The position numbers and the translations under genes are program-made. Shown piece by piece: positions 1 to 64,000 of a stretch of 64,000 bases of DNA (positions are counted from its first letter, which is position 1; every line of letters begins with the position of its first letter). The stretch comes from Algibacter mikhailovii (GTDB lineage: Bacteria > Bacteroidota > Bacteroidia > Flavobacteriales > Flavobacteriaceae). The stretch spans positions 96,162-160,161 of the forward strand of contig NZ_BMWZ01000009.1 in the NCBI RefSeq assembly GCF_014651495.1. Reading direction: 5' to 3'. Under the pieces are notes generated by a model. That model saw nothing but the letters and a program-made list of their open reading frames with translations, was not told where the DNA came from and ran no database searches.

Positions 1-1
1 C

Positions 2-427
2 GTCATGATAATTCGCGATTGGGATGGCGACAATGCGTACACAAATAAGGATATAAAAGTAAAAGATGCAACGGGCAAACTAAAAGGTCTGAGGGTTAAT
101 AATTCTATTAATATTCATTGGAGTGGTATTGGAGGCACAAACTTTTCAGCTGGATGCCAAGTTATTGCGGGCAAAAGTTATCTCGATCATAATAACAATC
201 TACAAGACTGCTCAAAATTCGCTTCGGTAAGTTACAGTGGGCTAACACAATCTAAGAAGAAAACTAAAGGTGCTTATAATGTGTTTACCGATTTGATTTT
301 ATGCTATGCACCTAAAAATGTGACCTCAATAAATTACACACTAGGGAGAGAGGAGTCCTTAGGCTTATCTGATAATTTTGGTGTAAGCTATGCTACTGAC
401 GTTTTAAAAAAGTTACAAATATCTTGA
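2..427 (+). CDS. C-terminal part of a protein with a His...Ser-x-Gly-Cys motif (5' end outside window)
   Basis: The frame is open to the left edge, so this is probably the last ~140 residues of a longer gene; the ATG at base 5 need not be the start. The visible part has NIHWSGIGG, followed about five residues later by FSAGCQVIAG. A His followed by S-x-G-C is the arrangement seen at the active site of L,D-transpeptidase-type (YkuD) cell-wall enzymes, so a peptidoglycan-linked role is possible. The match is only a short motif and I do not assign the family. The gene stops 22 bases before a lipoprotein gene on the same strand and heads a same-strand run reaching 4622. Function otherwise unknown. 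Confidence 0.55.
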   Translation, partial: VMIIRDWDGDNAYTNKDIKVKDATGKLKGLRVNNSINIHWSGIGGTNFSAGCQVIAGKSYLDHNNNLQDCSKFASVSYSGLTQSKKKTKGAYNVFTDLILCYAPKNVTSINYTLGREESLGLSDNFGVSYATDVLKKLQIS

Positions 428-449
428 ATTAAAAAACACAAACTATAAT

Positions 450-809
450 ATGATGAATCAGATAGGTAAAAAAATAGTATCAATGGTGTTGCTCATACTC
501 ATGACGTCTTGTGCTTCGTATTCCATAAGATTAAGGAGTATTAATGGCGCACCACAACCCGATCCGGTATCAAATAGAGGTGATTATTACCGCGGGATGC
601 AAGTGGTAGAAGTAGATACCGTTATCAAAATAGATGCAATGTCAAAAGATTTCACCTATCTCATAAAAACAAATGATCAATGTAAAACAGGGAAATTGCA
701 TTCAGTTGAATTCAAAAACACCTTCGGAGGCTCCATGCTTAGTACGATCACCTTTGGAAAAAAAAGAAAAATGAAAGTAAAATATGTTTGTATGAAACCA
801 ACCAACTAA
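450..809 (+). CDS. small Bor-like lipoprotein
   Basis: A 119-residue protein with a lipoprotein signal: charged start, hydrophobic stretch VSMVLLILM, then lipobox MTSC-AS, so Cys21 is the likely acylated residue. The C-terminal half has a Cys (DQCKTG), then VEFKNTFGG and TITFG, then KYVC. This spacing resembles the Bor/Iss serum-resistance lipoprotein family (Cys, E-x-x-x-x-F, ITLG, Cys near the end), and the two Cys may pair. The Bor similarity is by eye and moderate. The start could be the second Met (453). It lies between the partial upstream gene and a flavoprotein gene (4-base gap), so it is probably co-transcribed. Confidence 0.6.
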   Translation: MMNQIGKKIVSMVLLILMTSCASYSIRLRSINGAPQPDPVSNRGDYYRGMQVVEVDTVIKIDAMSKDFTYLIKTNDQCKTGKLHSVEFKNTFGGSMLSTITFGKKRKMKVKYVCMKPTN

Positions 810-813
810 ACTT

Positions 814-2421
814 ATGGCAACTACAAAAACACACGCATTACATACCTGGGACACCTTACATAACAACGGCCCATTTCCATTAAAAAAACTGTATATCACA
901 GAATTAGAAGGCGATGGAATTATTCCTAATAGAATTGATCGCTACAATGATGCGGCTCAAGAAATTCAAAGACTTATCAAAGAGACTCATGAAGCTAATC
1001 AAGGTTTTAGAGCTTATGGATCTGCCTGGTCAATGAATAATATTGCGCACCAAAAAGATAGAATGCATTACAATGGGTTTATGAATATGCACATACCAAT
1101 ACAAAATGAGCATCTTCATGCGAATTCAAATTATTTATCGTCGAATTTATTCTTGTTTGAATGCGGGACAACTATAAAAAGAGTTTCAGAAGTACTTTCT
1201 GCCCATGGTAAGTCTTTAAAAACATCTGGTGCTAGCAATGGACAAACCATTGCCGGTTGTATTTCTACCGGGGTACATGGTTCAGCCATAAATGTTGGAG
1301 CAATACAAGATTATGTTGTGGGTCTGAATATTATTACGGGGCCACTTCAAGATGACATTATTTATTTAGAACGGGAATCTGCACCCGCTTTAACTACCGC
1401 TTTTGCCAACAAAATAAGTAAGCGTGTTATAAGAGATGATAAACTTTTCAATGCGGCTTTAGTATCATTAGGTTCTTTTGGATTTATACATGGCGTGGTG
1501 ATTGAAGCGGAACCGCGATTCCTCCTCAAGCGCTATGTAAAAAAGATTAATAAAGAGACAGCAATGCAGCTCGCTGACACTTTAGATTTTAAAAATTCCA
1601 ATTTTAAAATCCCTGAAGAAACTGATACTGAAGGTAAGGGTCTTACTCCCTATCACTATAAAATATTTATAAACCCCTACAATACAGAGGATACTGATTG
1701 TGTTGTGGAATTGATGTATAAGAAACCTTATAGTCCCAATTATGACGATCCATTTCCAATTATAAAGCAGTCTTTATACCGTGATTTGATTCATTTGTTT
1801 ACAAAAATGGCCGAGCACTTGCCTAATAGCATACCTTGGTTGGTAAAAAAACTAAGAAAAACAATTTTACCAAAAGTTGATGAAGTACTTACCGGAACCT
1901 TACCTGAAATATTTTGGGATGCCCCTTACCAAGGGCCCGCATTTGCCTGTTCAGTTGGCATAAATCATACGGATTCCGGTAAGACTATTGATCTCCTTTC
2001 AGAGCTTACAAGAAATGAAGGTCCTATACCTGGCATTTTTGGAATGCGCTTTGTAAAACAATCAAATGCTACCCTAGCCTTTAGCAAGTTCCCGGTGACG
2101 TGCATGTTAGAAATAGACGGTGTCCTCTGGAAAAAAACAAGAAAAATTATGAGCCTTGAGGAATATTCACGCCGAATCATCGAGGTATTAAAACAGAACG
2201 ATATACCATTTACAATCCACTGGGGAAAAAATAGCGATTGGGCTTACCCTAATTTAGTTACCCATATGTATGGTGAAAAAAAAGTGAATGATTGGAAACA
2301 AGCTAGAAGCACTATACTCAGCGATGATATGGCTGAATTATTTGCGAATAAATTCATAAAAACTGTCGGGTTGTACAAAAAGGAACCTCATACTAATGAA
2401 GCAAATGATTTGCTAGTGTAG
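814..2421 (+). CDS. FAD-binding oxidoreductase, aldonolactone-oxidase-like
   Basis: A 535-residue flavoprotein. Residues ~30-235 form a PCMH-type FAD-binding domain: the stretch ECGTTIKRVSEVL is followed by SGASNGQTIAGCISTGVHG, the usual flavin-contacting segment of the FAD_binding_4 family, and by GSFGFIHGVVIEAEPRF. The C-terminal part contains TIHWGK, the His-Trp-Gly signature of the D-arabinono-1,4-lactone oxidase (ALO) domain. The predicted reaction is oxidation of a sugar lactone or related alcohol, with O2 or another acceptor taking the electrons. There is no signal peptide, so a cytoplasmic location is expected. The substrate cannot be told. It follows the Bor-like lipoprotein by 4 bases. 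Confidence 0.75.
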   Translation: MATTKTHALHTWDTLHNNGPFPLKKLYITELEGDGIIPNRIDRYNDAAQEIQRLIKETHEANQGFRAYGSAWSMNNIAHQKDRMHYNGFMNMHIPIQNEHLHANSNYLSSNLFLFECGTTIKRVSEVLSAHGKSLKTSGASNGQTIAGCISTGVHGSAINVGAIQDYVVGLNIITGPLQDDIIYLERESAPALTTAFANKISKRVIRDDKLFNAALVSLGSFGFIHGVVIEAEPRFLLKRYVKKINKETAMQLADTLDFKNSNFKIPEETDTEGKGLTPYHYKIFINPYNTEDTDCVVELMYKKPYSPNYDDPFPIIKQSLYRDLIHLFTKMAEHLPNSIPWLVKKLRKTILPKVDEVLTGTLPEIFWDAPYQGPAFACSVGINHTDSGKTIDLLSELTRNEGPIPGIFGMRFVKQSNATLAFSKFPVTCMLEIDGVLWKKTRKIMSLEEYSRRIIEVLKQNDIPFTIHWGKNSDWAYPNLVTHMYGEKKVNDWKQARSTILSDDMAELFANKFIKTVGLYKKEPHTNEANDLLV

Positions 2422-2474
2422 CCCAAAAATCAGCGTATGTATAATTGTATTTTAAAAATAAATTTTACACATCA

Positions 2475-3128
2475 ATGGAAGAAGATAAAAAACATAAAAC
2501 ACACTTTCCTTATAAAACCTTAATATGGGCCTTGTTTGCCTGTATTGCCCTCTTTCTGTTTAAATCAGAATTAAAGCAGCTGCTTACCAATGCAGAAAAG
2601 CTGAGTGTGTTTGGCGTTGAAATTAATGCCAGTAAAGAGAAAGTTACCCGTTTACAAGATTCAATTCAAAGTTTTGAAACGACTATTGCAAATCTATCAA
2701 ACCAGATTTCAGATCAACAGGGTAAAATAAATGATTTAGGAGAGCTAAAAACCAAGTTGCAAAAAGAACTAGAGGCCTGCCCAGAGGCTAAGCAGACATC
2801 GGTTCAATTTAACAAACAAGTAAGCCAAATATTGTCCGCAAACAAAGATTTACAGGTTAACTCAAACAAATTAAAGCAGACAAATATTTTGAGCTCGAAT
2901 ATGTTTTTGGTAAAACTCATCGTACCCTCAAAAATGGCAAAGGCGACTGTTTACATAGATGGTAAAAAAACGGCCCCTGTTAAACGGTCTGGCGTAGTAA
3001 TAGCAGTTAAAGTTCCTCAAAAAAGCAACAGTCATAATTTCGAAATTAGACAGGGCGATAAAACATGTAATACTGATAGATTGATAACTAAAGATAATAC
3101 AGAACTCCCAATGGCATGTGACTTTTGA
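2475..3128 (+). CDS. single-pass membrane protein with coiled coil
   Basis: A 217-residue protein from the ATG at 2475, chosen over an in-frame TTG at 2445 because the TTG leader adds only ten non-conserved-looking residues. After a basic N-terminus (MEEDKKHKTHF) there is one membrane helix (IWALFACIALFLF). It is followed by ~75 residues of heptad-like coiled coil rich in Q, S and K (RLQDSIQSFETTIANLSNQ onward). The C-terminal ~70 residues (MFLVKLIVPSKMAKATVYIDG onward) look like a small beta domain with two Cys (KTCN, MACDF). The family is not recognised. The layout suggests an anchored periplasmic protein. It is the third of a same-strand run of envelope genes. Confidence 0.6.
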   Translation: MEEDKKHKTHFPYKTLIWALFACIALFLFKSELKQLLTNAEKLSVFGVEINASKEKVTRLQDSIQSFETTIANLSNQISDQQGKINDLGELKTKLQKELEACPEAKQTSVQFNKQVSQILSANKDLQVNSNKLKQTNILSSNMFLVKLIVPSKMAKATVYIDGKKTAPVKRSGVVIAVKVPQKSNSHNFEIRQGDKTCNTDRLITKDNTELPMACDF

Positions 3129-3150
3129 TAAGCGCTAAAACTTTAACAAC

Positions 3151-4182
3151 ATGAAAAATAAGCAAACAATATATTTAAGTACCTCTATGAAATATATCTT
3201 ATTCATGATATGTGTGCTTTTTAGTTTTTCTAGCACAGTAGCTCAAAAAAACACAAAAACAAATATCTATGTTTGGGACTTTAAGTACAGTGATACTAAT
3301 ATTGAAGAATTTGCAGATAAATTAACAGATGATTTTGAAACCGAATTAATTAAACTTGATAATTACGCCGTTTTACAGCGCAGGAATCATAATTTAGTTT
3401 TAATACATCGGGATATGGAAAACAGCATATCGAATGTTACAAACTTATCCTCTGAAGCCTTAGACCAACTTAAAACGATACAAGCCGAGGTAGTCGTTTT
3501 TGGCGAATTGGAAAAAGATGAGGGAAGCGGTGTTTATGAAGTCACGGTATTTTTTCAGAATTTACAAAGTGGAAAAATCCCTAAAAAAGAAAGTGTAATA
3601 ATTCCTTTAGCCCTTATTAATAGTAATACGCATAGAAAGGCGTATATGAAGCAATTAATTGAAAAACTTCATGCCAAAGAAATACTTAAAGCAAAAAACG
3701 ATCAGTTCAGTTTCATTTCAAAAAAACTAGATACGTATTTAGTAAAGGTTAAAGATGTGCAAATTGCCTATCGCGATATTCTAGATAATGCCTTAAAAAG
3801 CGAGTCTTATTTTAAAGAACTTGAAAGCACCATAACATCTTACAATGCCATTTTTAATGATTTAAATGATAATGGGGAACGTTACCTTATCGATTTTGAA
3901 TCCGTTTGGGGTAAAACCTATGGTAGAGATCTAGAAAACATCTACCATGACATTATGGAAGATATTCATAAAAAGCATATCCTTAAATTAAATGATGTCA
4001 GAAAAAAAATATGGGATTATAGATCAAATCACAAAAACAAAAACATCCGTAAGCAACTAAAGCAAGAGATTATGTTGGACTCCAAAAATTCAACTTTAGG
4101 ATTAACGGCAGATATTGATAAAACTGAGGACCAAATAGAGACGTTGTACAACAATCTTAAAACAGATATGCGAACGGAATAA
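3151..4182 (+). CDS. secreted protein with CsgG/FlgO-like N-terminal domain
   Basis: A 343-residue protein with a signal peptide (hydrophobic stretch ending SSTVAQK); the start may be the second Met at 3187, which gives a more standard signal. Residues ~35-150 have the pattern of CsgG-like or FlgO-like periplasmic domains: a beta strand NIYVWDF, then FADKLTDDFETELIKLDNYAVLQRR, then AEVVVFGELEKDEGSGVYEVTVFF. These domains sit at the outer membrane and often occur in secretion or lipoprotein assembly systems. The remaining ~190 residues are helical and charged, with no family I recognise. It lies 22 bases after the coiled-coil gene and 26 bases before a small lipoprotein. Confidence 0.55.
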   Translation: MKNKQTIYLSTSMKYILFMICVLFSFSSTVAQKNTKTNIYVWDFKYSDTNIEEFADKLTDDFETELIKLDNYAVLQRRNHNLVLIHRDMENSISNVTNLSSEALDQLKTIQAEVVVFGELEKDEGSGVYEVTVFFQNLQSGKIPKKESVIIPLALINSNTHRKAYMKQLIEKLHAKEILKAKNDQFSFISKKLDTYLVKVKDVQIAYRDILDNALKSESYFKELESTITSYNAIFNDLNDNGERYLIDFESVWGKTYGRDLENIYHDIMEDIHKKHILKLNDVRKKIWDYRSNHKNKNIRKQLKQEIMLDSKNSTLGLTADIDKTEDQIETLYNNLKTDMRTE

Positions 4183-4208
4183 TATAATATTAACAAAAAC
4201 CTATAATT

Positions 4209-4622
4209 ATGAAAACACTCAATTTAATTAAAAGATACACTGCTGTAATGCTTTTTAGTATTATTGTGGCTTGCGGTGCTGAAACAGTAGTTGCTTTAGT
4301 TTTTATCCCTGCATTTGCCGCAGAATGGCCTGTTCAAGGTGTAGAAGGTTATAGTATAGACTTACAGCCCGATGATGCCAATAAAGGTGTACCATCTGGC
4401 GTTTTTGAAGGGAGAGAACTTAACCATCCAACAGACCCTAATAGACAAGATAATTTATTGGAAGGTTCTTTTAATGGTCTCAATATAGAATTCACTATAG
4501 ACAGACCTAACGGCAACATTCAATATAAAGGAAAAATGACGCCCGTTAGTGATGAGGATCATACCATTGTTAGAATAGATTTAAATTCCTCTGAAGGAAA
4601 ATTAGTATTAAGTCCAGATTAA
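4209..4622 (+). CDS. small putative lipoprotein
   Basis: A 137-residue protein with an N-terminal hydrophobic segment (AVMLFSIIVACGAE). The VACG stretch fits a lipobox with Cys22 as the lipidation site, although another hydrophobic run (VVALVFIPAFAA) follows directly, so a membrane helix or a signal peptidase I site is an alternative. The mature part is acidic and has repeated short strands (GVFEGRELN, GSFNGLNIEFTID), suggesting a small beta-sandwich. No family is recognised. It is the last gene of the left-hand same-strand run and is followed by a strong terminator hairpin at 4680-4710. Confidence 0.5.
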   Translation: MKTLNLIKRYTAVMLFSIIVACGAETVVALVFIPAFAAEWPVQGVEGYSIDLQPDDANKGVPSGVFEGRELNHPTDPNRQDNLLEGSFNGLNIEFTIDRPNGNIQYKGKMTPVSDEDHTIVRIDLNSSEGKLVLSPD

Positions 4623-4679
4623 GAGTGGATTAAATTCGACATAAGATTAATCTAATTGATTAAGTATTAGAATAAAAAA

Positions 4680-4710
4680 ACCTGACTTATTTTCTTCAAA
4701 TAAGTCAGGT
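4680..4710. terminator. bidirectional intrinsic terminator between convergent genes
   Basis: A perfect 13-bp inverted repeat (ACCTGACTTATTT / AAATAAGTCAGGT) with a 5-base loop. It is preceded by an A7 run and followed by TTATATACTTT, so it can act from both sides. It sits between the end of the plus-strand run (4622) and the end of the minus-strand SYLF gene (4737). Confidence 0.85.
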
Positions 4711-4736
4711 TATATACTTTAGTGTTTTTAAAACAA

Positions 4737-5255
4737 CTAGCGCATCGTTGTCTTAAATTTTTGTCCACCTACCGAGGCTTCATACATTAAACCACCCTTG
4801 GCATGAGTAAAAACCAATATCCCATCTCTGTAACCTACATCAAATGAAGCACCTGCCGTCACCGCTACGGCTGTAGCTTGAGCTGAAAACTCAAAGTTAT
4901 TGCCTGTGAATCGATCATAAGCCGCTTTATCTTGAAAAAATATGACTTCAGAATATGATTGGCCACCTGCCTGTAAGCCTATAGTTAACTGAGACATTTT
5001 GCAATCTCCAACAATGGCACCGCCCTTGTATATTGTTCCATTACCAGTTGCGCCTCCTACACCTAATCCTCCTTTACCAATTGAAGGAAATATGGCGTAA
5101 GCATAGGCACTTGTGAAATACTTATTAATCTTATTATTGGTTTCTTTTATCTCTTTTTTGGCTTCAGCCGATTTTGCTGAAACATCTTTTTGAGCATAAG
5201 AGTTCAAAGAAATTGCTAGTAAAAATAAAACGGTAATTGTAAATTTTGTTTTCAT
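4737..5255 (-). CDS. secreted SYLF-domain (YSC84-like) protein
   Basis: A 172-residue protein with a clear signal peptide (ITVLFLLAISLNSYAQ). The mature part has the SYLF/YSC84 pattern of a lipid-binding fold: SAYAYAIFPSIGKGGLGVGG, then GGAIVGDCKMSQLTIGLQAGG and YSEVIFFQDKAAYDRF, then ATAVAVTAGASFDVGY, ending in FTHAKGGLMYEASVGGQKF. The family is best known from lipid-binding eukaryotic proteins and small bacterial periplasmic ones; the bacterial role is unclear. Length fits the short bacterial form. It is transcribed alone towards the 4680-4710 terminator. Confidence 0.85.
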   Translation of the reverse strand: MKTKFTITVLFLLAISLNSYAQKDVSAKSAEAKKEIKETNNKINKYFTSAYAYAIFPSIGKGGLGVGGATGNGTIYKGGAIVGDCKMSQLTIGLQAGGQSYSEVIFFQDKAAYDRFTGNNFEFSAQATAVAVTAGASFDVGYRDGILVFTHAKGGLMYEASVGGQKFKTTMR

Positions 5256-5500
5256 TATATTCTTTTTAGTTAATAAATTGTTTTGTGCACTTACTTTCTG
5301 TAAGGTGTGAGATTTATACCACCCTCTATAATTACTAAAGGTATTAATTATTATTTTACCGAACCAAATTATAGCTTTATTAATCTAAATTTTTTTATTT
5401 TTTTTAAACTAAGTCCCAATAAATTACACACGCATTTTTGAAAATGCAAGCTCTAATTAACTAGAGTAAATACGCCATAGCGCCTACATTTTGCATATTT

Positions 5501-6601
5501 TTGTTTTTTATTAAAGTAACACCACTTTTTTTGAAACATCTATTCCTTTTATATTTTTTATTAATTCCAGTTTGGGCATTTTCCCAAAATGAAGAAACTG
5601 AAAAAGATAGTAGCCCTGCTTTAAATGCATATATTAAGGACTACAATAATCAATTAAATATTAGACTAGATGTTACCAATGAACAGATAAAATATTTCAT
5701 GCCTTATGAACAACAAAAAGCGAACATTAAAACGAACTTAAATGAAAGCTATGGCCTTGTTTTTAGTTATAGATTCCTTTCAGTCCGATTAGGCGTACGA
5801 CCAAAATTATCGCAAAACGAAATAAACAACAAAGGAGAAACAGATCGATTCCGCCTTAGAGTTAAATTATTATTTGACAAATGGACACATAGGCTGGAGT
5901 ATAATTATACCAGAGGTTTCTATATTGACAACAGCAATGATTTTGACTACATCATAGAAAATCCCGATTTTAAAATTCAATTCCCGCGTTTAACAACTAA
6001 CATTTTATCAGGTTCTTCACATTATAAATTCAATGATAATTATTCAGTAAAAGCCATTGAATCTAATACAGAAATTCAATTACAAAGCGCAGGCACGTTT
6101 ATGGCTGGTATAGATTATTCCTTCTATTTTGTTGAAGGAACTGATTACCTAAAATTAGAGAATGACGAGGTTCTCAATAGAGACAGTTACAGCGATTACT
6201 CAGGGTTTAGTCCTATTTTAAATGCTGCATATCATTATACATATGTGTTTGAACAATATTGGTATATCAATGCATATGCAAATCCTGGATTAGGTATTGA
6301 TTTCAGTACAAAAAAACAATTCACTAATGGCGATGCTATATACAGCAATAACACGTTGATTTATGCGGCTTTGAGAACTGGAATTTCGGCTGGATATAAT
6401 GGAAAAAAAATATATTTTGGAGGAGAATATAAATATGATATTAACAGCGAGAAGTTTGATAATACCGCTATTACACTCCAACCAATAAAGAATAATTTCC
6501 ACCTCTTTTTTGGCTATAGATTTAAGGCCCCAAGACAAGTACGTGAACCTGTTGAATACATAGAGACAAAGGTTCCAGTTTTAAAAACAGACAGTAAATA
6601 A
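5501..6601 (+). CDS. outer-membrane beta-barrel protein, DUF4421-like
   Basis: A 366-residue protein with a signal peptide (LFLLYFLLIPVWAFSQ) and alternating aromatic/polar strands typical of an outer-membrane barrel, for example RLRVKLLFDKWTHRLEYNY and IYFGGEYKYDINSE. The opening YIKDYNNQLNIRLDVTNEQ with a following GLVFSYRFLSVRLGVRP matches the look of DUF4421 proteins of Bacteroidota, which have no known function. There is no in-frame ATG before the signal peptide; TTG at 5501 gives the best start. It stands alone, convergent with the DUF481-like gene. Confidence 0.65.
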   Translation: MFFIKVTPLFLKHLFLLYFLLIPVWAFSQNEETEKDSSPALNAYIKDYNNQLNIRLDVTNEQIKYFMPYEQQKANIKTNLNESYGLVFSYRFLSVRLGVRPKLSQNEINNKGETDRFRLRVKLLFDKWTHRLEYNYTRGFYIDNSNDFDYIIENPDFKIQFPRLTTNILSGSSHYKFNDNYSVKAIESNTEIQLQSAGTFMAGIDYSFYFVEGTDYLKLENDEVLNRDSYSDYSGFSPILNAAYHYTYVFEQYWYINAYANPGLGIDFSTKKQFTNGDAIYSNNTLIYAALRTGISAGYNGKKIYFGGEYKYDINSEKFDNTAITLQPIKNNFHLFFGYRFKAPRQVREPVEYIETKVPVLKTDSK

Positions 6602-6668
6602 TAAAACGAGGTATTCCCTAGCTTAAAAACTTAAATTCGTTTTTACAATTAAACTATAGAACTAAGGA

Positions 6669-7688
6669 TTAGTTCCATTCCCAACCAAAGGATGTTGTAA
6701 ACACATAATCACTATCTGCGGCTCCTTCTACAGGCTGATTGTCATAGTTATATGAAAGTCCTAGTCTGATATAAAAATCGAGAGGTAAGTCATATTTCAT
6801 ATCATAGTTGAAATCAATTCTATATCGACCACTCTGGGAAAAACTAGGGTAAACTGCTGCGGCTGTTTGAATACTCAAATCTCCAATAGCATATTTATTA
6901 AATCCAAGGGCTACATACCCTTCCGTACTATTTCTATCTGGTGCATCACTCGAGAAATTCTCTTTGGTAAAGGCGATACCCGCATTTGCGGAGAAAAACA
7001 TACTATTGTTTCTAATAAAATAATAACCACCACCGGCTTGGTAAGTAGATCTTAAATCCAACAACTGTTCATCATTAGATAAGAACACAGCCTTGGCATT
7101 GGCAAACCAGTCATGAGGCAGGTAATAATCCCCACCAAGTTCGGCATCCATCCTGTTGATATCTGCAGCACCATCCTGTCTACTCAAAACGGTTTTATAT
7201 AAGCCTCTTGCTCGCCATTTATAGGCAAGATAAGACGCGCTTAAATTAGACGTTATTTGCTGAAAATCATTGGCTTTCGTAACCGTGATTCCTAAATCTA
7301 AATCAACAGTTAAGCGGGCTAAAAAATTCCCTCCAATAGGCTCAATAAAAACAATATCATCAAGTGAGACCTCCATTGGGGTTCCGTTATTATCAATAGA
7401 GACCACCTTGTCCTTACCATCTACACTACTAATTTTACTGGTGTAACGTTCTCCGTCACTTATAGAAATAATAAATTCTTGTTCACTCGTCAATCCTAAT
7501 ACCTCACCCCATTTAATTTTAAAATCAGAATCATCATAAGAGGTGCTAAACGTTAAAATGCTTCTGTCCATTTTTTCAAGAGACCCAATAATAACGTCAT
7601 TATTAGAAAGTTTTAAGGTGTCTTGCTGGGCAAAAACTGCTGTATGAACTAGGGAAGTAATAAAAATGAGGAGTAATACTTTTTTCAT
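6669..7688 (-). CDS. DUF481-type outer-membrane protein
   Basis: A 339-residue protein with a signal peptide (LLLIFITSLVHTAVFAQ). The N-terminal ~100 residues resemble a small SH3-like domain (DTLKLSNNDVIIGSLEKMD, then KIKWGEVLGL). The remaining ~230 residues are a barrel domain of the DUF481/YdiY type: SNLSASYLAYKWRARG, then GGDYYLPHDWFANAKA and YYFIRNNSMFFSANAG, with a terminal aromatic strand FGWEWN as in folded outer-membrane proteins. Function is unknown; DUF481 proteins are often salt- or stress-linked. It is a single gene; a perfect palindrome lies 53 bases upstream of its start. Confidence 0.75.
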   Translation of the reverse strand: MKKVLLLIFITSLVHTAVFAQQDTLKLSNNDVIIGSLEKMDRSILTFSTSYDDSDFKIKWGEVLGLTSEQEFIISISDGERYTSKISSVDGKDKVVSIDNNGTPMEVSLDDIVFIEPIGGNFLARLTVDLDLGITVTKANDFQQITSNLSASYLAYKWRARGLYKTVLSRQDGAADINRMDAELGGDYYLPHDWFANAKAVFLSNDEQLLDLRSTYQAGGGYYFIRNNSMFFSANAGIAFTKENFSSDAPDRNSTEGYVALGFNKYAIGDLSIQTAAAVYPSFSQSGRYRIDFNYDMKYDLPLDFYIRLGLSYNYDNQPVEGAADSDYVFTTSFGWEWN

Positions 7689-8002
7689 ATCTAATGGATT
7701 TTTAACAAATATAAAAAAACTTCCAATGTCTTTTTAATTGACTTACAAGTTTGTAAGTAAAAAAAACAATTATTATTTGGGGTATCTTAATTGAATGAAT
7801 TTACAAAATCTCAAAGGCGAACGCTCCAACAATCAGATATTTCAAAGGCTAAGTTTCATATTCACTCGACATAGTTATTAAGATCAAATTACAAACCATT
7901 ACTTTATAAAAGTCGGAGAAACAACAACGAGTCAAGAGGCTATACAAGCCTTAAAATAGTTCCCAATATTTTAGCGAACAGAAACATTGGTTTGCAAAAT
8001 AT
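7689..8002. other. intergenic, one perfect palindrome at 7741-7758
   Basis: No convincing gene is visible. The only structure is ACTTACAA-GT-TTGTAAGT at 7741-7758, an 8-bp perfect inverted repeat around GT. It lies upstream of the minus-strand DUF481-like gene and has no T-run in the right place for a terminator, so an operator is the better guess. Confidence 0.4.
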
Positions 8003-8899
8003 TTAGGAAGTTTTCAAATCAGTTACAAACTGAAGTATTTTAGGTAAAATAGGGTTTTTATTATTTTTGTTCCATACAGCAGAAAGCGTTGTTCTTTGTG
8101 GAATTCTATCTAAGTCAATAAATTTCACTTTAGAAGTACTATCTATTTGAAGTGAACTTGGTACAATGGATATGCCAAATCCCAGCTCAATTAATTTATA
8201 AATACTAGTTGCATGCACTGTTTTATGATAAACAATAGGTGTGAATCCAAAATAATCAAAGATTTGCATTATTTTTTGATGATAATTTGGACTGTATGAT
8301 GGATCGAACATTATAAAAGGTTCGTTTTTCAATTCCGATAAGTCTTTAAAATTACTTTTGTTCAGCGCATGATTTTGAGGTAAGACTAGTGAAAACGAAT
8401 CTTCGAGAATAGGACATAATACTAGATTTTTTGGAACCCGTTCTAAACGGACAAAACCAATATCAATGTCTTGATTTTGGAGACTATCTATTTGTTTTTG
8501 ATTATCCATTTCCTTTAAATTAAAATGAGTTTTAGGATATTCATTTCTAATTTGAATCAATAAATTTGGAATTATATTTTGCATGGCAGAGCCCACATAA
8601 CCAAAATTTAAATCACCTTCAATGCCTTCACCAATGCGCTTGGCATTAGCCAAGACTGCATAAAGGTTTTCAAGAGTTGCTTCGAGTTCTTTTTGTAAAT
8701 ATTCCCCGGCCTTTGTTAAACGCACATTTCTATTGTTGCGTTCAAGTAGAACAACGTCTAATTCAGCCTCCATTTGTTTTATTTGTCTGCTCAATCCCGG
8801 TTGTGAAATATAAAGTTTTTCAGCTGCTTTTCTAAAATGAAGTTCCTTAGCCACAGCTAAAAAATAGGATAAATGCCTTAATTCTATTTGATTACTCAT
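8003..8899 (-). CDS. LysR-family transcriptional regulator, divergent from hut operon
   Basis: About 298 residues from the ATG at 8899; an in-frame TTG at 8908 would add only MIT. Residues 1-60 form the LysR winged helix-turn-helix: LRHLSYFLAVAKELHFRKAA, then KLYISQPGLSRQIKQME. The remainder is the two-lobed periplasmic-binding-like effector domain (GDLNFGYVGSAMQNIIPNLL, then DIDIGFVRLERVP). It is divergently transcribed from hutH with ~80 bases between the starts, the usual LysR layout. It is therefore the likely regulator of histidine degradation, with histidine or urocanate as possible inducer (inferred). Length is normal for the family. Confidence 0.85.
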   Translation of the reverse strand: MSNQIELRHLSYFLAVAKELHFRKAAEKLYISQPGLSRQIKQMEAELDVVLLERNNRNVRLTKAGEYLQKELEATLENLYAVLANAKRIGEGIEGDLNFGYVGSAMQNIIPNLLIQIRNEYPKTHFNLKEMDNQKQIDSLQNQDIDIGFVRLERVPKNLVLCPILEDSFSLVLPQNHALNKSNFKDLSELKNEPFIMFDPSYSPNYHQKIMQIFDYFGFTPIVYHKTVHATSIYKLIELGFGISIVPSSLQIDSTSKVKFIDLDRIPQRTTLSAVWNKNNKNPILPKILQFVTDLKTS

Positions 8900-8926
8900 A
8901 GTTATCAATTGGTGTTACAAATAGTC

Positions 8927-8957
8927 TTGTTAAGCATCAAATATAAGTCTAATTTTG
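8927..8957 (+). promoter_or_regulatory. hut operon promoter (Bacteroidota type)
   Basis: TTG at 8927-8929, a 20-base spacer, then TAATTTTG at 8950-8957. This fits the Bacteroidota sigma-A consensus (TTG, about 20, TAnnTTTG). It would start RNA near 8964, just before the ATG at 8979, and rules out the TTG at 8955 as the hutH start. Confidence 0.65.
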
Positions 8958-8978
8958 AGAAAGCTTAATATTCGTTTT

Positions 8979-10526
8979 ATGTTTAAATATGGAATTGATC
9001 ATTTAACTGTTAGCAAAGCTATAGCCATAGTTAGAGGTAAAGAAAAAGCAATCTTGACTGATGAAGCCGCTTTAAAAATTCAAAAATCTCATGATATTGT
9101 TTTAACTGTAGCCCAAAAAGAAAAGGCTGTATACGGGGTAAACACGGGATTCGGCCCTCTATGTGACACCATTATTTCTAAAGAAAACACAAGTAAACTT
9201 CAAAAAAATATTTTATTGAGTCATAGCGTAGGTGTTGGTAACCCTATAGATGAAGAATTGGCCAAATTAATGCTGGTTCTAAAAGTACATTCATTAGCAA
9301 AAGGGTTTTCTGGCATTTCTTTAGCTGTTATGCATCGTATTTTATGGCATATTGAAAATGACATTATCCCAGTTGTACCAGAACAAGGCTCTGTTGGTGC
9401 ATCTGGTGACCTTTGTCCGTTATCACATGTATTTCTACCGTTACTTGGCGAAGGAAAAGTGTTTTACAATAAAGAAATAGTAAGCACACAAATTGTATTT
9501 GAAAAACTAAATATACAACCGCTAGAATTACATCCGAAAGCAGGATTAGCTCTTATTAATGGAACGCAATTTATTTTAGCGCATGCTGTCATGGTGGTAG
9601 ATAAACTCTATAGTTGCCTTGCCCATGCCGACTTAATTGGCGCTATGATGGTTGAAGGATTAATGGGATCTCAAATGCCTTTTCATAACGCATTACACGC
9701 CACGCGTCCCTATAAAGGAAATATTCATGTCGCTAAAAGAATAAGTCAATTTTTAAAGGATTCAGAAGTTGGAGATTCTCATAAAAATTGTGATAAAGTT
9801 CAAGACCCCTATTCTTTGCGCTGTATGCCACAAGTACATGGGAGCTCAAGAAATGCGTGGTTACATTTAAAAGAAGTTGTTGAAGTTGAATTAAACGCTG
9901 TAACTGACAACCCCATAATAATTTCGGAAGACTTAATTATTAGTGGTGGTAGTTTTCACGGACAACCCCTTGCTTTGCCTTTAGATTACGCCTGTTTAGC
10001 AGCTGCAGAACTTGGAAGTATTTCTGACAGAAGAACCTATTTGTCTTTAGAAGGTAAATATGAAGGTACACCACGGTTGCTCTTTCAGGAAACTGGGATT
10101 AATTCAGGGTTTATGATTTTACAATACACCACCGCTGCTTTAGTTAGCGAAAACAAAGGCATGTGTTTCCCTGCTAGCGCAGATAGTATACCAACATCAC
10201 TTGGGCAAGAAGACCATGTAAGTATGGGGTCTATTGGCGGAAGGAAAGCACTAAAAGTAATCAGCAATCTAGAAAATATTTTAGCCATTGAATTATTATG
10301 TGCTTCTCAAGCATTCGACTTTAGGAAACCATTAAAATCAAGTAAAACCATAAACGCAGCCCATGATTTGGTTCGTCAACATATTTCTCATGCAACAGAA
10401 GACCGCATTTTTTCAACAGATATTGAAAAAGCAGCACGTATTATAAAAAATAGAACACTGCTCACTATTACTAATGAATTTATTGATTCATACAGTGAAT
10501 TCGATAATCTTTTTGAATCCTACTAA
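8979..10526 (+). CDS. hutH: histidine ammonia-lyase
   Basis: Converts L-histidine to urocanate and ammonia, the first step of histidine degradation. From the ATG at 8979 the protein has 515 residues, the usual length. It carries the MIO prosthetic-group triad Ala141-Ser142-Gly143 within GSVGASGDLCPLSH, at the standard position. Other lyase signatures are YGVNTGFGPL, NGTQFILAH, QDPYSLRCMPQVHGSSR, and the later SMGSIGGRKAL. The start was chosen because an in-frame TTG at 8955 overlaps the -7 promoter box. First gene of hutH-hutU-hutI-hutG, divergent from the LysR gene; 12 bases separate it from hutU. Confidence 0.97.
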   Translation: MFKYGIDHLTVSKAIAIVRGKEKAILTDEAALKIQKSHDIVLTVAQKEKAVYGVNTGFGPLCDTIISKENTSKLQKNILLSHSVGVGNPIDEELAKLMLVLKVHSLAKGFSGISLAVMHRILWHIENDIIPVVPEQGSVGASGDLCPLSHVFLPLLGEGKVFYNKEIVSTQIVFEKLNIQPLELHPKAGLALINGTQFILAHAVMVVDKLYSCLAHADLIGAMMVEGLMGSQMPFHNALHATRPYKGNIHVAKRISQFLKDSEVGDSHKNCDKVQDPYSLRCMPQVHGSSRNAWLHLKEVVEVELNAVTDNPIIISEDLIISGGSFHGQPLALPLDYACLAAAELGSISDRRTYLSLEGKYEGTPRLLFQETGINSGFMILQYTTAALVSENKGMCFPASADSIPTSLGQEDHVSMGSIGGRKALKVISNLENILAIELLCASQAFDFRKPLKSSKTINAAHDLVRQHISHATEDRIFSTDIEKAARIIKNRTLLTITNEFIDSYSEFDNLFESY

Positions 10527-10538
10527 ACCTATTAAAAA

Positions 10539-12557
10539 ATGGAAACACCAAAAAATGATACTTTGTTTCAACAACAAATTTTGCAAGGAATTCCATCAAT
10601 ACTTCCTTTAACAAAAGATATAGCACGAAATAACCCAGCACCCAAAAGAAAAGATATACTAACATTAGAAGAGAAAAAATTAGCGCTTAAAAATGCATTG
10701 CGCTATTTTCCGAAGCAATGGCATAACCAATTGGCATCAGAATTTGCCAACGAATTAAAAGATTACGGCAGGATTTATATGCATCGTTTTAAGCCTACTT
10801 ACCCAATGTATGCCAGACCTATTGATGCATACCCTGCAAAATCTCAACAAGCTGCTGCCCTTATGTTAATGATTCAAAATAATTTGGATCCCGCTGTTGC
10901 CCAACACCCAGATGAATTAATAACCTATGGTGGAAATGGCGCAGTATTTCAAAATTGGGCGCAGTACTTAGTTACCATGCAATATTTGGCAACCATGACA
11001 GAAACACAAACATTGCATATGTATTCTGGACATCCTATGGGACTATTTCCTTCTTCTAAAGACGCACCGCGGGTTGTTGTCACTAATGGTATGACAATCC
11101 CAAACTATTCTCAACCCGATGATTTAGAAAAGTTTAATGCATTAGGTGTTTCGCAATATGGCCAAATGACTGCAGGCTCATATATGTATATTGGACCTCA
11201 AGGCATTGTGCATGGAACAACCATTACCTTAATGAACGCCTTTCGAAAAATACTTAAAGCCGACGAAAATCCAAAGGGTAAAATTTTCTTAACTTCTGGC
11301 TTGGGAGGTATGAGTGGAGCACAACCAAAAGCAGGAAATATTACGGGTTGTATAACTATATGTGCTGAAGTAAATAGTAATGCTGCAAAAAAAAGATTCG
11401 AACAAGGATGGGCGGACGTATTAATTGATACTTTAGATGAACTCATCGAAACGGTTCAAGGCGCACAATTAAACAAAGATGTTTTATCCATCGCCTTTAT
11501 CGGAAATGTAGTAGATGTTTGGGAGCGGTTTTATAAAGAAGACCTATTTGTTCATGTAGGATCAGATCAAACGTCGTTGCACAACCCCTGGTCTGGCGGT
11601 TATTATCCAGTAGGATTAACCTTTGAAGAATCTAATCGATTAATTAGAGAGAATCCGGCGTTGTTTAAAGAAAAAGTACAAGAATCATTAAGAAAACAGG
11701 TGGATTTAATTAATAAACATACAGAAAAAGGCACCTACTTTTTTGACTATGGCAATGCTTTTTTGTTAGAGGCCTCGCGTGCAAATGCACATGTTATGGC
11801 TGAAAATGGCATTGAATTTAGATACCCCTCTTATGTGCAAGATATTTTAGGACCTATGTGTTTTGATTATGGCTTTGGGCCTTTTAGATGGGTTTGTGCA
11901 TCTAATAATCCCGCAGATTTAGAAAAAACAGATGCCATAGCCATGGCTGTTTTAGAAAAAATTCAAATCAATGCACCTAGTGAAATTCAGTTGCAAATTA
12001 ATGATAACATGACATGGATTAAAGATGCAAAATCTAATAAATTAGTGGTTGGCTCACAAGCCCGTATTCTGTATGCAGATACTGAGGGAAGAGTCAAAAT
12101 TGCTTTAGAATTTAACAAAGCCATTGCTTCAGGAGAAATATCAGCACCAATAATTTTAGGCAGAGATCATCATGATGTTAGTGGAACAGATTCACCTTAC
12201 CGCGAAACAAGCAATATAAAAGATGGCAGTAAATTTACTGCAGATATGGCCATACATAATGTCATAGGTGATAGTTTTAGAGGTGCTACTTGGGTATCCA
12301 TACATAATGGTGGCGGCGTTGGCTGGGGTGAAGTTATAAATGGAGGCTTTGGAATGCTTTTGGATGGGTCTGATGATGCTGAAAGAAACCTTAAAAACAT
12401 GCTTTTCTTTGATGTAAACAACGGTATTGCAAGGCGGAGCTGGGCAAGAAACCAAGAAGCCATCTTTGCTATTAAGCGAGAAATGAAACGGACACCTAAT
12501 CTAAAAGTAACTTTGCCAAACATAGTTGAAGACTCATTATTAGAACATCTTTTTTAA
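10539..12557 (+). CDS. hutU: urocanate hydratase
   Basis: Converts urocanate to 4-imidazolone-5-propionate using tightly bound NAD+, in the cytoplasm. The protein has 672 residues, longer than the ~555 of the Escherichia/Pseudomonas type; long forms are usual in Bacteroidota. Recognisable segments are YGGNGAVFQNWAQY, SGHPMGLFPSS, TAGSYMYIGPQGIVHGTT, LTSGLGGMSGAQPKAG (the dinucleotide-binding loop) and SLHNPWSGGYYPVGL. The stop TAA shares one base with the hutI ATG (TAATG), a sign of translational coupling. Confidence 0.96.
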   Translation: METPKNDTLFQQQILQGIPSILPLTKDIARNNPAPKRKDILTLEEKKLALKNALRYFPKQWHNQLASEFANELKDYGRIYMHRFKPTYPMYARPIDAYPAKSQQAAALMLMIQNNLDPAVAQHPDELITYGGNGAVFQNWAQYLVTMQYLATMTETQTLHMYSGHPMGLFPSSKDAPRVVVTNGMTIPNYSQPDDLEKFNALGVSQYGQMTAGSYMYIGPQGIVHGTTITLMNAFRKILKADENPKGKIFLTSGLGGMSGAQPKAGNITGCITICAEVNSNAAKKRFEQGWADVLIDTLDELIETVQGAQLNKDVLSIAFIGNVVDVWERFYKEDLFVHVGSDQTSLHNPWSGGYYPVGLTFEESNRLIRENPALFKEKVQESLRKQVDLINKHTEKGTYFFDYGNAFLLEASRANAHVMAENGIEFRYPSYVQDILGPMCFDYGFGPFRWVCASNNPADLEKTDAIAMAVLEKIQINAPSEIQLQINDNMTWIKDAKSNKLVVGSQARILYADTEGRVKIALEFNKAIASGEISAPIILGRDHHDVSGTDSPYRETSNIKDGSKFTADMAIHNVIGDSFRGATWVSIHNGGGVGWGEVINGGFGMLLDGSDDAERNLKNMLFFDVNNGIARRSWARNQEAIFAIKREMKRTPNLKVTLPNIVEDSLLEHLF

Positions 12558-13798
12558 TGAAAACACTATTCAAAAATATTAAAGAATTAATACAGGTTAG
12601 AACAGAACCTATTTCATTTGTCTCAGGAAAACAAATGAATGTACTACCAACTATTAAAAATGCATTTTTGCTCGTTGAAAATGGTGTAATTAGCAATTTT
12701 GGAAGTATGCAGGATTGTCCAACAATTACAACTGATAAAATTGTAGATGCTTCAGGGAAATTGGTTTTACCATCATGGTGCGATTCGCATACCCACATCG
12801 TGTATGCTGGAAATAGAGAAGGTGAATTTGTGGATAGAATTAATGGATTTACCTATGAAGAAATTGCCGTTCGTGGTGGTGGTATTTTAAATTCAGCAAA
12901 ACAGCTTCAAGAAACTTCAGAAGAAGAATTATACCAACAAAGTAAAGTTAGACTGAAAGACATTATACATTCAGGAACTGGTGCCATAGAAATTAAATCG
13001 GGCTACGGACTTACTGTTGAAGCGGAACTAAAAATGCTACGTGTTATAAAACGACTAAAAGAAACCTTTCCTATTGAAATAAAAGCGACCTTTTTGGGTG
13101 CTCATGCGGTGCCTTTAAAATTTAAAAATAACAAAAAGGGCTATTTACAACTCCTTATTAATGACATGATGCCTAAGATTTCGGAAGAAAAGTTAGCTGA
13201 ATTTGTCGATATTTTCTGTGAAAGCGGATATTTCACAGTTGAAGACACTGAGTTGATTTTGAGAGCTGGAATAAAAAATGGTTTAACTCCCAAAATACAT
13301 GTCAATCAATTTACGGCTATTGGGGGTGTTAAAGCAGGAGTTAAAAACGGCGCGCTTTCCGTAGATCATCTAGAAGTCATGCGAAATGAAGATATTGAAG
13401 TTTTAAAAGGGACTTCAACTATGCCAGTAGCATTACCAAGTTGTTCCTATTTTTTAAGCATACCCTACACACCTGCTCGAAAAATGATTGATGCTGGATT
13501 GCCCCTGGCTTTAGCATCCGATTACAACCCAGGATCTTCACCATCAGGAAACATGAATTTTGTAGTAGCAACCGCCTGTATAAAAATGAAAATGACTCCC
13601 GAAGAAGCGATTAATGCAGCCACTATTAATGGTGCATACGCTATGGGATTAGAAAAAGAAGTAGGCTCCATTACTGTAGGTAAAAAAGCCAATTTATTGC
13701 TTACAAAACCAATCCCGTCCTACGGCTTTATACCATATGCCTTTGGAAATTCTCAAATTGAAAAAGTATATTTAAAAGGCTTAGAAATTGAAAACTAA
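12557..13798 (+). CDS. hutI: imidazolonepropionase
   Basis: Hydrolyses 4-imidazolone-5-propionate to N-formimidoyl-L-glutamate; an amidohydrolase-fold metal enzyme. At 413 residues it has normal length. Metal ligands His78 and His80 sit in CDSHTHIVYAG at the end of strand 1. Further signatures are EIKSGYGLTVEAELKMLRV, ATFLGAHAVP, HVNQFTAIGG and ASDYNPGSSPSGNM (the Asp that activates water). It overlaps hutU by one base and hutG by eleven, so the genes are in one operon. Confidence 0.96.
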   Translation: MKTLFKNIKELIQVRTEPISFVSGKQMNVLPTIKNAFLLVENGVISNFGSMQDCPTITTDKIVDASGKLVLPSWCDSHTHIVYAGNREGEFVDRINGFTYEEIAVRGGGILNSAKQLQETSEEELYQQSKVRLKDIIHSGTGAIEIKSGYGLTVEAELKMLRVIKRLKETFPIEIKATFLGAHAVPLKFKNNKKGYLQLLINDMMPKISEEKLAEFVDIFCESGYFTVEDTELILRAGIKNGLTPKIHVNQFTAIGGVKAGVKNGALSVDHLEVMRNEDIEVLKGTSTMPVALPSCSYFLSIPYTPARKMIDAGLPLALASDYNPGSSPSGNMNFVVATACIKMKMTPEEAINAATINGAYAMGLEKEVGSITVGKKANLLLTKPIPSYGFIPYAFGNSQIEKVYLKGLEIEN

Positions 13799-14798
13799 AC
13801 TATCTACATTAAACGCCGAGTATCTACCAGGTCAAAAACAATATTGGACTGGAAGAGATTCTAATCCCAATATTGAAAATCAATATTGGCATCAAGAAAT
13901 CAAACTTTTAGATATCAATAATTTAAATAATCAAAGTATAATTGATATTGGAATTATAGGTTACGCCTGTGACGAGGGCGTAAGAAGAAATTTGGGGAGA
14001 CCGGGAGCAGCAAAAGGCCCAAGAGCCGTTAGAGACAGACTTGCTAAATTACCCATCCATTTTAACACAAAACGTGTTGCAGACTTTGGCGATGTATCTT
14101 GTGTAGAACAAGATTTAGAATCTTGTATAGAAGCTTTTTCAATAATAATTAGCGAACTTATTGCACAAAAAATATTCCCCATAGCCATTGGTGGTGGCCA
14201 TGATATGGCCTTTGGTCATTTCATGGGTTTACGAAAAGCTCTTAAAAATGCTTCAAAAAAAAGCATTGGCATTATTAATTTTGATGCCCATTTCGATTTA
14301 AGACCTATTGAAAAGCTGAGTAATTCTGGAACCCCTTTTAATCAAATTATTGCTGAATTGGAAAAAACAGGAGAAAAGATAGATTATTTTGCCATAGGTA
14401 TACAACAACAATCTAACACCAAAAGATTATTTGACATTGCTAAAACTCATCAAATTAAATACGCTATAAATTATGAATGCGAACCATCTGTTGAAAAAAT
14501 AAAACACTTACAAGAACAATTAAAACCCCTAATTTCAAATACTGATTATTTATACATCACCATAGATTTAGACGGCTTCTCGTCTGCCTATGCTCCAGGT
14601 GTTAGCGCACCTTCGCCTCTAGGTTTCAATCCTTTTTTTGTTTTTAAAATGTTAGACTTTTTATTAGATACAAAGAAGGTAATTTCCTGTGATATTGCGG
14701 AATTAAACCCAAAAATAGACCGCGATAAAAATACAGCAATATTGGCAGCTAGACTGGTAGATTTCATTACAATGAAACATCACAAAATAGTTATGTGA
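13788..14798 (+). CDS. hutG: formimidoylglutamase (arginase family)
   Basis: Releases formamide from N-formimidoylglutamate to give glutamate, ending the pathway. It is a ureohydrolase-fold, two-manganese enzyme of 336 residues. Metal-binding signatures are all present: GGGHDMAFGH (His138), NFDAHFDLR (Asp166, His168, Asp170) and ITIDLDGFSSAYAPGVS (two Asp). The substrate-loop region has YACDEGVRRNLGRPGAAKGP. The start is TTG at 13788, inside the end of hutI (11-base overlap); there is no better ATG, and the overlap suggests translational coupling. Arginase or agmatinase is the family alternative, but the operon fixes the role. Confidence 0.93.
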   Translation: MKTKLSTLNAEYLPGQKQYWTGRDSNPNIENQYWHQEIKLLDINNLNNQSIIDIGIIGYACDEGVRRNLGRPGAAKGPRAVRDRLAKLPIHFNTKRVADFGDVSCVEQDLESCIEAFSIIISELIAQKIFPIAIGGGHDMAFGHFMGLRKALKNASKKSIGIINFDAHFDLRPIEKLSNSGTPFNQIIAELEKTGEKIDYFAIGIQQQSNTKRLFDIAKTHQIKYAINYECEPSVEKIKHLQEQLKPLISNTDYLYITIDLDGFSSAYAPGVSAPSPLGFNPFFVFKMLDFLLDTKKVISCDIAELNPKIDRDKNTAILAARLVDFITMKHHKIVM

Positions 14799-14962
14799 AA
14801 AGGTGTCTCATCGAATTAAGAATTAATCTTCCTATTTTTTCTAATATATAATGCATCCAATTTATGTTTTCAAAATATGACCGCCTCCACCTCAACACCA
14901 TCTAAAATTAAAACACTTAATACAAACTATTAGTTACCTTCGCATCTATAAATAAATTTTGA

Positions 14963-15601
14963 ATGGAGGCTGGCAAAAAAAGCGTATTGCAAAAATTTCG
15001 TTGGATTTCTACGATTATAAAAAATGGGCTTTTATGGCATGGTATACGAAACAGATTAGCTAAAATTGGCCTAGATTTTATGCCTTACTATTGGGAAATT
15101 GGCACTATAAACATACCGCCTCCTAAAATTAGAGCTAACGCCTCCAAATATGAACTATCGCTTTTTGGTGAAAAGGAGATCACTTTTATTAAAAATAATG
15201 TAATCGGCATTGAACATAAAGATTTAATGCATGATCTTAAAAATGGAGAAACATGCCTGGGCCTTAAATATGAAAAAACCATCGCCGTATATTCTTTTAC
15301 CAAATCTGAACCATTTTCTTTTAGGGGCAGAAATTTTTCAATAAAACCTAATGAGGCCTACATCCACAGCACTTATACATTCGAAGCTTTTCGCGGACAA
15401 AATCTAGCACCTTATTTACGCTACCAAAGCTATATCTATTTAAAAAACAGGGGGATAAACACGTACTACAGCATTAGTGAGTATTTTAATAAGCCAACAT
15501 TAAGGTATAAACAAAAACTAAACATCCAACCTTTGAAATTATATCTTAGTGTGATATTATTTAAAAAATGGGAATTTAATTTCACTTTAAAATCCTATTG
15601 A
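14963..15601 (+). CDS. putative GNAT-like acetyltransferase
   Basis: A 212-residue cytoplasmic protein. The C-terminal half has a GNAT-like pattern: a strand with AYIHSTYTFEAFRGQNLAPY, where the RGQNL turn resembles the acetyl-CoA-binding R/Q-x-x-G-x-G/A loop followed by a helix, then SYIYLKNRGINTYYSI and an aromatic end YKQKLN. The N-terminal ~100 residues are basic and do not match anything I know. Acceptor unknown. It is a single gene on the plus strand, 164 bases after hutG, with no functional tie to it visible. The family call is by pattern only. Confidence 0.5.
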   Translation: MEAGKKSVLQKFRWISTIIKNGLLWHGIRNRLAKIGLDFMPYYWEIGTINIPPPKIRANASKYELSLFGEKEITFIKNNVIGIEHKDLMHDLKNGETCLGLKYEKTIAVYSFTKSEPFSFRGRNFSIKPNEAYIHSTYTFEAFRGQNLAPYLRYQSYIYLKNRGINTYYSISEYFNKPTLRYKQKLNIQPLKLYLSVILFKKWEFNFTLKSY

Positions 15602-15705
15602 AACCTTAATGGTAATCTACACCGCATATAGAATTACCCCACTGCTTTAAAGAATTTCAAATCCTTTCTATTTGGTTAATCCTTACACTGAAAGCAGAAC
15701 ATGTT

Positions 15706-16434
15706 TTAAGAAACTTTTCTAAGCTTATTGAGGTTTGTGACTTGTTTAAGCACCTTTGTAATACGTACTTTTTTTAGTAGAACATTAGTAATAAACCTAT
15801 TTAACTGCCTTGGTAAGAAAGGCAATGGACGCAAAAGATCTATTATTAACACAACCCGTTCTCCACTAGATTTATTCATGACTTCATGATCCCAAGTATC
15901 GTCAAAAAGAATACTTTCACGCTCCTTCCAAGTGTACGTTTCGTCTTTTATTCTTATACTCGGTGGTAATACTTCAGGAACTTTAAGGCCGAGATGGTAT
16001 CTAAGATAACCTCTATAGGGACCATGATGCGCTGGAATTGATTTACCAGGCTCTAAAACTGAGAAAAAGACTTTATAAGCATCTGGAATTCCCTCTAACA
16101 AATTACAGGTCTTAGGACATAATTCTTTTGCAAGATCTGGTGTTTCTCCAGAATACTTTAATAGAAACACCTTCCATTTTAGATTTTGCTCTATTCTACC
16201 TGATATGGCGTACACCCTTTTATCTACTTCATGATAAGCTGGAATTTCAAAATGTTTAACCACATTTTCATATTCACTTCTAATTTCATCAAAATTTTGT
16301 TCTATTACATCCAATTTCGGAAAGGTACTTTTGACGTCCAAAAACACAGGTCGATTATCTCCTCCATCATACTGCTTGATAATGCGATTCCCAAACTTCA
16401 TTATGTAATTAATCACTATCGTACGATAATTCAT
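15706..16434 (-). CDS. aspartyl/asparaginyl beta-hydroxylase-like dioxygenase
   Basis: A 242-residue protein of the Asp_Arg_Hydrox type, Fe(II)/2-oxoglutarate-dependent. The double-stranded helix core has IPAHHGPYRGYLRYHLGL (iron His136 or His137; Arg145 and His147 in the region binding 2-oxoglutarate) and ILFDDTWDHEVMNKS (His183, the second iron ligand), followed by RVVLIIDL. Relatives include the vertebrate AspH catalytic domain and LpxO, which hydroxylates lipid A acyl chains. A lipid or small-molecule substrate is as likely as a protein one. The start could also be the Met at 16401. Stands alone on the minus strand. Confidence 0.8.
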   Translation of the reverse strand: MNYRTIVINYIMKFGNRIIKQYDGGDNRPVFLDVKSTFPKLDVIEQNFDEIRSEYENVVKHFEIPAYHEVDKRVYAISGRIEQNLKWKVFLLKYSGETPDLAKELCPKTCNLLEGIPDAYKVFFSVLEPGKSIPAHHGPYRGYLRYHLGLKVPEVLPPSIRIKDETYTWKERESILFDDTWDHEVMNKSSGERVVLIIDLLRPLPFLPRQLNRFITNVLLKKVRITKVLKQVTNLNKLRKVS

Positions 16435-16638
16435 GTAAAAAAATATTATTTAAGAATTAAAAAAATGAAACCATGGATTTATCCTAGCATTCACCCTTTA
16501 CAACTTTAAGCTAATCAACTAACAACTTTACAATATTTCCAAAAAAAACGGCATGTATATTTCAAATTTTTCACGCTGCGTTGTATTTTATCCCTTGAGC
16601 AATCCCACTTGTGTCATAATTACTGACAAACAAGACTA

Positions 16639-19600
16639 CTAAAAAGGTAAACTTTTTAAAACGTAGTTCTTCCTATTGATAAGCGCGGTATCTGCTTTTT
16701 TTTGTTGCCTTGCCTTGGTAGAAAACAGATTTTTATACTTGGCTTTAGTAATCTTGAAATCCATATCCTCTTCTGTTCCTTTTAAATCAATACCCGCCTT
16801 AAATGGCATGGGTGATTTTAAAATAGATACGTGGTAATCATAGGTTAGGTCCAAATTATGGTGCCCACCAATAGCCACCTTGTACCTGTCAACTGTTACC
16901 ATAGAAGGAAAAATTTCAATTTGCTTATTTTTAAATACCATAGCAAATTCTAAGGTGTCTATTACATTTTTATCCTTATTCTTAAAAAATAACATTTTCG
17001 ACATTTTCTCAAAAGTTTTCCCATTCAATACTACCAGATTGGTGCCAGTAACTCTAGCTATTGCGTCCATTGATGCGGCAGTCATATCAAGGTTTTTGTC
17101 AATCTTAGTATTTCCCCGCATGCGTGCATCTACCTTTCCTTCAAAAGAATCTACCATAGGTAACAAGGTATCCAGAACTGGCAATAGTTCAGTGAGCTTG
17201 GACAAGTCGATATCAAATATTTTAAAATCAAAGTCAAGGGCCGCAACTCCTGCCTCTTTAGAAGTATAAGCCGCCGAAGTAGTCATTTTAGCCGCCATAG
17301 TAGTCATTTCTAAATTAGCCAAATCTATTTTTTGATCTTTAACAGTAATGACACCACCAACATCATCAATAATAAAGTTTTTATACTTCAATTTATTGAA
17401 TCGACTTTTTAAACTTAGGTCGAGTTTTTCTGGAACCACAAATGACTTTGGTTGCTCTGCGCTTTCTGTTGTTTTTGAATTTTGATTCTGCGCCAATATT
17501 TCTTGTTCAGATTTTTCAACCGGTCGTACACCATCATTAATGGCTTGAACAAATTGATTGAAATCAATTAAAGACGCATTTACCTCAAGCTCGCCTTTAA
17601 ATATCTTATCATCAAAAAAGGCTTCTCCAATTTTATATACTTTCCCTGTAGCTTCAATATCAGAATCACCGATTTCAAGTTTTGCATGATCAAGGCTAAT
17701 AACGCCCGGCTCAAACGTGATCTTTGTTTGAGGCATTTTTAAAAGTAACGGAAAAGTTGGGGTATAAGCATATAATTGGTCAAATGAAATATGACCATTG
17801 ATTGGCCAATTTTTATTATTTCGGATCGTGGTTAATTCATAGGCTCCTTTTGAAATAGCGAAAAAACGCCCTTTTGTTTTAATCCCTGTGGAATCTATTT
17901 TAAACACAGAATGGATTTTGGGGATTTTCTGATCATGTTTATCCGGCTCAATACTAATATTGGCATTGACTAATTTGAGTTTAGCTCGCAGCGAATCACC
18001 CAATTTTAGATCACCACCTTTAATTAAAACCGCGGCTTTCATAACGGCAATTTTAGTAGAATCTTTAATGGCAGTTGTTGCAAATTTTATATCCAACTGA
18101 TCTAGGTCTCCGCTAGACTCCTTACCATCCTTGAATTGGAGTTTTTGTATAAAAATTTTACCACCAGTAACCTTCGTCGATTGGTCTGTTAATAATTTAC
18201 TATTCTGGTCTTGTTCTATATGAATGTCAGCCTTATCGAGCACAAAATAAAGGCTATCAGTTTCATTCTCAAATACAATTTGATTCATATTTAGTGTTCC
18301 AAGCGCCTGTATTTTTCCATAATCTTGATTTCTGATATCATTAATATTAAACATAGACCTAATATGTATTTCTCCAGCGCCTGCTAAATTGAGGTTCTTC
18401 TTAAATGGAAAACTTTTCTCCAAAGCTTCAAGGTCAATTTTTCCATCGATAGAAATGTCCAGATCTGCATTATCAAACAAATTATCGCCTTTCCCTTTAA
18501 TATTTATCTCAGTTCCAACCCCTCGTAATGTCACATTATTAATATCAAAGTTAGAGCCCGTATTAATTTCAGGAGAAATATAAGCCTTTATATCAGCCTC
18601 AATAAGCTCGATTTGATTAGGTAAGTCCTTATAAGAAATAGAGCCATTATGTATTTTAAAATGAGCATTGATTTCTGGAATAACACCTTTCTTATACACG
18701 CCTTTGATGTCTGCCTCAATTGAAACATCCCCTTCAGCTGTATAATTATCAGTTTTATCAAAAACAACCTCTGGAACTAAATCTATCAAAGTGTTTAAAG
18801 TAGGTACCTCTAAATCTAAATGTAGATCAACATCAATTTGTTTTTCTAATCTGTTGGGATATAAAGTGCCCTCAGTTACAAATTGAATGTCATTAATACC
18901 AACTTTTGCATTTTTCAGATCGATGACTTTCGTGCTACGATTGACATGAAAATCGGTATTTAGCATGAGACTTAATTGATCTGTATAGGTATTACCCTTT
19001 TTTCTAAAAATTAGATTATCACTTTGGGCTTGAAGTGCAAGGATGATGTCTTTCTCGTTATATTCTGCTGAAAGATCCATATCAAAACCTTGCAATCGCA
19101 TAAAATTAGCACTGTAATGGTCATCAAAAACCAAGTTGCCGTTGATGATGGAGATGTCTTCCAAATTGATATTGGCATTGAATTTTTCATCCTTAATTTC
19201 TTGATCTTGGATGGTATCTTTTTGTTTATTTTCTTTTAAAATATCCCAATTTACTTCACCTGCTTCAGACACGTAGGCATAGATGTTTGGATTTTCAAAT
19301 GAAAACTTTGTAACATTAATACTATTATTAAGGAAAGCAATTGGGTTAACGCTAACCACGCCATAATCAAAACTTATTAAGGTATCTTTTGAAGTGGAAT
19401 TGGACTCCTGAACACTATCATTCCGAGTTAAAATAAAACCCTTTTCTAATTCAAGTTTGAAATTTGGAAATGTTTTAAAAAACGTAAGCTCAACCGCCTC
19501 TATTGAAAGTTTGGCATTAAGGTTCTTATTGACAGCTTCAACAACTTTTGGTGTAATTTTTTCAGGCGTAAGTACAAATTCAAAGACAACCCCTATAGCA

Positions 19601-19674
19601 ACAACAAGAAGAAAAACTATAGATATAATTGTAATTCCCGCTATTTTTAAAATTTTTAAAACGCTTTGTTTCAT
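16639..19674 (-). CDS. AsmA-family inner-membrane/periplasmic protein
   Basis: A 1011-residue protein with one N-terminal membrane helix (ITIISIVFLLVVAIGVVFEF), followed by the AsmA start pattern: LTPEKITPKVVEAVNKNLNA, then LSIEAVELTFFKTFPNFKLEL. The long middle is repetitive beta-strand sequence (many D-x-D-x-x and V-x-I-x-G strands), and the C-terminal ~250 residues resemble the AsmA C-terminal domain (FDIDLSKLTELLPVLDTLLP, then GKVDARMRGNTKIDKNLD). AsmA-like proteins form long grooved rods that carry phospholipid between membranes. Length is in the normal large range for Bacteroidota. It is a single gene. Confidence 0.8.
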   Translation of the reverse strand: MKQSVLKILKIAGITIISIVFLLVVAIGVVFEFVLTPEKITPKVVEAVNKNLNAKLSIEAVELTFFKTFPNFKLELEKGFILTRNDSVQESNSTSKDTLISFDYGVVSVNPIAFLNNSINVTKFSFENPNIYAYVSEAGEVNWDILKENKQKDTIQDQEIKDEKFNANINLEDISIINGNLVFDDHYSANFMRLQGFDMDLSAEYNEKDIILALQAQSDNLIFRKKGNTYTDQLSLMLNTDFHVNRSTKVIDLKNAKVGINDIQFVTEGTLYPNRLEKQIDVDLHLDLEVPTLNTLIDLVPEVVFDKTDNYTAEGDVSIEADIKGVYKKGVIPEINAHFKIHNGSISYKDLPNQIELIEADIKAYISPEINTGSNFDINNVTLRGVGTEINIKGKGDNLFDNADLDISIDGKIDLEALEKSFPFKKNLNLAGAGEIHIRSMFNINDIRNQDYGKIQALGTLNMNQIVFENETDSLYFVLDKADIHIEQDQNSKLLTDQSTKVTGGKIFIQKLQFKDGKESSGDLDQLDIKFATTAIKDSTKIAVMKAAVLIKGGDLKLGDSLRAKLKLVNANISIEPDKHDQKIPKIHSVFKIDSTGIKTKGRFFAISKGAYELTTIRNNKNWPINGHISFDQLYAYTPTFPLLLKMPQTKITFEPGVISLDHAKLEIGDSDIEATGKVYKIGEAFFDDKIFKGELEVNASLIDFNQFVQAINDGVRPVEKSEQEILAQNQNSKTTESAEQPKSFVVPEKLDLSLKSRFNKLKYKNFIIDDVGGVITVKDQKIDLANLEMTTMAAKMTTSAAYTSKEAGVAALDFDFKIFDIDLSKLTELLPVLDTLLPMVDSFEGKVDARMRGNTKIDKNLDMTAASMDAIARVTGTNLVVLNGKTFEKMSKMLFFKNKDKNVIDTLEFAMVFKNKQIEIFPSMVTVDRYKVAIGGHHNLDLTYDYHVSILKSPMPFKAGIDLKGTEEDMDFKITKAKYKNLFSTKARQQKKADTALINRKNYVLKSLPF

Positions 19675-19940
19675 GTTTGCATCAGATAGGCCCTTTCATC
19701 TGAAATAGATCAAATAAGCGTCTCTAAAATACAAAAATTATTACTGTATTTAGCCTATTGAATATATAGACCAATTGAAAGGTCATTGAACTTAGAAACA
19801 CCTTATGTGACATCAATAAAAGAAGATAAATTTTATTGGCAATCTCACAGAAGAAAACTCATACTTAGATATACAACACTTTATTAGGAAAATATTTGTT
19901 GCTATTGAAACTACTAAAATTTAAGAAGACCAAACCTAAC

Positions 19941-20719
19941 GGTTCTGTCGCATCAAAGTATGGACTAAATTAATTTTCTACATTTACTTTTAAAAAATAA
20001 GATGTTCAAAGGCCATTGTTTCCCTAAAGTTATCATTTTACAAGCAGTTTATTTTAAATTAAGGTTTAGTCTTAGCTATAGAGACATTGAAGAATTACTG
20101 TCTATTAGAGGAGTTAAGGTGGATCATGCTACCATTCAACGTTGGGTATTCAAATTCACGCCTTCTGTAGAACAACAATTCAGAAAAAGGAAGAAATCAG
20201 TTGGGAAAAGGTGGAGAATGAATGAAACCTATATCAAGGTTAAGGGGCAGTGGAGATATTTATATAGAGCAGTTGATAAACAAGGGAATACTGTTGACTT
20301 TTTACTAACCAAAAGAAGACAACGCATATCTGCTCAAAGATTCTTAATAAAAGCTATAGAAAGTAATGTTAAGCCAGAGCTCATAAACATTGATAAGAGT
20401 GAATTTAATACTGCTGCGATAAAACTATACAATTGTAGAAACTATTCTAATATAAAAATAAGGCAATGTAAGTACCTGAATAACATTGTAGAACAAGATC
20501 ATCGATTGATTAAGTGGAGGATAATGCTTGGTCTTGGATTTAAAGGATTTGAATCTGCCAAAAGAACCATATCTGGAATGGAAGTTGTTAGAATGATAAG
20601 AAAAAATCAATTGTTGGTTTCTAAAAATTCAACCTACAAATCATTTATATCGTTGGCTTCTTGAAAAATGAATTAATTTGAAATTTTTATTGCTTATTTT
20701 TATCAGATGCGACAGAACC
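19941..20719 (+). mobile_element. IS6-family insertion sequence with inactive transposase
   Basis: A 779-bp element with perfect 14-bp terminal inverted repeats, GGTTCTGTCGCATC at 19941-19954 and its complement at 20706-20719. The ends resemble other IS6/IS26 ends (GG-x-x-x-TGT-x-GC). The flanking 8 bases differ (AACCTAAC left, TTTTTGGT right), so there is no target duplication; this suggests recombination between copies or a deletion beside the element. Confidence 0.85.
20002..20664 (+). CDS. IS6-family transposase, first catalytic Asp replaced by Asn
   Basis: A 220-residue DDE transposase of IS6 type with a short N-terminal helix-turn-helix (SLSYRDIEELLSIRGVKVDH, then TIQRWV). The catalytic triad should be Asp in WRxDETYIKVKG, Asp in IDKSxxNTAAI and Glu in NNIVEQDHR. 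Here they are Asn74 (WRMNETYIKV), Asp131 and Glu164. An Asn codon AAT in place of GAT is a one-base change that removes a metal ligand, so this copy is probably dead although its reading frame is intact. It spans most of the 779-bp element. Confidence 0.88.
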   Translation: MFKGHCFPKVIILQAVYFKLRFSLSYRDIEELLSIRGVKVDHATIQRWVFKFTPSVEQQFRKRKKSVGKRWRMNETYIKVKGQWRYLYRAVDKQGNTVDFLLTKRRQRISAQRFLIKAIESNVKPELINIDKSEFNTAAIKLYNCRNYSNIKIRQCKYLNNIVEQDHRLIKWRIMLGLGFKGFESAKRTISGMEVVRMIRKNQLLVSKNSTYKSFISLAS

Positions 20720-20769
20720 TTTTTGGTAGCTGCTTTATTCTCTCGTGATGTTAAGAATTTTTTACTTAT

Positions 20770-20934
20770 CTAAACTAAAGCTGCTCCCGTGGCCGCGTTA
20801 CCAATTCCAGTCAGGGACATTTGCTCTTTCTGTGGTTCATTTGAGACAGTTGGTAGTTGACTTTTTTCTGTGTTCTGTAGTGTGGTATTTTTCAGGTGGT
20901 CTGGTTGCTTATAAAAAGGAAATGCCTTTTTCAA
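20770..20934 (-). CDS. short open frame after TlpA-like gene, possible peptide or gene remnant
   Basis: A 54-residue frame from a TTG at 20934. It is in the same frame as the TlpA-like gene whose stop is at 20941-20943, so the translation would simply continue past that stop. Composition looks coding rather than random (QPDHLKNTTLQNTEK, then SLTGIGNAATGAALV at the end). There is no signal peptide and no known family. It ends 50 bases from the inactive IS6 element. It could be a small protein, a remnant joined to the TlpA gene by deletion, or chance. Confidence 0.3.
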   Translation of the reverse strand: MKKAFPFYKQPDHLKNTTLQNTEKSQLPTVSNEPQKEQMSLTGIGNAATGAALV

Positions 20935-20940
20935 AAAAAG

Positions 20941-22482
20941 TTATTTAATATTGTCAATTATTTGTTTGAATATTTGGGTATCAGATGGTCTTGGCGCATT
21001 ATTTAGAATAATTTCATTTTCCTTGTTCAAAATTACATATCTTGGAATCCAATTGACCTTAAAGAATTTCCCTAGCTTAGAATTTGTACCTTCAAGAACT
21101 AAATATTGATTTTTTACGTTTAAAAATTTTTCAAGTTCTTTAGATTTTTTTAGCCATTTTTCTATGTCTTTATCTATGGATAAGTAAATCCATTCCACGT
21201 TACCTTCTATGGATAAGGCATCTTTAAAATCTTTTTCTTTTTTTATTTCATCAATACATGGTGGACACCAACTTGCCCAGAAATCAATAACTTTTATTCT
21301 TTTATTAGAACCACTAAAAATTTCGCCTAATGTTAAAGTATCGCCATATTTATTGAGTAACTTAGTATTTAATGCTGATTCAGGAAGCTTTAGTTCAAAA
21401 TAACCTATATCATCTATAAATCCCTGAATATCTTTTGTGTACTGTGAGTCTGGATACTGTTTACTATATTCGTTAATTATATTTTTAAAAAAAGAAGCAC
21501 TTTCTTTACTGTAACCAAAGCCCTTATCATGATAAGTAGCGATAAGAGAAGCTAAGGTGTACTCCTTGATTTCTTCATTGAAATTATACTCTATAACAGC
21601 TTTTTCAGCTAATAATTTTTCTTTGGTGTACCTTGGATAATCTGAAGTTTCAAAATGACATCTTATAAGTGTTGGTAAAGCAGCCTTGTAAGAAAGCATA
21701 TTTAAATGGCTCTCATCTTTAAAATCATCTACTGTAATATTACCTAAATAGTTTTTAATACTAAACAATTTTTCACCTGTACTATACTCTTTTTGAATAA
21801 TTGGAATTAACCCATCTGGGTCAACCAGGTAAATAGAATTTTTGGTTTTTTTTGTTCTAGGATTTGTTAATTCAAATATGTGCCAATATTTCAAATCCGA
21901 CTCTATATATTTGATAAATGATTTTGATGTAATATTAAGCCTCTTTATGTACCTATTGAAAAAATCTACTTTTTTATTATAGATAGAATCTACCCTAGAC
22001 TTATACTCCATAATATTCCCTTTATAAGAGTTAAGCATATAATTTGGCGTAGAGTCTTTTAAATTTGAATAAAAATTATGTTCATTTGCTTTCTCTCCTT
22101 TGATATGAATTCGTTTATTTTTAATCTCAAAAATAATGGTGTCACTTGGTTTTAAAATAAATTTTGTAGCATACATTACACTATCAGTATAAGAAAACAT
22201 ATCTATTAATTGTGGTTCTGAAATAGAGTCAATCTTCAAAATCAAGGAGTCTCCAATTATTTTTATTTCAGTATAATAATTTTTTAATTTAAGTGAAGAC
22301 GAAGACTTATTAACTATATTAAAAAACTCAAAAGCTCTTAAATTATCGGTTTTACCAATAATAATAGCCATTCCCATTTTGCTATTATCTTTAGTCTTTT
22401 GACAATCCGTATTGTCTTTTTTTTGATGATCACAATTAAAGAGAACAACGATTATTATGGCACTAAGTATTTTCTTTATCAT
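20941..22482 (-). CDS. lipoprotein with C-terminal TlpA-type thioredoxin domain (A)
   Basis: A 513-residue lipoprotein (lipobox VLFNC). The N-terminal ~370 residues are helical and charged with no domain I recognise. The last ~140 residues are a TlpA/ResA-like thioredoxin fold with active site WCPPC at 405-409 (KVIDFWASWCPPCIDE), the cis-Pro loop WIPRYVIL, and the ending NAPRPSD. Such proteins reduce disulfides in the periplasm. It has the same plan and ending as the gene at 23086-24549, and between the two lies a broken Cys-rich peptide precursor. A role in handling cysteines of that peptide is plausible but inferred from position only. Confidence 0.85.
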   Translation of the reverse strand: MIKKILSAIIIVVLFNCDHQKKDNTDCQKTKDNSKMGMAIIIGKTDNLRAFEFFNIVNKSSSSLKLKNYYTEIKIIGDSLILKIDSISEPQLIDMFSYTDSVMYATKFILKPSDTIIFEIKNKRIHIKGEKANEHNFYSNLKDSTPNYMLNSYKGNIMEYKSRVDSIYNKKVDFFNRYIKRLNITSKSFIKYIESDLKYWHIFELTNPRTKKTKNSIYLVDPDGLIPIIQKEYSTGEKLFSIKNYLGNITVDDFKDESHLNMLSYKAALPTLIRCHFETSDYPRYTKEKLLAEKAVIEYNFNEEIKEYTLASLIATYHDKGFGYSKESASFFKNIINEYSKQYPDSQYTKDIQGFIDDIGYFELKLPESALNTKLLNKYGDTLTLGEIFSGSNKRIKVIDFWASWCPPCIDEIKKEKDFKDALSIEGNVEWIYLSIDKDIEKWLKKSKELEKFLNVKNQYLVLEGTNSKLGKFFKVNWIPRYVILNKENEIILNNAPRPSDTQIFKQIIDNIK

Positions 22483-22538
22483 TGATATATTGTTTTAACT
22501 AAAGCGAAAGACATTAGTCTTTTCCTGAAATAAAATGA

Positions 22539-22819
22539 TTATGCCCCTGAACATATCCAACTCGAGTGAGATGGAGCAATATATTTACAAACAATATTGC
22601 AATAATCACAGTCAAGTACATATGTTTCATAAGCAATAGTGCCACCTGACTTACAAGAACATAAACCACTACCATTGCCACCTTGAGCACCACCGCCTCC
22701 ACCTCCACTAGGTTCTAGAGCATCATGTTACTAACACCTCCAAAAACAGTTTTTAATTGGTTACGATTAAATTTTTCGTAAGAATCTAAATTCAAACTCT
22801 CTAAACTTAATTTTTTCAT
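22539..22819 (-). pseudogene. double-glycine-leader peptide precursor (RiPP-like), frameshifted
   Basis: From the ATG at 22819 the frame encodes a leader starting MKKLSLESLNLDSYEKF and ending NQLKTVFGG, the pattern of Bacteroidota GG-leader natural-product precursors (TIGR04149-like: MKKL-x-L, then QLK-x-V-x-GG). Five codons after GG the frame hits TAG near 22708. Shifting by one base (one base missing around 22712-22728) opens a frame to the TAA at 22539. It encodes DALEPSGGGGGG, then AQGGNGSGLCSCKSGG, then a segment with Cys in DCDYCNIVC, ending SSWICSGA. That core has six Cys. Either the gene is inactivated or there is a sequencing error. It sits between two TlpA-like genes; no maturase or transporter is visible nearby. 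Confidence 0.7.
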
Positions 22820-23085
22820 AAAAAATTAATTAATTTATTTATCCTGAACCTTTAAAGAAACTCAGGTTTTATGTCTGCTTTTGCGCAAAAGAGTATTTTT
22901 AAATTTTCTAATTACCCAATCATCTTAATTATGTTATCATAAAAACCAAAAGATTTACCATGAAAGCTCTAAAAATCACACCCTTAGGTCATTATAAAAA
23001 TATTTTTAAACTTAAAACCCCACTAAACAGCTATACTTGTTCATTATACCCTCTGGCCTAAATCAAGTAATTTTCTGTTTTTTTT
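22820..23085. other. intergenic with upstream region of peptide precursor
   Basis: AT-rich, 266 bases. It holds a perfect 14-bp palindrome CTTTTGCGCAAAAG at 22878-22891, upstream of the minus-strand precursor. A 33-codon plus-strand frame at 22960-23061 looks like chance. No clear TAnnTTTG box was found. Confidence 0.35.
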
Positions 23086-24549
23086 CTATTTCTTTATCCT
23101 TTTTAAATATTTTTCTATTAACAATTCTGCTAATCCAGAATCAGGACTAGGTGCATTATGAAGTAAAATCTCACCCCCATCATCAAGAAGAATAAATCTA
23201 GGTATAGTTGAAATAGCTAATTCCTTATAAAAATTTGAATTAGGATAGTTAATTGCGCGGTAATTATTCTTATTTCTCCAGATACCTTCATCACTTGCAG
23301 CTTTTTCCCATTCATTCATATCTTTATCAATGGATAAATAAACAAAAGAGACATTTTTGTTTTTAAACTTATTTTGAAGGTTTTTTGATTCTGGCATTAA
23401 TGACCTACATGGTCTGCACCAGCTGGCCCAAAAATCAATATAAATTAGTTTTCCCATATTTTTTTCTAAAATTTCAGTAAAACTCAAGTGATTCCCTTGT
23501 ACATCATTAAAATATAATTCTTTATAATATTCTTTTATTCTAGAAAATGTCTTTAAATATTCTATTTTAGAGCCACTAATAATTCCTAAATTTTCATTGC
23601 CAAATAAGTAAACAAACTTCTGAGAGTATGCTTTAAAAACATTAATATCCTCGTATTTCAAAATTTCTGCCAAGCATAAAAGCTGGGAGTACTTGAGCAA
23701 ATTTCCCGAAACAAAAGAAGGTAAAACATCAAAGGCAGTTTTATAATTATATCTTATTTTAGGAAAACTCTGTAAACTAATTCCCTCCAAAACAATATCT
23801 TGAATAAACCTATTTATGTAGCCATATCCAATAAAATCATCATTAATAACCATATCATCTTTAAAAAACTTTATTAAAATTTCATCCTTAAATAAGTTTT
23901 CATTAGTTAGATGGTAAACACTGATTAAATCGTTAAATAATTTGTATTTAATCTCCGAAGCATGAAATTCATAATTAGCTCTACTCAATAAGCCCTTTTT
24001 AAACTTTTGATCTAACAAATCAAGTATCTTTTTATTGAATTCTTCTTTTAATGATAAATAATTCAAGTAATCTCCTAACTCATACTTCCTATTTCTGATT
24101 AATTGCCCTCTTCTAAAAGCCCCCTCATTTCCGAGTAAATCCCGATCCATTGATTTTATTATACTATCTTCATATTTCAATCTTACATTAAGAAAATCTG
24201 ATAAGTTCAAGGTGTCATATTTTTTTAATTTTTTGTTTAAAAAATTAAAAACTAAACCATCCTTTGAAATATTAGTTATAACGGTATCCCCCCGTTGCGC
24301 AACAATTGTTTCAAATGAAAATTCATTTCGGATATATATTTTCCGAAAACTATTTACGCTAACATCTATCGTGTCCTTTCTTTTCAGAGTCGTTACACGA
24401 AGACTTCTTAATGTTTTAATATCTATTCCCGTACCAATGTTTGTCGATATGCCATTGGGATTTGAGACAATAATTGTTATGGTATTTTGACATGAAAATT
24501 CACAAGAGATCGAGAAAAGTATCAAAAAAAATACTATCGTATGTTTCAT
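23086..24549 (-). CDS. lipoprotein with C-terminal TlpA-type thioredoxin domain (B)
   Basis: A 487-residue lipoprotein (lipobox FSISC, with another Cys four residues on). The N-terminal ~340 residues are helical and of unknown family. The C-terminal domain is TlpA-like with WCRPC at 377-381 (YIDFWASWCRPCRSL), the cis-Pro loop STIPRFILLD and the ending NAPSPDSG. It shares overall plan with the 20941-22482 protein, so the two are paralogues flanking the broken peptide precursor. Same strand as that precursor and upstream of it, so one transcript could cover all three. Predicted to be periplasmic thiol reductase, anchored in a membrane. Confidence 0.85.
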   Translation of the reverse strand: MKHTIVFFLILFSISCEFSCQNTITIIVSNPNGISTNIGTGIDIKTLRSLRVTTLKRKDTIDVSVNSFRKIYIRNEFSFETIVAQRGDTVITNISKDGLVFNFLNKKLKKYDTLNLSDFLNVRLKYEDSIIKSMDRDLLGNEGAFRRGQLIRNRKYELGDYLNYLSLKEEFNKKILDLLDQKFKKGLLSRANYEFHASEIKYKLFNDLISVYHLTNENLFKDEILIKFFKDDMVINDDFIGYGYINRFIQDIVLEGISLQSFPKIRYNYKTAFDVLPSFVSGNLLKYSQLLCLAEILKYEDINVFKAYSQKFVYLFGNENLGIISGSKIEYLKTFSRIKEYYKELYFNDVQGNHLSFTEILEKNMGKLIYIDFWASWCRPCRSLMPESKNLQNKFKNKNVSFVYLSIDKDMNEWEKAASDEGIWRNKNNYRAINYPNSNFYKELAISTIPRFILLDDGGEILLHNAPSPDSGLAELLIEKYLKRIKK

Positions 24550-24733
24550 AATTTTAGCATTACCATTACATAGATTAAAATAAAAAGGAAATCAAACAAT
24601 CTATTGTCCATTTCAACAATTTGAAAATTCAGCCTTAATTCACCATACAAATCTTAACTGTTGTAACAACTATTTCAATTATCAGAATTGTAGTTTTCAT
24701 GCAATGGGTTTTAGTAACCTATGAGCATTTTTT

Positions 24734-24871
24734 TTATTGATAATAACCTGTACATGTACAATCGGTAACTTCCGCCCTACCAAAACCTCCTAAATCAGGA
24801 AATATTGTACCTACAAGAGCACGACAAGCACTTACAGAAGCTTCTTGTAAAAGTAAGAAAATTAATAACAT
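24734..24871 (-). CDS. short peptide frame beside tRNA repeat, possible truncated precursor
   Basis: A 45-residue frame from the ATG at 24871, which lies directly after a terminator hairpin. The start MLLIFLLLQEAS is hydrophobic; the end has IFPDLGGFGRAE then VTDCTCTGYYQ, with a Gly-Gly and a C-x-C near the end, somewhat like the Cys-rich core at 22539. The start codon occupies the same place relative to hairpin and tRNA repeat as the integrase ATG does at 61592. So the N-terminus may have been replaced when the adjacent island inserted. Function unknown; could be chance. Confidence 0.3.
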   Translation of the reverse strand: MLLIFLLLQEASVSACRALVGTIFPDLGGFGRAEVTDCTCTGYYQ

Positions 24872-24877
24872 AAAAAA

Positions 24878-24901
24878 ACGGATTGTGAGTACACAATCCG
24901 T
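24878..24901 (-). terminator. tRNA-linked intrinsic terminator at left island junction
   Basis: On the minus strand, a 10-bp perfect stem (ACGGATTGTG / CACAATCCGT) with a 4-base loop, followed by T7. It lies 21 bases past the tRNA-Met 3' end. The same architecture with different bases occurs at 61599-61622. Confidence 0.8.
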
Positions 24902-24922
24902 TTGTTTTATTAGCTTCAAGCT

Positions 24923-24967
24923 TTGTAGCGGGAACTGGACTCGAACCAGTGACCTTCGGGTTATGAG
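24923..24967 (-). repeat. attachment site copy 1: tRNA-Met 3' half (45-bp direct repeat)
   Basis: Minus-strand reading gives the anticodon loop CTCATAA, then CCCGAAGGTC, the T arm ACTGGTTCGAGTCCAGT and the acceptor 3' strand TCCCGCTA. It is identical over 45 bases to 61644-61688. The expected 5' half (starting near AGCGGGA) is not found to the right, so this is a 3' fragment and not a working tRNA. It marks the left end of the island. Confidence 0.85.
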
Positions 24968-25080
24968 CCCCAAGACTGCCATTTTTTAAACCATTTTACT
25001 GGCCTTTCCAGCTGCTTTTTTGTAGAAACGTGTTCTAAAACGTGTTCAGTTTTATGTTCACTTTTTATACAAATTTTCAT
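24961..25080 (-). pseudogene. integrase N-terminus-like remnant carrying arm-type repeats
   Basis: A 39-codon frame from the ATG at 25080 to a TAA inside the tRNA repeat. Its SEHKTEHVLEHVSTKK resembles the start of the island integrase (EHRSEHVLEHALKIK). The DNA has CGTGTTC at 25029 and 25041 and TATGTTC at 25053, a 12-base period. The same period and nearly the same words occur at 61532, 61544 and 61556 in the integrase gene, with 20 bases identical. More likely a set of integrase arm-binding sites than a gene. No promoter is visible. Confidence 0.5.
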
Positions 25081-25203
25081 TACGCAATTTAGGATAAAAT
25101 TTTAAAAATTAAAAGTGATGTTTTTTTAATTGTAAATCGAAAACTGAACTTAAAAAAGTACAACTCATTTTCATAAAACTAAAAGGCTCTTCTAATATTG
25201 GCT

Positions 25204-26715
25204 TTATCTATACGGCACCTTTTTTCTTGATTTCTTATAAAGGTTAACATATGTTTTAAAGCCAATTTCTTCTCCTTCTAACATTCTTTTATAAGCTTCT
25301 GGGTGTTGCTGCTTGACAAAGTCTAAAACCTCAACGGAAATTGGACTTACGGGCTTAAAGGAATCACTAATAGATGACATTTCATTATCATATTGCGCAG
25401 TCCTTTCTCTTAATTGAGTTAAGGTTTTTGCATATTTAGGGTTATTGGCTAAATTATTCATTTCAAAGGGATCATTTTGCAGATCATAAAGCTCCTCCAC
25501 AGGTTTTGATGTTCTAAAAAACAATTGTTCAGTACTACTTAATTTTCCCTGTTGGTTTAATTGTCTCATCACATGTACTGCGGGACGATAAAATTCTAAA
25601 TACGCCTGTTCTGCATCCCAAGGAATATCAGGTTTGTCATTGCGAATGTACTTCCAGCGTTCCGTACTTATAGAACGAGATTTTTCTTCGATTTCATCCC
25701 ATAAATCACGGGTGCTATACACCTCCTTTCTATTAAAATTTTTGTTGTAAAAAGATGTCCCAGTCATATAAGTAGGTATTTCACAACCTGCTATATCTAA
25801 AATAGTGGCTGTAATGTCTGTGGCACTTATTACATCATCAATCACTTGCCCGCCTTTAAAATGTTTAGGATAATAAACAATGAGTGGAATTCTTAAACCA
25901 GGATCATGGAGGTAACCCTTTCCTCTGAGATTACAACGCCCATTGTCTCCTATAAAAATGATCACTGTATTATCGGCCATTCCCTTTTGTTCCAGTTCGT
26001 CAACAATCATCCCAACTTCATTGTCAATGAATTCCATCTGATCTAAATATTTGGCCCAATCCAAACGTATGGTAGGATGATTTGCATAATAGGGTGGTAG
26101 TTCTATCTCATCAGGATTGACAGGGTCTTTAGATTTTGCCCTCACCTCATCCCACCAGTCTCCACGATGTGTTGCAACCAGTTGTATCTGAGCAAAAAAC
26201 GGTTGGTCTTCAGGTAAAAATTCATCCTTTTTATCAAACAAACCAAAATTTTCTTTACCATCCCAATGACCGATAGGCTGAGTTTTAAAATTACAATCTA
26301 TTTTGCGCCCATTACCCATTACGCCATGATGTCCCAATATACAAGTGTAACCACTTTCTCTAAGCCAATATGTAAAGGGTTTATAAGGTTCTGGTAGCGC
26401 TATTTTTCTATTACTCCGATGATTGTGAGCATTAATTTTTAGTTGATGTGTCCCTATCATCATTGAAGACCGGCTAGGAGAACAAATAGGATTGGTCACA
26501 AAACAATTATTGTATAGCATCCCTTCTGCAGCTAAACGGTTGAGGTTTGGGGTTTGAACCCCCTTGGTGCCATAACACTCTAAATCCAAACTGATGTCCT
26601 CTGCCATTAGCCAGATGATATTAGGCTTAACGACTACTTTTGATTGCGCAGGCAAGAAAAAAGAAGTCAACATTAGACCACTTAAACAAATTAAGATCTT
26701 CATATTACTTTTCAT
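25204..26715 (-). CDS. S1-type sulfatase, sulfamidase-like (CSPSR)
   Basis: A 503-residue exported alkaline-phosphatase-fold sulfatase (signal peptide LSGLMLTSFFLPAQS). The formylglycine site is Cys78 in CSPSRSSMMIGT; the metal strand reads NIIWLMAEDISLD (Glu-Asp rather than the common Asp-Asp), and the late metal site is FIGDNGRC. The overall look (IGTHQLKINAHNHRS, then ECYGTKGVQTPNLNRLA) resembles heparan-N-sulfatase-like enzymes, though in an algal PUL it probably removes an O-sulfate. It is the last gene of the minus-strand PUL operon and overlaps the preceding sulfatase by 11 bases; the second Met (26703) is an alternative start. Confidence 0.9.
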   Translation of the reverse strand: MKSNMKILICLSGLMLTSFFLPAQSKVVVKPNIIWLMAEDISLDLECYGTKGVQTPNLNRLAAEGMLYNNCFVTNPICSPSRSSMMIGTHQLKINAHNHRSNRKIALPEPYKPFTYWLRESGYTCILGHHGVMGNGRKIDCNFKTQPIGHWDGKENFGLFDKKDEFLPEDQPFFAQIQLVATHRGDWWDEVRAKSKDPVNPDEIELPPYYANHPTIRLDWAKYLDQMEFIDNEVGMIVDELEQKGMADNTVIIFIGDNGRCNLRGKGYLHDPGLRIPLIVYYPKHFKGGQVIDDVISATDITATILDIAGCEIPTYMTGTSFYNKNFNRKEVYSTRDLWDEIEEKSRSISTERWKYIRNDKPDIPWDAEQAYLEFYRPAVHVMRQLNQQGKLSSTEQLFFRTSKPVEELYDLQNDPFEMNNLANNPKYAKTLTQLRERTAQYDNEMSSISDSFKPVSPISVEVLDFVKQQHPEAYKRMLEGEEIGFKTYVNLYKKSRKKVPYR

Positions 26716-28141
26716 TATTTTTCATAAGCGTTTCTATTTTGCTTATTTCTACCCGAGCGTCATATTTTGAATTCAGAATTGTTGGAATAGGAGCATCCAT
26801 TTGTTCTATCCAGTTATCCATCATTCGTGTGAGTTCTTCTACTTTTTCAGGTAATTCTTTTGCTAAGTTTTTGCGTTCTTCAATATCGTTATCAAGATTA
26901 TAGAGTTCTACAGCATTATCTTCATAATACCGATGAAGTTTCCATTGTTTCTTTATTAATACAGTCCCTGGACGTGTTCTAAACAAAGGATCTTTAGACT
27001 CTAAATGTCCTCTACCATAGCGCTGCAAGTAAATTGGGAAATGAAAAGCCAATTCTCGATTAGACATACTTTTCCCTTCTGTTAAAAAAGAAAATAGACT
27101 CTCGCCATCCATTTTTTGCGTTGTACTCGTGTAGTTTAGCATATCAGCAAAAGTGGGATAAAAATCGAGGAAACTCACAGGTTCATTAGTAAATTGATGT
27201 GTTATTTTGCCTTTCCATTTGACAGTTAAAGGCACTCGAATACCTCCTTCATAGTAAGTGCCTTTCCCGCCTCTTAATGGCTTCTGCCAAGTAAAACCTA
27301 AATGCCCACCATTGTCTGATGTAAAGACTATTAGCGTATTTTCTTCAAGATTCAAGGACTTCAGTAAATCTAAAATTTCACCTACATTTTCATCCATAGC
27401 ATCTATCATTCCTGCGTACTTTACATTATTTTGTTTCTTATCAGGCGTAGCATCTTTATATTTCTTTACCCTATGCAGTTGAGGCTGAATTGGTGTATGA
27501 ACAGTATAAAACGGTAAATACAAGAAAAACTTCTTATCTCTATTTTGGGTTAAAAATTGTTTCGCTTTTTCTGTTAAATACTCAGTGAGATACGTTCCTT
27601 CAGGGGCATCAATTCCTAAATGATTAAAAGGTGCAAAATATGTTTTTGGCGAACCTGCATGACCTCCTGCTACATTCACATCAAACCCTTGTGTAAGTGG
27701 CGACTCCCCTAAATGCCATTTGCCGATATGACCTGTAACATACCCCGCTTGTTGAAACATTTCTGCCATTGTAAAAACTTCATCAGATAAGGTCTCTGTA
27801 TTTTGAATTGGAATTAATTGACGGGTACTTTCCTCTCCTCTTTCTGATGACCCTACCGTGTAAACACCTGTTCTTGGGGCACTCATACCAGACATTAATG
27901 CGGCTCTACTTGGCGCACAATTAGCTGCCCCTGCATACCCTCTAGTAAACACCATACTTTCGCTTGCTAGTTTATCAATATTAGGAGTACTGTAGAAATT
28001 ACTACCCATATACCCTGTATCTTTCCATCCCATATCGTCAATGAGTATGAATACAACATTTGGTGTATCTGGTGTTTTTTGTCCAAACCCCAAATTTGAA
28101 AAAACCAATAAGACACAGATTAATAAAACTACTTTATGCAT
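26705..28141 (-). CDS. S1-type sulfatase (CAPSR)
   Basis: A 478-residue exported sulfatase (signal peptide VVLLICVLLVFSNLGFGQ). Asp35-Asp36 in VFILIDDMGWKDTGY and the late FTSDNGG supply metal ligands; Cys75 in NCAPSRAALMSGM is the residue to be converted to formylglycine. The substrate-side segments IGKWHLGESP and LRGGKGTYYEGGIRVP are typical. It resembles arylsulfatase A-type enzymes acting on algal glycans; I cannot fix the subfamily. 26 bases after the 28168 sulfatase and overlapping the next one, so part of one operon. Confidence 0.92.
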   Translation of the reverse strand: MHKVVLLICVLLVFSNLGFGQKTPDTPNVVFILIDDMGWKDTGYMGSNFYSTPNIDKLASESMVFTRGYAGAANCAPSRAALMSGMSAPRTGVYTVGSSERGEESTRQLIPIQNTETLSDEVFTMAEMFQQAGYVTGHIGKWHLGESPLTQGFDVNVAGGHAGSPKTYFAPFNHLGIDAPEGTYLTEYLTEKAKQFLTQNRDKKFFLYLPFYTVHTPIQPQLHRVKKYKDATPDKKQNNVKYAGMIDAMDENVGEILDLLKSLNLEENTLIVFTSDNGGHLGFTWQKPLRGGKGTYYEGGIRVPLTVKWKGKITHQFTNEPVSFLDFYPTFADMLNYTSTTQKMDGESLFSFLTEGKSMSNRELAFHFPIYLQRYGRGHLESKDPLFRTRPGTVLIKKQWKLHRYYEDNAVELYNLDNDIEERKNLAKELPEKVEELTRMMDNWIEQMDAPIPTILNSKYDARVEISKIETLMKNNEK

Positions 28142-28167
28142 TACGCTATTATTCTATTTAAATCAAT

Positions 28168-29574
28168 CTATTCACTTACATCTTGCTTCCACTCGTTGTG
28201 AATAATCGTAAGTTCTTCTACAATTTCTGGATATTGTTTCGCTAGATTATGTGACTCGCCAATATCTTCTTTTAAATTGTACAACTCAACCCCGTTACCT
28301 AAATCAGTATGCTGCTTCTTTGCAATTTTATCCGCTCTATCCTTATCAGTGACCACCTTAAGTTTCCAGTCTCCATTTCTAACAGCCCAAGCAAAATCAA
28401 CATCCCAGACTATTGGTTCACGTTGTACTTTAGATGCATTAGTGATATGGGGTAAAATATTAATACCATCACATTGATCATAACTATTTTTTGGCGCATG
28501 GGCAGCAGTTAATAATGTAGGCATCAAATCCATTGCACTTACGGTCATATTGTTTTCAATATTTTCATATTTATTACCCCAACTAATCATCATTGGTACA
28601 CGGATACCACCTTCGTAGAGTGAATACTTTGTACTACGTAATGGTTTATTTTCGCCACCATTGCAATTGCTCCCGCCATTATCACTTATATAAATCACTA
28701 TGGTATTATCATTCATGCCTAGTTCTTTTAGTTTAGAACGAATGTTACCAATTTCCCTATCCAAATAATATAATTGAGCTGCATAATACATGCGTCCGTT
28801 AGGCATATTGGGTAAAATAGAACGGTTATACCATTGGTTATAATTTTTATCAGTTTGAAGTTCTTCGTAATCAGGGTAATAAGGTAAGTTCCATTCTTTC
28901 AAGTATTTTTCAGGTAATTGGTGATTAAAATTATGCACAGCATTAAAGGATACCTGCAAGAAAAAGGGTTTGTTTTTATGTGCGTCTATATAGTCTTGTG
29001 CCCACGCAGAAATAATTTCAGTTGTGAAGCCATCTTTTTCAAACTCCTTACCATTTTTAAACCATGGAGCGGCAGTCGCACTGTGCTTTTCAATAGCCTC
29101 CTTATTGTGATATAAATAATGTACACGCCCACCTTTTCCTGCTGTAATGCTCTCATCAAAACCATGATTTATGGGATGTGCAAAACCTTCTGGAGAATCA
29201 TTTTTGCCGTAATGTAATTTTCCAAAATAGGCTGTTGAATACCCAGCTGATTTAAAGCCTTGCGCCATAGTAGGTGTATTTTCATCTAAACCTGGACCGC
29301 CGTAAAAATAGTTACCACTACGTTCTTGGTATTGCCCTGTGATAATACCACAACGCGATGGACTGCAAATAGGTGCGGTAACATAGGCATTGGTAAAATT
29401 AGCCCCTTCTAGCTTCATTTGGTCCAGATTGGGTGTCTTGATATAATCAAAATTCTTCTTATATGAAAAATCAGCATAGCCATGATCATCAGAAACAATA
29501 AGAATAACATTTGGCTTTTCCTGAGCACAGCCCAAAATGGTGCTTAAAAGCAATATATAAAGGATACGTTTCAC
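28168..29574 (-). CDS. lipoprotein S1-type sulfatase (CSPSR)
   Basis: A 468-residue sulfatase with a lipobox (ILGC, Cys16), so it is probably anchored at the cell surface or in the periplasm. Asp29-Asp30 in ILIVSDDHGYADF bind calcium; Cys70 in ICSPSRCGIITGQ is the formylglycine precursor. It has the typical FGKLHYG and RSTKYSLYEGGIRVP segments and a late YISDNGGSNC. It contains an unusual extra Cys directly after the motif (CSPSRC). Separated by 3 bases from the preceding sulfatase at 29578. Confidence 0.92.
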   Translation of the reverse strand: MKRILYILLLSTILGCAQEKPNVILIVSDDHGYADFSYKKNFDYIKTPNLDQMKLEGANFTNAYVTAPICSPSRCGIITGQYQERSGNYFYGGPGLDENTPTMAQGFKSAGYSTAYFGKLHYGKNDSPEGFAHPINHGFDESITAGKGGRVHYLYHNKEAIEKHSATAAPWFKNGKEFEKDGFTTEIISAWAQDYIDAHKNKPFFLQVSFNAVHNFNHQLPEKYLKEWNLPYYPDYEELQTDKNYNQWYNRSILPNMPNGRMYYAAQLYYLDREIGNIRSKLKELGMNDNTIVIYISDNGGSNCNGGENKPLRSTKYSLYEGGIRVPMMISWGNKYENIENNMTVSAMDLMPTLLTAAHAPKNSYDQCDGINILPHITNASKVQREPIVWDVDFAWAVRNGDWKLKVVTDKDRADKIAKKQHTDLGNGVELYNLKEDIGESHNLAKQYPEIVEELTIIHNEWKQDVSE

Positions 29575-29577
29575 AGT

Positions 29578-31038
29578 CTATTTTTTAAGTTCTTTTTTAA
29601 TCAATGGAAATTCTGGGTGCTCTGTTCTAGCTATCTGCAAAACCGCCTTTAATTGCTTTAAAATATCTGGGTGCTGACTTGAAATTTCATTTAATTCTGA
29701 AGGGTCATTTTTAAGATTATACAGTTCATAGTGTTTGTTTACAAAATGTACCAATTTCCAATCGTCTTTTAAAAGCGCTTGCATCGGCCCCCGCTTTTCA
29801 TTAAACTCCCAATACAAATAATCATGGTTTTTCTGAATGTTTTCAGCGTTGGTTAAGGCAGGCAAGTAAGACATTCCGTTTATTTTTGCAGTAGGTTTCA
29901 CGCCTGCAATATCACAAGCAGTAGGTAGAAAATCCCAAAAGGCTGAGACGTGATTTGTAGCACTTCCTGGTTTTATTTTATTAGGCCAACGTGCTACAAA
30001 AGGCATTCGTAACCCGCCTTCATACAAATCGCGTTTTTTTCCTCTATAAATACCATTACTATCAAAAAATTCATCCTTAAGATTGTCATACTCATGCCCA
30101 TTATCACTAGTAAACACCACTAAAGTATTGTCATCTACTCCCATTTCTATTAGCTTATTCAAAATTCGACCTACATCTTTATCTAATCTACTTACCATGG
30201 AAGCATAAGTAACATGACCATTTTCATCATGACGGTAATGCGCCATTTTCATTTTTCTTAATGGCCAATTTAAATTACTGTATTGTGCTTTTTGGTCCTC
30301 AGGAATAGTAAGTTCAAAATGCGGAATAGTATATGCTAAATATAAAAAGAAAGGTTTCTCCGAAGTTTGGTTATCTAAAAACGCTAAGGCTTTATCAGTA
30401 AATAAATCTTGGGAATAAGTGCCAATCTTATCCTGAGTCACATTGCCTTCAATTGTAATAAGTTTATCATTTTCCCAAATGGTTTCTGGATAATAATGAT
30501 GCGCACTTTTATGCTTATTAAATCCGTAGAAATAATCAAATCCTTGTAAATTTGGCGCACCCTCATTAAGGTTTTCTGATAAGCCCCATTTACCAATTAT
30601 ACCAGTATTATAGTCGGCGCGTTTTAGTTCTTCAGCTACTGTTACATCATTTAAAGAAAGATCTACAGGTTGTCCTGATTTTGTCCATTTTGGATTTTCC
30701 CTTACAGATGAATTACCGGTGTGCATGCCCGTCATTAAACTTGCGCGTGATGGCCCGCATACAGCTGAACCAGCATAATGTCTATTAAATACAATACCCT
30801 CTGTTGCCATTTTATCAAGCACTGGAGTTTTTATTTTATCTTGTCCGTTAAATCCAACATCACCATATCCTAAATCATCTGCTAGAATAAAAATAATATT
30901 GGGTTTTGAACGCTCGGCGCCTTTATCTATAGATTGGGCACTTATATTAGAACAAAATATTAATGCCACACAAATTGAGAATATCTTCATTTTCCCTAAA
31001 GCATTTGTGGTATTACTTATAGTATTTCTTTTTTTCAT
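29578..31038 (-). CDS. S1-type sulfatase (CGPSR)
   Basis: A 486-residue exported sulfatase. The better start is the Met at 30990, which begins a normal signal peptide (MKIFSICVALIFCSNISAQ); the ATG at 31038 adds 16 polar residues. Metal site IIFILADDLGYGDVGF; formylglycine site Cys94 in VCGPSRASLMTGMH; IGKWGLSE and RDLYEGGLRMPFVARWP follow. It is clearly a paralogue of the 33268 sulfatase (shared DLGYGD, SLMTGMHTG, KRDLYEGG). 79 bases separate its longer start from the frameshifted tail of the esterase gene. Confidence 0.92.
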   Translation of the reverse strand: MKKRNTISNTTNALGKMKIFSICVALIFCSNISAQSIDKGAERSKPNIIFILADDLGYGDVGFNGQDKIKTPVLDKMATEGIVFNRHYAGSAVCGPSRASLMTGMHTGNSSVRENPKWTKSGQPVDLSLNDVTVAEELKRADYNTGIIGKWGLSENLNEGAPNLQGFDYFYGFNKHKSAHHYYPETIWENDKLITIEGNVTQDKIGTYSQDLFTDKALAFLDNQTSEKPFFLYLAYTIPHFELTIPEDQKAQYSNLNWPLRKMKMAHYRHDENGHVTYASMVSRLDKDVGRILNKLIEMGVDDNTLVVFTSDNGHEYDNLKDEFFDSNGIYRGKKRDLYEGGLRMPFVARWPNKIKPGSATNHVSAFWDFLPTACDIAGVKPTAKINGMSYLPALTNAENIQKNHDYLYWEFNEKRGPMQALLKDDWKLVHFVNKHYELYNLKNDPSELNEISSQHPDILKQLKAVLQIARTEHPEFPLIKKELKK

Positions 31039-31117
31039 TGTAACTCTATATATTTTTCTTTCCTAAAATTTTACTTTTACTAAGGCAATAGTTTATTCGA
31101 AATAACTATTGTTAACA

Positions 31118-31354
31118 CTATTTGACTAATAATTTATATCTACGCGATTTCCCATTATTATATCTAATCCTCATAATATACATACCTGCTGTTAAACCAT
31201 TTGGTATTGTATATTTTTCAAATACATTTTTTTTAATATCTATTAATTCTCCAGACATGCTATAGCACGATATTTCCTTATAAATAGTGTCAAATTTTAA
31301 TTCCTGACCAGAATAAACAGGGTTTAATATTATTAAATCTTCTCTTTTTTTTTT
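31118..31354 (-). other. T9SS type A sorting tag left out of frame with the esterase by an A10 tract
   Basis: Past the A10 run (T10 on the plus strand at 31345-31354), the frame entered by one extra A encodes about 78 codons to a TAG at 31118-31120: REDLIILNPVYSGQELKF, then CYSMSGELIDI, then LTAGMYIMRIRYNNGK and RYKLLVK. This is a standard T9SS C-terminal domain, as in other secreted proteins of this island. In the sequence as given, the esterase frame stops at 31333 instead. Confidence 0.8.
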
Positions 31355-33261
31355 GACGAGGTTAAAGTTTCACCTAAGTTACCAAAAGCCTTAATACAAG
31401 CTTCTTTAAACTCCCAAGTACAAGGGATATTCATTTGGCCAGAACTAAAAAAGGAATGTACCTCTCCTTCATAAATATTCACTTTAGCAGTCCCACCTTT
31501 TTCAATCACAGCTTCTGCAAATCTCGTACTTTGACTCGGATCTATAGTGGTATCATCAGCACCATGTAAAAGAAGGGTATAAGGAGGCACCTCTTTAATG
31601 TTGTATATTGCTGAATTGGCTTCCGCACTCGGGGTAGTTTGGCCATAGCCATCTCCTACTCCAAAACTAGAATCTCCTAAATTAACAAAGTCAAACAGCC
31701 CATTAAATCCAACATATAGTAAGCATTCCTCCGTTCTTTGTGCAGCCAAAGCAGATAATGGACCTCCAGCAGACCCTCCTGCAAATCCTATTTGGGTAAC
31801 ATCTAAATTATATTCTTCAGCGTTATCTTTTGCCCATTGAACAGCAGACGCGATATCTTCCATAGCTTCTGTAAAATTACCTAAAGACCCTTTACACCTA
31901 TAGGCAACTCCTATAACTGCAACACCTACATTTTTAACTAAATAACTAGAAAATGATCCTTGAGCAGGAAAAGATTCGGTTAAAGTTCCTCCTGACCATG
32001 CACCTCCATGTACCCAAAATACAACAGGTGTAGGAGAAAGTGATTTTTCTGAATCCGAAGATTTGGGAATGGAAATTTCTAAGGGGATGGTATGTTGTAT
32101 CCCTGGCGATTGTTCGGTTGTTTTTATACTCGGTATTAAAAAAGATTCAATATCAAAAATTTGTTCCGTCTCAACAATATAACTGACATACCTTTCTTTT
32201 TTGTTTTCATAAGCATCTCCTTCACTTGATGTTACGGTGTTTAATAAATCTACAACTATTAATGATCCCTTTTCAAAAGCACTAGAAGGTGTAAATTTAA
32301 TTTTTGATGCATCATTCAGGATCTCCCAAGCTCCATCAATGGGATTTTCATTCAGATCATTTTTATAGACCTTTGGAAATTCTGTATTTGAATTCAATTC
32401 TTTATTAAAAGAAATTTCTAATGAAGCATTTTTTGATATGTTTTTTTCTCCTTTAAACCCTTCTTCTAAACCAAACCCTTTATCAAAAGCATCAGGGTAT
32501 TTATTTTTAAGCCACTGCCAAACCTGATCATGTTCACTTGCGTCTAAATCACGATTAAACAAAATCACACAAGCCATTTCATAATCTGAAGTAACAGGAA
32601 TCCAAGATAAATTAGTTGGTTTGTATTGGGCGTTTAATAATAAGGGTCTATCACTAGACACATAATCACCGGAGAGTTTTCTGGAAAACACGTTATCAAG
32701 AGTGCCTTGTTGTATTTCTACATTTTTATTTGAGTACTGAAGGGACAAAGCAATTGGATTATCAGGGTTGTGTATCCCGCCATTTAGGGTTTGCTTTTCT
32801 GTGCCAAGACCAAAATCGGCTTTAATTTGAAATATTTTTGAAATACCTAATCGCCATCCTGTATAACCAATTTCAGTATTGCCAACGTGATTGCCCACAA
32901 GTGATGTTAAGGCCGTCATATTTTTAGTTTTACCTACATAAAAGACAGTAAATCCGGCACTTAAATCTAAATCTTGTGTGTCTTGAACGGAAAGGAATTC
33001 GCGTTCCCCTTCATTGGCAAGCGTTACATATCCTGGCCATGTTTCATAAGAAGAAACGGGTCTTAAATCAGTATCGGACTGTACGGCATGAAATTTATCC
33101 TGTGCTTGATTATTCCATTGAAAAACGTCACTATTCTCTTCTTGAATTTCCGTTCCATCAATTAATAAAATTTGACAATTTGGAACATCTAATGGTGTAA
33201 AACCTTCTTGCGCAATTACAAATGAGGATATCAAGAATAAAATTTTAGTGATTTTTTTCAT
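31333..33261 (-). CDS. LamG-like + carbohydrate esterase, alpha/beta hydrolase fold
   Basis: A 642-residue exported protein (signal peptide ILFLISSFVIAQ). Residues ~20-265 look like a LamG/concanavalin domain (SAGFTVFYVGKTKNMTALTS, then EMACVILFNRDLD). Residues ~270-370 are an Ig-like linker. Residues ~385-630 are an alpha/beta hydrolase: oxyanion hole WVHGGAWSGG, nucleophile Ser in GFAGGSAGGPLS, a late Asp in LLHGADDTTIDPS and His in EGEVHSFFSSG. Likely removes acetyl or similar esters from the glycan. It ends in SSKKKEKI because of an A10 tract; an added A would join a T9SS tag (31118-31354). Six bases from the upstream sulfatase. Confidence 0.85.
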   Translation of the reverse strand: MKKITKILFLISSFVIAQEGFTPLDVPNCQILLIDGTEIQEENSDVFQWNNQAQDKFHAVQSDTDLRPVSSYETWPGYVTLANEGEREFLSVQDTQDLDLSAGFTVFYVGKTKNMTALTSLVGNHVGNTEIGYTGWRLGISKIFQIKADFGLGTEKQTLNGGIHNPDNPIALSLQYSNKNVEIQQGTLDNVFSRKLSGDYVSSDRPLLLNAQYKPTNLSWIPVTSDYEMACVILFNRDLDASEHDQVWQWLKNKYPDAFDKGFGLEEGFKGEKNISKNASLEISFNKELNSNTEFPKVYKNDLNENPIDGAWEILNDASKIKFTPSSAFEKGSLIVVDLLNTVTSSEGDAYENKKERYVSYIVETEQIFDIESFLIPSIKTTEQSPGIQHTIPLEISIPKSSDSEKSLSPTPVVFWVHGGAWSGGTLTESFPAQGSFSSYLVKNVGVAVIGVAYRCKGSLGNFTEAMEDIASAVQWAKDNAEEYNLDVTQIGFAGGSAGGPLSALAAQRTEECLLYVGFNGLFDFVNLGDSSFGVGDGYGQTTPSAEANSAIYNIKEVPPYTLLLHGADDTTIDPSQSTRFAEAVIEKGGTAKVNIYEGEVHSFFSSGQMNIPCTWEFKEACIKAFGNLGETLTSSKKKEKI

Positions 33262-33267
33262 CCTAGA

Positions 33268-34752
33268 TTAATTACTGTTTAGATAGGTTTCTTGTTTAAA
33301 TGTAAAGATACTTGAAGATGTTCTTGCTGTATTGATAATAGACTCCATTTCTTTTACAACCTCTGGATTTTCAGTGGCTAAATTATTTGCCTCTTTTATA
33401 TCATTTGATAAATTGTAGAGTTCAATTGGGGAATCTGATTGTTTAAGCACATTGTATTTTACGGCTTTCCAATTTCCTTTTCTTACTGCTTGTCTGCCTC
33501 CTTTTTCATGAAATTCCCAGTATAAATATTCATGCTGGTTTTGTTGCTCAGTATTGTTTAGAAGCGTTGGTAAAAATGAAATACCATCAATATTAGTTGG
33601 CGTTTTGGCATTGACAACAGCTCCCAATGTTGGAAAAATATCCCAAAAAGCAGATATATGATCTGTTTTAGTATTTGCCTTAATTTTTTTCGGCCAACTT
33701 ACAATCATTGGCACACGAATACCACCTTCATATAAATCACGTTTAAAACCTTTAAGCCCTCCATTGCTGTTGAAAAAAACAGGATCTGCACCGCCTTCTT
33801 TATGGGGTCCGTTATCAGAAGTAAAAATAATAATAGTATGCTCTTCAATTCCTAAGGTTTTAACTTTATCCATAATCTCACCAACTTGTTCATCAAGTAT
33901 AGAAACCATGGCGGCAAAAGTAGCATGACATTCATTTTGTGAGCCATAAGGACCATTTCTATATTCAGGGCCATCATCTACGCCTTCAAAGGTTTTCTCC
34001 GGCATAAAATTCCCTCGAAACTTTTTAATTGCTTTTTCTGGAGCCATCAATTCTGCATGTGGAATAATAGACGACACATACAAGAAGAAAGGTTCTTTCT
34101 TATTATCTTCAATAAACTGCAACGTTTTTTCATGAATTAGCTCTGGCCCATACACTTCATTCTTTCTTCCCGCATTACCCGTTAACGTAATAGAATCTTT
34201 ATTAGACCACAAATGATATGGGTAATAATTATGCCCCAAACGCTGACAGTTATAGCCGAAGAAGGTGTCAAAACCTTGATTAATTGGATCGCCTTCAGAT
34301 CCTGGAAATCCTAATCCCCATTTACCAAAAACACCTGTTTTATAGCCTTTTTTCTTAAGCATTTCGGCCATCGTAAATGTACTGTCTGGCATAGGATATT
34401 GACCTTCAAGCAGCATTGTTTTATTCTTTCTTACTTTGTTTCCTCTAATAATGGTATGACCGGTATGCATGCCAGTCATTAAAGATGAACGTGATGGGGC
34501 ACAAACCGTGCTACCAGAATAATGCTGAGTAAACAACATGCCTTTTGATGCCAGCTTATCAATATGAGGTGTCTTGAACTTTGTTTGCCCATAACAACTT
34601 AAATCGCCATAACCCAAATCATCTGCAAGAATATAAATTATGTTTGGCTTTTTATGGTTTTGAATAGTTTCTACGTATTGTTTTTTTGCATCTTCCTTAC
34701 AAGACAAGAAACCTATAGCAACAATTATTACGCCAATAAACTTTAGCTTCAT
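33268..34752 (-). CDS. lipoprotein S1-type sulfatase (CAPSR)
   Basis: A 494-residue sulfatase with lipobox FLSC (Cys18). Metal site IIYILADDLGYGDLSCYG; formylglycine site Cys94 in VCAPSRSSLMTGMHTGH; FGKWGLGFPGSEG and KRDLYEGGIRVPMIVSWP follow; late FTSDNGPH. The first part resembles arylsulfatase A-type enzymes, and it is a close paralogue of the 29578 sulfatase. First sulfatase after susD, with a 189-base gap that contains a hairpin at 34824-34848, so it may be read at lower level than susCD or from its own start. Confidence 0.92.
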   Translation of the reverse strand: MKLKFIGVIIVAIGFLSCKEDAKKQYVETIQNHKKPNIIYILADDLGYGDLSCYGQTKFKTPHIDKLASKGMLFTQHYSGSTVCAPSRSSLMTGMHTGHTIIRGNKVRKNKTMLLEGQYPMPDSTFTMAEMLKKKGYKTGVFGKWGLGFPGSEGDPINQGFDTFFGYNCQRLGHNYYPYHLWSNKDSITLTGNAGRKNEVYGPELIHEKTLQFIEDNKKEPFFLYVSSIIPHAELMAPEKAIKKFRGNFMPEKTFEGVDDGPEYRNGPYGSQNECHATFAAMVSILDEQVGEIMDKVKTLGIEEHTIIIFTSDNGPHKEGGADPVFFNSNGGLKGFKRDLYEGGIRVPMIVSWPKKIKANTKTDHISAFWDIFPTLGAVVNAKTPTNIDGISFLPTLLNNTEQQNQHEYLYWEFHEKGGRQAVRKGNWKAVKYNVLKQSDSPIELYNLSNDIKEANNLATENPEVVKEMESIINTARTSSSIFTFKQETYLNSN

Positions 34753-34823
34753 TTTAATTATATTAAATTTTATTCTTTGAATAGACCTATAAACAGTTAA
34801 TATTCTGTTTTAAGTCATGAAAC

Positions 34824-34848
34824 AAGTGACGAAATAAATTCGCCACTT
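34824..34848 (-). terminator. hairpin between susD and sulfatase genes
   Basis: An inverted repeat AAGTGACGAA / TTCGCCACTT with one mismatch and a 5-base loop, 94 bases past the susD stop. There is no strong T-run, so it is more likely an attenuating or RNA-stabilising hairpin than a full terminator. Confidence 0.4.
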
Positions 34849-34941
34849 ATCTCAATTTGGCTATTAACGGGTATCATACTTTAGAAATCAACGTGTTAAA
34901 ATATTTAAATTACAATTTGATAATTCAATTTTGCATTTAAA

Positions 34942-36444
34942 TTAGTAACATTCATTCTGTGTTATATTCGTATTAAGTGATCTTTCTATTTCAGGTATCG
35001 GAAATAATTGATGACACTCTTGTACATTGATCACATCAGAACTTTTAAGATGTGAATCTTTAATTTTCTCAACGAATGTTCCTTGTCTAATCAAATCATC
35101 TCTTCTATACCCTTCCATAAAAAATTCCCATTGACGCTCTTGAAAAATGGCATCTCTTAGAGAGGCTTGGTCGAAACTACCGGTAGTTTCCAAATTAGGA
35201 AGATTCGCTCTGTTTCTAACCTCATTTATTAAATTATATACTTCTGCCGATGGTCCATTTATCTCATTTAATGCTTCTGCCTTAGCCAATAACACTTCCG
35301 CGTAACGAAAAACAAATAAAGTGCTTCCATGATATATGTCTGTTCTTAAATCGGTTTCAGTTCCTGCCAACGGGTGAGGGTATTTTTCACTATAAATGTA
35401 AGGTAGACTTTTATTTACTTCTGGATTATTCTTATTATCCAATGTTTTTGGCCCAACTGTCTTCCCTTTTCTATCTATAAAACTATGTCTAAACAATTTA
35501 ATAAAACGTTCATCAGAAGGGTCATACGAATAATATACCTTAAGCTCGCCTCTAAACGTTCCAAAACCCCAATAATCATTTTGACCATCGTATTGATGTT
35601 GCGCAATGTCCGTACTTCCAGCAGCCAACGCATTTAACGATTTACCAAAAGGATCTCCAGTTGTTTTTACAGAAAATATAATCTCTTCATTAAATGAATT
35701 CCCTATAGCATATAAATCTTCTACATTTGGCAACAAACTATAACGCCCCAATTGCATAATTAAATCAGCAGTTTTGTCGACTTTCTCCCATTCTTTTCTT
35801 TTTAAATGTAATTTCATTTTGAGTGCATAACCAGCTCCCAAGGTTGCTGCTCCCGGCAAGTCTTCAGATTCTTCTTTTTCTAAATTCGGAATCGCCTCTT
35901 CTAAAAGTGTTAAAATATGTTGTTCCACATCTTCTAAAGAAGATCGAGATGGTTTGTCTTCAATATCATTTACAGAAGATGTAATTAATACAACGGGGCC
36001 AAACAAGCTCGTTAAATCAGAATAGCCAAGTGCCACCAAAAATTGAGCTTGCGCTTTATACCATTTAATTAAGTCCTTATCTATTTCTGCTTTATCAACA
36101 TTGTCAATTAGTAGATTCGCCTTCAAAATCATCGCATAAATATCATTATAGGTGTTGACAACAATTGTGTTACTTGTCCCAAGTGTAAAGTTATCAAAGT
36201 CTTTTCTAGCTCCTGTACCTAAAAGATTATCTGTTGGGACCTCTCTTAAATACAAATAATTTCTACCATAATATCCCGGATTTGAACTTCCAAGAAGGCC
36301 AGCGTAAGCTCCTGTAAGAGCTGCTTTAACATCGTCTTCGCTCTTCAAACCATTTAATGACGGATTTGTTAGTAAATCTTCTTCTAAAGATTTAGTACAA
36401 GAGACTACTACTATACCTATTAATAAAATTATTATTTTTTTCAT
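34942..36444 (-). CDS. SusD-like glycan-binding lipoprotein
   Basis: A 500-residue surface lipoprotein (lipobox VVSC, Cys16). It has the SusD/RagB pattern: ALTGAYAGLLGSSNPGYYGR near the start, TPR-like helices (YKAQAQFLVALGYSDLTSLF), then YRYAEVLLAKAEALNEING-like text (FVFRYAEVLLAKAEALNE), and the C-terminal ERQWEFFMEGYRRDDLIRQG, HQLFPIPEIERS. Such proteins bind oligosaccharides and form the lid of the SusC transporter. Three bases after susC, one operon. Glycan specificity cannot be read from sequence. Confidence 0.95.
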   Translation of the reverse strand: MKKIIILLIGIVVVSCTKSLEEDLLTNPSLNGLKSEDDVKAALTGAYAGLLGSSNPGYYGRNYLYLREVPTDNLLGTGARKDFDNFTLGTSNTIVVNTYNDIYAMILKANLLIDNVDKAEIDKDLIKWYKAQAQFLVALGYSDLTSLFGPVVLITSSVNDIEDKPSRSSLEDVEQHILTLLEEAIPNLEKEESEDLPGAATLGAGYALKMKLHLKRKEWEKVDKTADLIMQLGRYSLLPNVEDLYAIGNSFNEEIIFSVKTTGDPFGKSLNALAAGSTDIAQHQYDGQNDYWGFGTFRGELKVYYSYDPSDERFIKLFRHSFIDRKGKTVGPKTLDNKNNPEVNKSLPYIYSEKYPHPLAGTETDLRTDIYHGSTLFVFRYAEVLLAKAEALNEINGPSAEVYNLINEVRNRANLPNLETTGSFDQASLRDAIFQERQWEFFMEGYRRDDLIRQGTFVEKIKDSHLKSSDVINVQECHQLFPIPEIERSLNTNITQNECY

Positions 36445-36447
36445 AAT

Positions 36448-39400
36448 CTAAAATTCTGCATTAATTTTTAAACTAAACACCCTGTTTTGTGGATATATAT
36501 TCCAATCAAGACCTGCTTTTGTTGGATTATTTCTAGAAGATAGTTCCGGGTCAAATCCATCATAATCCGTAAACACATGTAAATTTTCTCCTGAAATAGA
36601 AATTCTAAAATTGTTTAAACCTATTACGCTATTGGGCAGTTTATAGCTTAGTGTAATATTTTGAAACCTTACGAAAGAGGCCTTATTAATAAACCGGTCG
36701 TTTGAAACAGAGGAATTTGCCCAACCATTTTGCTTTGGAATATCTGTATCTGTATTAATAGGAGTCCATCTATTTTCGGCCGATTTCCACCAACGACTTT
36801 CGTTCTTTGCTTTATTTACATTAAAAAGCACATAATCAAAGGCTCCGGTAAAAGTCATGTCCAATGAAAAGTTGTTATATCGAAATGTATTGGTGAGTCC
36901 CATGGTTACCTTTGGCAGGCCACTTCCTAAAGAGACTCTGTCCTCATCATTAATTTTACCATCGCCATTTTGATCTTTAAACGTGTATTCTCCCGGTATA
37001 AGGTCAGGTTGCATTGCACTACTTTCACCAGCCTGTAATATACGATCCACTTCAAATCCATAAAAGGAACTAATTGGTTTTCCCACCTGTAACTTATGAT
37101 ATCCTGGATAATTGGAGCCTCCAACCCCTATGTTATCATCTAAAGCTAAACTTTCTGCTCCCTCAGGCAATTCGAGTACTTCATTCTCATTATAGGCAAC
37201 GTTGTAATTTAAGTTCCATCTAAATTTATTTGTTCTAATTACCCTAGCGTCTATATTGAATTCAAGACCAGTATTTTTAACAGAACCAATATTTTGCAAG
37301 AACGTTTCTTTTCCCAGATAACGGCTAATATCTCTTTCAAAAAGTAAATCATCTGTTGTTTTATCATAATAATCAAATTCTATATTCACTCTGTTCTTTA
37401 TGAGTCCCAGTTCAAAACCAATATTGAATTGTTTAGTAGTTTCCCACTTTAGATCTGGGTTTGGTATATTTAATGGACTAAAACCGACAGATCCACTTTC
37501 TCCACCCCAAGCATATGTTGACCAAGTGGTTTCAGATAAAGCATTCGAACGTCCAGCAGGGATTCTGTCATTTCCTGTCAATCCATAACTTCCTCTTATT
37601 TTCAATCTAGAAATGACATTAGAGTCCTTTAAAAAATCTTCATTTGAAGCATTCCATCCAAAGGCAACAGAAGGAAACACACCCGTTTTGTTGTTTGCTC
37701 CAAACCGCGACGATGCATCCAATCTAACGGTAGCTGTTAGCAAATACCTACTGTCATAATTATTGTTCATTCTAAAAAAGGCAGATTGTCTTTTAGTTGT
37801 CACATAATTAGAATTTAGGGGGTCAATTATATTTGCAGCACCTAAATTATGGTATAAATAAGCATCTGAATTAAATCCTTTTGCGATTGTTCTATATTGA
37901 TCGTTAAAATTATTTTGCATCGATGCACCCAATAAAAACTTAGTATTATTCTTTTTAATATCAAGATTATAATTTAAAAAAGCCTCTAACAAAACATCTC
38001 TTACATCTTTATGACTAACTTCTGCATAGCCTCCAACTAGTCCACCCGCAGGAACAATTCTAGGAAGATATGTGCCTGAAAAAGAATCTTGTAGAAGAAA
38101 TGCAGAATTAACTTTAACATCTAGATTCTTGTTAAATTTATATCCTAATCCAACAGTCGAATATACGCTCGTTCTTCTTAAGTCATTTGTTGATTCAAGA
38201 ATCGCTGGTAGTGGGTTTTCGTCAAAAGTAGCCACATTATCAAGTGGTACGCCATAAGAACCATCGTCGTTATAGGCAGGAAACAAAGGCGAAGTATTTA
38301 GCAATCTATTCATTACATTTTCACGGCCATTTCCCTCAGAAAAGGAAAACGTATTAGTCATACTATGTGAAATTCGTATCGATCCGTCCATGAAAAATTT
38401 ATCATTGAAGTCTTTAGAATAATTTGTAGAAAGCGTCAGTCTGTTAAACTCAGAATTTTTTATAACACCTTCATTTTTATAGTAACCCATGTTCACATTA
38501 AAAGTAGAACTTTCACCACGAGAATAAAGACCTACAGCATAATCGGTAAACATCCCTGTTCTTGTTCCTTCATCTATCCAGTCTGTACCATCTCCAATCT
38601 CAGCAATTTGCTCTTCACTATAAATAGGTTCATTACCAAGTTCTTCTTGTATTTGATTATCGATTGTAGCCATAACACTTCCTGAAGCGTATTCAATGGG
38701 TTTTACCAACACCTGTATTCCGGAAGCTGCACTAAACGTAACTCTCGTTTTTTCTTCCTTCGCTCTTTTTGTGGTAATCATCACAAGTCCGTTGGCTGCT
38801 CTAGATCCGTAAATGGCAGTTGCCGAGGCATCTTTTAATATATCAATACTTGCAATATCATTAGGGTTCATATCTGTACCTAAACTAAAAGAATCTGGAA
38901 CTGGAACACCATCTACGACATAAAGTGGATTGTTATTTCCTGAAATAGAGTTCGCTCCTCTAATTTGAATAGTAGCCGCAGCTCCTGGCTCTGCCCCACT
39001 CGATGAGGTTACTCTTGCACCCGCTACCTTACCTCTAATTAAACCTTGTACACTGTTTTGGTTTCCTTCAACAAATTTATCTGAAGTAATCGACTTTACA
39101 GAACCTGTTAAATCCGATTTTTTTGCAGTTCCATATCCAATTACAACTACTTCGTCAAGTTTTGCTAAATCTTCCTTTAGTGAAATATTTATGGTTGTTT
39201 GGTTACCAATTGTTACAGATTGACTCACAAATCCCAAAAAAGAATATTCTAAAACTTCCCCTTGCTTGGCGGTAATGTTATAGTTTCCATCATAATCCGA
39301 AGACGCTCCCGTATTCTTACCTTTTACAGTAATATTTACTCCTGGCAACGGATCGCCAGCTTCATCAGAAACTGTTCCTGAAATAGTACTCTGTGACCAT

Positions 39401-39453
39401 GAGACCAAAGTACCAAGACAAAAAACTAGATAAATGGTTAATTTAATTTTCAT
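36448..39453 (-). CDS. SusC-like TonB-dependent glycan transporter
   Basis: A 1001-residue outer-membrane transporter. After a signal peptide (LVFCLGTLVSWSQS) comes a carboxypeptidase-regulatory-like domain (GTVSDEAGDPLPGVNITVKG), a TonB-box region (LDEVVVIGYG), the plug domain (IQIRGANSISGNNNPLYVVD, then DIASIDILKDASATAIYGSR), and a 22-strand barrel ending in FSLKINAEF. It imports oligosaccharides into the periplasm with energy from TonB. 32 bases after the GH2 gene and 3 before susD. Size is normal for SusC. Confidence 0.96.
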   Translation of the reverse strand: MKIKLTIYLVFCLGTLVSWSQSTISGTVSDEAGDPLPGVNITVKGKNTGASSDYDGNYNITAKQGEVLEYSFLGFVSQSVTIGNQTTINISLKEDLAKLDEVVVIGYGTAKKSDLTGSVKSITSDKFVEGNQNSVQGLIRGKVAGARVTSSSGAEPGAAATIQIRGANSISGNNNPLYVVDGVPVPDSFSLGTDMNPNDIASIDILKDASATAIYGSRAANGLVMITTKRAKEEKTRVTFSAASGIQVLVKPIEYASGSVMATIDNQIQEELGNEPIYSEEQIAEIGDGTDWIDEGTRTGMFTDYAVGLYSRGESSTFNVNMGYYKNEGVIKNSEFNRLTLSTNYSKDFNDKFFMDGSIRISHSMTNTFSFSEGNGRENVMNRLLNTSPLFPAYNDDGSYGVPLDNVATFDENPLPAILESTNDLRRTSVYSTVGLGYKFNKNLDVKVNSAFLLQDSFSGTYLPRIVPAGGLVGGYAEVSHKDVRDVLLEAFLNYNLDIKKNNTKFLLGASMQNNFNDQYRTIAKGFNSDAYLYHNLGAANIIDPLNSNYVTTKRQSAFFRMNNNYDSRYLLTATVRLDASSRFGANNKTGVFPSVAFGWNASNEDFLKDSNVISRLKIRGSYGLTGNDRIPAGRSNALSETTWSTYAWGGESGSVGFSPLNIPNPDLKWETTKQFNIGFELGLIKNRVNIEFDYYDKTTDDLLFERDISRYLGKETFLQNIGSVKNTGLEFNIDARVIRTNKFRWNLNYNVAYNENEVLELPEGAESLALDDNIGVGGSNYPGYHKLQVGKPISSFYGFEVDRILQAGESSAMQPDLIPGEYTFKDQNGDGKINDEDRVSLGSGLPKVTMGLTNTFRYNNFSLDMTFTGAFDYVLFNVNKAKNESRWWKSAENRWTPINTDTDIPKQNGWANSSVSNDRFINKASFVRFQNITLSYKLPNSVIGLNNFRISISGENLHVFTDYDGFDPELSSRNNPTKAGLDWNIYPQNRVFSLKINAEF

Positions 39454-39485
39454 AATTTAATAAAATTTAGTTTAGTTATTATTAC

Positions 39486-42068
39486 TTATTTGCTAGTTAG
39501 ATTTATAGTTTTTTCTTTTCCCTCTTTAGTTTTTATTTTTATTTTTATTACACCGCTACTTTGAGCCTCTATAAAAGCCACCAATTTACCTCTAAAAGCT
39601 CTTTTTGAATCTGAACTATATGGCGTTAAATCTATAGGGTTTCCGTTGTCTAACCCTTTTAATTTCCCGGCTCCTTTTACCTCAATGGTCATATAATTAT
39701 CTGCTAGTGGAAACATGTTGCCCTTACTGTCAACAATATCAATAATAAGAAGGGTGTTTTCGCGTGTCTTAGCAGACAATACATCTTTGCTTGTTGTAAC
39801 TTTTAAGTGATAATCTCCTGTTGCTGTACTATATGATTTTTTAGCAACTTCTTTTCCTTTATTGTAGCCTTTAGCTGTTAAGGTTCCGTTAGCATAAGGA
39901 ACGTTCCAAACAAGTTGTTCTCCTTTATAGACCTGTTTTCCTAAAGATCTGTTATTTAAGAATAATTCTACTTCATCCGTATTTGTATAAACAACTACAG
40001 GAATATTAACGCCTTCTTTTCCGGGATGTGTCCAATGAGGCAGAAGGTGTACCATTGGTTTTTCATCCCAAAGACTTTGGTATAAATAATAATGATCTTT
40101 AGGCAAGTTTGCGATATCAATAACTCCAAAATTTGCAAACCTTGAAGGCCATTGATTGGTTTCTCCAAGATAATCAAATGCGGTCCATCTAAACTGCCCC
40201 ATAACATAATCCAATTCTTCAACTTTTTGCCATGCCTTTCTCGCGCTTGACCTCACGGTTGCATTATCATATGATGATTGGTAATATAGATTTTCTTTCC
40301 ACAGGTTAGTATTCACAATAGGATATAAACTATCTTTTATGGTGTAGAATGCTGTTTTTTCTTCTGGAAAAATTTCATTTTGAGACAGGTCTGGAATTGG
40401 ATATAATTTCCCTTCTAATCCTTTCATAGTACCTGCCGTACCTTTTCTAATTTCCCATTTAGCGGGAAAATCTCTACGTCTCCAATTTGTTATTGTTCTA
40501 TACACCCCTCTGGTTTGATAAGTATGAGGGACTTCTGTTCCAATAATTGGGACTGTTGGGTGTTTTTCATGGTATGACTCAAACCTCCCTATTTCTTCAC
40601 CGTCACCATTAAATCCTTTTATGTCAAGTTGTGTATTGGCCAAATGGTCAACCATGCCTCTTGTAGGGTCATGGCCTCCTTGAGTAATTGGTCTGGTGTC
40701 ATCAATATTTTTAATAAAGTCTATAAGCGTTTTTTGAGTCTCTAATGATGGCTTCTTTACTTCATTACCAATACTATACATAAATACACTAGGGTGATTT
40801 CTATTTGTTTTAATCCACGAAGTCACATCTTTTTGCCAGTTTTCTTTAAAATACAAACCGTAATCATCTTCTGCCTTAGCATTTTCCCAGCCATCAAAGA
40901 CTTCATCTAAAACAAGTAAACCAAGAGAATCACAAAGCGTATAAAACTCAGGAGAAAATGGGTTATGTGCTGTTCTTATAGCATTACACCCCATGTCTTT
41001 CAAGAGTTTTAGCCTATACTCAAGAATACTTTTAGGAACCGCTGCTCCATATATTCCAGCTGCATGGTGCATACAAACCCCCTTTATTTTAATATTTTCG
41101 TTATTTAATTTAAATCCCCATTTGGAGCTAAACTCAATGTTTCTTATACCGAAGTAAGTAGTATCAGAGTCTACTAAAAAACCTTCTTTGTCATACAATT
41201 CATTAACCATGATATGCCTGTTAGGCGATTTTACAGACCATAATTGTGGCTCAATCAGTTCTATTTTTTGAGAATCAATATGACTTGTATTTGATGTTAT
41301 ATTTATATCTTTCTCTTTACTGGTTATAAGTTTTAAGTTGTCATCAAATACTTTTTGTACCAAAACACCTTTGAGCTTATCATCCGTTTTATTTAGTATT
41401 TCAGCATTTGAATTAAGCTGGACTAAGCTATCATTAATAAATTTGACATTAACGTATTGCTCTAAAGTTTTAAAATGGACTTTTGGCATTACCCTCAGCC
41501 ACACATTTCTATAAATTCCAGACCCAGTGTACCATCTACCAGATTTTGCCTTAGAATGGTCCACCTTTACAGCTATGGTATTTTGCCCTTTTCTTAAAAA
41601 TGGAGTGATATCATAAGTAAACCCAGTGTAGCCATATTTTTGGTTACCAACAAATGAGCCATTTATCCAAACCGAACTGTTCATATAAACACCGTCAAAT
41701 TGTAATTCAATAGTATGCTTTTTGGGGTCTTCAATAAGTGTCAATTCTTTTCTATACCATCCTATACCAATGGGAAGGTAACCAGACTGCCAATCTGTTC
41801 CATATATAGTGTCATATTTTCCTTCTACCCCCCAATCATGAGGCAGCTCTAATGTTCTCCAAGAAGCATCATCAAAATTATCATTACTATAAGCCATGTT
41901 ATCGCCCAATTGAAAATGCCAATCTTTGTTCAGCTTATAAAGGTGTCTATCCAAGTTTGACGAACCCTCTCTTTGAGTTTTATTGACACCTAAACTTGTC
42001 ATCACAAAACTGGACAAAGCAATTAAACTTAAAAAACTTATGAGATAGGTTTTAGTATTTATTTTCAT
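39486..42068 (-). CDS. GH2 glycoside hydrolase (beta-galactosidase-like)
   Basis: An 860-residue exported enzyme with the GH2 domain order: jelly-roll sugar-binding domain (LPHDWGVEGKYD, then GIGWYRKEL), two Ig-like domains, a TIM barrel, and C-terminal beta domains. The acid/base Glu435 is in MYSIGNEVKKPS and the nucleophile Glu512 in PIIGTEVPHTY; RTAHNPFSPEFYTLCDSLG is typical. Exo-beta-galactosidase is the most common activity in this type; beta-glucuronidase or mannosidase cannot be excluded. First gene of the minus-strand PUL operon, controlled by the 42161-42226 block. Confidence 0.9.
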   Translation of the reverse strand: MKINTKTYLISFLSLIALSSFVMTSLGVNKTQREGSSNLDRHLYKLNKDWHFQLGDNMAYSNDNFDDASWRTLELPHDWGVEGKYDTIYGTDWQSGYLPIGIGWYRKELTLIEDPKKHTIELQFDGVYMNSSVWINGSFVGNQKYGYTGFTYDITPFLRKGQNTIAVKVDHSKAKSGRWYTGSGIYRNVWLRVMPKVHFKTLEQYVNVKFINDSLVQLNSNAEILNKTDDKLKGVLVQKVFDDNLKLITSKEKDINITSNTSHIDSQKIELIEPQLWSVKSPNRHIMVNELYDKEGFLVDSDTTYFGIRNIEFSSKWGFKLNNENIKIKGVCMHHAAGIYGAAVPKSILEYRLKLLKDMGCNAIRTAHNPFSPEFYTLCDSLGLLVLDEVFDGWENAKAEDDYGLYFKENWQKDVTSWIKTNRNHPSVFMYSIGNEVKKPSLETQKTLIDFIKNIDDTRPITQGGHDPTRGMVDHLANTQLDIKGFNGDGEEIGRFESYHEKHPTVPIIGTEVPHTYQTRGVYRTITNWRRRDFPAKWEIRKGTAGTMKGLEGKLYPIPDLSQNEIFPEEKTAFYTIKDSLYPIVNTNLWKENLYYQSSYDNATVRSSARKAWQKVEELDYVMGQFRWTAFDYLGETNQWPSRFANFGVIDIANLPKDHYYLYQSLWDEKPMVHLLPHWTHPGKEGVNIPVVVYTNTDEVELFLNNRSLGKQVYKGEQLVWNVPYANGTLTAKGYNKGKEVAKKSYSTATGDYHLKVTTSKDVLSAKTRENTLLIIDIVDSKGNMFPLADNYMTIEVKGAGKLKGLDNGNPIDLTPYSSDSKRAFRGKLVAFIEAQSSGVIKIKIKTKEGKEKTINLTSK

Positions 42069-42160
42069 AGTGTGTAGGTAATCTAGCTAATTAATTGATT
42101 TTATTTTACATCTGCAAAATGCAGACTACTAGCAATGAAAAGGGTTTAACATTGACAATT

Positions 42161-42226
42161 CAAAACTAACCGAAATAAACAGTTACCATAGGAGGTATTT
42201 CATCCATTTAAAAGGGGGTATTCATC
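42161..42226 (-). promoter_or_regulatory. PUL control block 1 (GH2-susC-susD operon)
   Basis: Reading on the minus strand: half-site 1 GATGAATACCCCCTT begins at 42226, half-site 2 GATGAAATACCTCCT begins at 42204 (22 bp apart), then 21 bases to TAGTTTTG (42168-42161), a -7 box. The layout is identical to three other blocks in the PUL (each 66 bp). 92 bases lie between the -7 box and the GH2 ATG. Confidence 0.65.
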
Positions 42227-42252
42227 TAAATGATTGTTTTTGCAACATTCAA

Positions 42253-42283
42253 TTGAAAAGAGTCGTAAAAAAAATTAGATTTG
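42253..42283 (+). promoter_or_regulatory. promoter of the hybrid two-component regulator
   Basis: TTG at 42253-42255, a 20-base spacer, TAGATTTG at 42276-42283. It has the same spacing as the hut promoter and lacks the tandem half-sites, so it is probably a constitutive promoter. The ATG follows at 42305. Confidence 0.65.
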
Positions 42284-42304
42284 TTTATCCTATAAAAACT
42301 TAAA

Positions 42305-45300
42305 ATGAATACCTTCTATAAAACCTTATGCCTTTATTTTTTTTGTTGCTCCTGTTTGATAGGACAACAATTAAATCGAGTAGAAGGTTTTAAGCAGATT
42401 TCAACGAACGAAGGTCTTTCTCATGGAGATGCCATAAATATTATACAAGACACGAACAATTTCCTTTGGATAGGAACTAACAGTGGCTTAAATAAGTATG
42501 ATGGATATACCATTGAAAAGCACAAATGGGACCCTAATAATGCAGAAAGTATTCCTGGGAATAGGATTCATAAATTAATACCTTCCAAGGATAGAATATG
42601 GATTTTGATTCAAGACAAGGGGTTGTATTGCTATGATCTATTAACATTAACATTCCATTTAGTAATTGATGTTCCTAAACTAGCTCCTAATACCTTTATG
42701 TTAGAAATAGACCAAGATAAAAATATATGGTTTTTCCATAGCAATACAGGGTTGATAACCTTTTCTACCAATCAGACTTTTATAAATAAAAATCAATCAA
42801 CAAAATTTAATTTTAAGAATATTTCATTTGATGGAGCCTCTCTGCGATTGCCTGAATTAAAAAAAATGCTGGAGATAGATGGGAAACAGTTTTTCTTTGA
42901 TATTAAAGGTGTAGTTCATGTATATGATAACACTAAAAAGCATGTTACACATTGGTCTAACTTGAATAAAGGTCAATTCATTGCAGCATATAATCTTGAT
43001 GATAATAGAACCATGGTTAGCTGTAAAAAAGGTCTTTTTATTTGGAATCCCAATTCTAAGAAATTAGATAAAGTATTAATAGAGAATCATGCTGGATTTA
43101 ATAATAACAATGCAGTAAAAACAATTTGTAAAACAGACCAAACTTATTTTTTAGGAACAGAAAAAGGGCTGTATAAAGGTGTTTTTAATTTAGAAAATCA
43201 ACTTGAAATTGAGGAAGTCATTCCTTTAGTTAATATTAATGATGTTTTTATTGATACCTATAATATGCTTTGGGTAGCAACTTCCGGCAATGGTCTTTTT
43301 TATCAAAATTTACGAAAGTTACCTTTTGGACATATTCTTCAATCAAATTCTACGCTTGCTAACAACAATAGCTTAATTCAGAGTTTTATTTCGGCCATAT
43401 TGAAAAATAAAATCGATAAAGAAGAACTATGGATTGGCTCAAGAAATGGATTGTCCATCTATAACATAAAAACCAAAGAGTATATAACTGAAATTAAAAG
43501 GCTTAGAAATAAGCATATCAGATTTCTTTTTCAGGATTCAGAGGATGATATCTGGGTAGGGACAAAAACAGATGGTTTGTACAGGTTTAGGGGTAAAAAA
43601 CTTGTGAAGCACTATAAGAAAGAAATTGATGTTACTAATCAAATAAGTAGCAACCATATAGTATCCATTGCAGAAGATCATTTAGGGCAAATATGGATTG
43701 CAAATTTCAATGATGGTATTAATATCTATAATAAAAAAACAGATTCTTTTCAACATATTTTTCATGAACCTTTTAATAAGCAATCATTAGGCAGTAATAA
43801 GCTTACGTACCTGTATTTTAATCATGGTAGAAAAAGTATGTATATTTCAAGTAGAGATTCTGGTTTAACCGTAGTAGATCTTAAAGACTCTAATGAAATG
43901 CGTTATTCTCATATAGTTGCAGATGGGGCTCCTAATGGGCTCAGTATAAATCATACGTGGACTATCATTTCAAAAAATGATGATGTATTATATATAGGAA
44001 CAATTGGTGGAGGCTTGAATATCTTAGAGTATCAAAATGATAATTTATATACTGTTGAAAGCGTAACAACCGCATTAGGATTGGCAGATAATGATATTGC
44101 TTCTGTACAAATAGATTCTAAAAACAGAATTTGGATTGGTGGACGTGGTATTTCTGTCTATGATCCAAATTCAAAAAAAATCAGCAATTATGATGTCGAA
44201 GATGGACTCCAGAGTAATTCATTTAAAATAGGCGCTTCTTTTTATGATGCAAATGATAGTATCATGTACTTTGGTGGTGTAAATGGAATAAATTTCTTTA
44301 ATCCAGGAGAAATAAAATCAACAATAACAACCACAGATATTCAAATTACAGGGGTAGAAATATTTAATTCGCCAGTGGCCATAGGAAAGAATATTAATGA
44401 TAGAATTCTATTACATTCAAAAATAACAGATACCACAAAAATTCGGTTAAAAGCGAAAGAAAATCAATTTAGTATAAATTACAAACCATTAAACTATATA
44501 AACCCCAAAAAAAATAGTGTAAAATACAAATTAGAGCCTTATCAAAAAGAATGGGTAACCAGTTTTTACCCCAACCATAAAGCAACATTTTCTAATTTAC
44601 CAAAAGGGAACTATACATTCAGGATCAAGGCCGCCAATAAGGACGGATTATGGAGTTCTGATGAAGCCAAACTAAATATTTATATTGAACCCTACTGGTA
44701 TTTTAGCAATCTGGCATATTTGTTTTATTTCATTTTTATTTCTGCTTTGTTTTATTCTTACCATCGCTATACAAGCAATCGACAAAAAATGGTAGACAAG
44801 TTAATGGAGGCTGAAAAAAAGCATTTGTTGAATCAGGAAAAATTAGATTTTTTCACAAAAATATCTCACGAGATAAGAACACCTTTGACATTAATTACGG
44901 GGCCTTTAGAAGATTTAATAGAAGATCGTGAAACCATTCAAAACAAAAAAGACGTTTTAAAATCTATGCGTAAACACACCAATAGGCTTTTGAATATGGC
45001 AAACAACCTATTGGATTTTCGAAAAATGGATTTAGGGCATGAAGTATTAACCGCTTTGCCCACAGAAATAAATGAATTTACTTCAGAGATTTTTCTGTTT
45101 TTTAAAGAAAAAGCAGCTTCTAAAAACATAGACTATCAACTTATTAGATCTCCAAAAGAAATCACGGTTTATGTAGACAGAGAAAAGTTAGAAACCATAC
45201 TTATAAATTTACTATCGAATGCTTTTAAGTTTACACCAGCAAATGGTTCTATTTCTCTAAAGATTGAACTAAAAGGAGATGGTAATAAAGATGCGGTTTT

Positions 45301-46465
45301 CAATGACAATGAAGAACCCATATTAAATTATTTAAAAATTGCAATTGTAGATTCAGGCAAAGGAATCCATTTGAAAAAGATGGATAAAATTTTCAATCAA
45401 TATTACCAATTAGAAAAGAACAACACATTCAAAACAAAGGGGACTGGTATTGGTCTTGCTTTGGTGAAGAGTATTTGTAAATTACATCATTTTAAAATAG
45501 ATGCTGTTAGCAAACCAAACAAAGGAAGCATTTTTTCATTACGAATCCCTATGGGAAAAGCATACTTAGGAAGTGATGAGATACAAGATGAAAATTCACA
45601 TCAATTCATCCAACCTGTTGACGCCCAAAATTCAGTAGAAACCCTAAAAGATTTTGAACAAACTATTTTAGACTTGATTGACAAAGACACCATTATCACT
45701 AAGAAAATACTTATCGTCGAAGACAATAAAGAAATCCAACTCTACATTAGCAACCATGTAAGAAAGTATTTTAAAGTTTTTACTGCTGAAAATGGAAAAG
45801 AAGGTTTTGAAATTGCCCAAAGAGAACTGCCTGATGTGATTTTAAGTGACGTGATGATGCCAATAATGGACGGTATGGAATTTAGTAGACTCATAAAAAC
45901 TAATAAAGAACTACATCATATTCCCATCATTTTATTAACAGCAGTAACCTCTACAGCCAATGAATTAGAAGGTCTTAAACTAGGTATTGAGGATTACATA
46001 AGAAAGCCCTTTAAAATTGAACTATTGTTGGCAAAAGTTTTTACAATTCTGGAGAACAGAAAATATGTTGCCGACCATTACGCAAAACAATTGCATTTTA
46101 GCCCTGATTCTATTGGCAATTTAACAGATGATGATATATTCCTGCAAAAGACCATTCAGTTGATTGAAGAAAACATTGAAAATGACTCTCTTAACATTAC
46201 CTTCTTATGCAATGCCATGGCAATGGGTAGAACCAAACTATATACAAAAATCAAAGAATTGACAGATAAGTCTATCGTAGAATTCGTGAGAGATATTCGC
46301 ATAAAAAAGGCTGGAAGTTTGTTAGTTAACACAGATCAAACAGTTCAGGAAGTGATTTTAAATGTAGGCTTGAATGATGTAAAATATTTCCGAAAACATT
46401 TCAAAGCCATGTTCAACCAAACACCTACTGAATATAGAAAATCGAAAGGAGCTATTACCTCCTAA
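42305..46465 (+). CDS. hybrid two-component system sensor/regulator of the PUL
   Basis: A 1386-residue one-protein signalling system. N-terminal signal peptide (LYFFCCSCLIGQ); residues ~25-690 are periplasmic Reg_prop propeller repeats (NFLWIGTNSGLNKYDG and many I/L-W-I/V-G repeats); Y_Y_Y domain ~705-795; membrane helix ~800-820; HisKA with His855 in FFTKISHEIRTPLTLI; HATPase ~955-1080; receiver with phospho-acceptor Asp1182 in VILSDVMMPIMDG; AraC-type helix-turn-helix ~1285-1386 (KYFRKHFKAMFNQTPTEYRK). It senses an oligosaccharide in the periplasm and activates PUL promoters, probably through the tandem half-sites described here. Divergent from GH2. Confidence 0.95.
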   Translation: MNTFYKTLCLYFFCCSCLIGQQLNRVEGFKQISTNEGLSHGDAINIIQDTNNFLWIGTNSGLNKYDGYTIEKHKWDPNNAESIPGNRIHKLIPSKDRIWILIQDKGLYCYDLLTLTFHLVIDVPKLAPNTFMLEIDQDKNIWFFHSNTGLITFSTNQTFINKNQSTKFNFKNISFDGASLRLPELKKMLEIDGKQFFFDIKGVVHVYDNTKKHVTHWSNLNKGQFIAAYNLDDNRTMVSCKKGLFIWNPNSKKLDKVLIENHAGFNNNNAVKTICKTDQTYFLGTEKGLYKGVFNLENQLEIEEVIPLVNINDVFIDTYNMLWVATSGNGLFYQNLRKLPFGHILQSNSTLANNNSLIQSFISAILKNKIDKEELWIGSRNGLSIYNIKTKEYITEIKRLRNKHIRFLFQDSEDDIWVGTKTDGLYRFRGKKLVKHYKKEIDVTNQISSNHIVSIAEDHLGQIWIANFNDGINIYNKKTDSFQHIFHEPFNKQSLGSNKLTYLYFNHGRKSMYISSRDSGLTVVDLKDSNEMRYSHIVADGAPNGLSINHTWTIISKNDDVLYIGTIGGGLNILEYQNDNLYTVESVTTALGLADNDIASVQIDSKNRIWIGGRGISVYDPNSKKISNYDVEDGLQSNSFKIGASFYDANDSIMYFGGVNGINFFNPGEIKSTITTTDIQITGVEIFNSPVAIGKNINDRILLHSKITDTTKIRLKAKENQFSINYKPLNYINPKKNSVKYKLEPYQKEWVTSFYPNHKATFSNLPKGNYTFRIKAANKDGLWSSDEAKLNIYIEPYWYFSNLAYLFYFIFISALFYSYHRYTSNRQKMVDKLMEAEKKHLLNQEKLDFFTKISHEIRTPLTLITGPLEDLIEDRETIQNKKDVLKSMRKHTNRLLNMANNLLDFRKMDLGHEVLTALPTEINEFTSEIFLFFKEKAASKNIDYQLIRSPKEITVYVDREKLETILINLLSNAFKFTPANGSISLKIELKGDGNKDAVFNDNEEPILNYLKIAIVDSGKGIHLKKMDKIFNQYYQLEKNNTFKTKGTGIGLALVKSICKLHHFKIDAVSKPNKGSIFSLRIPMGKAYLGSDEIQDENSHQFIQPVDAQNSVETLKDFEQTILDLIDKDTIITKKILIVEDNKEIQLYISNHVRKYFKVFTAENGKEGFEIAQRELPDVILSDVMMPIMDGMEFSRLIKTNKELHHIPIILLTAVTSTANELEGLKLGIEDYIRKPFKIELLLAKVFTILENRKYVADHYAKQLHFSPDSIGNLTDDDIFLQKTIQLIEENIENDSLNITFLCNAMAMGRTKLYTKIKELTDKSIVEFVRDIRIKKAGSLLVNTDQTVQEVILNVGLNDVKYFRKHFKAMFNQTPTEYRKSKGAITS

Positions 46466-46579
46466 ATCGGCTTGATTCTCTCTGTAAAAACATCCATTAC
46501 TACCTCTTTGTTGATTCGTTTCCTCATCATTCAGCTATGCACATCTTAGTGCGTAAATAAGTCCCGAAATGACCATATA

Positions 46580-46645
46580 GTTGATTCACACCGTTAACAA
46601 AGTCATTTAGACCTCTATGGATTTTACATTCTGTCAATACATTTG
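46580..46645 (+). promoter_or_regulatory. PUL control block 2 (GH29 operon)
   Basis: Half-site 1 GTTGATTCACACCGT at 46580, half-site 2 GTCATTTAGACCTCT at 46602 (22 bp apart), 21 bases, TACATTTG at 46638-46645. This is the most diverged of the four copies, but the spacing is exact. 32 bases to the ATG. Confidence 0.6.
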
Positions 46646-46677
46646 ACAATAACAAAATCACTAACTAAACAAATACA

Positions 46678-48312
46678 ATGAAAAACAAGTACAAGTTTGC
46701 ATTGAGCCTCTTATTTCTTACGAGTATAATTGCATCCAGTCAAATACAATATAAAGCAACAAAAGCATCTCTTTCTCAATACGAAGTTCCTGAATGGTAC
46801 CAAGATGCTAAAATTGGATTTTTTTACCATTGGGGACCACAAACAGCACTTGGCGATCATTGGACCAAAGACATTTCTGACTTCTGTATGCAAAAAGGAA
46901 AATATAAAGATTCAAATATCGGGATTGAAAACCCCGTTGGGCAGTGGGGCTCACATATGTATCCTAACATGAAGAATGGGGTAATAGAGCCAGACAGCTT
47001 ACAGTCGACAGCCTATCTTATTCATAAACAGATTTATGGTGATCCAAAAGATTTCGGTTATAAGGATTTGATTCCACTGATGAGCGATAAGGGTTGGAAT
47101 CCAGAGGAGATGGTGCGTTTGCTTGATGAGGCCGGCGTAAAATACATTGTACCACAAGCCATTCATCACGATGGTTTTGCCATGTGGGACTCAAAAGTTA
47201 TCGATGAATTCAATGCTGCCAAAATGGGTCCTAAAAGAAACACCACTAAAGAAGTCATTGATGCTGCACGTAAACGCGGAATAAAAGTTGGAGTATCTAC
47301 ACATGCCTCACGTCATTCTTGGTATTACAAGAAGATACCGGGATATGACACCGGAAATCCACGCTATGACCAGTTATATGGTGTAGGTTTGGGTAAAGAT
47401 GGATTGCCTCAGCCCTACGCCGTCGAGAAGTGGGAAAACACGATAGGGGAACTCGTTGATATGTTTCAACCTGACTATATCTTCGTGGATGGAGGGAGTG
47501 CGGACATTTTCACTGAAAACGGAAGTTATCTATGGCAAGATGCTTTTCGTCGTGTGCTTTCTAATTATTACAACCAAGCACAGAAAGGAGGTTGGGATCC
47601 AGTTCTAAGCTTCAAACGAGAATCACTTTGGAAAGAAGAAGCCGTGCCTGACTATGAGGGAGGAAATCTAATTGATATTGCACCCTACAAATGGCAAACA
47701 CATGCTTCCATCACCGGTTGGTTCTATCGCCCAGGTAGAGGAAGGAGAACCCCTACCCCAATTTTATTCTCTAAAATTATCGATGCCGTAAGTAAGAATG
47801 GAAACATATTACTCAATCTGGCTATCAAAACGGATGGATCCATTCAAGAGAAGGAAATCACTTTTCTGAAAGACATGGCTTCCTGGATGCAAGTAAATGG
47901 AGAAGGAATTCATGCAACACGCCCCTGGTTGGTATATGGTGAGCTCGAACCGGGAACAAGCCTTGGATTTGTTTCAATGGAAAAGAAGAAACGGAAAGTG
48001 TATAACGATCCGGAAAAAATAGAAATGGGACGCTATAAACTACACCCAGGTGATATTCGATATACCCGAAGTAAAGACGAAAAAAACATCTATGCAACCC
48101 GTATTTCCTGGCCTGAAAAGCCCTTTGTTCTGACATCTTTTGGAAAGAATGCCGCCGGGAAAACTATTGATATTGAATCCATTTCATTGCTAGGTAGTGA
48201 TGCTAAAATCTCTTGGAAGAAAACTCCTGAAGGATTGCTTATTACACCTCCGTCAACGCCTGTCTTCAAAGACAAAACATGGCCGGTAATGTTTAAGATT
48301 GTAAAACACTAA
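46678..48312 (+). CDS. GH29 alpha-L-fucosidase (or alpha-L-galactosidase)
   Basis: A 544-residue exported enzyme (signal peptide LLFLTSIIASSQ). GH29 signatures: PEWYQDAKIGFFYHWGP near the start, AIHHDGFAMWDS (residues 161-172) and the nucleophile Asp271 in PDYIFVDGGSADIF. Retaining exo-enzyme that releases alpha-L-fucose; some GH29 members in red-algal galactan loci act on alpha-L-galactose, which differs only at C6. The usual WFDG is FVDG here. Leads a three-gene unit with two sulfatases (1-base overlap with the next). Confidence 0.9.
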   Translation: MKNKYKFALSLLFLTSIIASSQIQYKATKASLSQYEVPEWYQDAKIGFFYHWGPQTALGDHWTKDISDFCMQKGKYKDSNIGIENPVGQWGSHMYPNMKNGVIEPDSLQSTAYLIHKQIYGDPKDFGYKDLIPLMSDKGWNPEEMVRLLDEAGVKYIVPQAIHHDGFAMWDSKVIDEFNAAKMGPKRNTTKEVIDAARKRGIKVGVSTHASRHSWYYKKIPGYDTGNPRYDQLYGVGLGKDGLPQPYAVEKWENTIGELVDMFQPDYIFVDGGSADIFTENGSYLWQDAFRRVLSNYYNQAQKGGWDPVLSFKRESLWKEEAVPDYEGGNLIDIAPYKWQTHASITGWFYRPGRGRRTPTPILFSKIIDAVSKNGNILLNLAIKTDGSIQEKEITFLKDMASWMQVNGEGIHATRPWLVYGELEPGTSLGFVSMEKKKRKVYNDPEKIEMGRYKLHPGDIRYTRSKDEKNIYATRISWPEKPFVLTSFGKNAAGKTIDIESISLLGSDAKISWKKTPEGLLITPPSTPVFKDKTWPVMFKIVKH

Positions 48313-49904
48313 TGATGAGCTCTATGAGATATATTTATATATTTATTTTTACAATTGACCTGTTAACGTTAAACTTGTCAGCACAAAAAATATCAAATAT
48401 TGAAAATAATCATAAAAGGCCCAATATACTTTTCATCCTCGCCGATGACCAGTCACCTTTCGACCTGAAACTATATAACAAGAGTTCAATTCTTGAGACT
48501 CCGGTTCTTGATAAACTAGCGTCTGAAGGGATGGTTATTGACGGGGCCTATCACATGGGTTCGTGGACTGCGGGCGTGTGCACCCCGTCTCGACACATGA
48601 TAATGTCTGGACGTACAGTGTGGCATATTCCTGATAAGCCACAGTATGAGAATAAGAGAAATCCTTATATTGGAAACATCAATCTGGTGCCTGCTGATTT
48701 ACCGGAGCACACGTTGGCAGAAATATTCAACCGTTCGAGTTATAAAACAATGCGAACGTGTAAATCGAACAATAGCTATACTGCAGCCAACGAAAAGTTT
48801 ATGGTTAATCATGAAAAAATATGTCGTGAAGCTGACGATGAAAATGGTAGCGCATGGCACGCGCAGCAGGTTCTAAACTACCTAAACGACCGTGATGTAA
48901 ATAATGAAAAAGATCCTTTTTTGATTTATTTAGGTTTCTCACATCCACACGATACGCGTAATGGTAAAGTTGATTTGCTTGCTAAATATGGTGCAGTCAA
49001 TCACACGGACATAAACTCACTTCCTCCAGCAAATACAAAGCAGCCCTCACTTCCACAGGGCTATCTAGAAAGTCATCCTTTCAGTATCGGGGGCAGTCGT
49101 GACGAAAATAAAGTAAGTGGTGTTTGGAAAAATCGTGACGAGCAAACCATTAGAAATGAATTAGGTCGCGAGTTTGCCTGCAGCGAAAATATTGACATTC
49201 AGATCGGTCAGGTTCTGCAAAAACTTGATGAGATGGGGGAGCTTGATAATACATATATCATCTATACTGCAGATCACGGCATTGCAATCGGACGCCATGG
49301 ACTACAGGGAAAACAGAACCTGTATGAGCATACATTGCGTGTTCCTTTTATAGTGAAAGGACCAGGAATTAAAGCCGGTTCAAGGGCTCAGGGAAATATT
49401 TATCTACTAGATGTATTGGGAACGCTTTGCGACCTTGCCAATATTGAAGCCCCAAAGACGATGGAAAGCACCAGTTTTAAATCCGTGCTCGAAGGCCAGC
49501 AGACAACCGTGCGCGATGTGATCTACGGTGTTTACAGCAACAATAATGGCACGACACCGGGAATCCGATCCGTGCGTAAAGGAGATTGGAAACTGATTAA
49601 ATACGACAGGCTTGATGGCAAAGTGCGCGAGACCCAGCTATTTAATCTGAAAGAGAATCCCCACGAGCTTCTCAAAGAACATCATGCTACCGCGGTAACC
49701 GCCCTGACCGGTGTAACACCGTCGCCCGAACAAGTGAATCTTGCAGGTGATCCTAGTTACGCTGGGAAGTTAAAAGAAATGGAGGATTTACTCCTAGCTG
49801 AAATGCGCAATCATGATGATCCCTATCGTTTATGGAACCAACCCGATGAGGGTCTGATACGGAAGGGTGCCAAAAGTAAGTCGAAGAAAAAATCAAAGAA
49901 ATAG
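48312..49904 (+). CDS. S1-type sulfatase (CTPSR), G+C-richer
   Basis: A 530-residue exported sulfatase. Metal site ILFILADDQSPFDL; formylglycine site Cys90 in VCTPSRHMIMSGR; late YTADHGIAIGRHGLQGKQN and LYEHTLRVPFIVKGPG. The HGLQGKQ/LYEHTLRVP pattern resembles choline- or iduronate-sulfatase-like S1 enzymes rather than the arylsulfatase type of the other arm. Its C-terminus is a Lys/Ser run (SKSKKKSKK). Third codon positions are visibly richer in G/C than in neighbours, suggesting a different donor. ATG overlaps the GH29 stop by one base. Confidence 0.9.
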   Translation: MMSSMRYIYIFIFTIDLLTLNLSAQKISNIENNHKRPNILFILADDQSPFDLKLYNKSSILETPVLDKLASEGMVIDGAYHMGSWTAGVCTPSRHMIMSGRTVWHIPDKPQYENKRNPYIGNINLVPADLPEHTLAEIFNRSSYKTMRTCKSNNSYTAANEKFMVNHEKICREADDENGSAWHAQQVLNYLNDRDVNNEKDPFLIYLGFSHPHDTRNGKVDLLAKYGAVNHTDINSLPPANTKQPSLPQGYLESHPFSIGGSRDENKVSGVWKNRDEQTIRNELGREFACSENIDIQIGQVLQKLDEMGELDNTYIIYTADHGIAIGRHGLQGKQNLYEHTLRVPFIVKGPGIKAGSRAQGNIYLLDVLGTLCDLANIEAPKTMESTSFKSVLEGQQTTVRDVIYGVYSNNNGTTPGIRSVRKGDWKLIKYDRLDGKVRETQLFNLKENPHELLKEHHATAVTALTGVTPSPEQVNLAGDPSYAGKLKEMEDLLLAEMRNHDDPYRLWNQPDEGLIRKGAKSKSKKKSKK

Positions 49905-49909
49905 TTGTT

Positions 49910-51385
49910 ATGAAAGCAAATTTTTGTTTGTTAAAGATAGGTTGTGTGGCAGCTATTATGGGACTGTTCACTGCAAAAAATAGTCTATTGACGGCTCAAG
50001 GTACCTTGGCTAACACACGTCCAAACATTGTTTTTATTCTGAGCGATGATACAGGATGGGGAGAAATTGAGGCATCAGGTAATCCAGTAATCAAAACCCC
50101 AAACATTAACCTACTTTGGAAAGAAGGGATGCGATTTACAAATTATCATGTGGCACCTTCATGCGCTCCTACCCGAGCCCAACTTATGACAGGAAACCAT
50201 GAATTTCATAGCGGAGTGACACACACCATCCTAAAACGAAACTATTTATCTCAAGAGGCTATAACCCTTCCACAAGTATTGAAAACAGCCGGGTATGCTA
50301 CCGCTATGTTCGGAAAATGGCATTTGGGGCTCACGGAGGGTTATCGCCCAGACCAACGTGGTTTTGACAAATCTGTTAACGTGAATAACGATTCTCAAAA
50401 ACATCATTGGAATCCCACATTACTCGACAATGGTAAGCTCCGTGACTCCAAGGGGTATCGTACCGATATCTTGTTCAATGAGGCTATGGGCTGGATAGAA
50501 AAGAATCAATCAAAACCTTTCTTTTGCTATATCCCCACATATAATGCACATGGCCCAACGGTGGTCGGTGAGGAATGGTCAAATCCCTATGAAAACAGGG
50601 GCTTGTATCAACAGAAAAAAGGAAAAAAATTTCGTGGTGTAGATTATTACGGTATGGTTTCCAATCTGGATTATAACATCGGCCGCATGCTTGCACACCT
50701 GGACAAACTAGGACTGAATGAAAACACACTTATTATTTACAGTACAGACAATGGGCATGCCATATCAGGTGCTTCAGGAGCCGGTCACGACTCAAATAAC
50801 GGTAAACTTTTAGAAGGTGGACTTTACAATATGGGGATGCGTGGCGCAAAAGGACAGACCTGGCGAGGTAGTTCTTGTGTACCCCTCATTTTCTATTACC
50901 CAAAACGTATTCAACCCAATACAGAAAGCAATCATATAGCCGGTTCCATAGACATACTTCCAACATTGGCAGAACTGGGCGGAGCTAAGGTAAACCATGA
51001 AATTTCAGGACGTAGCCTGGTACCATTAATCGACAATTCTAAAAACGGTTGGCCTGACCGTATGCTTATCGTAACAAGATCGCGTTGGCCTGCAGGGGAA
51101 GCCGACGCTTACAAACACCGCAACTATGCAATTCAAACAGAACGCTATAGATTGGTAAATGGAACGGGACCACAAGGCCCTTGGAAATCTGTTGAAGAAG
51201 CCCAACTTTTCGACCATCAGAATGACCCTGCAGAAACCACCGATGTGTCATCAAGCTATCCAGAATTGAAACAGAAAATGCAGCAATATTATGACAACTG
51301 GTGGGATAACATGAGACCAAGAATGATCAATGAACAGGTGGCTATTGACTTTGAAAATAATCGTAAAAAAAACAAAAAGAAGTAG
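49910..51385 (+). CDS. S1-type sulfatase (CAPTR)
   Basis: A 491-residue exported sulfatase (hydrophobic VAAIMGLFTAKNSLLTAQ). Metal site IVFILSDDTGWGEI; formylglycine site Cys85 in SCAPTRAQLMTGNHEF, with Thr in place of the usual Ser, a variant seen in active enzymes; FGKWHLGLTEGY and YSTDNGHA follow. Basic C-terminal tail (NNRKKNKKK) like its upstream neighbour. Base composition is somewhat higher in G/C than in the GH-A genes downstream. Last gene of the GH29 unit. Confidence 0.9.
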   Translation: MKANFCLLKIGCVAAIMGLFTAKNSLLTAQGTLANTRPNIVFILSDDTGWGEIEASGNPVIKTPNINLLWKEGMRFTNYHVAPSCAPTRAQLMTGNHEFHSGVTHTILKRNYLSQEAITLPQVLKTAGYATAMFGKWHLGLTEGYRPDQRGFDKSVNVNNDSQKHHWNPTLLDNGKLRDSKGYRTDILFNEAMGWIEKNQSKPFFCYIPTYNAHGPTVVGEEWSNPYENRGLYQQKKGKKFRGVDYYGMVSNLDYNIGRMLAHLDKLGLNENTLIIYSTDNGHAISGASGAGHDSNNGKLLEGGLYNMGMRGAKGQTWRGSSCVPLIFYYPKRIQPNTESNHIAGSIDILPTLAELGGAKVNHEISGRSLVPLIDNSKNGWPDRMLIVTRSRWPAGEADAYKHRNYAIQTERYRLVNGTGPQGPWKSVEEAQLFDHQNDPAETTDVSSSYPELKQKMQQYYDNWWDNMRPRMINEQVAIDFENNRKKNKKK

Positions 51386-51423
51386 TCAAGAATTAAGTAT
51401 ATCACATACAATTACACCACTTT

Positions 51424-51489
51424 GACAAAATACACTCTAAATATTGATGAATTCCCCCCTACGTTATTTTTCAAAACAATTTAACTTTG
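51424..51489 (+). promoter_or_regulatory. PUL control block 3 (GH-A/sulfatase operon)
   Basis: Half-site 1 GACAAAATACACTCT at 51424, half-site 2 GATGAATTCCCCCCT at 51446 (22 bp apart), 21 bases, TAACTTTG at 51482-51489. A 116-base leader follows before the ATG at 51606. Confidence 0.68.
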
Positions 51490-51605
51490 AAGTAATACTA
51501 AACCATATGCCAACATACATCAAAAATGACAGCAAAAACTTTGAGTACGCTGTCAACTAAATGAACTAGAACATATATTTGTAAACACCCCATACCATAA
51601 AAACA

Positions 51606-53033
51606 ATGCAATCAAAACAAGCTAAAACAAAACTCCTATTAGGAAGTCTAATACTATTTCTCTGGAACCATCTTCAGGCACAAGACAATTCTAAATTTAA
51701 TATCAATACAGATGAAGTAAAGTGGACCATCAGTGAGTATCTCGTAGGTATGCATTCGGTTTACTCGTTTGAACCTGATGCCTTTTATGAAGATGGCAGT
51801 TATGCACAATGGATGAAAAGTACGGGAATTAATACCATGAGATATCCTGGTGGTACCATCGTTAAATATTGGGATTGGGAAAACCCAACTGGAGATTTAA
51901 AACAAGATTCCTGGGATCCAAATTGGAATCCTAAAAATCAGATAAAACCTGAAGAGTGGTTCGGATTGGATGAATATATCGCTGTTGTAAAACAATCAGG
52001 AATTACACCGTTGTTAGGTGTAAATATTACTTCGGGATATCAGTTCAACAGAGTAGAAGAAAGTATTGCACGCGCTGTTAAAATGGTAAAACATGTAAAA
52101 GATGCCGGACTAGGTGGCGCTTTTTGGTATCTAGGAAACGAAGGTAAAAATGGAGGATTGGAAAGTGAAGCAAAACTTTTTGTACAACATGCAAAAGCGA
52201 TGAAGGCTGTTGACCCAGATATTAAATGTATGTTCAACCATAACAATTTAACACCTGAATATCTAAAAAAATATTTAGCCATTGCAGGAGATTATATCGA
52301 TGTCGTAGAAACCCATGGAAAATGGCCTTATGGAGGTTCTCCAAAAGGCTATCAACCAGGAACTTTTGATGAATGGCAAGTAGAATCGCCTTTAAGAGAT
52401 AGAAAGAATGGTAATAGAGTTTGGCGAGATCAAATCCCTTTATTGCAAAAAGCAGCTGAAGAAGCAGGCTACCCAAATATCAAATTTGCCAATAATGAAT
52501 ATGGCATTGGAAAGGGCTCAAATGTAACTGGCTTCGATCGTTTTTCAAAAAGTTTATTGGTAATTGACCTGCTTCAGGAATTTTTTATTGGCAATTGGTT
52601 TATGACCTGTTACTGGTCTCAACTTCGAAATTCTTCGTCAGAAGAAAGTGTTAGAAGTAGTGCTAAAGAAAATTACCGATTCAACGCAATGGGTTATGGC
52701 TTTGAATTATTAGCAAAAGCACAGGGAGCTGATATGCTTGATATTATTGACCTCGAGGAAAACAAGTCAGTTTATGGATTTGCCGCTAAAAAAGGAAATG
52801 AATATCTAGTTTACCTCTTGAATAAATCTAATGAAAAACAAAGTGTTTCAATAAAATTTGATTCTAGTAACAAATTAAAACTAGTCTTTAAAGAAGGACT
52901 GTCTATGGTTAATACTGAAGATAAATATGGTAAAATGATTTCTATTGAAATGAATGGTAATAAAGCCAAAAATTGCTTCAAAGCAAAATTAACACCAATG
53001 TCTTACACTAGGTTTACATTTAAAACGAAATAA
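51606..53033 (+). CDS. clan GH-A-like glycoside hydrolase, family unassigned (paralogue 1)
   Basis: A 475-residue exported enzyme (LLLGSLILFLWNHLQAQ). The TIM-barrel pattern is of clan GH-A: INTMRYPGGTIVKYWDWE early, acid/base Glu179 in AFWYLGNEGKNGG, HNNL then VVETHGKWPYGGSP, and nucleophile Glu298 in FANNEYGIGKG, then a C-terminal beta domain (YLVYLLNKSNE onward). It recalls GH51, GH30, GH79 and GH86, but I cannot place it in any of them. About half of its residues are shared with the 54914 protein. It has no T9SS tag, so it is probably periplasmic. Three bases before the sulfatase-PDZ gene. Confidence 0.75.
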   Translation: MQSKQAKTKLLLGSLILFLWNHLQAQDNSKFNINTDEVKWTISEYLVGMHSVYSFEPDAFYEDGSYAQWMKSTGINTMRYPGGTIVKYWDWENPTGDLKQDSWDPNWNPKNQIKPEEWFGLDEYIAVVKQSGITPLLGVNITSGYQFNRVEESIARAVKMVKHVKDAGLGGAFWYLGNEGKNGGLESEAKLFVQHAKAMKAVDPDIKCMFNHNNLTPEYLKKYLAIAGDYIDVVETHGKWPYGGSPKGYQPGTFDEWQVESPLRDRKNGNRVWRDQIPLLQKAAEEAGYPNIKFANNEYGIGKGSNVTGFDRFSKSLLVIDLLQEFFIGNWFMTCYWSQLRNSSSEESVRSSAKENYRFNAMGYGFELLAKAQGADMLDIIDLEENKSVYGFAAKKGNEYLVYLLNKSNEKQSVSIKFDSSNKLKLVFKEGLSMVNTEDKYGKMISIEMNGNKAKNCFKAKLTPMSYTRFTFKTK

Positions 53034-53035
53034 GT

Positions 53036-54877
53036 ATGAAAATTTATAAGTATAAATTCCTATTCATTTTAGTAATCTCGAGCCAAGTAATATTCGCTCA
53101 AAAAACAAATAAACCTAATATTATTTTTATCCTGGCAGATGATTTGGGATGGAGTGATGTTGGAGGTCGGTCAGATTTTTATGAAACCCCTAGAATTGAT
53201 AAGTTCTTAGACCAAGGACTTACATTTAATTACGCGTACTCAAATGGTGCAAACTGCGCGCCAACAAGGGCGGCATATCTTAGTGGAAGGTATGCTGCAA
53301 AAACCGGAATTGTAGCTGTTTCTTCAACTACTAGAGGACTTGGTAAAAATAGGGCCGTCATTCCTCCAAACAGTGCAGGTAGCCTACCAGAAAATGTGTA
53401 TTCTATTGCAAAAGCAATGAAAGATGCTGGATATTATACTGGAATTGTTGGAAAATGGCATGTAGGATATTATGGAAATAGTTACCCTTCCAACCAAGGA
53501 TATGACACAAATTTTATCGCCTATAAACCAACCAACAAAGGTTATAAAAATGGACATGTGAAATATGGACCTGGTAGCAATGATTACAAATCCATGAGTA
53601 CTTTGCCCTATTACGAAGAAGAAGATGGTCATGTTGGAAACATTTTAGCCAGAGAGGCACTGCACTTTTTAGAGAATGCAGCGAAACAAGAAAAGCCTTT
53701 CTTTTTAGACTATCACCAATTCTTGCCTCATGGGCCTTTACAAGCTCCGGAAAAATTCATTACACCCTATAAAAATAAACCGGCAAAAAAAGGTTTAGAA
53801 TACGATAACAGACCTGATTATGCGGGTCAAATTGCCTGTTTGGATTACAATGTGGGCCGTATCCTAGACAAAGTGAATGAACTAGGTATTGCAGACAATA
53901 CAATTATTGTATTCGCCTCAGACAACGGAGGTGTAGGAGATGCCACCAATGCAGGTTTTAGCAATATGGGTGTCAATACGTCAAACCTGCCTTTAAAAGG
54001 CCGAAAAAACCATGTTTATGAAGGCGGAATCAGAACGCCATTTTCTATCTACTGGCCAGGAATAACTAAACCAAATACTAGCACAGATCAACAATTGATG
54101 CTTTTTGACTTGTATCCAACTTTTGTTGATATTGCCCAAGGAAAATTAGATGAAAATGGAAACATAATAAAACCTGACAACAGTGTGTATGAAATTGATG
54201 GAAAAAGTCTAAAATCTGTGATAACAGGTAAGTCAAAACAGCTTACAGATAGAGATTTGTTTTGGATTTACCCTGCTTATGTAGGCGTACCTAATAAAAT
54301 GGCAAGCACAGCACCTTATTTCCTGTCTGTTCCTCATGGAGCCATACGAACAGGTGATTTCAAACTGGTTTACAATTGGGAATATAATAAGGCAGAATTG
54401 TTCAACATCAAAGAAGACTTTGAAGAACTCCATAACATTGCTGCTAAGCATCCAGAAATGGTTGCCCTTATGACAGAAAAGTTAGTACTGCATGCTGGGA
54501 AATTTGCCCCAGTTAGAAAAATAGACACCCAATGGCCATTTGTGGGGACAGAATTGTCAAACAACATGGGTTCGACCAATATATATGTACAAGACATCAA
54601 TGATGAAATCAGAAAAGTATTGGATTTCAAAAATGGAACTGGCGTGTACATTACCCATATCAGCAAGGAAAACTTTGTAAAAAAAAGTAAATCTATCAAC
54701 GTGGCTTACAATTATTTGCTAACAAAAATTGATGGAATTGAGATTAAAAACACACAACATGCAAAAGAATTGCTAAAAGACAAAAAAATGGGAGCGGAAA
54801 TACCTGCTACATTTTGGAAAATGGGAAAAGAAAAACCCTGCATTATAAAATTGGATAAAACACATAAAATAGAATAA
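53036..54877 (+). CDS. sulfatase-PDZ fusion (CAPTR)
   Basis: A 613-residue exported sulfatase (FLFILVISSQVIFAQ). Metal site IIFILADDLGWSDVGG; formylglycine site Cys74 in NCAPTRAAYLSGR; VGKWHVGYYG; late FASDNGGVGD and KNHVYEGGIRTPF. The sulfatase part ends near residue 495. The last ~95 residues have a PDZ-like pattern: GTGVYITHI (carboxylate-binding loop), YNYLLTKIDGIEIKNTQHA, then MGAEIPATFW and KPCIIKL. PDZ domains bind C-termini or act as protein-protein clamps and are unusual on sulfatases. Between two GH-A paralogues, one operon. Confidence 0.85.
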   Translation: MKIYKYKFLFILVISSQVIFAQKTNKPNIIFILADDLGWSDVGGRSDFYETPRIDKFLDQGLTFNYAYSNGANCAPTRAAYLSGRYAAKTGIVAVSSTTRGLGKNRAVIPPNSAGSLPENVYSIAKAMKDAGYYTGIVGKWHVGYYGNSYPSNQGYDTNFIAYKPTNKGYKNGHVKYGPGSNDYKSMSTLPYYEEEDGHVGNILAREALHFLENAAKQEKPFFLDYHQFLPHGPLQAPEKFITPYKNKPAKKGLEYDNRPDYAGQIACLDYNVGRILDKVNELGIADNTIIVFASDNGGVGDATNAGFSNMGVNTSNLPLKGRKNHVYEGGIRTPFSIYWPGITKPNTSTDQQLMLFDLYPTFVDIAQGKLDENGNIIKPDNSVYEIDGKSLKSVITGKSKQLTDRDLFWIYPAYVGVPNKMASTAPYFLSVPHGAIRTGDFKLVYNWEYNKAELFNIKEDFEELHNIAAKHPEMVALMTEKLVLHAGKFAPVRKIDTQWPFVGTELSNNMGSTNIYVQDINDEIRKVLDFKNGTGVYITHISKENFVKKSKSINVAYNYLLTKIDGIEIKNTQHAKELLKDKKMGAEIPATFWKMGKEKPCIIKLDKTHKIE

Positions 54878-54913
54878 CTATTTCTGCTTATACAAAAACT
54901 AAACTACGCCACA

Positions 54914-56707
54914 ATGAACTACAAATCAATTTTGTATCTCCTATTCTTAGGAATTTACACTCATAGTTACGCACAAAGTTTTGATAAGCAGTTTTACATC
55001 GACTTATCAGATGAAAAATGGACTATTAGCAAGTATCTACTTGGTATGCACTCTGTTTACTCAAGTGAACCTGATGATTTTTATACAGATGCTAGATATG
55101 AATTAGATAATGGTTTGGGCACCTATGCCGAATGGATGAAACAAACAGGTATTTCAACCATGAGATACCCCGGTGGCTCTATTGTAAAATATTGGGATTG
55201 GGAAGCACCAAATGGTGTAAGAAATGTAGATAAATGGTCACCAGAATGGAATCCTGAAAACCAAGTAGATGGAAGTCAATGGACAAGTTTAGATGAATAC
55301 ATACAAGTTGTTAAAGATTCTAATATAACGCCTTTATTTGGTGTAAACATAAGCTCCTGTGCCAGTCCACAAGCATATATTACCAAAAAGGAGAGTATGG
55401 AAAGAGCCGTAAGAATGGTAAATTATGTAAAAGCCCAAGGCTTGGGAGGTGCTTTTTGGTATTTGGGAAATGAAGGTATGAATGGCGGTTGGGCAGAAGA
55501 AGCTGCCTTGGTAAAATTCCACGCCTACCATATGAAACAAGCGGATCCAGACATCAAAATCATGTTCAATCATAACAACCTATCGACAAGTTATTTGAAT
55601 CAATATCTTAATGAAGCAAAAAAGAAAGAGCATACAGGTGAAGCTACGGACATACAATATATTGACGTCGCAGAAACTCATGGGAAATGGCCGTATGGAG
55701 GTAGTCCAGATATTAACCAATACCCTGCAGCCACTTTTAGTGAATGGCAAACAGAATACCCATTAAGAGATAGAAAAAACAGACAAAGAGAATGGAGAAA
55801 TGAATTAGTAGCTCTAAGAGCTGAAGCGGCAGCAACCGGAAATCCTGATTTGTTATTTGCGAACAATGAATATGGACATGGAAAAGGAAATAGAGCACTG
55901 AATTTTGATAAGTTTAGCAAGAATCTACTGGTAATTGATATGCTTCAAGAACATTTTATTGGAAATTGGGATATGACCTGTTATTGGTCTCAAATAAAAA
56001 CTACACAATCGGAAGATACCAGTTTTGCTACAAATAGAAATTTTAATTACCAATTAAACGCTATGCACTTTGGCTTTGAGCTTTTAGCTGAAGCTCTTGA
56101 AGGTAAAATGATTAAACTAGAAGACCCAGTTATTGATGCACAAGTTGCAGCGTTAACAGAAGGTAATTATGCCTCAAATTCCGTTTATGGCTTTGTTGCC
56201 AGAAAGGACAATAAGTATCTTGTTTATGTATTGAACAAATCTTCAGAAACCAAAAAGGTTGAATTGAATTTTAACAATACGAATGGTCTCAATTTAAAAT
56301 TAAGCAAGGCAGAATCTATGGTAAACACAACCGATGAATTTGGCGAAATAATTGAGCTTGTAGGGACAGAAACAAATACAAATCAATACAATATTGATCT
56401 CCCTTCATTATCTTATACAAAACTAACATACTTAGATGAGGATGCTTTGAGCGTACATAAAATAACCACTTCAGAATTTTGGAAAATAGCAGTACACCCA
56501 AATCCATCTAAAAACTTAATTTTTGTAGATTCCAATTTCCCAACAGACAGATATTGGCTGTATAATATTCAAGGCCAATTACTCAAAAAAAATATTTTAT
56601 CCCATGATAATATTATTAATATAGAGTATCTAGACAGTGGAACTTATGTTTTAAAAATTCAAAACAAAGCGTATCAACAACAAAGGGTTAAGATTATTAA
56701 AGAATAG
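54914..56707 (+). CDS. clan GH-A-like glycoside hydrolase with T9SS tag (paralogue 2)
   Basis: A 597-residue exported enzyme (ILYLLFLGIYTHSYAQ). Same catalytic layout as the 51606 protein: ISTMRYPGGSIVKYWDWE, Glu187 in FWYLGNEGMNGG, VAETHGKWPYGGSP, Glu319 in FANNEYGHGKG. It has an added C-terminal ~75 residues that form a T9SS type A sorting domain (KIAVHPNPSKNLIFVDS, then YWLYNIQGQLLKK, and SGTYVLKIQNKAYQQQRVK). This copy is therefore predicted to be placed on the cell surface while paralogue 1 is not. 36 bases after the sulfatase-PDZ gene and followed by a terminator. Confidence 0.78.
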   Translation: MNYKSILYLLFLGIYTHSYAQSFDKQFYIDLSDEKWTISKYLLGMHSVYSSEPDDFYTDARYELDNGLGTYAEWMKQTGISTMRYPGGSIVKYWDWEAPNGVRNVDKWSPEWNPENQVDGSQWTSLDEYIQVVKDSNITPLFGVNISSCASPQAYITKKESMERAVRMVNYVKAQGLGGAFWYLGNEGMNGGWAEEAALVKFHAYHMKQADPDIKIMFNHNNLSTSYLNQYLNEAKKKEHTGEATDIQYIDVAETHGKWPYGGSPDINQYPAATFSEWQTEYPLRDRKNRQREWRNELVALRAEAAATGNPDLLFANNEYGHGKGNRALNFDKFSKNLLVIDMLQEHFIGNWDMTCYWSQIKTTQSEDTSFATNRNFNYQLNAMHFGFELLAEALEGKMIKLEDPVIDAQVAALTEGNYASNSVYGFVARKDNKYLVYVLNKSSETKKVELNFNNTNGLNLKLSKAESMVNTTDEFGEIIELVGTETNTNQYNIDLPSLSYTKLTYLDEDALSVHKITTSEFWKIAVHPNPSKNLIFVDSNFPTDRYWLYNIQGQLLKKNILSHDNIINIEYLDSGTYVLKIQNKAYQQQRVKIIKE

Positions 56708-56731
56708 ATAATACAAAAATATGAATAGAGG

Positions 56732-56757
56732 TGCTTTCTTTGAAAGCATTTTTTTTT
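56732..56757 (+). terminator. intrinsic terminator after GH-A operon
   Basis: Stem TGCTTTC / GAAAGCA (7 bp), 3-base loop, then T9. It ends the 51606-56707 unit. Confidence 0.8.
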
Positions 56758-56882
56758 GTATATAATCAAGAAGAAAGTTTAAAAAGGGTAGACTTTCCCG
56801 ATTTTGTGACCTTCCTGTTTTTGGAGTTACAACATTTACTAGGACATTATTTTAAGCCTGTTTAAATAAAAACAACCTATTA

Positions 56883-56948
56883 GACAAAACACACCGTTAA
56901 TATCGTTGAATTACCCCCTCCGTTTTTATATGACATGATTTAATTTTG
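56883..56948 (+). promoter_or_regulatory. PUL control block 4 (LamG-T9SS gene)
   Basis: Half-site 1 GACAAAACACACCGT at 56883, half-site 2 GTTGAATTACCCCCT at 56905 (22 bp apart), 21 bases, TAATTTTG at 56941-56948. Closest to block 3 in sequence. 43 bases to the ATG at 56992. Confidence 0.68.
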
Positions 56949-56991
56949 GGATGCTACGATGTTGTAGTGAATAGATTAAACTAAATCAATC

Positions 56992-58395
56992 ATGAAAAAA
57001 ATTACTTTACACTTATTTGGCTCATTTTTTAATTACACTTACACCCTTGAAAATAGGAAGCAATTAAAAATAAACAGTGCTAAAAATTACCTTTTCTTTG
57101 TTTTATTGGTATTAATAAGCAACTTAAATTATGCACAAGAAATAACGTATCAAATGACTTCTAACATTCAGGGAAGTGAAGATGTGACAGCTGTTACAGA
57201 ATTAAATGATGGTGACTTAAATACCTACAAAAAAATAAGTGCAGCAAATTCCATGTTAAATATCGACACAGCTACTGAAACACAACTTATTAGCTATACC
57301 ATCTCGGCATCTAGCCATACGGATATTTTGTTTGACTCAGGATTGACTGAGAACGCAACAGGTACGGAAGCGATGGCTATAGGGTCTGGTCTCGTTGGGA
57401 ATTCTGTAATCGTAGGTGGTGCTAAAAATACACTAAAGGCAACATTGACTGGAAAAGGAGTTGAATTAGACGAATTTACATTTTCTTCGTTAATCAAAAT
57501 TGCAAGCGGAACTACAGGTGTTGTTACGTTGTTAAGCTTGGAAACTGCGTCGGATCCTGCTGAGCATGTTGTTTTTTATTATGACATTGCTGCTGAAGAA
57601 TTTAGTATTTATTACAAATTCGAATTAAAACCAGGAAAAGCATTTACGATTTCTCCTGATACACAATATCAAATGAGTATGGTCATAACAAATTCGAAAT
57701 TGAATGTATTTATAGATGGATTAAATGTAGCCTCTTGGAAAATAGGTGGAGATGGAATACCTGCAGACGCTATCGAGATGGCTTATTTAGGGTATGACAG
57801 TTTTAATTCAGCTCAAGGAGCAATGATTGAATATGACGGTAGTTATTTTTTCAATGAAAAATTATTTGCCAACAATCAAAGTCAAATTCATGATGACACC
57901 AAGATTTTAGGTAAAGTTCCTGTAGCAGGAAGTGAATTTGAATTTGGTGCGAGATTTTGGAGTTTGTACGGTTTGGTTGATGCTCTTGATGAGTTTGACA
58001 ATCCAATTGTAAATAAAGTATTAATCGATGAACAAACAAATCAATCGTTTACCAGTGGAGAAGAAAAATCTTTTGATATCACAGAAAACGCTTCCTACCA
58101 AGAGTACGAATTGAGCTGTAAAGGTTTTGCCTTTAGTCAATTCAAATTGATAGGAACAACACTTGCTATTGACAAATTTTCTATAAATAACTATTCCATC
58201 ACAAAAGATCTAGATGGAATTAGCATAGGGAGTGATAAGCTATTTAGGTACCAAATTTATGATCTAACAGGGAAATTAATTAAAGAACAACAGAGAACTA
58301 CATTATCATCTCATATTCAACTAACAAAAAACAGAATTTATATCTTAAAAATGCAATTTGGGAATGAAGTAGTGATTAAGAAAATTATTCTTTAA
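56992..58395 (+). CDS. secreted LamG-like protein with T9SS tag
   Basis: A 467-residue protein with an unusually long N-region (~30 residues) before the signal core YLFFVLLVLISNLNYAQ. Residues ~100-300 look like a LamG/concanavalin-like beta-sandwich (FTFSSLIKIASGTTGVVTLL, then TQYQMSMVITNSKLNVFIDG). The last ~75 residues are a T9SS sorting domain (KLFRYQIYDLTGKLIKEQQ, then RIYILKMQFGNEVVIKKI). No catalytic motif is visible. A surface glycan-binding protein is the simplest reading; an uncharacterised lyase or hydrolase of jelly-roll fold remains possible. Has its own control block and terminator. Confidence 0.7.
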   Translation: MKKITLHLFGSFFNYTYTLENRKQLKINSAKNYLFFVLLVLISNLNYAQEITYQMTSNIQGSEDVTAVTELNDGDLNTYKKISAANSMLNIDTATETQLISYTISASSHTDILFDSGLTENATGTEAMAIGSGLVGNSVIVGGAKNTLKATLTGKGVELDEFTFSSLIKIASGTTGVVTLLSLETASDPAEHVVFYYDIAAEEFSIYYKFELKPGKAFTISPDTQYQMSMVITNSKLNVFIDGLNVASWKIGGDGIPADAIEMAYLGYDSFNSAQGAMIEYDGSYFFNEKLFANNQSQIHDDTKILGKVPVAGSEFEFGARFWSLYGLVDALDEFDNPIVNKVLIDEQTNQSFTSGEEKSFDITENASYQEYELSCKGFAFSQFKLIGTTLAIDKFSINNYSITKDLDGISIGSDKLFRYQIYDLTGKLIKEQQRTTLSSHIQLTKNRIYILKMQFGNEVVIKKIIL

Positions 58396-58420
58396 CACTA
58401 CATCATAAGACCGTTAAAAT

Positions 58421-58466
58421 AATCTCAAACAAATTTCAACAATTTGTTTGAGATTTTGTTTTTTAC
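58421..58466 (+). terminator. intrinsic terminator after LamG-T9SS gene
   Basis: A perfect 15-bp stem (AATCTCAAACAAATT and its complement, 58421-58435 / 58441-58455) with a 5-base loop, followed by TTGTTTTTT. Confidence 0.85.
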
Positions 58467-58923
58467 ATTCTTAAGAACCTACTCTAATTTTTAAATAAAA
58501 CAGACACTATATAAAAAGTAATTTTCAAGTAGAATATTAAGAAATATTAAAAAAATTAATAAACTGGCATTCCTCTATTTGCGTATGGTAAAAATATCGA
58601 GGGTTGCTCCCTCGATATTTTTTTAATTAGTTTTAAACTCTATATTCAATAAAAAAAAGATTTATTAACTGATGGATTAGTAAATCAATTTTCCTACATT
58701 TCTAAAAACATTCACAAAATATACTCCTATAAATATTATCACTTATTATCATAATTACTCAATCCACCAATTATGGGTGTTAGCAATTTAACAACACTAT
58801 TTAAATGCTCATATACAGGGTTTTATAGTCGTTTTTTGATTGTTTTTATTAGGTTTTTGAATTCAAAATATATAGTGATAATTTTTTTACCACCTTTTTA
58901 TCATCTGAATTATCATGTTTTTA
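58467..58923. other. gene-free AT-rich spacer with orphan terminator and TTATCA cluster
   Basis: No gene is supported. It contains an orphan hairpin with T-run at 58590-58626 and six copies of TTATCA or its complement between 58736 and 58933. It separates the PUL from the integrase module. Confidence 0.5.
58590..58626 (+). terminator. orphan intrinsic terminator
   Basis: A perfect 14-bp stem (AAAAATATCGAGGG at 58590-58603, complement at 58609-58622) with a 5-base loop, then TTTT. There is no gene directly before it; it may close a small RNA starting between 58467 and 58590. Confidence 0.7.
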
Positions 58924-59457
58924 TTACTTATCAAAAACACCTCTTTTAAAGCTTTTTGGTAGCTTAAAATCAAGTGATCTTGGTTGCTCAAACTCCGCTA
59001 TGAATTGTTCTAGTATTTTGAAGTTAAAACCCTTTTCTTTATCATATTCCTTGGCAAAATCAAAACCTACATACTTCAATTTACGCATCTTTATTCGCAG
59101 TAAATCAACAAGTACTTTATCTAATTCCAGAACTAACGTTTTGGGTAAGTGCTCCTGCCCTTTCTTTAAGGTTTCTATATAGCCATCTAATTCTAATTCA
59201 GTTTCTTTAATCTCACTTGATTCTTTCTTGCTATACATCCACACCACCAGTTTTAAAAATGCTGTTGAATTAACAAATGTTTTCCGTTGTTGTTTTGCTT
59301 GTTCTGGAATACAAAGACTACCATCGAGATAGTCTGCTAGTAATTCTCTGATATATTTGGAAACCGTTTTACCTTTTAATCTTGCTTTTAGCTTTACGTG
59401 TGTTTTTAAGCCTTCGGATAGTTTTAGGTTGATTGAGGGTTGGGTCTGTTTTGCCAT
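58924..59457 (-). CDS. putative ribbon-helix-helix DNA-binding protein of the integrase module
   Basis: A 177-residue protein. The N-terminal ~50 residues fit an Arc/CopG-type ribbon-helix-helix: a strand PSINLKLSEGLKTHVKLKA, then helix GKTVSKYIRELLADYL. The rest is charged and helical (ELELDGYIETLKKGQEHLP, then LVDLLRIKMRKLKYVGF), with no family I know. Such proteins act as repressors, plasmid partition or mobilisation factors. It lies in a minus-strand run integrase - 59500 gene - this gene, so a role in island control or transfer is likely (inferred). TTATCA repeats lie just downstream. Confidence 0.55.
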   Translation of the reverse strand: MAKQTQPSINLKLSEGLKTHVKLKARLKGKTVSKYIRELLADYLDGSLCIPEQAKQQRKTFVNSTAFLKLVVWMYSKKESSEIKETELELDGYIETLKKGQEHLPKTLVLELDKVLVDLLRIKMRKLKYVGFDFAKEYDKEKGFNFKILEQFIAEFEQPRSLDFKLPKSFKRGVFDK

Positions 59458-59499
59458 AAGGTATTGTTGTAGGATTGATTTGTTTTGGGATGATTTGGA

Positions 59500-60237
59500 T
59501 TAACTAATATTAAATACAGTTCTAAGTAAATAGTTCTCTATTTCAGTGTCATTGATTATTGGAAGTGGTCTTTTCTTTCTTATTTTTCTGGTTTGACGCT
59601 TTGATTGTTTTTGTTGCTGTAGTATTTGTTCTGATTGCTGTTCTGCATTTTCACTTTTTTGTATGCTGACCTGGTTAGGTATTAAGTCATGTAATGCTGG
59701 TAGTTTGTTTTCTATGTAATTAAGAACATCTACAGGTTTTACTTCTTGCTTCTTACGTGGTTCAATTAATCTAGTCTGTATGTCTTGTAAATGTAGTTGA
59801 AATAAATTCGCTTGTAATTCAAAGGAACGCTGGTTGTCTTCTGTATATTCTTGAATATGCTCTGTTATATGCTGTGACATCCATTGACCAATGTAGATAC
59901 AGAAATTAAGCTGTTCTAAATAGATTTCCATAAAAAAGCTAAACTCTTGCTCATTTAAGCTCTGTTTGATATCTATAAACTGAAATATATTTGTTTTTAA
60001 AAGCGCCTTTTTATTCAAGATATTACCATAACATAACTCCTTTCCCAATAATTTATCAAAGCCCTTGCTGTCAATATAAAAAATGGTGTCAAAAAAGATG
60101 GCATACTTTGGCACACTCCACTCTTCTTTCTTTTCTTCTGGGATAAGCGTTTTAGGAATATAAAACACAAAACTCTTGAACAGGTTGTTACGCAGCTCTT
60201 CAAATGTTTTAACTAATCCTTTCGATTTGAGTTCCAT
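59500..60237 (-). CDS. uncharacterised protein of the integrase module
   Basis: A 245-residue cytoplasmic protein without signal or membrane segments. The N-terminal ~170 residues are mixed alpha/beta with many aromatic residues (KYAIFFDTIFYIDSKGFDKL, then FSFFMEIYLEQLNFCIYI). A basic Gln/Lys-rich stretch follows (SEQILQQQKQSKRQTRKIRK), then a short end NDTEIENYLLRTVFNIS. The basic stretch may bind nucleic acid. Not recognised. It follows the integrase by 32 bases and precedes the ribbon-helix-helix gene by 42, so the three form one unit. Confidence 0.5.
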   Translation of the reverse strand: MELKSKGLVKTFEELRNNLFKSFVFYIPKTLIPEEKKEEWSVPKYAIFFDTIFYIDSKGFDKLLGKELCYGNILNKKALLKTNIFQFIDIKQSLNEQEFSFFMEIYLEQLNFCIYIGQWMSQHITEHIQEYTEDNQRSFELQANLFQLHLQDIQTRLIEPRKKQEVKPVDVLNYIENKLPALHDLIPNQVSIQKSENAEQQSEQILQQQKQSKRQTRKIRKKRPLPIINDTEIENYLLRTVFNIS

Positions 60238-60269
60238 AGTTGCTTTTTAATGCTTTACTAATCCGAGTT

Positions 60270-61592
60270 TTAAGTTAATAATGCGGAATAATCCTCTGGT
60301 AATTCTGCATCAATATCACGCAAATACTTTTCCAAAGCTGCCATGGTAGCATGTCCTGTAATGAGCATAAGTTTACTCTTAGCTTCAAAAGGTGAACTTG
60401 TTTTAACCAGTGCTCTATACAATTTGGTTATAAAGGTATGACGGAAACTATACAAGCCATAATCTATTCCCAATTTAAAATGGTCTTTTACCACACGTTT
60501 AAAACGCTTGGTAAAGTAGTCACGCTTATTACCTTCTTCTATGCTCCAGTCCCCTCCTACACCTTCTGGTGTAAATAGAAATTTAGTCTTGTCAATATCC
60601 TTTATTTGCTCCAATTCTTTCAGTAATAGGTCAGGTATGATTTTGGTTTTTACTACACCACTTTTTGCCTTAAAGCACAATGTTTTGTTTTTTAAGTCAA
60701 TATCCCTAACTCTTAATCTGCATACTTCAATAGGGCGTAAAAAGTTGTAGGAAATAAACTTGATGTACAGCAATAGTACAGCATCATTTTCTTCCAGATA
60801 CTTGAAAATATCGCCTTGCTCTTCTGTAGAATACGTTTTATTACGCTGTGGGATAGTTTTTAGTACGGGTATCTTCTTTATGCAGTTCTGAACAATGATG
60901 TAATTGTCTACTAGCACTTGAAAAAGACTACTTAAATCTACGCGGTAATTGTTTCTTGTTCGGGCGCTTGTTCTCTGTAGTATCGCATTTAAAAACTTAG
61001 AGACTTCTTTTTCATCGAGCTGGTCTATGGTTTTTAAATTAGTGGATTTGTCAATCCAATCTAAAAAGGCATGTATTCGATTCTCATAAGCGCGCATTGT
61101 CGTTTTACTAAGCAATTGGGCCTTGATACTTATACCAAACTCGAAAGCTTCTCTAATGCTCTTTTTTGTGTTGTCGTTACTCTCTTGTGTATCTTCTGAC
61201 TTGGAGTCTTCTTTTTGTTTTGGAGTAACCGATGGTTTTGTATTTTCTACTTTTGCTTTTGATTGACGATTAGCTAATCGCTCGGCATTGTCTTGGTAAG
61301 GATTAAATCCTTCTTCTAGTAGTTCACTGAGTTTTTTTTGATACTTAGAAAGCACATACAGGCGTTCTTCTTTTGTTTTATATGTATTAACATCCCCATA
61401 AATATTAGGCAGGCGTTCTAATTTACCCGATTCTGGATGACGGTAACTAAAATACACATACCAACGTTTGCGCAAATCGCCTTTGGCAGTGTAGATTTTT
61501 GGGGCGGAATACTGTCTTTTGATCTTCAAAGCGTGTTCTAAAACGTGTTCACTTCTGTGTTCAAATCTAATGATTTTACTTAAATTAGACAT
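60270..61592 (-). CDS. tyrosine-type site-specific integrase of the island
   Basis: A 440-residue tyrosine recombinase. A basic N-terminal arm-binding-like region (~1-70) is followed by a core-binding domain (~140-240) and the catalytic domain. Catalytic residues: Arg286 (FLRPIEVCRLR), Tyr381-x-x-Arg384 (LYSFRHTFITK; Tyr where most have His), His414 (LMLITGHATMAALEKYL) and nucleophile Tyr423. Its ATG is 52 bases from the tRNA-Met repeat at 61644, directly after a terminator hairpin, the usual layout for tRNA-targeting integrases. The start region also holds the 12-bp-period repeats shared with the left island end. Confidence 0.93.
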   Translation of the reverse strand: MSNLSKIIRFEHRSEHVLEHALKIKRQYSAPKIYTAKGDLRKRWYVYFSYRHPESGKLERLPNIYGDVNTYKTKEERLYVLSKYQKKLSELLEEGFNPYQDNAERLANRQSKAKVENTKPSVTPKQKEDSKSEDTQESNDNTKKSIREAFEFGISIKAQLLSKTTMRAYENRIHAFLDWIDKSTNLKTIDQLDEKEVSKFLNAILQRTSARTRNNYRVDLSSLFQVLVDNYIIVQNCIKKIPVLKTIPQRNKTYSTEEQGDIFKYLEENDAVLLLYIKFISYNFLRPIEVCRLRVRDIDLKNKTLCFKAKSGVVKTKIIPDLLLKELEQIKDIDKTKFLFTPEGVGGDWSIEEGNKRDYFTKRFKRVVKDHFKLGIDYGLYSFRHTFITKLYRALVKTSSPFEAKSKLMLITGHATMAALEKYLRDIDAELPEDYSALLT

Positions 61593-61598
61593 AAAAAA

Positions 61599-61622
61599 AC
61601 GGTTTAGTGTGAACTAAACCGT
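61599..61622 (-). terminator. tRNA-linked intrinsic terminator at right island junction
   Basis: On the minus strand, a 10-bp perfect stem (ACGGTTTAGT / ACTAAACCGT) with a 4-base loop, then T7 directly before the integrase ATG. The counterpart at 24878-24901 has the same geometry with different bases. Confidence 0.8.
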
Positions 61623-61643
61623 CAGTTTTACTGTATTTCTACC

Positions 61644-61688
61644 TTGTAGCGGGAACTGGACTCGAACCAGTGACCTTCGGGTTATGAG
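61644..61688 (-). repeat. attachment site copy 2: tRNA-Met 3' half (45-bp direct repeat)
   Basis: Identical over 45 bases to 24923-24967: anticodon loop, variable region, T arm and acceptor 3' strand of a tRNA-Met read on the minus strand. The sequence to the right (TTTGAAAAAACACCC on plus) does not provide the tRNA 5' half, so this copy is also a fragment. Confidence 0.85.
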
Positions 61689-61994
61689 TTTGAAAAAACA
61701 CCCGATTTTTACACCTTTTATGCCTTTTTTTAATAAAACCGTATACGGAAACGTATACTGCAATTAATATTATTTTCTATTCAAATATACATAATATATT
61801 TCTGCATACACAAAATGGAATTAATCCAACCCCTCACCCGTTTTATATAATACTAATTATTAATCCAATCTAATTATATTGTGTCTCATTCGTTTCCTTG
61901 TAAGTATTTATTTATTTTTATGGTGGATATAGTGCGGATATGGACAATTGTCTATATCACATTGTTGGCGGTAATTAAAAAATGAACGGAAATT
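61689..61994. other. gene-free region right of the island, with a second type of 12-bp-period repeat
   Basis: No gene is seen. CGTATAC occurs at 61740-61746 and 61752-61758 (12 bases apart), 51 bases from the tRNA repeat. This mirrors the CGTGTTC repeats at the left end of the PUL island, which begin 61 bases from theirs. It may be the left arm of another element. Confidence 0.45.
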
Positions 61995-62369
61995 ATGAGC
62001 AAAACAATAAAAAAAATCTTGATAAATTACAAAATTGTATTTTTCCTAGCACCAATTCTATTTCTGACTAGCTGTTCAGAAATTGGTTTGTTAAGTGAAA
62101 AGAACTCTTGGATAGTTAATAATATTGATTCAGTTGGTGTTTTTCTTAAAGTTTACTTTGTGCTTCAAATATCAATCATAATTGTTAGTTTGATTTTAGG
62201 AATTTTCCTTGGACGTTTAGGCTACTTAATAAGTTTAGTAATTCATTTTATTTGGATTGTATCGGCAAGAGATTACGGTTTTTTTAAGGTACTCTTACTC
62301 TTTGGGCTTTTTACTATTGTTTCCTTTCTAATTAACTTATTAAAAGCAGGTAATAGACAAAGTTACTAA
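61995..62369 (+). CDS. small membrane protein, putative lipoprotein
   Basis: A 124-residue protein. A hydrophobic start IVFFLAPILFLTSC has a lipobox-like LTSC (Cys27). Two or three further hydrophobic segments follow (VYFVLQISIIIVSLILGIFL, then YLISLVIHFIWIVSA and VLLLFGLFTIVSFLINLL), so it is more likely a small polytopic membrane protein. No family is recognised. It lies just right of the island, before another hypothetical gene. Confidence 0.5.
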   Translation: MSKTIKKILINYKIVFFLAPILFLTSCSEIGLLSEKNSWIVNNIDSVGVFLKVYFVLQISIIIVSLILGIFLGRLGYLISLVIHFIWIVSARDYGFFKVLLLFGLFTIVSFLINLLKAGNRQSY

Positions 62370-62389
62370 TGACTCATCCTTGACTAGAA

Positions 62390-62962
62390 ATGCAAGAATT
62401 AAACTTCTTAATAAACCAATCAACAGTTTCAGTCGCAGAAGTTGAATGGTGGCTTTTAAAGTATTCCGACTATGTCAAAGAAATTAATAACAATTGTAAC
62501 TGTTGTTCAAAAACTGATGAACTTCCCTGTGTATGCAAAAGAACTGAAAACGAAAAAACAACTCTTGAAGTATTTTATAACCTTGATGAACTAACTCAAT
62601 ATCATAGAATAGAAAAATATGCGAACGAACAGATAATAGAATTTAAACAACTCAATAAAAACCCAAAAGAAGTCAAAAAATGGCTGATTAAAAACGAAAA
62701 AATTGCAAGTCAAGATTTAGCGTGTTTTCTAATTGACTATTTGGATTATTCAGAAAATGAAAAAGATAACATTAACTTGTTAGCATATAGAAATGAAAAT
62801 TACAAAATTGAAGTTTTTGTAGACCGAAAAGACTTCGAAAATCTAATTGAATTTAAAGAACTTTTTGATGAACTATATTATGCCAAGAAACTTTATCCAG
62901 AAGGACTGAAAAGAATTGACAAAGAAATGAAAACTACCGCCAACAAAGAGAATAGGGCATAG
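62390..62962 (+). CDS. uncharacterised protein with Cys-rich segment
   Basis: A 190-residue soluble protein. Near the N-terminus is a Cys cluster, NNCNCCSKTDELPCVCK, five Cys within 14 residues, which could hold a zinc ion or an Fe-S centre. The rest is acidic and helical with regular YLDYSENEKDN-type text. No family is recognised. It follows the small membrane protein by 20 bases and is followed by a hairpin TAGCACCCTGAAGGATGCTA at 62960-62979 that has no T-run. Confidence 0.5.
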   Translation: MQELNFLINQSTVSVAEVEWWLLKYSDYVKEINNNCNCCSKTDELPCVCKRTENEKTTLEVFYNLDELTQYHRIEKYANEQIIEFKQLNKNPKEVKKWLIKNEKIASQDLACFLIDYLDYSENEKDNINLLAYRNENYKIEVFVDRKDFENLIEFKELFDELYYAKKLYPEGLKRIDKEMKTTANKENRA

Positions 62963-63019
62963 CACCCTGAAGGATGCTACTACACCATGCACAAACCGTT
63001 GTAGGTAAATTATTCGAAT

Positions 63020-64000
63020 ATGAAATACACTGTAATCGTACTTATATGTGGGCTCTTATTGGGTTGTTCAAGAAATCAAAACAATATCAACACAATCACA
63101 AATTTGAATTTACTGGCAGATTCTTACCTTAAAGTGTTTTTGTCAACGCATCCAGAGGACGCTTATTCATATGGAATTGACATTGAGCGTCATGATGGGC
63201 ACCCAATGAATGACGTAAATGAAATATTAGAATGGCAAAATTATGAAGATAGCTTGTATTCTGAATTTCAAAAAATTGATCAATCGAAGATTACATTAGC
63301 TAAAGATAAAATCACATATTGGACGCTAAAAGAAAAATTAGAGTCACAGATAGAGTTTCGAATTTGCAAGCAATACCTCTGGCAAATAAGCCATATGACA
63401 GGATGGCAAAACACTTGGCTCAACATGGCAAGAAAACAACCTGTCATAACAGAGAGCAATAAATCTCAGGTTTTAATTCGATGGAACTACTTTCCGACAT
63501 TTATAGACAACGAGATTGCCAATCTAAAATCAGGAATTGAGCAAGGCTACACAATGCCTAAGGAGATCGTAGCTGAGGTTATAGATCAAATTCAAACTAT
63601 TTTGGACTATCCAATAGATAAGTCACCATTGATTGCACCAGCTAAGAGAGCGACTTCAAAAACTTTTAAAGATGATTGGACAATTCTCATTCAGGAGAGA
63701 GTCTTACCAGCCATACAAGTTTATCAAAACTATTTAAAAGAGGAGTATTACGATCAAGCAAGAGAAGAAGTCTCTATTGTGAATATTCCCAATGGGAGCG
63801 AATGCTATCAAGCCTATATTAGGTATTGGACTTCAACTGAAATGACAGCTGATGAAATCCATGAACTAGGGCTAAAAGTAGTTGGCCAAAATATGGCAGA
63901 GGTAATTGAATTAGGGCAAAATATTTATCAAACAAGTGATTTTACTGAAGTAATAAAGAAAAGTAAATCCGATAGTACCCAATATTTTAAAAATAGTGGA
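63020..64000 (+). CDS. DUF885-type lipoprotein (3' end outside window)
   Basis: An open frame of 327 codons from the ATG at 63020 to the right edge. It has a lipobox (LLLGC, Cys16). The mature part has the DUF885 pattern of large zinc-peptidase-like proteins: THPEDAYSYGID, then QYLWQISHMTGWQNTWLN, GIEQGYTMPKEIVAEVIDQI, VLPAIQVYQNYLKEEY, and AYIRYWTSTEMTADEIHELG. The HExxH-like and later catalytic region, if present, would lie beyond the window. The complete family length is about 550-600 residues, so over half is here. The family is thought to act on peptides. Confidence 0.8.
   Translation, partial: MKYTVIVLICGLLLGCSRNQNNINTITNLNLLADSYLKVFLSTHPEDAYSYGIDIERHDGHPMNDVNEILEWQNYEDSLYSEFQKIDQSKITLAKDKITYWTLKEKLESQIEFRICKQYLWQISHMTGWQNTWLNMARKQPVITESNKSQVLIRWNYFPTFIDNEIANLKSGIEQGYTMPKEIVAEVIDQIQTILDYPIDKSPLIAPAKRATSKTFKDDWTILIQERVLPAIQVYQNYLKEEYYDQAREEVSIVNIPNGSECYQAYIRYWTSTEMTADEIHELGLKVVGQNMAEVIELGQNIYQTSDFTEVIKKSKSDSTQYFKNSG

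Follow-up and report, generated by a model that had tools for sequence, protein, structure and literature searches.

A broken reading frame in a gene of Algibacter mikhailovii for a six-cysteine peptide with a double-glycine leader, and a conserved, predicted RNA pseudoknot upstream of it

Introduction

What remains of a gene for a predicted exported peptide when its leader and its core no longer share a reading frame? The locus studied here raises this question within a window of 64,000 nucleotides (nt) of Algibacter mikhailovii DNA, the whole stretch that was analysed: a double-glycine (GG) leader and a core with six cysteines lie at 22539-22819 on the minus strand, in different frames. Genes of this kind are hard to follow, as the core sequences of Bacteroidota double-glycine peptides are highly variable and poorly detectable through protein similarity. 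An earlier note, made from the sequence alone, read the locus as a broken RiPP-like precursor; its precursor stands, and it missed a conserved RNA-like element just upstream. We read the locus, with a probability of roughly 0.75, as a GG-leader gene for a six-Cys peptide whose frame is broken, with a conserved element upstream, predicted to be an RNA pseudoknot, that likely sets translation of the precursor.

A precursor gene split between two frames

Two features make up the gene:

22715-22819 (stop included), minus strand: leader open reading frame (ORF) of the precursor, 34 amino acids (aa), MKKLSLESLNLDSYEKFNRNQLKTVFGGVSNMML, which stops shortly past the GG
22539-22727, minus strand: core frame, a Gly-rich linker and a six-Cys core, open up to its own stop

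The leader ORF consists of MKKLSLESLNLDSYEKFNRNQLKTVFGG and a short tail, and a GG leader ahead of a short core is shared by the window leader and the intact homologues. A profile built from seven intact homologues, searched against the 1,667 stop-to-stop frames of the whole window, ranked the core frame first (E = 9.7e-10) and the leader frame second (8.7e-9), the next frame scoring 0.67. A single Salegentibacter agarivorans precursor (L086:4115-4360) used as query also placed these two frames at the top of the 1,667 (core, 6.7e-23; leader, 2.6e-5). The frame-broken GG-leader precursor with a Cys-rich core that had been proposed is therefore real, its halves being the two best frames of the window. 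Used alone as query in a large protein set, the core half returned no candidate, and when 60 relatives were searched at the DNA level, the matches in every one were no better than chance; a wide-flank check of two of these relatives found precursors in one (G018, locus L047) and none by pattern in the other (G003, locus L046).

Related loci and the state of their precursors

The gene next to the precursor provided an anchor for finding related loci:

20941-22482, minus strand: TlpA-type thioredoxin, 513 aa, open (Pfam Thioredoxin_8, 6e-11), with orthologues 61-63% identical in four family genomes

These four, from 299 family genomes searched, are Snuella sedimenti (G185), Pontimicrobium aquaticum (G223), a genome taken as Algibacter pacificus (G176) and G084; three more loci, in Gelidibacter maritimus, a Lacinutrix MAG and Salegentibacter agarivorans, came from scanning named genomes. 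Together with the window these make eight related loci; Salegentibacter and Snuella, like the family searched, are Flavobacteriaceae. The precursor is open in three of the eight (Salegentibacter, Algibacter and Gelidibacter), and proteins P0002-P0005 are further intact homologues, so that the intact copies which the earlier note had proposed to seek in related genomes do exist. At the other loci, the window precursor carries the frame change, that of Snuella has an in-frame stop just past the GG (a product of 33 aa, against 34 aa in the window), that of G084 has no ATG at its start and that of Lacinutrix is a core remnant only; no precursor was seen upstream of this TlpA in Pontimicrobium.

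TlpA itself is open in seven of the eight loci and frame-broken in Lacinutrix (L085), with pairwise dN/dS of 0.19-0.39 (21 pairs among seven genes). The idea that it is a retained immunity protein stays a lead, because the L085 copy is broken and TlpA was itself the search anchor for seven of the loci. Its synonymous distances among Algibacter, Snuella, Pontimicrobium, G084 and Gelidibacter are 0.13-0.35, and phage-type recombinase domains occur at four loci (Algibacter, Gelidibacter, Salegentibacter and Pontimicrobium), which together suggest that the cassette may move between genera.

The intact cassette

The cassette is best preserved in Salegentibacter, where its order is C39-VKOR-thioredoxin, precursor, TlpA, C39-ABC and HlyD. 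The fusion gene (528 aa), precursor (81 aa), TlpA (515 aa) and HlyD (433 aa) are all open there, and the C39-ABC frame measures 738 aa as cut at 6107, a putative start. Elsewhere the parts are damaged: the ABC region of Algibacter lies in several frames and its fusion gene shifts frame towards the end, Gelidibacter has a single in-frame stop in the ABC gene and a split fusion gene, and in Snuella the fusion is shortened to a 190-aa C39 part. The intact gene content suggests export and disulfide formation, and the RiPP-like reading is narrowed accordingly: the GG-leader precursor holds, and the intact cassette points instead to C39 export combined with VKOR/TlpA thiol chemistry.

Sugar-related genes follow HlyD at all three loci with an open precursor (L086:9730-11277, L032:14336-15418 and L082:16406-17083), with a glycosyltransferase domain at the Salegentibacter and Algibacter loci and, at the Gelidibacter locus, a cytidylyltransferase encoded two genes past HlyD. 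These genes leave room for a glycocin-like product and are a hint that the peptide may be glycosylated.

The window genome and its neighbourhood

Searches of the window genome, which is 99.98% complete, found no C39 peptidase (PF03412, E ≤ 1), no VKOR domain (PF07884, E ≤ 0.01) and no second precursor (E ≤ 0.01). The earlier note had placed the export genes outside the window and suggested a search for C39-peptidase genes elsewhere in the same genome; they are indeed absent from the window, and the absence is genome-wide at the above thresholds. A C39-ABC transporter, present at the Salegentibacter locus, is thus missing from this genome. Because C39 and VKOR domains are both lacking, the window gene, which looks decayed, is best read as a relic.

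The main rival is that the living strain carries an unbroken precursor and the break is a sequencing or assembly error. The halves lie one frame shift apart and the core half is still well conserved relative to its Salegentibacter homologue, a conservation that would suit either a recent break or a sequencing error. Against an error stand the lack of C39 and VKOR domains in the genome, the different kinds of break at related loci, and the one pair missing from each pseudoknot helix of the upstream element (below); we regard it as unlikely, at perhaps one chance in five.

Several features adjoin the precursor and its TlpA:

20002-20664, plus strand: IS240-type transposase adjoining the cassette (Pfam DDE_Tnp_IS240, 1.4e-39)
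23086-24549, minus strand: second TlpA-type thioredoxin, 487 aa, open (Pfam Thioredoxin_8, 4e-20)
24752-24895, minus strand: likely second-precursor remnant, the end of a Cys-containing core with no leader seen, 37.5% identical over 48 residues to P0013
24925-24954, minus strand: 3' portion of a sequence resembling tRNA-Met, which may mark an integration site, with an exact 30-base copy at 61646-61675 (minus strand)

For the second TlpA, the 396 remaining genomes of the 397-genome family set yielded a single, partial relative at E ≤ 1e-40. The frame upstream of it matches P0013 at E = 3e-5 when one query is run on 173 frames; this match, the best of 105 queries, is suggestive only of a second precursor remnant. 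This possible remnant adjoins the tRNA-Met-like fragment, which scores 22.7 bits against the Rfam tRNA model (below the gathering score of 29) and in which ARAGORN finds no tRNA. In Lacinutrix, the precursor remnant and TlpA likewise come after a tRNA-Met gene, and this shared context makes it likely that a tRNA serves as integration site. The two copies of the tRNA-Met-like 3' end are 36.7 kb apart with a sulfatase-like gene region between them, and are possibly island junctions.

A conserved element upstream of GG-leader precursors

Directly upstream of the leader lies one further feature:

22832-22904, minus strand: conserved 5' element, a hairpin and a predicted H-type pseudoknot, with some 12 nt between its end and the leader ATG

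The upstream regions of GG-leader precursors have a block in common, in which a hairpin around TCGCG is followed by GACAC-AAA-CCTTGA-GTGTC-(8-9 nt)-TCAAGG. The strand pairs GACAC/GTGTC and CCTTGA/TCAAGG are interleaved, as in an H-type pseudoknot. Two models of the block were used, one of sequence only (R1) and one of structure (R2), and the window element matched both (R1, 53.2 bits, E = 7.6e-15; R2, 67 bits, E = 4.3e-14). It lacks one pair in each pseudoknot helix and is the sole row that breaks those two pairs in a 22-row alignment.

R1 located the element at no fewer than 160 places in 60 of 397 family genomes, with one place in the window genome; the scan scored 11 candidates per genome, and genomes with 11 may hold more. 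R2 matched in 20 of 395 genomes of the phylum, 12 of them of the same family, and of its eight matches outside the family three precede GG peptides (L211, L215 and L218) and five do not. Among 12 chosen genomes, VKOR is present in six, all of which have R1 matches; in the other six, a match occurs in the window genome alone.

No Rfam 15 family matched the element in L033, L082, L086 or window positions 20000-26000 (all E ≤ 10), nor at eight further loci (E ≤ 1). Among the matches listed by full-text literature searches, which covered few subscription papers, there was no description of the element or of a C39-VKOR-linked GG peptide system. In a 2010 survey of 104 candidate RNAs, the Bacteroidetes motif Flavo-1 is marked as not cis-regulatory and the word 'bacteriocin' is absent from the text (PMC2864571). 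One exact element pattern searched against viral contigs gave 0 matches.

Three further observations concern the element and its surroundings. Snuella sedimenti carries a second copy downstream of TlpA (L149:461-526, equivalent to L015:3087-3164) with no precursor after it, perhaps a relic. Four places on the minus strand of L041 hold a variant interleaved repeat (GACTT-AATA-CCTTTC..GAGTC..GAAAGG and similar), possibly a sister motif; three of the places lie before GG-leader ORFs and the fourth before a different ORF. Finally, many loci (for example, L116, L119 and L120) show an extra stable hairpin directly 5' of the element, and the mean folding energy of the 50 nt upstream of the element is -8.6 kcal/mol, compared with -4.0 kcal/mol for base-shuffled sequence (n = 95).

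Covariation of the predicted helices

Pairing was very good in an initial 22-copy alignment. That count was biased, given that 21 of its rows had been picked by a script demanding pairing, and it was therefore replaced by counts on held-out copies. R1, run on 92 chosen sources, gave 131 matches, from which removal of identical and training rows left 96 held-out copies. In these, pseudoknot helix S1 was paired in 470 of 478 cells (98%; best of 500 shuffles, 450) and pseudoknot helix S2 in 516 of 535 (96%; best of 500 shuffles, 451). Hairpin helix P1 was weaker (388 of 451 cells; best of 500 shuffles, 374). Across 117 distinct rows, a set that includes the training rows, both sides had changed at 15 of 17 pairs, and all five measures lay above every shuffle and slide. 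The innermost P1 pair often fails (unpaired in 47 of 114 cells). Two interleaved, covarying helices are thus present in copies found by sequence alone, and the H-type fold itself is predicted from them.

Interleaved inverted repeats could also bind a protein, and the block might then be a DNA operator or promoter rather than an RNA structure. The pairs covary with many different letters, and G-U and A-C combinations are unequal in number: S1 and S2 together have 63 G-U and 9 A-C, against shuffle means of about 104 and about 55 (outer S1 pair counted, 96 held-out copies). Such a surplus of G-U relative to A-C, read on the sense strand, is expected of an RNA rather than of DNA, and the operator reading is improbable. 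P1 shows little strand asymmetry (G-U, 60; A-C, 48).

Linkage of the element to GG-leader genes

Under a strict rule (ATG start, 40-130 aa, xGG and at least three Cys), a Cys-rich GG ORF follows the element at 100 of 120 distinct places, against 22 of 3,000 random positions, a background taken from loci with some precursors of their own. Under a loose rule, a GG-leader-like ORF follows at 109 of 120 places against 349 of 3,000 random positions; the remaining places, about 11 of 120, include GS, GY or GQ variants, remnant-like sequences and a few that are unexplained. The distance from the end of S2 to the ATG is nearly constant (median, 28 nt; quartiles, 26 and 28.75; few outliers; n = 100). 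Exactly six core Cys occur in 57 of 103 precursors, and one element precedes a C39-VKOR gene instead of a precursor. Where element-bearing loci had longer flanks, Pfam confirmed C39-ABC in two scanned loci (L147 and L162) and HlyD in three scanned loci (L156, L157 and L162).

The precursors could alternatively be of a radical-SAM or class I lanthipeptide type (as in TIGR04149), with cross-links other than disulfides. Among 60 of the 103 element-linked precursors, weak matches at E ≤ 0.01 fell to TIGR04149 (8), NF047798 (5) and NF038153 (3). The four homologues tried all scored below the TIGR04149 cut-off, the cassette includes thiol oxidase genes, and nine of the 15 listed ORFs at the Salegentibacter locus, scanned with Pfam, show no radical-SAM domain (the six others being the precursor, TlpA and four short ORFs). 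We judge this reading improbable, at about one chance in ten. As for a programmed frame change or a leader-only product used as such, the similar length of the Snuella product would suit it, yet the interruption is an in-frame stop in Snuella and a change of frame in the window, three homologues have an open frame throughout and the window genome has no C39 exporter, which makes it very improbable.

Proposed mechanism

We propose that the element forms part of the 5' leader of the precursor transcript, where it would fold into a hairpin and a compact pseudoknot. Between this fold and the start codon there would remain about 28 nt of A/T-rich sequence. Some 28 nt before a start codon is about the room that a ribosome needs. 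The folded element likely sets translation of the precursor, either as a fixed enhancer or as a switch. In intact relatives, the precursor would be cut after the GG and exported by the C39-peptidase ABC transporter with HlyD, and its six Cys would form disulfides through the C39-VKOR-thioredoxin protein and TlpA, to judge from gene content; the product may act as a bacteriocin-like or signalling peptide. In the window genome, neither a C39 nor a VKOR gene was found and the precursor would have decayed, with both TlpA frames and most of the RNA fold remaining.

A bolder and more tentative proposal, to which we give rather less than even odds, is that the element represents a new class of pseudoknot switch that senses a small molecule or a protein of the export and oxidation pathway, and gates diverse disulfide mini-proteins in Flavobacteriaceae and beyond, as well as a C39-VKOR enzyme in at least one genome. 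The conserved RNA-like element offers a handle on GG peptides regardless of their cores and suggests common control over a peptide arsenal, of which the window may capture one cassette decaying in a genome without its exporter.

Comparison with known systems

Among families of modified peptides, TIGR04149 (radical-SAM-modified RiPP precursors) resembles the present system in leader style and in the weak matches of homologues. The comparison with this family that the earlier note had recommended came out negative: the window leader does not match, homologues score 13.1-21.9 bits against a cut-off of 25 (16.6 bits for the intact Algibacter homologue), the window genome has nothing over the cut-off (one match at E = 3.4 is noise) and the genes scanned near the intact Salegentibacter copy include no radical-SAM gene. 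The best NCBIfam match of the window leader is instead NF047798 (leader_Chryseo, 'bacteriocin-like protein'), over the last 11 leader residues (E = 0.0063), although its 16.7 bits fall below the cut-off of 23.5.

Two leader RNAs, the downstream-peptide/glnA and preQ1 RNAs, contain pseudoknots. As is predicted for the element, they place the pseudoknot in the 5' leader, and the name downstream-peptide suggests the same place before short ORFs; they differ in host group, and Rfam 15 has no match at the element (11 loci and the window stretch).

Glycocins such as sublancin combine a GG leader and disulfides with C39-ABC and thioredoxin-like genes. The sugar-related genes after HlyD at the three open-precursor loci add to this likeness, which is known here from gene neighbourhood alone, whereas glycocins belong to another phylum and their cores are unrelated as far as compared. 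A further resemblance is to C39-exported GG-leader peptides of the bacteriocin or microcin type, which share the GG leader, the short Cys-rich core and, in the intact cassette, C39-ABC with HlyD; the intact cassette described here goes beyond them in adding a C39-VKOR-thioredoxin fusion, TlpA genes and the upstream RNA-like element.
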